In this document: piece by piece, positions 1 to 64,000 of the stretch
Position numbering within the stretch: the first letter of the stretch is position 1
Layout of the letters: each line of letters starts with the position of its first letter
NCBI GenBank assembly: GCA_024760905.1
Contig: CM045729.1
Coordinates: 53,183,080-53,247,079 of the forward strand
Source of the DNA: Plotosus lineatus
Lineage: Eukaryota > Chordata > Actinopteri > Siluriformes > Plotosidae
DNA length: 64,000 nucleotides
Direction: 5' to 3'
Translations under genes and position numbers: made by a program
Notes under the pieces: generated by a model
What the model was told of the DNA's origin: nothing
The model's database searches: none
The model's input: only the letters and a program-made list of their open reading frames with translations

Positions 1-25
1 ATATATATATATATATACACACACA

Positions 26-723
26 CAGTGAGTCGTCAACTTACGACCTATGCGAGTTACGTCTGATCAACTTGACGACCGCAAAAGTGGTGAAGCATGA
101 TTCATGGCAGTGCAGTGCGAGTGTTGCGCACAACAGTTGTTTGGGCTGCCGGCAGCGCCAGCATCTTATAAGGCCAAGCAGGAGATGATGCAGCTTCACT
201 TTCTAACTGCTCAGAGCAAATCTATTCATCTACTTTCAATGCCACGTCACTGTGGCGCGAAGCTGAGAGCCAATCCTTTCTGTGTGTGGGTCCGTTACCT
301 TGAAACTCTAATTTTATTGGACTCACACGCTGCAGTGTCCCAAGTTTTGGCAATCAGCTGCTCTGCGGGTTGAAGTTTTTCCATGTCCGTCCTTTTGTGT
401 TTGTTTGCCAGCTGTGTGAGCCGATTAAAACGAGGGAAATTTATCTCTTTATCCAAGAACACGCGCAGTCTGTGGCTGTTGTTATAATCCAATAAAATTG
501 GAGTTTGAAGCTATGGGACAGAAAGTACAGAAAGGATTGGCTCTCCGCTGCGTGTCACAGTGACGTGGGATTGAAAATGGATGTATAGATTTAAATGCGT
601 GAGTTTTATTCATCTATTCTTGTTTGGCGTGAGTGTATTTGGATGGAAAGTAGACATACGACCAGATCGAATTACGACTGGGTCTGCCAGATCCAAACGC
701 GGTCGTGAGTCGACGACTCACTC
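26..723. mobile_element. MITE-like DNA element, CAGTGAGTCGTC termini (label MITE-4)
   Basis: The ends are inverted copies: CAGTGAGTCGTC at the left and GACGACTCACTC at the right, beside (AC)n/(AT)n runs. The inner part (about 220-600) carries a block with its own inverted ends around a GAGAGCCAATCCTTTCTGT motif. The same block occurs in the two hAT-2 elements near 31.8 and 40.1 kb. A short reading frame on the minus strand (295-492) is similar in the other copies but I recognise no family, so I treat it as element sequence. Confidence 0.7.

Positions 724-766
<43 letters not shown>
724..766. repeat. (AT)n(AC)n microsatellite
   Basis: A run of AT followed by AC dinucleotides directly abuts the right end of the MITE. 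Confidence 0.95.
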
Positions 767-1640
767 ATATAGTGTACCATCCCGGTACCACAGAATAAAT
801 CAATGACACCATGGCTACGTTTCCACAAAGTAATCATAACACCCAAAACCAAAATAATCCTGATTTTAATGGGCCATCGAGCCTCCATCAGCTGCAGGGC
901 GTCAATGGTTTTTACATCAAACACGTACAGGTGAGCAGCAAAAGAGGCGTTTGTACACATGATGCTGGAATTAAAAGGGATTAAAGACAGATAGCCCAGA
1001 TGATTTTCATGATAATTTCTTAAAAGTTCTTACTTTGGGTTCAATTTAACAAGAAAAAAGATTGGAAGAGCAGAAACACACAGGTCTATGTTTTAGGATA
1101 CAAACAAATATTTACACAGGAAAAAACTCTACAGCTGTGACCAATCAAACTTGACGTGCCACATGACTGAAAGCATTAAATTAAAGGCATGGGGCAGGTA
1201 CTGAAGTCTGGCACTTGTGACACACCCTTGTTAATATGTTGGGATTATAGAGAAACGTTAAAATTCTTTAGCAAATTACTTTTTACTATGTAAAGCTGTT
1301 TTGTGACGATGTCAGTTGTAAATGGTGCTATACAAATAAAGTTGAATTGAACAGTAAGTGTATGGGTTGTTTTCTATAGTAAGAAATTAAAAAAAAAATT
1401 CATATCTAAAGAATTTTCTCAAAATACCACATACAGTATTAGGTATAGAAATTACCGCAGTCTAATATTCACAGCCTAAAATAAAGACCCACATACACAC
1501 ACACAGACAACATTCGAGCTGTATTTACTCAGTACGACATATAATAGCAAGATGAAATGCTTAACAGAAACAGTTAATTTAAAAAAATCACTGGGAATCA
1601 TACACACAAAAAATCTTGGTAACTCAGTCAGATGTAACTA
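767..1640. other. mettl8 intron, nothing recognisable
   Basis: AT-rich sequence with no supported exon, no convincing terminal repeats and no transposase similarity that I can see. Confidence 0.6.
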
Positions 1641-2610
1641 ATAATCTCCATTGCTCACCAAGTTAATTGGCTCCCACCTGTGATTAAATATAATCAGTCT
1701 GATTTGTTCAGCATAAAATGGATAGTCTTTGAGCATTCCAGTGCTGGGAAGTATAACAGTCAACCAACTATGGGTGGCAAGGCAGTGACAGAGCCCAGGA
1801 ACAAAGTTGTGCATAGATACAAATCAGGAAATTGATTAAAATAAATTCAAGGGTGTTACTGATCTCTAGGAGTGCAGCTAACTCAACAGTTCAGAAGTGG
1901 AAAGTGTTTGGTATTCCTAGGGCCTTTCATAAATTAGAACATCTTTCCAACTTGGATAGAAGAGTAAGAAGAAAACTGGTCTGATGGAGCTACCAATGGG
2001 CCTATGGCAATTCTGGAGCAGTTTCAGGGATTTTTGCTAAAGAATGTCCATTGTGTGCATGTGGCAACAACATCAGAAATGCTAAACAAATGTGGCTTTA
2101 TGGGATGGGGACAAGATTTTGATGTTTCTATGGTCATATGAAAAGAAGCATCAGGTGAGACCAAACCTGAATTATATCTCCTCATATATCTGGTGGTAAG
2201 CATGAGTAAAGCATGATGGCTGTCACTTGTCAATGTGGAAGGAAATATGAGCGGGGCAAAATACCATCAAATTCTTGAGGCAGAACCTGCTGTGCTGTGC
2301 CAGAAAAATGTTGGGGGGTAGAAGGTTCATCTTCCAACATGACAGTGATCCCAAGCACACAGCAGAGTTAACCACACAGTGTCTGAAGGAAATAGAGGTG
2401 AATGCCATTGGATGGCCTAGTCCAGCCTGGCACAGACTTGAACCCTACTGAAGTATCCCAACAAACTCATGGCTGTACTCAAACTACAAAGTACAGACCG
2501 TGGCTGTTGAATGTTACACTGAATAAATGCAGCTAGAAAATATTTTATTTAATCATTCTGGAGAGGGATTGTTTTCTATTCCCACTTTATAACAATGTTC
2601 CATGAATCGA
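1640..2610 (+). mobile_element. Degenerate Tc1-type transposon
   Basis: Two Tc1 landmarks survive on the + strand. Around 1850-1960 there is a helix-turn-helix-like stretch (translation resembling SRSAANSTVQKWKVFG). Around 2325-2450 the catalytic-block motif FQHDSDPKHT is followed by a WPSPAW segment. Many stops and frameshifts mean it cannot encode an active transposase. The exact ends were not found. Confidence 0.75.
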
Positions 2611-3043
2611 AACTGCCATAATTTAGTAAACGATGTAATGAGACATTTTAAAAATCCAGCGGCTCCTAAAAACCTTCAGTTTAACAGAAGCATATGGCAA
2701 TGACGTAGGCAGTGTCTAAATATTCTCATGAAGATCAACTGTTTTAGGCTTTAACTCAATGTTTATAAATTTAACTATAATCTGAAAATGCGTGTTTACA
2801 AAAGGCATTCATGGGTGATTAATTATGACTTGGAACGTCAGCTTTGTTTTTTAGCACTGTATTTTTATTGTATTAGATTTACTTGGTGTCCTTTTCCCCT
2901 CAGCCTCTGCTACAATTCTTTCAGTAATTTGTATGTTGTTTACTATTATTTATTTAGTTATCCATTGTATGCTTATCCTGAATTATTGTTCACGCTCTGT
3001 TTTAGTAATTGTTTTATTTCACTATTAATTAATTCCATCATTC

Positions 3044-3054
3044 ATTTTCAGCAA
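3044..3054 (+). repeat. Left target-site duplication of RTE LINE
   Basis: ATTTTCAGCAA here is repeated exactly at 4704-4714, bracketing the LINE insertion. Confidence 0.85.
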
Positions 3055-4703
3055 AAATGCAGCCGTGAGGGGGGCACAATGCAGTGTCTCTTCCTCATGC
3101 CGGTCCCAAGCCCAGATAAATGCAGAGGGTTGTGTCAGGAAGGGCATCTGACGTAAAACCAATGCCAAAAAAACTGCGAATCAATAATACGAATAACATA
3201 CCGGATCGGTCGTGGCCCGGGTTAACAATGACCGCCATCAGTGCTGTTAACCAACAGGGTGCTGGTGGAAATTGGATTACTGTTGGTCAAAGAAGGAGAG
3301 GCGGGAGGCGTGTCCGTAGGCAGAGAGAGAAGAGGAAAGGCATGAGTCTAGGACTGAGAGTAGGGACTTTGAATGTTGGAACTATGAAAGGAAAACGTAG
3401 GGAGCTGGCTGACATGATGCAGAGTTGTGGCAACTACAGAGGGATAAAGTTGATAAGCCATGCAATGAAGTTATGGGAAAGAATAGTGGAAGCTAGACTA
3501 AGAACAGAGGTCAGCATCTGTGAACAACAGTTTGGTTTCATGCCAAGAAAGAGCACCACAGATGCAGTGTTTGCCTTGAGGATGTTAATAGAGAAGTACA
3601 GAGAAGGTCAGAGGGAGCTGCATTGTGCCTTTGTGGATCTGGAGAAAGCAGACAGGGTGATGAGAGAGGAACTATGGTATTGCATGAGGAAGTCTGGAGT
3701 GGCAGAGAAGTATGTTAGCGTGGTGCAGGACATGTATGAGAGATGTAAAACAGTGGTGAGGTGTGCTGTAGGTGTGACAGATGAGTTCAAGGTGGAGGTG
3801 GAGGTGGAGGTGGAACTGCATCAAGGGTCAGCTCTGAGCCCCTTCTTGTTTGCTATGGTGATGGACAGGCTGACAGACGAGGTTAGACAAGATTCCCCAT
3901 AGACTATGATGTTTGCAGATGACATTGTGATCTGTAGTGAGAGCAGAGAACAAGTACAGGAAAACCTAGAGAGGTGATGGTATGCCCTGGAAAGAAGAGG
4001 AATGAATGTTAGCCTCAGTAAGACAAAATACATGTGTGTGAACGAGAAGGACCCAAGAGGAACGGTGAGGTTACAGGGAGCAGAGATAAAGAAGGTAAAG
4101 GATTTTAAGTACTTAGGCTCAACAATCCAGAGCAATGGAGAGTGTGGAAAAGAGGTGAAGAAGCATGTGCAGGTAGGTTGGAATGGTTGGAGAAATGTGT
4201 CTGGTGTGATGTGTGATAGGAGGGAATCGGCAAGAATGAAAGGAAAAGTGTACAAGACGGTTTTGAGGCCAGCGATGTTGTATGGTTTCGAAACAGTGGC
4301 ACTGGAGAAAAGACAAGAGGCAGAACTAGAGGTAGCAGAGATGAAAATGTTGAGGTGGTCTTTGGGAGTAACAAGGATGGATAGGATCAGGAATGAGTAC
4401 ATCAGAGGGACAGCACATGTAAGACGTTTTGGAGACAAAGTCAGAGAGGCTCGATTGAAATGGTTTGGACATGTACAGAGGAGGGATAGTGAGTATATTG
4501 GTAGTCAGATGCTGAGGTTGGAACTACCAGGCAGAAGGCCTAGAGGAAGACCAAAGAGAAGATTTATGGATGTGGTGAAGAAGGACATGAAGGTCGTTGG
4601 AGTAAGAGAAGAAGATGCAGAAGATAGAGTGAGATGGAGGCAGATGATTCGCTGTGGCGACCCCTGAAGGGAACAGCCAAAAGGAAAAGAAGAAGAAGAA
4701 TTA
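3055..4703 (+). mobile_element. RTE-like non-LTR retrotransposon, internally deleted
   Basis: A LINE with both ends and a perfect 11-bp TSD. The reading frame at 3120-3902 starts with a leader and the first residues of the endonuclease region (LRVGTLNVGTMKGKRRELADMM). It then jumps directly at about 3415-3422 into the reverse transcriptase (GNYRGIKL, FGFMPRKSTTDAV, LHQGSALSPFLF), so nearly all of the endonuclease is missing. A TAG at 3901-3903 interrupts just before the FADD box (TMMFADDIVICSE), and the RT tail continues in 4002-4667. The AYDRV box is damaged (KADRV) and GTG GAG codons are expanded near 3790-3815. The 3' end is (GAA)n. RTE clade is my reading of the RT; the copy is dead. Confidence 0.88.
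3120..4667 (+). pseudogene. Reverse transcriptase pseudogene of the LINE
   Basis: Translation covers the RT palm, thumb and the C-terminal part characteristic of this fish family (RWFGHVQRRDSEYIG-like and RWRQMIRCGDP at the end). It is broken by the stop at 3901-3903 and by a further in-frame stop and frame change around 3976, and the endonuclease domain is missing. A second, 5'-truncated minus-strand copy of the same C-terminus lies at 37810-38262. Confidence 0.88.
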
Positions 4704-4714
4704 ATTTTCAGCAA
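4704..4714 (+). repeat. Right target-site duplication of RTE LINE
   Basis: ATTTTCAGCAA, an exact copy of 3044-3054. Confidence 0.85.
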
Positions 4715-4792
4715 TGGCTTTGTTAGTAATTTGCTTTAAAATTCACTTTATTTAAATTGCTTACATTTGATCATGTTTTTATCACCCTACAG

Positions 4793-4932
4793 AACCACCC
4801 AGAATACGATCCTGCACTATGCCATGCATTTGTACATGACATTTGCGATGATGTGTCCATGTTACCATTTCCTCATGGGAGTCTTGATGTTATTCTTGTG
4901 GTCTTTGTGCTCTCCTCCATTCACCCTGAAAG
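4793..4932 (+). CDS. mettl8: mettl8 exon (SAM-fold core)
   Basis: Acceptor ..ccctacag, donor AG|gtatgc. Encodes [20 protein letters not shown] to SSIHPE plus two bases of the next codon (46 codons + 2 nt). Confidence 0.93.
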
Positions 4933-7900
4933 GTATGCTGTCCATGTATGGTCCTCTTTTCTTTCTTCTTTAATCAAAACCAATATTTTTGTTAATGCAG
5001 TTAGTTAATATGAGAAAGGGGTACAAAAGACATTTTTCTAGTGCATATACATACTACTTTTAATGACCTTATAAAGCGTGTGTAATGTTTGACATGTGTA
5101 AATGGCAGCTTACATATATAGTCTGTCACCCTGAGTTGTGACTTTAATATTAGCCTCATTAAATAAAAACATTCTCCTGTTTTTTCCAAGCTCACAAGAA
5201 GCTCAGGCAGCCTTCTCTGTAGAACCAGATATGTTGGCTGCTGTAAATTGCTGTACATAACTTATGGAATGTGTCCAGGTCATGAAAGGAATCATCTTCG
5301 CTGTCTAAACAGCAGCATTAATAGCTGCCTTTCGGTGCTCACTTCAAATATCACTTAAACACAAGCTAGTGGTGACCATTAAAAACATTTCCTTAACCTT
5401 CTTATATACAACCCTAAAGTCAGGATGGTATGCCAATGAAAAAAGATTTTTAAATAAACTTTGACTCTTATTTCATTGTCGAGAGTATAATCCCAAAATA
5501 TTTCAAGTTTGGTCTGAAATGCCGACAGATACAGTGGATATAAAAAGTATACCCACCCCGTTAAAATATTGGGTTTCTCTGATATAAAAAGATACCCAGA
5601 TAGCAATTTTTCACCATTAATGGGACCTATAACCTGTGCCATTCAACTGACAAACTAAAATATTTTAGGAATAAAATTACAACAAAAAAACCTTCCAGTA
5701 ACCTGGTTGCATAAATATGCATAGCCTTAATTTAATACTTGTCAAGGCACCATTTCATTTTTTTTTGTTTGTTTTCAATAGCATTATCATTATTATTTAT
5801 ATGTTTATTTATTTGTATATATTTTTGAAATAGGAGTCTGTCATCAACATGACAATCTTTGCTCATTCTTTTTTGCAAAAGTGCTCTAAATTTGTTGATT
5901 GGCATTTTGAAAGTGGTGTGTTGACTTTTATATCCACTGTATATCCAACCTGTGTTTCAAGCCTACAAGGTATTCTTTTAAAAATTGCAGTGGTGAAAAA
6001 AGCATTTATCTCTTGGTAATGTTACCATTCCTTCTCACAACACATTAAAGGTACTTGGAGATTGAAGGCATCAATTAATGAAGCATTTCTGGTGTTTCCT
6101 GCAAACAGGTTTTGAGCTTCAGGTGTGCAATAGTACAGGGTCATTAATCACATTGCAAAATTCACCACACATTCTCTGTTGTGGCAGGTCAGTACTGTAG
6201 ACATTCCAGTTCGGCATCCACACTCTCTTCTTCCAAAGCCATACCTTTGTAATACATGCAGAGTGTGGTTTTGTATTCTCTTTTAGAAATATGCATGGTT
6301 ATTGCTGGAAAATGTATAGCCTCAAAAACTCAATGTACTCCCCTTCTTCTGCATTAACCGTGCAATTACAGACATCTTGAGTGCCAAGGGAACTGACACA
6401 ATACCATACCATGACAAACCCTGGATGATCCTTTTTCTTTTTGGTCCAGAGCTCACAGAATACAGATTCATCTTCCCACAGTGCACATTTTTACTGTTGT
6501 GATGGTCCATCCATAGATCATTCCGAACCCAGACGCTGGCTGCCCATTTGGATATAGCCAACATAAAGCTTGGTACAATGAAGTTTAACTGCTATTTGTA
6601 TCTGTAATTTTGACAAGATCTATTCTAACATGGTTGTGGATTCTCATAGCTGAGTTTCTGATTGAATGTAAATAAGGAATGACAGCACAGATGTTCTCCA
6701 ATTTATTTACCTTATAAGTGAGCATGCTTGTTGCTGTTTCTGACCCAACAGAATGCAAGGAGTGCTTAATCGTCTGGCAGGCTACCTGAAGCACAGAGGA
6801 ATCATCCTGTTCAGAGATTATGGCAGATATGATCTAGCTCAGCTGCGATTCAAAAGAGGTATTCAAGCCAAATACTTAAAGATACTAAGAAAATATTTGA
6901 GATACTCCTTGTCAGGTCAGACATGAGCTGTTAGTGATGCTGGCTACTGAGCATATCTGACAAGATTGAGTGCCATAACTATTCTATTATATTTAAACCC
7001 ATTGGACTAGAATAGAATAAAATAGATATTTATTTTAATTGCATCACCATTGAAACACCATTTACCAACTAACTGGTATTGTCATTCTCGCTAAAGAGCA
7101 AAAGGTAATGTGTCCATCTATCTTTCATGTATATACAGGGATCCCTCGCTACTTTGTGCTTCAATTCATGCGGCTTCAATGCATCATGTTTTGTTTTTTT
7201 GTTTTTTTTAAACATTCATCAAATTAAAAAATAAGGAAATTAATGAAGAATAGGTGGAAAAGTTAAGGAAAATGCCACAAAAACAAGGCCAATTATGCAA
7301 AAAAGCCTAAACAAACACAAAACAACACCACTTACATTTTTGTGAGGTGCACATAGGAGTGCGTGCACGCGCATCTGTATGCGTGTGTATTTATATTTTA
7401 ATTACATCTTATGCATTATTTTTTTAATGTTCGATTGTTATTATAAGCATTTATAGCATTGAATATGTATTTATTGATATTATATACACATATACAGTCG
7501 GCCCCCAACTTACAAAGACCCCTGTGCACGAAATCCCCGGGTTACGAAAAACATTTTCCTGAGTTTCCGTCCCAAGATACGAAACAACCCCCTCTTATGA
7601 AAAGAAATTCATACGCGCCAATCAAAATTTGATGCCCGAGTTGCTCTCTCATTGGCTGTCTCTCAACATCCCGCCTTGCTGGGCTCCCAGATAGAAACAG
7701 AAGGAAGCCTCACTCTTTAGTTTTTAAGTTGTTTTAATTCAGTAAATGTTTAATAAATGTGGGTGCATTTGAGCTCATCTGGAATTCCGATCCCTCAAGG
7801 AATCAAATTAAAGTTGAGTTTATCAAGCAGGGAATGCGCTTTGAATTCACGTCTTGTGGGCGTGGCCCGCAGTGTGCGTGTGCAAGAGGGAGACAGAGAG

Positions 7901-8118
7901 AGAGAGAAGGAATAACACTTCAGTTTTTATTTTTTAAGTTGTTTAATTCAGTAAATGTTTAATAAATGTGGGTGCATTTGAGCTCATCTGAAATTCCGAT
8001 CCCTCAAGGAATCAAATTAAAGTTGAGTTTGTCAAACAGGGAATGTGCTTTGAATTCCACGTCTTGTGGGCGTGGCCCGCAGCACGCACGAGAGAGAGAG
8101 GAAAAGAAAGAGAGAGAG

Positions 8119-8152
<34 letters not shown>

Positions 8153-8512
8153 ATAAAAAATGTTTAATAATGGTTTAATTAATAAATCTGTTAATAAAAT
8201 GGTTTAATAAATGATTTACTTTTAATACATATTTCATACAAAATTGGTGTACTTTTATCATTTTTCAAGGGTTTATGGGGTTTATCAAGTCCAAAGACTG
8301 GAGCCTTGGAACGAATTAGGCGTTTAACATGTAAGATGCGACCTCTACTTACGAAATCCCCGCTATACGAAAAGGGCTTTGGAACGCATTAATTTTGTAA
8401 GTTGGGGGCCGACTGTACATATACATCAGTCAGGGGGGGATTGGGGGTGATCCTACTTCGCAGAAGTCGGGGGATCTCGGTTTCGATTAACCACGGAAAG
8501 TGAGGGATCCCC

Positions 8513-8563
<51 letters not shown>

Positions 8564-8717
8564 TGCATTTGTTTCGTTTTCGGCCTTGTTTTTGTGTAAT
8601 TTTCCTGAACTTTCCCCCTATTTTTCCTTAATTTCCAATTTGATGAATATTTATTTATTTATTTATTTTTAAAGCGATGCACTGAAGCTGCATGAATTGA
8701 AGCGCGAAGTAGCATAT

Positions 8718-8753
<36 letters not shown>

Positions 8754-11526
8754 CCCCAATTAACGAAATTAATCCGTTCCAGAGTCCTTTTCGTATTACG
8801 GGGATTTCGTAAGTAGGGGTCGCATCTTACATGTTAAACCTAATTTGTTCCAAGGCTCCAGTCTTTGGACTGTATAAAAAACCCCATAAAAATGATAAAA
8901 GTACACCAATTTTGTATGAAATGTGTTAAAAGAAAACTATTCATTAAACATTTTATTAACATAAACCACTTTATTAACATATATTAATTAAACCATTATT
9001 AAACATTTTTATTAACACACACACCTGCGGACCACGCCCACAAGACGTGGAATTCCTTGAGGGATCGGGATGCCAGATAAGCTCAAATGCACCCACATTT
9101 ATTAAACATTTACTGAATGAAAACAACTTAAACTAAAAACTAAAGCGTTGTTATTCTCTCTCTCGTGCATGCACTGCGGGCCACGCCCACAAGACGTGAA
9201 TTCAAAGCACATTCCCTGCTTGACAAACTCAACTTAAATTTGATTCCTTGATGGATCGGAATTCCAGATGAGCTCAAATGCTCCCACATTTATTAAACAT
9301 TAAACAACTTAAAGAACTCAACTAAAAACTAAAGCGTTATTCCTTTTCTCTCTATCTCCTTCTCTCGGAATTCAAAGTGCATTCCCTGCTTGACAAACTC
9401 AACTTTAATTTGATTCCTTAAGGAATCGGAATTCCAGATGAGCTCAAATACACTCACATTTATTAAACATTTACTCAATTGAACATCTTAAAAAAAACTA
9501 AACTACAGCGTGAAGCTTCCTTCTGTCTCTAGCTGGGAGGCCAGCGGGGTGGGATGTTGAGAGACAGCCAATGAGAGAGCAACTAGCGTGTAGTGTGAAA
9601 TTTTGATTGGCACATTTGAATTTCTTTTCGTAAGAGGAGGTTGTTTCATATTTCAGGGACGGAAACTCAAGAAAATGTTTTCCGTAATCCGGGGATTCAC
9701 TTTATTATTCAAAGGGGAAATACTTAAGCAGTGCTTTCACTGAGGTGAACTGCATTCAGTCGGAGCAGTTCAGCCACACCACTCAGCCAGAGCGGGCAGA
9801 GAACAGAGTTAGAGAATACAGTATGAGTGATGAGTTAATCTTCTGGTGCAGAGCTGAGCGTGCTTGTGTTTATTGGGAGTAGATGAGAAGAGTGAATTCA
9901 GGTGTGAGCCACAAGCAGCTCAGCCACGCCCCTCAGCCTAAGCTGAAAGAAAACAGAGTTAGATGAGCACAGCCGCCAAAATCAAAGTCCCCCAAAAACA
10001 CAAATCGTAACAAAACGACCATAAAACAACAAAGTGTAATAAATTGGATAAACAAAACAAAAAGATAAACATGCTACACCACAGTACATAAAATCACACA
10101 CAAACATTCTAAACATTAACTTGGGTACTGTACTGGAATAATAATTGAAAAAGACTTTAATACTACAGTTCATTACAACAGTTCAGATGATTATTCCTAT
10201 TCAGGCACCTCAGAGGAAACTCGTTTTTTTCAGGAGAAAGCCTTATTTCTTCAGAAGAGACAGCCGACGTCATTACCTTTTTCTGGCGCTTAGCCGGCGT
10301 TTGAGTGGCATTATAGAGCTTAACTGGTAATTAAAACACACTAAAAAAAGCTCATTGACAACTTGTGCATGAATTAGGAAAAAGGGACATATACATCTCA
10401 ATTAATCAGCAGGAAGGAGGACAGCCATTGGCTGAATTTGAATCACGTGACAGTTGCTCGGCCATCTGCAAATATGCGCACACGCGAGTGCAAAACCGTG
10501 AATAGTCAAGGGCCTACTGTACTGTATTTTGTTGATGGATAGATTGCTAAAATGTTGGTCTGGGTGATTTAAGGTTTGAACCCTTTATGTATATGGGAAA
10601 ATTGACATTGTAGACTCTTCAATGTTACTGATATTTTTCCAGCCAAAGTCACACTATATAGTGCATCAGACAAATTTATTATCGATGATCCAGATCATGT
10701 GTAGCCCTCGCCATCCAATTCATTTTAAATTATTTATCATGTTTTGGGATAAAAGAGAGGGAACTGGTCAATCTTGTGAAATAAACCCTGATCGGGTCAT
10801 GCAGGATCTTCAGTGGGGTGACTTAAATCAGCCTTAGTTTCCTGTACATTATCCCATTTCTTCCATTGCTGTTATTATTAGCACACAATATTGATTTTGT
10901 TTATATTGATTTTTAAATTGTTTTATCACCATCAATAATAAAAGTATATAAATTTAAAATCAATACAATACATTAAAATCAATATTGTCGGCTGACTTAT
11001 TGAGTTCATTGTAACAGTATCTAAGTAAAAACGTCTTGATTATATATTAATATATTATAATATTATATTAATCTGTAAGTATTGTAATCTAATGATTGTA
11101 ATTCTGTCTTGGATTGTTCTTATCTTGTACACATGCATGGATTAAACTTTGAAAAATGAAAATAGAATATTCTTTTTTTATAGGACAGTGTCGGTCTGAA
11201 AATTTCTACACTCGACAAGACGGAACTTGTGTATATTTTTTTACGAAAGGTAACAGTGAAGCTTCAAAACTACAAATATAGCAGTGTTCATGCTTACCTT
11301 TACATTCTTGGCATGTGCCAACTTTCTAATTAAATGTAACTTCTGTTTGTATTCAGATAAATGTTGACACCTGTGTTGTTTTGTAGATGAGGTCCATTGG
11401 TTATTCACAAATGCTGGCCTGGAGGAGGTTCAGAACCTGGAAGATCGGAGAATTCAAGTAAATCGTGGAAAGAAAGTGGTGATGCATCGAGTATGGATGC
11501 AGAGCAAATATCGAAAACCTTCCTGA
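4793..11526 (+). CDS. mettl8: METTL8-like tRNA N3-methylcytidine methyltransferase, C-terminal half (4 exons)
   Basis: Exons: 4793-4932, 6752-6858, 11184-11249, 11387-11526, with phases 0/2, 2/1, 1/1 and 1/stop, all in one frame. The product is the C-terminal half of a class I SAM-dependent methyltransferase. Readable landmarks are [27 protein letters not shown], the family signature FRDYGRYD followed by [17 protein letters not shown] and YFFTKDEV, and the terminal [17 protein letters not shown] block ending KYRKPS-stop. This matches METTL2/METTL8 closely. METTL8 is preferred because VHDICDD...VLSSIHP resembles METTL8 and because TLK1 lies directly downstream, as in human. In mammals METTL8 makes m3C32 on mitochondrial tRNAs (known for the family, not visible here). 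The N-terminus and first SAM motif lie left of the window. The usual LLKPGG turn reads YLKHRG here. Confidence 0.9.
5532..5939. mobile_element. Tc1/mariner-type MITE, 408 bp
   Basis: CAGTGGATATAAAAAGT at the left and ACTTTTATATCCACTG at the right form near-perfect inverted ends. TA dinucleotides flank both sides (5530-5531 and 5940-5941), the standard Tc1/mariner target duplication. No coding capacity. Confidence 0.85.
5960..6640 (-). mobile_element. Degenerate DDE transposon remnant (fish repeat)
   Basis: The minus-strand translation contains segments like [39 protein letters not shown] and, further left, DNA matching a common fish DNA-transposon tail (minus strand: lost PSDLSPIENVW-type region near 6170-6230). 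It is heavily decayed. I place it only at the level of a Tc1-like DDE element. Confidence 0.55.
6752..6858 (+). CDS. mettl8: mettl8 exon (FRDYGRYD signature)
   Basis: Acceptor ..cccaacag, donor G|gtattc. Completes R, then [20 protein letters not shown], the METTL2/6/8 signature [15 protein letters not shown], and one base of the next codon. Confidence 0.93.
7495..8415 (+). mobile_element. Tigger-like MITE 'TigB' nested in TigA
   Basis: CAGTCGGCCCCCAACTTAC at the left is exactly inverted at the right (GTAAGTTGGGGGCCGACTG). TA flanks both ends (7493-7494, 8416-8417). The inside carries a direct duplication of about 209 bp (units near 7735-7900 and 7944-8105), whose two copies give the unrelated-looking short ORFs at 7759 and 7966. 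Ends at a (GT)n run plus AT-rich tail. Confidence 0.85.
8121..8150. repeat. (GT)n microsatellite
   Basis: Pure GT run inside TigB. Confidence 0.95.
8511..8716 (-). mobile_element. Partial TigA copy plus (CT)n(AT)n
   Basis: A CT/AT run at 8511-8560 is followed by the left half of TigA in reverse orientation, ending ..GAATTGAAGCGCGAAGTAGC. Confidence 0.6.
8718..9699 (-). mobile_element. TigB-family MITE, reverse orientation, with three internal units
   Basis: Follows an (AC)n run at about 8718-8751. It shows the family signatures in reverse: AACGAAATTAATCCGTTCC, TTCGTAAGTAGGGGTCGC, and at the far end the ATTGGC and GAAACTCA..TTTCCG blocks. The internal GGAATTCCAGATGAGCTCAAAT unit occurs three times (about 9050, 9240 and 9425) against two in the copy at 7495. 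The right terminus is degraded. Confidence 0.75.
9700..10519. mobile_element. Probable Tigger-like MITE, one end visible
   Basis: The right end reads ACCGTGAATAGTCAAGGGCCTACTG, the same terminus as the element at 35954-36474. The left end is not clear. Confidence 0.5.
11184..11249 (+). CDS. mettl8: mettl8 exon (NFYTRQDGT)
   Basis: Acceptor ..tttataggac with exon from 11184, donor G|gtaaca. Encodes (G)[21 protein letters not shown]. Confidence 0.93.
11387..11526 (+). CDS. mettl8: mettl8 terminal exon
   Basis: Acceptor ..ttttgtag. Encodes [20 protein letters not shown] to QSKYRKPS and stops at TGA 11524-11526. Confidence 0.95.
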
Positions 11527-11770
11527 GTACCATCATCTTGGCCCATTCAACACTAGGAAGTTGACCAATGTGAGCTTTGAGGAAACTTTTTAAGCATACG
11601 TGGACATAAAATGACTGATGAAAATACAGACATGGTGTTAAGTGTGTGAATGGTGAGTGAATCCGTGAGTGTCAGTAAATAGTGGTGTACTGGGGTGTTA
11701 AAAGAGGAACAACTGAAAATGAAAAAAATCATTAACTTATTTTTCATAATAAATATTGTTTTTTCCAAAT
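11527..11770 (+). other. mettl8: mettl8 3' UTR
   Basis: Follows the stop codon. AATAAA at 11748-11753 is the only well-placed polyadenylation signal, so the 3' UTR would be about 240 nt. Confidence 0.65.
11748..11753 (+). terminator. mettl8: mettl8 polyadenylation signal AATAAA
   Basis: Canonical hexamer about 220 nt after the stop codon, followed by a T-rich stretch. Confidence 0.65.
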
Positions 11771-11840
11771 AGCTTACATGATTGGGATTTCACTACCGTT
11801 TTATGCTATTTATGTGAATTGAGATAAAGTTGACACCAAA

Positions 11841-12425
11841 TACCGTATTTGACGTAATGAGTGCCCTGTTTCAGTCCCCCCCAATGTTTTTGATCTTACG
11901 TCTAATAACCTCCCATATGTACTGGGAGCAAAATTGTGGACCAAACTTACCAATTTTATTCGATCAGTCTCTGTAACGGTAAAATGAGGCGTTCACTGCC
12001 TGTGAGTTTACATGGTATTTCAAGACCCCCTGCCACTGGGGAATGTCTGTAATGTTCATCAGTAACAACACATTTGATTGTTCCGCCGTGCTTTAAAAAT
12101 CAGGAAAATATTTTGCTGTGTTCTCTTGGTAAATGTCCAACAACCGATAAACCATTAGAAACTGCTACAGCAAAATTATCTGATTCTCTGAATGAATGGA
12201 GCGATGAGCCAGATATGGACTTAGCAGAAAGTGATGAGTATTTTTCACCGGATTCTCCTGCTTACTAACTTCATAAATTTAAGCACATTCCTGGCCATGT
12301 GCTTTTGTTTATGTGTGTTGATTGGTTCAATGTGCCACGTGCTATAGTTGACATTGGTGTTGATTGGCTCAATTTTACTTCCGGGAAAATGTTTAAAGGA
12401 ACAGCATTGGGAGAGAAAAGTAAGG

Positions 12426-12465
<40 letters not shown>

Positions 12466-12690
12466 AATTATGCTGTTTTCTGTTCATTTTCAGCTTTCAT
12501 GTAAGTAGTTTGGTTGATACCACAAAATGAAAAAAACTCTTTTATTGTTCTGTTATTATTCATCTTTTCCACCTAGATGACAATAAGCACTTACCATTCC
12601 ATTCCGCTGTTAACATTTTAATAAGCGCCCACCCACTCCAATTTTTAAAGGCCCTGGGCGCTTATCACATCGAATATGGCATACAATATT
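11841..12690 (+). mobile_element. Candidate degraded DNA element with imperfect inverted ends
   Basis: Left ACCGTATTTGACGTAATGAGTGCCC resembles the inverse of the right GGGCGCTTATCACATCGAATATGGCA. A 64-codon frame (12074-12268) with an acidic tail (NEWSDEPDMDLAESDEYF) sits inside. This is typical of transposase-related relics, but I cannot assign the family. Confidence 0.45.
12427..12458. repeat. (CT)n microsatellite
   Basis: Pure CT run inside the candidate element. Confidence 0.95.
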
Positions 12691-13305
12691 ACAAAATTAA
12701 CATCAGTTTTCAAAGCAAGGACCTCAAACATGCTATTATCCTTATTGGTTTTGATTATCAACTGAAGCTCTGACTGGATATGCTTCCTGTTAGGATACCT
12801 GGGGAAATTCTGCTTGTAGAGCCATAAAACATAAGATAATGAACAGTGACAATGTTGACAATGGTAATCTAATTTGAAACCATATGCTGGTGTTCAATTG
12901 GTACATTTTCCCTGTTAAAAATATCTCTTCCTGGATTTAAATGAGCAAAGAGGCAAGAGTCTTTGTTTTGGCTAATTACTGCAGTGGGCAATACATTTAA
13001 GCAAAATCTTAGAAACTTCATTAATGTAGTGAGAATGCTTGGTGAAGTGGAAAAATGAAAATAATTGCTGTAGAACTCATGGGTCGTGGTGTAAAGGTTA
13101 ACCTATGAGCTTTTCGACATACAGTGTGACTAGGACTCAGAGAACTGGGACTGAACAAATATATATTCATAAGAAAACAACTTGGTATAATCACCGTAAA
13201 ATGCTTCAGTTTGTTCTTGTATGTTCAGTTGAACCGGACTATTAGTGACACTCACAGTCTCATAGAGTTCTTAACAGATATTTATATAGGGTGGGTTGCC
13301 AGGTC
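12691..13305. other. Intergenic, nothing recognisable
   Basis: No exon, RNA gene or element ends seen. Confidence 0.5.
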
Positions 13306-13412
13306 TTTCAAAAGCTCACATACCACCTGGTATTGCTAGGCAGTCCCCCATCAAAGTACTAACCAGGGCCAAACCTGTTTAGCTTCTGAGCTCAGACATT
13401 CGCAGAATAAAC
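13306..13412 (-). pseudogene. 5S rRNA-derived fragment (5S pseudogene or SINE3 head)
   Basis: The minus strand reads CAGAAGCTAAACAGG, CCTGGTTAGTACTTTGATGG and CTGCCTAGCAATACCAGGTG in order. These are the internal control region and 3' half of 5S rRNA with scattered changes. The first ~20 nt of 5S are missing or degraded. It may be a lone pseudogene or the head of a 5S-derived SINE; no SINE body was recognised. Confidence 0.75.
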
Positions 13413-14800
13413 GCAGGGAATTCAGATTACATGATGTGCTAAATCCAGATATGAAAACTTTGGGATGTGCTAAAGAACTTCTTCAGTGGCTCAACTGTTC
13501 CATCCTCAACACAAGATCTCTGTGAATACATGCTGTAAACAAAGGTAAAGGTGGTGAAACAAAATAATAGTGTGCAACATTTTTATAAGGACAGTATCAG
13601 TTTGTGCCTTTTAACCATGGAGGTCACTGTTATATGTCTTAAAGCTTGTACTTTTTTACTCATCAGCCTGACATCAGATTTTTATTGACCCCCCCCCCAA
13701 ACAATAATTAAGAAAAGTAAGTTTTTAACTAAACTCTTTGGGGGCCCCTCCCCTGCAGAGTTTGAACATTTCTCCCAACTGCCGACTCAGTGGATTCCAG
13801 CTAATCAGCTAATTATCAAGCTCTTCATGAGTCGGATGGCACTGAGGAAAACTTAAGAACCCAGCAGGGAAATGTGTCCTTCACAATGGATTTTGGAATC
13901 ATGTGACTGCAGCACCAAATCCATTTTTTAGGTGACTTGATGTAAGGGTTTATCATTTGAATTGCATTGTTACCAAAATTCTTTAGGTTATGTTAAACTT
14001 TTTATTGTGTAACTGAAGTTTTGAGACCAAGACAGTGGCTACTGTTCTTATATCTGAGCATCATTTATTTCCTTTGGACAACTACTTTTGATCATATTCA
14101 AATCAATGTATTAATTAAATGTCTGGCATTATGGACAGGATTAGTTATTTTAGAATAGTTTTTCCCCCCAAATTTATCTAACAGACACTGTTCAACAATA
14201 TTGTTCTGGGATTAATATAAAGATGCACTAATTTTGCATTCTGCTGGTGGTGCAAATATTTCTGCTCCAAAGATCCATCTTTGATCATAAACACCAGGTA
14301 CTGTCAGTGTCATGTCTCACATGTTTCTACATGGGTCCTCCCAGTTTCTCATACCATAAGAGAATGTTTTATATTGCCCTTGTCTGTGAGAGTGTCTGAT
14401 GTATTGTGCGAGATGCATCCTATCCAGGGTATTTTTCTATTTTGTCTACCAGTGAGAGAGACTCCACATCAGTTGCATCCAAGATAAATTAGTTACAGAA
14501 TTGGAATGAGCCCAAATTTTGCATTTTCACTATGAAGGGCCTCTTGAGTATTGGCTGATACATGATAACTGATCTCATGCTGTTATCATCAAAGTTAATG
14601 GGTAAACCTGGGTTTACACTATGACCACAATGTTCACGAGCTCAACAATTGGAGTGGGGGTGGGATCAAATCACACTGATCTTGAGGAAACTTTTGGTGG
14701 AATCATGATGATTGTGTCAAAATTATTAAAGGTTAATGGGTTTGCCACAATTAGTATGATTTGACACTAGTTGTGATAGAACGTGGGAATCATAGACGAG
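13413..14800. other. Intergenic, nothing recognisable
   Basis: No supported gene. A C run at 13689-13698 and small ORFs without codon or homology support. Confidence 0.5.
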
Positions 14801-14811
14801 CTTAACAGATC

Positions 14812-15149
14812 ATCATTTTCTGTAAACGCTTAATCCTAATTAGGGTCCCGGGGAGGCTGGCGCCTATCCTAGCTGACTCCAGGCGAGGGTATAGTACAGC
14901 CTGGACAGCTTGCCAGGCCATTGCAGGGCGGAAACACGCTGATGGCTTCGCAGCGACTCTTGTCGAAAGTCAGCAATGTTGGTTCTTTTACATGCCTCAC
15001 ACCATAGACAGTGAAAGACATGGCCAACCCTTGATAACCCAGTTAGCTGCACTGGGGAGACAGTGATAACCTTGTGGAGAGTGGGACTCGAACCACCAAC
15101 CTTTGGATCAGCGATCCAGCGCCCTATACCACTAGGCCACCACTACCCC
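14812..15149 (-). mobile_element. Chimeric SINE: SINE-A head joined to SINE-B tail
   Basis: Read on the minus strand, it begins with the tRNA-like head of SINE-A (B box GGTTCGAGTCC near 15090) and its body down to GCCATCAGCGTGTTTCC. It then switches at about 14930 to the SINE-B tail (CTGTCCAGGC..ATTAGGATTAAGCG). CTTAACAGATC (14801-14811) and CTTAATAGATC (15150-15160) flank the whole as one TSD with a single mismatch. Confidence 0.7.
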
Positions 15150-15160
15150 CTTAATAGATC

Positions 15161-16110
15161 TTAACAGTGTAAAATACACTGATGCGCCTTGATGAACTTT
15201 TCACGTTTCATCTCTTGGATGCACCCTGCTTTCGTTTTACATCCCAATCGTACTCCAAGCTTGGGCATAGATCATAGAGCCTCATGGTTTTTTGAATTGT
15301 GAAGATCATGGACATCGTGCCTCAAATGTAAACCCAGCAGAAGTAAACTTCGGAGTAAACTCTTTATGTTCATGTTTTGCAAAATCTTAGTGGCACAAAG
15401 GCAGTAATCTTCAAAATATGTTGTATCCTTGTTAGTGTCTGTGGTTTGTGTTGCATTAGTAAAAGTTTTACCTGCCTGTTGGGGTGTACAGGTCTATCCT
15501 GCCCTCACTCGGTCGACTGAGAGGGGTACCAGCCTCACCGCAATGCTAATTATGAAAAAGCAGCTTAAAAAAGTAATGTATACTGTATATTTTACAGCAT
15601 TGAATGCATCGGTGGCTCAATATAGAAAAGGAAAAAAATGTACTCTAAATGCTCAGGAAAAAAGTAAAATATAGATTTTTATGGACCCCAGGAAAATGTA
15701 ACTTTATATAATTTTAAATGTAAAACATAATTTATGTTTGTCCACAAGAGTATGAAATTTTGAACGTTTTGATATGTAACTTTTATCTGGACTGATTTTC
15801 AGTACTTTTTTTCGACATGAAAGTTGTATTATAATAATAACTAAACACAATTTTGAGGGCTTCAAGGCATTTAAGGCAATGGTACAATTCAGTCTCCCCT
15901 TTTTAAGTTTTATCTTAAAGCTTAGGGTTCTTTAGATTCCTTTGAGCAATTTGCTGACATGCCAGTGCCGTGTTAGCAAGAAGGGTTCTGGGTTTATAAA
16001 TGGCAGATGACCAGTGCTTTTTAGAGTGGAGATCGCATTTGTTCCTCGTGCCTGTGTGGGCCTATTCTCAGCACTCTGGTTTACTCCCATAGTCCAAAGA
16101 CATGCACATT
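15161..16110. other. Intergenic, nothing recognisable
   Basis: The ORF at 15429-15674 has no recognisable domain and no supporting context. Confidence 0.5.
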
Positions 16111-16118
16111 AGATCATT

Positions 16119-16461
16119 CATTCATTTTCTTCACTGCTTAATCATAATTAGGGTTACAGGGAGGCCGGCACCCATCTCAGACTCTGGGTGAGGGTGGGGT
16201 ACACTCTGGACAGCTCACCAGGCCAGCACTCACGCAACCATTCATACTCCCACTCACACACAGGGCCAATTTGGAACAGCCAATTAACCTACTGTGCAGG
16301 TTTTTGGACTGTGGGAGGAAACCAGAGTACCCAGAGGAAACCCACACAAGCATGAGGGGAACATGAAAACTCCACACAGAAACGCCCAAGCTGGGAATCG
16401 AACCCAAGACTTCCTTTTTGTGAGGCAGCCGTGCTAACCACTACACTGCCGTGCTGCCCTC
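16119..16461 (-). mobile_element. tRNA-derived SINE 'SINE-B', full length
   Basis: On the minus strand there is a tRNA-like head (GGGTTCGATTCCCAGC as B box), a body with CAGTCCAAAAACCTGC, and a tail ending GAAAATGAATGAATG. AGATCATT occurs at both flanks (16111-16118 and 16462-16469) as TSD. This is a very common fish repeat type. Confidence 0.8.
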
Positions 16462-16679
16462 AGATCATTTAACAACTCCTAAATTGCCCATAGATGTGAA
16501 CGTGGGGTCAGTTGCTCTGTCTCTTATCTGTTACAGTGAAACTATGAGTGACTAGTGATCATGGTGAAATCACTGAAAGATTCATGAAATTTGTGAAATC
16601 ATTCTTTGGGTTAGTTAAAAAAAAGATATGGATGTGATGACACAAAGCCCCTGCAATCAGTCTGAAACCTTATGCTCAA

Positions 16680-16872
16680 TTTATTCATTCATTTTCTTAA
16701 TTTTAATTAGAGTCACAACAAGGCTGGCATACATCTCAACCGACTCTGGGTGAGGTTAAAGTACACCCTTGAACAGCTGGCCAGGCACTGGCAGGACAAC
16801 ACACACACACACACAAAACCATTCACACTCAGACTTACACCAGGGTGATTTGGAACAGCCAGTTAACCTACT
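16680..16872 (-). mobile_element. SINE-B, tail-side part, split by SINE-A
   Basis: The 3' half of SINE-B in reverse orientation up to AACAGCCAGTTAACCTACT. The remainder continues after the nested SINE-A at 17229-17345. Confidence 0.8.
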
Positions 16873-17228
16873 TTGCATGGTGGCCTGGTTGTAAAGGGCG
16901 CTGGATAGCTGATCCTAGGGTTGGGGGTTTGAGTCCCCCTCTCCACAAGGTTGTCACTGTCCCCCCCCCCCCCCAGTGCAGCTAACTGGGTTATCAAAGG
17001 CCGGGCATGTCTCTCACTGTCTACGGTGAGAGGTTCATGTAAAAGAACCATTACTGACTTTCGTAAAGAGCAGGCTGCATAGCTGTCAGCATGTTTCTGC
17101 CCCTTGCTAAAGGGTTGTGTCAGGAAGGGCATCCGACGTAAAAACTTACGCCAAATCAAACATGCAAATCAGATGTGCCTGTGGTGACACCTGAAAAAGG
17201 AAAAAAGCCAAAAGGAAAAGAAGAAAGA
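16873..17228 (+). mobile_element. tRNA-derived SINE 'SINE-A' nested in SINE-B
   Basis: Head GGTGGCCTGGTTGTAAAGGG..GGGGGTTTGAGTCCC (degraded A and B boxes), body GTTATCAAAGG..GTAAAAGAACCATTACTGAC, and tail AAGGGTTGTGTCAGGAAGGG..GCCAAAAGGAAAAG. AGTTAACCTACT is duplicated exactly at 16861-16872 and 17229-17240, so it inserted into an existing SINE-B. Confidence 0.88.
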
Positions 17229-17345
17229 AGTTAACCTACTGTGCCTGTGTTTGGACTGTGAAAGGAAACTGGTGAACCCAGAGGAAACCCGCACAAGGAG
17301 AACATGCTTATGTAGACTGGAGGTGATACTGCCAGAGATTTCATG
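17229..17345 (-). mobile_element. SINE-B, head-side remainder
   Basis: Continues TTAACCTACTGTGCCTGTG..AGAGGAAACCCGCACAAGG after the nested insertion. The tRNA head itself is lost. Confidence 0.75.
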
Positions 17346-17840
17346 AAATCCCAAAATTAAAGGATTTTTTTTAATTTTAGAACTTCTAAGCGAAACAGTT
17401 TTAATCTCTGCAAAAGTTTCTTAGATGAAGGATTGGTTTTCAATCACCTACAACCCAGGATAGAGGGACTGTTGGAAATTTTTGCAAATTTACTTATTAT
17501 AACAATGGACCATAACACAGAAATGTCATATCCTTATGTAAATAACTACATAGGAGCATGCACAACAAAATGCTAACTCATGTTAACTTTTTACTATGTT
17601 TGGGAATCTTTTCTCCATCATCTCAGATTCTGCGTCATTATTTATGAAAATAATTTTGAACATCTATTTATTTTTGGCTCGATTTATTATAACCTTCCCG
17701 TTACACCGATCTGATAAACACAATTATCTACTATCAGGAATGCAAAGTATAAATATTTCCCACTTGGGTTGAACAATGCAATGGTTTGCATATGACCGTG
17801 GATGCGTGATGTAAGAGATGCTTACAGTGTTACGTAGCTT
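17346..17840. other. Intergenic, nothing recognisable
   Basis: AT-rich sequence upstream of the tlk1 promoter region. Confidence 0.5.
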
Positions 17841-18530
17841 CTCAGCCTTCCTTCCGTCAGTGGAGTATGTGTGTGGGGTTTATGCACGTGAACATCGCCA
17901 TAGTGTCTCATCGCTGCACACGGGTGACTAGTGACGCTTGTGATTTTCACCTCATTCTCTCCACCAGACGCAGTGCAGAGCCGCGTGAAGGTTTGTGTCC
18001 GATTTTCCCCCCCTCCTCAATAAAATATATATAATAAACAAACAACAAAAAAAATGCAAGACACGTGAATGCACGCACTGGGAATTGATTTCGTAAATGC
18101 ATGCATTAGGAGTGTTTTGTAGGAAAGGGTTGTGATTGTTGTCGACCATTTTTGTTTGCTTTGTCGTTCCCAAAAGTAGCTTTGATGAGTGTCCAAAGTA
18201 AGTGGAAGTGCTGGAAGTTTGGAGGAGGGGACGCCATCTTGGTCCCGGCTCTCCACGTCCCCAACACCACGGCTGCTTTCTCGGCAACACGGCGCGACTC
18301 CGCTTGAGGCTTAGCAAGGTATCGTGCACATATTTCTTTCTTTTATGTCCGGGCTTTCGCTTTTAGGCGGTGTTTTGTTTGTGCGAGCTTCCTGCGATTT
18401 AAAATCCCGTTCTGAATCGAGTTGTGCCGAGACCGTTGGTCGGTCGGTCGGTCGGCGCTCGCTGGGTTTATCAGCGCTGGCTAGCCTGTTAGCATGCTAG
18501 CATGCTACTGTAGTACAGTGTGGGGAGCTA
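17841..18530 (+). promoter_or_regulatory. tlk1: CpG-rich putative tlk1 promoter and first-exon region
   Basis: CpG dinucleotides are clearly denser here than in the flanks (for example around 17880-18000, 18230-18310 and 18410-18480), and the stretch surrounds the tlk1 first exon. A (GGTC)n run follows at about 18437-18455. No TATA box is obvious. The transcription start cannot be placed from sequence alone. Confidence 0.55.
18185..18318 (+). CDS. tlk1: tlk1 first exon with degenerate N-terminal extension and two candidate donors
   Basis: ATG 18185 starts MSVQS, the known beginning of vertebrate TLK1. A +1 frame change follows at about 18200. From 18201 the shifted frame reads SGSAGSLEEGTPSWSRLS and TSPTP, clearly the TLK1 extension, and then meets TAG at 18312-18314 just before the donor CAAG|gtatcg (18319). 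In the ATG frame the ORF ends at TGA 18305-18307. A second donor, AAA|GTAAGT at 18198, would end the coding exon at 18197 in phase 1. Joined to the exon at 33153 it gives MSVQS-AMDEL without a stop. If the long donor is used, translation must start at ATG 33158. An assembly error remains possible. Confidence 0.6.
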
Positions 18531-20719
18531 TAAGGTGTCTGTGCTCGCTGTGAAGTAAAACCCATCAACCAACTAGCTCAGGGGGGGGATCAACGCGGTT
18601 TAACTGCCAGTCTTTTTATTGAGCTGAACGTTTGCATTTGGACAGAAATAGAGTCGAGAATAGAAGATTTTGTGTGTAGTTTTAGAACAAGTCTGAGTTG
18701 ATAACACTGAGATATCGCCGAGAGTTTGTTCAGCAAGAATGTGCTAGCAAAGATGTCTGATTTTGTATACAGTACTGTATGTGTGTGTGAGTGTGAGTGA
18801 GGTCAGCTCTTTTGACATCATGGAGGACCTGAGCTTGTTTTGGTGAAGACTTTCCCTCCCATGTCTCTGGTGTAACTTTTACCTCACAATGAAATGATCA
18901 TCCTCAGTGGTAACCGGCTCGTCTCTCTCTTGGCTGGGAGTTCAGATGAACGCTTTTTATTTATATTCATATTCCCTGCATGTACAATTCATCTCATGGA
19001 GACGAGCAGGGTGTTGTTGCTTTGCACAAATTGCTCACCAAGCCAAGCGTCGGTGTTGATCCTGATGAGCTCTGCACTCGTCGCTCCAAGTGTCAGTGTA
19101 TAATCACACTTGTTGTTTTGCTAGTCAGGACTTTCAACTTCTGCCATTTTGACCCGAGTGTGTTACTCTTGCAATAAAATCTATTGATTTGGAACAAGAG
19201 TTTGCAATAAATGACCTTTTTAACACACTGATGTGACCATCATTACACACACCATAGTAATCTGAAACACACTGTGCCCTCAACCTTCTCTCAAGAGCTG
19301 GAATATACACTTCAATCCTCTTTCTCTCTCTTTTGAAGAAGCGTCCTAGTGAGTTGGGTTCAGTTTACAGGGATGTTGAAAGGATTTCATCTCCTACTTT
19401 TCCTCACACTTGTTAGCTGATTAGCAAAGCTGACAACAATACTGAACCTTGATTGTTATGGGATATTTCATCTTAATGAGTTTCCCCCCCCCACACTGTA
19501 GAAATTATCAAAGTTCTCAGCTCACCTGTTTCATAGAACTGACCTTTAATTTGTTGCTAAATGTTGTGCGAAGCCATGAGAGGTTGGTATATTTAATTTT
19601 AAAAGTACGAGTGTGTCATAAACAGGTGGACACCCCGCTCTGCTGAAGTGCATTGAGAGCTAAAATGACATCCACTGCATTCTAAGGGTTCAACCGCTTC
19701 TCTGTGCAGGGGCTTCAAATTGTTGCCTGTGTGTGTGTGTGTGTGCGCGCGCGCGCGCATGTGTGTGTGTGTGCGCGCGCGCGCACTGAAAACCTATGCA
19801 GAATGTCAAGGAAATGATGCCTCCTAACCAGATGGGGTGGGGGGAATTACTATTCCTGTACTCCACTCTTCACCTACTGTGGGTTGCACTTTTTTTCCTC
19901 TTCAGTCTTATTTAGGAAAGCACTAAATTGCAAGTGATCAACCCTTATGGATCTTTCCACACTTGTCTGTTTCTATTAGCATTTTGTTCAATATATATTT
20001 TTCTGCACCTCATAACTTTCTCCTAATCACTGATTGTTTTAAGAGGTGATTGAATAATTCATCACTCTTGAAGCATGTTCTGCGTGCTGCATTGTTCCAC
20101 TGTGAGCAAGCTCACCACCTTCTCCACTATTTCGTACCATTTATTTCTGCTTCCAACTCTGTGTGCCATCTTCAACCTGTTTGTCCTCCAGCTGATAACA
20201 TGGCTGATCTTTGCACTGCCATTTTGTGTCAGGCTCAGTGTGTTTGGGGCGTCCATGTTGGCTCCTCACACTCCAGAGAGTGTGTGGGCTAAGGGTGGAT
20301 TAAAGGAGCGCTGCCAGCCACATACTGTAGTGGCAGTTCGAGCAGAGCAGAGTTATGGAGATGAGTCTGAGCTCAGCGGTCCTGCCTTTTCCATCTCTCA
20401 TAACAAGTAGATAAATAATTTAGTTAATCAGGTTAAGGCCTGATTTTTGTTAAGGTGGGTTTTTTCACCCTCTTCTCCAGAAATCCAGCAATATCGAAAC
20501 TCGGGTCAATTTGCTGTGATGCTACCACCTGATTTTATAACTTCTTACATCATTAAATTTACTATTAGCAGGGAAGTTCTCCATAGATGCTAATGTTGTG
20601 AGGCAGTCATTCTGGTACCTGAAAATATACACTTGTGCATAGTAACACATATTTAGAAATCTATGAGTTGATAGATTAATTTTTTCTAACACCAGAACAT
20701 TTATTAGCATAAAATAATA
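18319..20719. other. tlk1 intron 1, first part
   Basis: No exon seen. Contains GCTAGCATGC-type short palindromes near 18490 and a (GT)/(GC) run at 19727-19787. The ORFs around 18894-20410 have no recognisable domain. Confidence 0.5.
19727..19787. repeat. (TG)n(CG)n microsatellite
   Basis: Alternating purine-pyrimidine tract mixing TG and CG repeats, a potential Z-DNA former. Confidence 0.9.
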
Positions 20720-21209
20720 CAGAGATCCTCACTTTCCACGGTTAATGGGGACCGAGACCCCCTTGCAACTGCCGATTTTTGAGAAGTAGGATCGACCCCC
20801 CCCACCCACTGACACATACGTACATGTATATTTGTATATGATATCAATAAATACATATTTAACAATATAAGTGCTTATAACAAATAACAATTAAAAATAA
20901 TGCATAGTATGTAAATAAAATATAAATACAGACGCACTCACGCACACATTCAGATGCACACCTCACATAAAAATGTAAATAGTTTTGTTGAGGTGTTTTG
21001 GGTTGGGTTTTTTGTTTTTGTTTTTTGAGTTTGTTTGTTTTTTGTTTTTGTTTTTTGCATAATTGGCCTTGTTTTACAGCATTTTCCTTACATTTTCCCT
21101 CATTTTTCATTAATTTCCTTATTTTTTATATTTAGATGAATATTTTTGAAAAACCCGTGATGCACTTGAAGCCACAGAAACTGAAGCACGAAGTAGCAAG
21201 AAATCACTG
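20720..21209 (-). mobile_element. TigA MITE, intact 490-bp copy
   Basis: CAGAGATCCTCACTTTCCACGG at the left and GAAGCACGAAGTAGCAAGAAATCACTG at the right, with TA on both flanks (20718-20719, 21210-21211). Best uninterrupted copy for defining the family. Confidence 0.8.
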
Positions 21210-21481
21210 TATTTTGTCTATCTCTGTACAGCCAAGACAGTGATTCAGAAACTCATCAAAATGCTCCTCAAATTCATCACATGCATGCTTATTTTTTTGC
21301 CTTACTAAAGAAATTTAAATCTTATCCATATTATACAAACTGTTGAGACACTGTACATGAAACATGAGCAGTTTACATCCTGTAGCTTTAGTAAGCAGCA
21401 CCCGAAAGAAATAATAAGTTATTATATTTTATGGCAGAGACATACTAATAAAGTGCCACATTGCTTTCATGACCTCATGGA

Positions 21482-21503
21482 GTGTGTGTGTGTGTATGTG
21501 TGT

Positions 21504-21533
<30 letters not shown>
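21482..21533. repeat. (GT)n microsatellite
   Basis: GT run with a few TATG interruptions. Confidence 0.95.
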
Positions 21534-21534
<1 letters not shown>

Positions 21535-23654
21535 GGGTACTATATAGGAACTGCATTTGATATTCTGTGAATGGGGGAAATTAGATCTGCCAATCTCTTA
21601 TCATTTGAATGATGTATTAATCTGGAGTAGAGCTTCTGAGATGTTCAGAAGTTAGTACATTAACTAACAATGTAAAGTTATTTGCAAATTATTGGCGGGA
21701 GCAGGTGGCTCCGATAGCATTATTATAGATAAACATTATGTTAATAGCATTGTAAACCTTATTATATTTTGTGATTTATTGAATATTATTGTGGTCAAAT
21801 GTGGAGAAAACACAAAACATGTAACGCAGAAGTCTCATGAACGAGTCCGTTGATGAGGTATTCAGTATGTATGTATTGTTGTGGTGGGTTGGTGGTATAT
21901 GCTGAGTTTTCACAGCAGGATTTTACAGTGCCTTTTTTTTCCTTGTCATGACAAAAAAAATTCTAGAAATGAAATGCAGCTAGAAAAATATTGACATTTT
22001 AAACAGGGCATTAAAAACAAAAAAAACTTTATTTTATTTGTAACCTTTTTAATGTATAGATACAGTGATCTGATCTAATTTTGGTGCTTGGAACAAAACC
22101 AAGTGCTAAATTGCAAATGCTTTAACTTTATAAATGAATGATCTCTCTCTCTCTGTCTGTCTCTGTCTCTCTCTCTCCACCTCTGATCCTTTACTTGCTA
22201 CTTTGGAAGTGTTATTTCTGGTTTATTGGTGCAGTTGTGTATGGATGGCTGTAATTATAATTTTTGTGTATGTGTGTTGGTGGGTGGGGTGGGGGAGGTT
22301 GGTTGCTATGTTAGACATTGATGCTCAGACAGCAGTGACTTGCTTTCTGATTCCCACTTGGTCAGATTTGTGTGTCATTTTAGACCATATTAAACAAAGC
22401 CATGTTTGGGGCTATTTAAATAGTGTTTTACTTTTATTCATAAAATAAATAAGTGATGCATTTTGACTGAGTCATTTTTAAAGTTGATCAGGATTTCATG
22501 AATCACGACCCTACATGCTGAGCGTTATGGATTCTGGCTCTCTGTTCCAGTAAAAGCAAAAAAGGAAAGGTTTCAATTTGCTGACGCTTTGAAGTCTTTC
22601 TTTTAACACTGAATCTGTATAGGGTTGACGCATTTCTGGCAGATTTCTTGTTTTTTTTTTTCCTCCTGTGAATGTATTTTATGGCTTGCTTAAAATTGAG
22701 TTGTGCTCATTAAATGACCTAATGGAAATGTGCATAGATAAATCCATTATACTGTGGTCAGATTTAGGCTTTTTCCGTTTTAGATCATGCAGGTTATTGC
22801 CAGTATTGGTTATATTGACTTTACAATTGCATAAATTTGTGTCCTTTCTCTATAGTTGATGAATCCTCTACTTGAAGATTGTTTTTGGTCAGGTCCTGCC
22901 TGCATCTGGAATATTGTACTCAAATACAGTGCTTTACAGACCTGAACTCAGTCTGCTGTTTGAAGTTCTGTATAATGGTTCATTGTGTTTCTCTGATGCT
23001 TGCAAATAAGACCTCATTGGAAAACTTGTCAAGTGGTTATTGTGTGTTTCAGAATGAAGCCTTGCGTCATTTGGCAGAACGTTATTTACTGGACTACATC
23101 ATGTGTGTTACATGACATTTCTCAGGTTACCCTGTGGTCTGGTCTGAAATATCCTCTGGCTGCTTTTCCAGATTGTTGTGCTCACATACAGCTTTGAGGC
23201 AACGATCTTTTCTTTTTTAAAAAAAAAAAAAAAAAGGCTTCCTCAATTTGTGTTCTTTGAACATGACTACATCATTCATTTTTTTAGAATCAGGAACAGT
23301 TATTTACTTCAGGCTGTAGTGATAACATGGAGAGAGGTGTGTTAATTAGGTAAATAACAAACATTGCCTGTCATTTAGAGGCAGCATTAATGCTGTGTGT
23401 TCATCTATACCTTTTAGAATTAAAATCTGTATCCAGAATCAGTCAGCGTACACCCACTATGACATTACTGTACACGAGCATCCCAAATAACATAGAATGG
23501 GGTATACATAGAGCAGCACATCGACTTCACCCTCTTTCTCCTCAAAATGATCCACGCTGGCGTCCATCTTGGCTGTCTTACAGTTCTTTCTCTATTACCT
23601 GATCTGGTGTGTCTCCAGGGGTATATTCTACCCCCCATTTCTTTCTCTTTCACT

Positions 23655-23655
23655 G

Positions 23656-23722
<67 letters not shown>
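23655..23722. repeat. (CT)n(AC)n microsatellite
   Basis: CT run changing into a long AC run. Confidence 0.95.
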
Positions 23723-23725
<3 letters not shown>

Positions 23726-23789
23726 TTTTGTATTCTCTGCCCCTCTTCTTCCTCTACCTTCCCATTTTTAAGGCACAGAGAGCTAGGCT

Positions 23790-23829
<40 letters not shown>
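23790..23829. repeat. (GT)n microsatellite
   Basis: Pure GT run about 70 bp after the AC tract, so the two can pair as an inverted repeat. Confidence 0.95.
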
Positions 23830-23831
<2 letters not shown>

Positions 23832-25843
23832 AGAGAGGAGCTAATCGTGTTTCTGTTCAGCCTGTGTGTGTCTGTGAGACAGGAGTGCACATTAAGCTCC
23901 TGAATGTACAGAGCTTAAATGCTTTATGGGAACAATCTACAGTAGAGCCAAATGAAGTTAAAGACTAAAGAGGGCTTAATGAAGCTTCGAGCTAAGTAAT
24001 ACACGAGTAAAGAGGAGTGTTTATAATTATATTCTCTCCCCTGTCTGTGCACGCTCAGACCACAACTTTAAATGTGAGCGCGCTTTCTCGTGCTTGCTGT
24101 TTGGTTTGTCTTTTTCGCACTACCTACTAGTATATATATCCCAGAAGCCCTCAACTTTATCTAACTGCCTTGATTGTAAATGACATTTAATTTAAATTCA
24201 GTTCATGTTGTGTGAAGAAGCAATAGAATTATCAGCAAGTTAAAATAACTTGAGTACTTTTGACTTAAAATGGGACTTGACTCTCTGGCCTCTTTTTTTT
24301 TCCCCACCGATGAAGCCTTAGACCTTTGCTTGCATATCATTTCGGGTTTTCCTGACCCTGCTGCTAAAGTGATATTTTCAAACCTATGCTGCTTCCTGAA
24401 TTGGTCGTTTTTGTAAAGCACAAAATTAAGGTTGACAGCATTTTAGAGAACAGTATTTTATTTATTTATTTCTAATCCAAATTTGAACTTCAATTCGAAC
24501 AAGGTATGTTTAAGTCTTTTAAGACTGTTTAAAGGTTAAAGGGCTTAAATGTACTTTGTTGATTTGAAGTTCAAATTCTGCTTAAAATAATACAGAAAAC
24601 CCTACAATTTTAAATGTAAAAACGTTGTAATGAGGTTTTATTAATGTAATTTCTGTAAGACTTTTTAAAGAACATGCTATCATTTTCATGTATTAGATTT
24701 CCTACAAAACAAATGACCATAATCTTACATAGGTGTCAATATCATGCAGGTTTTCTGGCCTTTTAGTTTCTGTTTATATTAGAGCACCGGGGAACTGCAT
24801 TGCTGAAACACTGGCTTCAGTGGTTCTGAATGAGGAATAGGGAAAATTGAAAAAATAATTTTTTTCTTATCTTTTTTAAAATCCAGAACTGGAATATACT
24901 GACCCTCCTTTATTTTACTTTAGAAGAAAAACTCAAATGTGCAGCATCTGCTTAATATATGAGGGCAATACATTAAAGTTTTCCCCTGACCCACTTTTGG
25001 TTTATATTGGAGACTGGAATTGTATATGTATAATAAATCATATCTCTATAGGTGACATGGTAATTTTGCAGATCTGAGCTCTGCAGTTTCTTTTTTACAG
25101 GAGCTGAGGTGAAGTAATGGAGCCAGTTGAATTCAGAGTTGTGTTCAGATTCTTGTGCTTAAGAGGCCACTCACCATGGGAGACGTTTGATGAGACTTGT
25201 GGTCAGGACGCCCCATCATATGATGGTAGTCAAGCACTGGAGTCGTCAATCCCCTTTCTGGGTGACCACCATTTGTATGGCAAGTGCAGGCCACTGTCTT
25301 GCAGGATTGCTGCATAAACTTTCACCAACTATCCCAAAATATAGAGATCAGTATCGTTTCTGTGGAAAACATCATCCATGACCATTTGCACATGTAGAAC
25401 TTGTCTGCATATTGAATCCTTGATTGCTCACACCGTTCCATGAGCAGGAATGAGTCACATGCTCCCAGGCTCATTTGGCCATATGCCACCCCCCAAAACA
25501 AACCAGTAGGACTTATTCAACATATTAATTATACAGAATGAAACATGCGTCCATCACTAAAATCCATTGGAAGAATTATGATTCTTGAGCTTAAAATAAG
25601 GCTTATGTCCAGCTCTCGGTGGGCAAGGTCATGCTCACAGTTGGGACCGGCATGGAGTATTGATGGATTTCCTGGTGAAGCTACCACAATTACTAGGTCA
25701 TTCAACACTTAATTGCTGCTGAAATTGTGGAAGGCCATCAGAGCCAAGAGGTGTGGCATACTGACCAAGGTGTCCACCTCCTGCATGACTGGTTTACAGC
25801 TTGCATGTTGCCCAGAAGGACATGGCACTGTGGTTATGAAGTA

Positions 25844-27111
25844 CAGGGTGACACAAAAAACGGGAACTTTTAACAGTCCAATAAAACAAAGAGTGATGGA
25901 AGAAAAATGTTTTATTCATAGTACTTGAAACCTTAAAGCATGTCATTCAAGAAACAATAATGGAATTTTCTTTTTCTTTTTTTTAATTACTTCCTGTACG
26001 AATGCATTCTTGAAATCTGCTGTTGAGATTGCTCATTAACCACTGCAACATCACAGCTGGGATACTGTGAATTTCATCCTGAATTCTCTGTTTAACTCAT
26101 CCAGAGTTCTTGGTTGAGTTGTGTACACTTTACTCTTGAGAGAGCCCCACAAGAAAAAAAAAATCACAAACGGACAAATCTGGCGATCTGAGAGGCCAGG
26201 GAATGTTACTAAATCTTGAGATCAAGCGGTTACCGAACAATTCTTGCACAACCTCTAATGATTGCCGTGCAGTGTGCGATGTCGTTCCATCCTGTTTAAA
26301 CTAGGTTTCTTGAACGTGTGGAAAATTGTTCAATTCAGATGTAACGAAGGATTGTAGCATCTCCACGTAACGATTCACAGTGACTGAGATCCCCTGTTTA
26401 TTTAAAAAAAAATAAGGTCCGATGATCCCATGTAATGAACTTATCACGCCATACTGTCACCTTACTAGCGGGTAAAGGGCGCTCATGAACTTCATTAGGA
26501 TTTGTGTTTGCCCAGTAACGGTAGTTCTGCTTATTCACGTAACCTGTGAGATGAAAATGGACTTCATCTGACATCCATAACTTGCTTAGAAATTCATTGT
26601 CATTGTTTATGTTTATCATTTGTTGACAGAATTCTAATCGCAGCTGGTAATCGTTTTCCCTCAATTGTTGCACTATCTGCAGCTTGTATGGATGAAATTT
26701 CAAATCTAAAGTAAGAATTCTGCAAACCCTCTCCTGGGACTTTTCAACCGCAGCTGCTTGCTTACGAATTGAACGCCGTGGGCTCCGTAAGACAGACTCG
26801 CATACAACATCAATGTTCTCTGGAGTACGAGCACTTCTTGGTTGTCCTGTTGGTTTCACGTGTTTTGATGAAACAGCACCATGATGTTTTAAGTTGTAAA
26901 AACGTCGGAACTCCCTCTGCGAAGCTGACAAACTATCACCGTTTTTATAAAACATTTTTATGGCTAACACACACTGTTGCCCGTTCCATTGATCCATGGT
27001 TACTAAAATGGCGGAGTGTTTACTTGCTCAATGTCAATATCTTGCATTGCTGCCACTTGCTCATGTCTGTCAATACGCACTTCAGAAATTCCCGTATTTT
27101 GAGTCTCCCTG
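25844..27111 (-). mobile_element. IS630/Tc1-mariner-superfamily transposon inserted in the mariner
   Basis: Inverted ends CAGGGTGACACAAAAAACGGG and CCCGTATTTTGAGTCTCCCTG with TA on both sides (25842-25843, 27112-27113). It lies between two pieces of the mariner transposase, so it is the younger insertion. Confidence 0.88.
25930..26997 (-). pseudogene. Transposase pseudogene of the nested IS630/Tc1-like element
   Basis: The open part, 26997 down to 26398, encodes 199 residues: N-terminal helix-turn-helix region, GQPRSARTPENIDVV linker, RSPRRSIRKQAAAVEKS, KFHPYKLQIVQQL, then the first catalytic block SDEVHFHLTGYVNKQNYRYW and HERPLPASKVTVW. It ends in a frameshift before the second catalytic Asp. 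The rest continues in other frames to about 25930. Inactive. Confidence 0.85.
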
Positions 27112-27240
27112 TACTTCATCAATCCCCTTATTCTCTCGATTTTACACCAGCTAACTTCCACTTCTTTGTAATTATAAAGTTATTTTTTGAAGAGCAAGCA
27201 CTCCCCAGATGATGAAACAATGATTTCCATTAGGCTGTGG

Positions 27241-29075
27241 CTCCTGATACAACTTGCAGACTTCTACAGGTGAGATCTGTAATTTGGCGATTGAGTGATC
27301 GAACTTCGATTTAGAAGCAATAATCAAAATAATCGAGCAATGTTGTCAGCATTACACAGAAATCCTAAAATAAATGATCACTTCCAGTTGCTGCCGCTAT
27401 CGCCCTAACATCTTGCGATTTGTGTTGAATTGGGACACATGGTAGGAAGGATCCTTCAATGTATTAATGGGAGAATTCTTTTTTTCTTTCTTTATAGTAG
27501 GTCAATGTGATGGACAAGTTTATTTATCCAAATTCAAATGCTGGAGCACTGACGTCATCTGCAAAACTCATTCATAAATAATTACAAGCTGCTCCAGTAA
27601 TGACATCCCACCACTGCTGCCTTCTTTGTGTATGCACGAGATCTCATATAAACCAAAATGCCGTTGTGACAAATAGAAGGCGATTGCCGCTTCAGAGCAG
27701 AAAATAAGTGGAAAATCACAATAAATCACAGAATTGCATCTAATATATGGGAATCATTATTAAGTAAGATTTAATTCTTGATATGAGCTGTCATAGGTCC
27801 AGTCAAACAATTATCCTATAGTTTTATCTATTGTTACAGGCCTAGTTTTGAGAGCCAAAGTAAGTTGAAAATGCAATATCGCCAAAAATACATCCTTCAA
27901 AGCATAATCATAAACATGACAGTTTAAGTATACTTGTTGAAGAAAGGGTTCCATGTCCAGATTGTTGTGAAGCAATAAAAAAAATTCACGTATGCTATTC
28001 ATTTTTTTTTTTTAAACCGGTTTTGTGGTTGCTCTCATATAACATATAACAACAAATAATTAAAAAAAACAACAGAAGCATCAAAACAGAAACAGCTTGG
28101 TGAAAATAGAAGACATCTGTTGCTATGAAGACTGTATGAAGATTGCGCTGATTGGATGAGAGACGTATTTGTTTAGTTTATGGATGTTACTAATTTAAGG
28201 ATGTGGACATTCAGGAAAACTGGTTCTGTAACTGCAATTGGTATTTTCTCAGAAGTAACAGTTCCTGATTAGAAACATACACAGTGATGTAATTCGGTAA
28301 AAAAATTTTTTGCTATAATCATCCATTATACTTCATTCGGAAGCACATTCAATTCCCTTTCCAAATATATGGAACATGTGCCAAATTTCCTACTGGATCC
28401 ATATTGTGCTAGAGCGGGTCACGGTTATTTATGCACTCAGAGGTTTTTATATCGAGCAGTTAAGATACGCTTATTATTCCTATTACAGTAGACTCGTTAT
28501 TCAGACTGAAATTTCTACTTAAAATGTAAAGAAGTGGTTGGAAAAGTTTTCATCACGCCTCTGTCCAGAACATTCTAGCAACTAATTTTCTTTGCTCAGT
28601 TTTATGGTATCTTGTTGATTTATTTTTAAGTATTACATCTTCAAGGCTGTCATACTCCTCTTTCTCTAAGCATTTTGTTTTAGTAACCTACTTCTGGGAT
28701 CTAAAGCTAGTGGAGTCAAGGGGGCATGTCCCTGTGGAGAGCAGCTCTGCAGAAGGTACACTAGTAGCTGACCCTCTTTTGTTCCTAGGTTGTTTGGTTG
28801 AGCTGAGGACAGAAGTCGCTGTTTTTGATGTCTTTGTGGTATGTTAAGGTGAGAATAATGACAGACTTCATGTCTCAGGCAAAGCATGTGACCGTTTTTC
28901 ATTTATAGTGCATGATGCACAGTTGATGTGGAGTGTGCTGGTTAGAGAAGAAGGAAATAAGTGGACATGACCTTCAGCAGTCCAAGGGATGGTAATAAAT
29001 TTTGGCTTTATTGATGTACATGAGGTGGCTGAATTGAGCCGCGTTTAGTGTTGCCTAGCATTCATCTGTTTTGAC

Positions 29076-29127
<52 letters not shown>

Positions 29128-30264
29128 GGGGGGGGCATATCCCTGTATTATTTTTGTGGCTCTGGTCCTATGTAATCTTGCACTAACTTGCTGAAATTGC
29201 TGTAGAGCTGTGATGGTGGCTCATTAGAGAGATGCAGTGGCAGCCGAGTAGACCCCGAGGAGAGTACCAGCACTGTGTAGCCTGGAGGATCCTCAAAGCT
29301 ACGGCCAGGCCTCTGTGCCTGAGGGGTCGGTTGAGCCCACAGTTTCAGTGGGACACAGAGGGAGAAATGTGGACATCGAAAGAGGGGAAGAATCTTACAA
29401 AAGCAAGAGAAGGAGAAAATGTATGCCAGTGTTATTTTTGTTCAAATGTCATTTCTAATGTGCTTGTGTTTGAGCAGTGCCAGTGCAGGAAAACTCTATT
29501 GCACCATGCTTCAAGTCTGCTTCCAATATTCATATTTTTAGACTTTCCAGCAATTTCAGTTGGCCTCACAAACCTCAGCCTCATGACAGTCCTAAGTTGT
29601 ATTAAGTTAGGTTTTGTTTCATCAATTACACAGTGTTACACATTGTCCTCTCCTCAGTGGTTTACCACATCCTTGAATCTCACCATTTACTACAATTCCT
29701 GTGCCATTTTTTTTTTCTGGTCCCTAGTGTCTGGTATTATGAATTGATTCTTATGCGTGTATTAGTGTTTTTGTAGTGAAGATATACCATGTGATAAGTA
29801 CAGCTGCGTTTTTTACAAGTTATGGTTGAGTAATGCACACAGATCTCTTGGGACCACTTCCTCTGTTAGGTGTTTGGGGCAGTCAAGCCGTGCCTGTGCT
29901 TCCAGCCCTTATGAGGTGTCAGCGTATACAATGTTTTTCAGAATTATTGGCACCTTTCATGAGCATGCATCAAATAAATACAATAAGCCTTTCATTATTA
30001 AAAAAAAAAAAAAACTCAACATGGTTGACATCCCCAGGAATTATTTTAAATAAAAGCAGACAAATTGTATTTCTTGAAAAAAGGTTCAATTTTCTTAGAA
30101 GGAAAAGGGAGCCTTCTGTTGAATTTAACCATACAATACAATACAATACTCTTTGTCAGTAGTGCTATATGAGGGGCACACATGTAAAATCCCTTGTCTT
30201 TAATTTGGGGGAGATGGGACATCAAAAATTTTGAACACAGAGACTGATTTATGTTGACTAGCAC
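27241..30264. other. tlk1 intron 1, no supported gene
   Basis: Contains a (GT)n run at 29079-29124 and a 171-codon ORF at 29232-29747 starting MQWQPSRPRGEYQ, without recognisable domain or splice context. The GC-rich start of that ORF (29220-29420) stands out from the AT-rich intron. Confidence 0.5.
29079..29124. repeat. (GT)n microsatellite
   Basis: Pure GT run followed by a G run. Confidence 0.95.
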
Positions 30265-30644
30265 TTTTAGTTCTTTTTCTTTTCCTTTCGGCTGTGACCT
30301 TTCAGGGTCGCCACAGCGAATCATCTGCCTCCATCCTCATGGAAGTCATATTAATGATTCGCATATTCAATTTGACGTAGGTTTTCACGTCGGATGCCCT
30401 TCCTGACACAACACTTAGCAAGGGACACAAACGCGCTGACGGCTTTGCAGCTACTCTTGATGAAAGTCAGTAATGGTTCTTTTACATGCCTCTCACCATA
30501 GACAGTGATAGACATGGCCAGCCATTGATAACCCAGGTAGATGCACTGGAGGGGGACAGTGGCAACCTTGTGGAGAATGGGACTCGAACCCCCAACCCTA
30601 AGATCAGCGATCCAGCACCTTTACCACCAGGCTACCACTGTCCA
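30265..30644 (-). mobile_element. SINE-A, full length
   Basis: Minus strand: tRNA-like head with GGGGGTTCGAGTCCC near 30590, the standard body, the LINE-like tail AAGGGCATCCGACGTG, and an end matching the RTE LINE 3' terminus. Flanks GTTGACTAGCAC (30253-30264) and GTTGACTAACAC (30645-30656) are the TSD. An extra ~40 bp (near 30325-30365) sits between the two LINE-derived pieces. Confidence 0.85.
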
Positions 30645-31438
30645 GTTGACTAACACTAGTTATGTTTATGAAAACTACTAATTTTAAATATTTGAATAAT
30701 ATACTTTTTTGAAGCAGCATAGTGGACGATGAAGGGGGTGGAAAAAGAGCCTCATGCTCCGGTAAAGAACACACCCAAGCTGATTTTTGTGGTTTTTAGA
30801 TTTCAAAATCAACAGTTCAAGTCCATTCTATCAAGAAAATGTTTAAAAGTATTACATGGAGGAAAACTGTCAAAAGGCAGCATCTGAAGAAACACTTCTA
30901 TAGTATGTGTCTTAAGGCCACATGAGAGATGGTCTATGGGCATTGTTTCTTATTGAAAGAAGAGACCGAAATGAAACCTTTTAGTCAGTGTTCAATAAGG
31001 AGAGGATCACTGATACATTGGTGGTGCTTCCATTGAATTCAGTCTAATACAACCTCCCAGAAAGAGTTAAAGAAACTGAAAACTGTGTTTTGCATGTCTC
31101 AGCTCAGTTTGCACAGTTGAACAGCAGTAAAAAATCCTGTGGCCTGAACCCAAGCGTGACATCCACATGTACACACCTAAATACCTAAATAAAAGAGCTT
31201 TAAAATGCTTTGCATGAAGTCCCCTCTCTGTGTCTCAATCTTATTTCAACATTACATTAAGGGATGAGGAGCTGTCGTTTTCTTCAGGTTCTGTGTCACA
31301 AAATATTAGTTTGTAAGGGTTACGATCATTTTAAAATGTGATAGTGTATTGTACACAAAAAATCACCACAAACTTTTTTTAATTTTAAATCTAGCTATGT
31401 AATATCCCTGTATTTGAGCTCCATGTGTAACATATTGC

Positions 31439-31446
31439 ATGTGCTG
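31439..31446 (+). repeat. 8-bp TSD of hAT-2 copy 1
   Basis: ATGTGCTG, repeated exactly at 32559-32566. Confidence 0.88.
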
Positions 31447-32558
31447 TAGGGATGTCATTGACTATCGGAATATCGCCGATATAATTATGTCGATCGATAA
31501 TTGATACCTATAAAAGGGGTATCGATACTTCTAACGTTATAACTTCCTGTGTTCATGACAGCGTCTGTAGTAAATGCCATTTCAATGACACCCCGAGTAA
31601 ATGGTACGTCCCGCCTCGCTGTATGGTAAATGGTACGTCCCGCCTCGCTGTATGGTAAATGGTACGTCCCGCCTCTCTGTATGGTAAATGGTACGTCCCT
31701 GCTTCTAGTGTGCCGTCAGAGCGCATGTTTTCAACAGCACGGAACATTTTGAACAAGAAGAGACGCTTATCACCGGATAATGCAGATATGTGCATCTTCT
31801 GAATCTATGCATCTATTTTTGATTCCACGTCACTGTGATACGCAGCAGAGAGCCAATCCTTTATGTACTCCACTGTGTGGGCGGGTCCGATAGCTTCAAA
31901 CTCCAATTTTATTGGATTATAACAACAGCCACAGACTGCGCGTGTTGTTTGAGTAAAGAGATAAATTTCCCTCGTTTTGATCGGCTCATTTCCACGAAGC
32001 CAAGCACAGCTGGCAAACAAACACAAATGGACGGACATGGAAAAACTTCAACCCGCAGAGCAGCTGATTGCCTTCCTGTCACATAAACACTGCAGCGTGT
32101 GAATTCAATAAAATTAGAGCTTCAAGGTATCCGACCTGCCCACACAGAAAGGATTGGCTCTCCACCTTCAATGCACAGTGACGTGGCATTGAAAATAGAT
32201 GAATAAATTTGCTCTGAGCAGTTAGAAAGTGAAACTGCACCATCCTCTGCTTGGCCTTTTAAGATGCTGGCGCTGTCAGCAGCGCGAACAACCGTCGTAC
32301 GCAACACTTGCACTGCACTGCCATGAATCATGCTTCACCACTTTTGTGGTCGTCAAGTCGATCAGATGAAACTTGAATAGATCATAAGTCGACGACTCAC
32401 TGTATTCAATGCATTATAAAAACTACTGTAATATATCTTAGTCTGTTCTATTTAATGCATTTATGAAACAGTACAGCAATATTCCAATCTATCGATGCAT
32501 CGGAAATTTTTTTTATCAATATATCGATACCAATAATAGGTTTTCAATGACACCCCTA
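31447..32558 (+). mobile_element. hAT-type element 'hAT-2', copy 1 (1112 bp)
   Basis: TAGGGATGTCATTGA at the left and TCAATGACACCCCTA at the right, with exact 8-bp TSD as expected for hAT. Inside are an ATCGATA-rich subterminal zone, a 29-bp minisatellite (GTAAATGGTACGTCCCGCCT plus nine bases) at about 31600-31697, and a transposase C-terminal relic. From about 31805 a MITE-4-related block follows, including that MITE's terminus GACGACTCACTG at 32391-32402. Confidence 0.88.
31707..31800 (+). pseudogene. hAT transposase C-terminal relic in hAT-2
   Basis: Reads VPSERMFSTARNILNKKRRL then SPDNADMCIF and stops. This is the hAT dimerisation (hATC) motif with its PSER..FS-A-NI core. A second copy with the same content is at 39935-40028. 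Confidence 0.85.
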
Positions 32559-32684
32559 ATGTGCTGTATCTTCAATTATAATATTTTTTTAAGATGCATA
32601 CATAAAATGTTTGTGTGTCCTTTTGGGGTGTGGGTGTATAAGTAGCCTAGGGAATTTGGAAACAGGAGGTGGTTGTGTACTTCC

Positions 32685-32687
<3 letters not shown>

Positions 32688-32739
<52 letters not shown>
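32688..32739. repeat. (TG)n microsatellite
   Basis: Pure TG run. Confidence 0.95.
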
Positions 32740-32740
<1 letters not shown>

Positions 32741-33152
32741 CATGCACGTATCCTCTATATCTTTTTGACAAAAATGTGTTAATATATCTATATGTGCAAC
32801 AATGAACTGTTCTAGTGCAACAGTGTAGGAAAATTTGGCCTGTGCAACAGACTGCTTCCAGCAGACATATTTTTAGTCTTGTGGGCAAAAATGCCAACAA
32901 ACACATTTCGGAAATCCAGGAAGTCTGCATCCTTGTAGTAGATAGTTGGCCGTCCATGATAGAACACCTTGTATTCTTTTAAATGAATGCTTTAGAAATG
33001 ATTTAAGACTTTGCTTTGTAAAAGAAGTTAATGTTGCTCCTGGTAATTGGTGACTTTTTATTGTTCAGTTCTATGAAGCCTGTGCTTTATACTCTGTCAG
33101 CCAGTAAAGTTTTGCACATGAGTGAAGCTCATTGAGACACATGTTTACACAG

Positions 33153-63873
<30,721 letters not shown>

Positions 63874-64000
63874 TGAACTGTCACTGCTCAGAAAAGGATG
63901 TTTATGGTAAAATAAATAGCTCAAACTTTTACACCATGCTCAATGGATAATTTACAAAGTTGTTTGTTTATTAATAGTACAATAATTGGTGTGTTTTAGC

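Follow-up and report, generated by a model that had tools for sequence, protein, structure and literature searches.

Disruption of the N-terminal extension in exon 1 of a fish tlk1 gene

TLK1 yields several proteins through the choice of start codon, among them a vertebrate long isoform that starts with MSVQSSSGSLEG/MSVQSNSGSLEG and an isoform that begins with MDEL or MEEL at a second start codon, AUG2. The window considered here (the whole 64-kb stretch of DNA that was analysed) contains a tlk1 gene whose first exon no longer reads through from its own start codon, AUG1, which raises the question of whether the N-terminal extension can still be made and where translation of the kinase starts. 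The original prediction offered conversion of the extension into intron, through a splice donor created at the break itself, and, failing that, a short upstream ORF followed by a start at AUG2.

The tlk1 locus and the lesions of exon 1

The gene is tlk1, as predicted: its kinase-domain and upstream exons are collinear with TLK1, 18 of them in order from exon 2 onward, and the assembled protein, from which an optional 39-base exon was left out, is 98.2% identical to a model of the catfish Ameiurus melas (P0002) over the 622 residues shared. The exons and the neighbouring gene are placed as follows.

4787-11526, + strand: matched exons of mettl8, lying 5' of tlk1 in the same orientation, from protein matches; TGA at 11524-11526
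33153-33271, + strand: tlk1 exon 2; acceptor 33152/33153, AUG2 at 33158
34460-34531, + strand: tlk1 exon 3, from exon placement
45080-45118, + strand: optional 39-base exon, in frame and intact, flanked by AG and GTAAGT; Ameiurus P0002 contains its residues
47452-63828 (47452-47527 to 63717-63828), + strand: 16 further tlk1 exons, in frame, with AG/GT borders

All 18 exons have AG and GT borders, contain no stop and keep phase, and the gene runs past the end of the window with its frame still open there. The retention of phase and splice sites, together with a difference from Ameiurus at only 11 of 622 residues, indicates that tlk1 is under constraint. The nearest relatives among the proteins found are those of two catfishes, Ameiurus melas (611 of 622 residues identical) and Bagarius yarrelli (P0071; 556 of 570 identical, 14 differing in the shared part), and the third-nearest among the proteins compared reaches 94.5%. 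Between the two catfish proteins there are 7 differences in 583 residues. By these sequences the window gene comes from a catfish or a close relative of catfishes, probably from outside the Ameiurus-Bagarius pair. Names referring to the teleost duplicates 1a and 1b are mixed among the tlk1 matches. In the Bagarius and Xyrichtys annotations mettl8 is fused to tlk1. Arrays of a 29-base unit (GTAAATGGTACGTCCCGCCTC...GTATG) occupy two different tlk1 introns, at 31597-31699 (3.6 copies) and 39794-39925 (4.6 copies), and tRNA-like Rfam matches lie on the minus strand at 15073-15146 (35.5 bits) and 46305-46378 (34.9 bits); the latter two are possibly, at a guess, tRNA-derived SINEs.

Exon 1 is present with its MSVQS start and its phase 1 join to exon 2, and its frame is broken. 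Its features, all on the + strand, are these.

18185-18318, + strand: tlk1 exon 1 with the conserved long donor, from sequence and tblastn; it encodes the N-terminal extension in relatives
18185-18187, + strand: AUG1, context TTTGATGA, T at -3 and A at +4; same core as human TTGAUGA (PMC8757695)
18197-18203, + strand: frame break with a +1 shift, AGTAAGT where relatives read SNS or SSS, from comparison with relatives
18198-18203, + strand: candidate donor-like GTAAGT (AAA/GTAAGT), phase 1; matrix score 4.09, U1 pairing -5.1 kcal/mol
18305-18307, + strand: TGA closing the 40-codon frame-0 ORF from AUG1, from sequence
18312-18314, + strand: stop codon TAG of the extension frame, where the Ameiurus and Bagarius models have Lys (LLEAKQG)
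18319-18324, + strand: long donor AAG/GTATCG; matrix score 0.84, U1 pairing -5.7 kcal/mol

The break matches the original description base for base: MSVQS is read from the ATG at 18185, and the frame then shifts by +1 at 18200. Frame 0 (MSVQSKWKCWKFGGGDAILVPALHVPNTTAAFSATRRDSA) continues with 35 unrelated residues until its TGA, 40 codons in all, and the +1 frame yields SGSAGSLEEGTPSWSRLSTSPTPRLLSRQHGATPLEA from 18201 up to the TAG, the second lesion that had been reported, past which it gives QG and enters exon 2 in phase. The shifted frame was recognised correctly as the vertebrate TLK1 extension: in tblastn searches of window bases 1-33152, Clupea harengus P0003 matched 18189-18326 (E 4e-14) and Bagarius P0071 matched 18201-18320 (82.5% identity, E 3e-17), values that place the likeness beyond chance, and the window extension also matches Amia and others. 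The frame change is further supported by the length of the exon, since the 134 bases counted from AUG1 leave the long donor in phase 1 only if the shifted frame is read. Thus no frame stays open across the extension between AUG1 and exon 2, one ending at TGA 18305 and the other at TAG 18312. A start codon upstream in the +1 frame is ruled out by a TGA at 18186, directly before the extension.

The window gene is like that of the vertebrate long isoform in gene, exon order, exon 1/2 phase, start context and +1-frame extension, but differs from it in the broken frame after MSVQS and in a stop codon shortly before the extension ends. A net indel of -2 (or +1) in the codon after MSVQS would have broken the frame of the AUG1 isoform, and the change from Lys to stop is a further lesion in the extension frame, the order of the two being presumptive. 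Relaxed constraint on the extension as a sign of loss was not seen when the window-Bagarius pair was set against 59 other, non-independent pairs with 2-3% body divergence: the two extensions differ at 17.1% of 41 aligned residues at a body divergence of 2.5%, and the other pairs have a median extension difference of 9.1% (middle half 6.7-25.2%).

Start codons and donor sites

AUG2 at 33158 (context GTGCTATGGATG, G at -3 and G at +4) is the next ATG in the kinase frame; it lies in good context and the frame downstream of it is open. The core contexts in the window are TTGATGA at 18185 and GCTATGG at 33158, and in PMC8757695 human AUG1 (TTGAUGA) is described as less favoured than AUG2 (GCAAUGG); judged by these start contexts, the two codons of that paper would be the MSVQ and MDEL starts. 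Many fish tlk1 models begin at MEEL or MDEL. The window resembles the gene of the AUG2 isoform in having AUG2 in good context and an intact downstream frame, but differs in that AUG1 yields a 40-codon ORF and no longer form of the kinase. In the spliced long form this upstream ORF ends 16 bases before AUG2. Such spacing is too short for efficient reinitiation, and AUG2 is therefore more likely to be reached by leaky scanning or through a different first exon.

A 40-codon upstream ORF followed by a start at ATG 33158, the second option of the original prediction, fits better than the turning of the extension into intron, because a weaker AUG1 and a stronger AUG2 have been published for TLK1 (PMC8757695). 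The reading favoured here, which we regard as fairly probable, is that of a functional tlk1 that has lost its optional N-terminal extension, retains the long exon 1 and starts the kinase from AUG2. The transcript would keep the conserved long exon 1 with its donor at 18318; AUG1 would now head merely a 40-codon upstream ORF, a weak brake at most; and the kinase (MDELQ...) would be made from AUG2 at 33158, the presumed main start, which ribosomes would reach by leaky scanning across the weak AUG1 or on transcripts with a different first exon. Alternative first exons, hinted at by the varied N-termini of many fish models, could bypass exon 1 altogether. The loss may be tolerated because elsewhere the main form is already made from AUG2, or because the extension is retained in a second tlk1 copy. 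Two observations count against this reading, namely that the 18198 donor outscores that at 18319 by weight matrix (4.09 vs 0.84) and that the extension is not visibly decaying (17.1% against the 59-pair median of 9.1%).

The first of these points to a different outcome, in which the indel gave rise to a functional donor at 18198: exon 1 would shrink to 18185-18197 plus 5' UTR, the extension would be intronic, and the kinase would carry MSVQS-A before MDEL. Both donors are in the sequence as described, the one at 18198 in phase 1 and the long one with its GT at 18319, and joining 18197 to 33153 does give an open MSVQS-AMDEL reading with no stop. With general background values for the base frequencies of the matrix, the 18198 donor scores higher than 12 of the 18 donors assigned in tlk1, a level reached by just 1.3% of the 4061 GTs of the window, and the long donor higher than 6 of 18. 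U1 pairing at 18198 is stronger than or equal to that at 6 of the 18 tlk1 donors but falls a little short of the old donor (-5.1 vs -5.7 kcal/mol), which equals or surpasses 10 of 18, and base -1 of the 18198 donor is A. Neither score decides which of the two donors is used. The + strand of the window contains 17 copies of GTAAGT, so that the donor-like word is unremarkable on its own, and that it falls at the break is in part dictated by the sequence around it. The predicted MSVQS/AMDEL junction (region 1-44) was searched against 5.8 billion proteins, and MSVQS joined to exon 2 was not found among the best 120 of 381 matches; none of 188 retrieved proteins has MSVQS or a near variant within three residues of M[ED]EL. 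As such a junction protein should rank near the top, this is evidence against a donor of the 18198 type in annotated fish, in a database that may lack the species of the window. Six percomorph models flagged as disrupted, described below, also still include the long exon. The proposal that the extension became intron through 18198 is thus not supported, and the rescue splice is possible but unsupported; we consider it unlikely, though second best to the ordinary loss of one optional isoform, which is favoured.

A very unlikely variant adds an upstream exon at about 17882-17990, spliced to 18180, giving a new N-terminus in frame with MSVQS, with or without the donor at 18198.

17882-17990, + strand: possible upstream exon, reads MHVNIAIVSHRC...SAEPRE and would join 18180 in the AUG1 frame, suggested by one annotation model

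Over 38 residues the window is 94.7% identical to the 5' part of Ameiurus P0002, and the join 17990/18180/18197/33153 is open. However, the exon comes from that single Ameiurus annotation model, whose re-entry at QHG would need an AG where the window has CGG; the likeness of two catfish 5' UTRs may be mere DNA conservation; and the donor at 17990 (AAG/GTTTGT) scores 0.43, above 4 of the 18 tlk1 donors.

Origin and age of the break

Among 81 retrieved proteins with an M..QS-type start, 73 continue with N or S and do not have the shortened form. The loss of two bases proposed as the origin of AGTAAGT is plausible but is not the sole route, as a gain of one base also yields the window string. That string results from 2 of the 17 two-base deletions in AGT-AAY-AGT, from 1 of 17 in AGT-AGC-AGT, and from 1 of the 64 one-base insertions into the shorter form AGT-AAT-GGA. 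A two-base loss likely produced AGTAAGT, as one of several paths.

In the Ameiurus model exon 1 breaks off at MS and resumes at QHG, and the Bagarius model, fused to METTL8, enters exon 1 at the break. Neither of these two catfish models reads straight on from MSVQ, so that the break is perhaps not private to one assembly. An MSVQS-type start is present in none of 25 catfish, characin and knifefish models, a set that was chosen by name, drew in part on the best 120 of 381 matches, and includes both tlk1 types and many UniProt-only entries. These comparisons of protein models suggest that the loss of the extension is older than this genome. That exon 1 contains an error of sequencing or assembly is highly unlikely. 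The break amounts to a difference of one or two bases, but neither catfish model of this tlk1 copy reads MSVQ directly into the extension, and the second stop in the same exon makes two separate lesions, at 18200 and 18312, which argues against a single read error.

A partial Sinocyclocheilus anshuiensis model, P0046, starts in frame 0 of the window (EWKFGGGAILAPA; EWKFGGGAIL) and is back in the normal frame at LAPAKEG, a further sign that exon 1 is misread or broken in some fishes. In collections without fish DNA, pattern matching for relatives of exon 1 gave 32 viral-contig and 278 genome-contig stretches, none of which was confirmed.

A search with the extension of Epinephelus P0006 returned 20 proteins, six of which are percomorph and all named LOW QUALITY PROTEIN (P0005, P0006, P0010, P0011, P0012 and P0036, from Poeciliopsis, Epinephelus, Etheostoma, Solea, Gymnodraco and Syngnathus); the remaining 14 are non-percomorph and do not have this name. 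The six are one residue short right after QS, at the site of the window break, contain no X, and differ from one another at 4.9-26.8% of 41 extension residues. By usual NCBI practice, a disrupted model that lacks an X has had bases taken out, the correction that a single extra base would call for. The prefix is given to some models in which the assembly contains disrupting frameshifts or stops (PMC4028053). These models are like the window in missing a residue at the same place and in being flagged by NCBI as disrupted, but unlike it in having an extension without a stop and a position of disruption that would follow from protein models. Seven of the 81 proteins with an M..QS-type start lack the residue and six of these are LOW QUALITY, compared with none of the 73 that bear it, and one does not fit. 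The Fisher p of 2e-8 for this association is not to be trusted, as all six come from a single clade, NCBI names are lacking for some of the 73, and the label list was entered by hand.

That the same exon 1 codon is broken in catfishes and percomorphs, independently or anciently, with the shifted extension conserved in percomorphs, is a tentative and quite improbable reading. Against it, there is a second difference between the models and relatives (PTP.LLSQ vs PTRTCFQ), at which a base may have been taken out; the seventh residue-lacking protein, medaka P0083, which is UniProt-only and has no NCBI name, reads MSIQSSGSLEGT unlabelled; and the six species, being of one clade, may reflect one event. 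Fourteen percomorph models of another tlk1 type keep an unlabelled extension, namely P0087, P0110 and 12 that carry QSNSGSGGGSLEAT or a close variant, and Gymnodraco carries both types (P0012 and P0107); with a spare intact copy, loss in one tlk1 copy would be easily tolerated. If the same-codon break were true, either a repeatedly arising GTAAGT donor would make the extension an optional intron, or recoding would preserve the extension. Recoding by +1 frameshifting in the window itself is hardly credible, since, although the six percomorph models with the same missing residue stay 73-95% identical to one another in the extension, TAG 18312 lies in the window extension frame and the full extension would also need readthrough.

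Meaning of a probable loss of an optional isoform

Human Thr38 presumably lies inside the extension, by our count on the human sequence. It is named as a predominant TLK1 phosphosite in PMC13299901. A literature search judged by titles and abstract starts found no title on a break in tlk1 exon 1, and none was found that connects frameshifting with LOW QUALITY PROTEIN.

A fish tlk1 without the AUG1 form would be a natural knock-out of one isoform, and could reveal the role of the extension. Of these results, the recurrent trouble with exon 1 in further teleosts deserves to be followed: if the percomorph hint is true, exon 1 would be a case of repeated loss or rescue of an optional isoform in many fishes, masked by 'low quality' labels.
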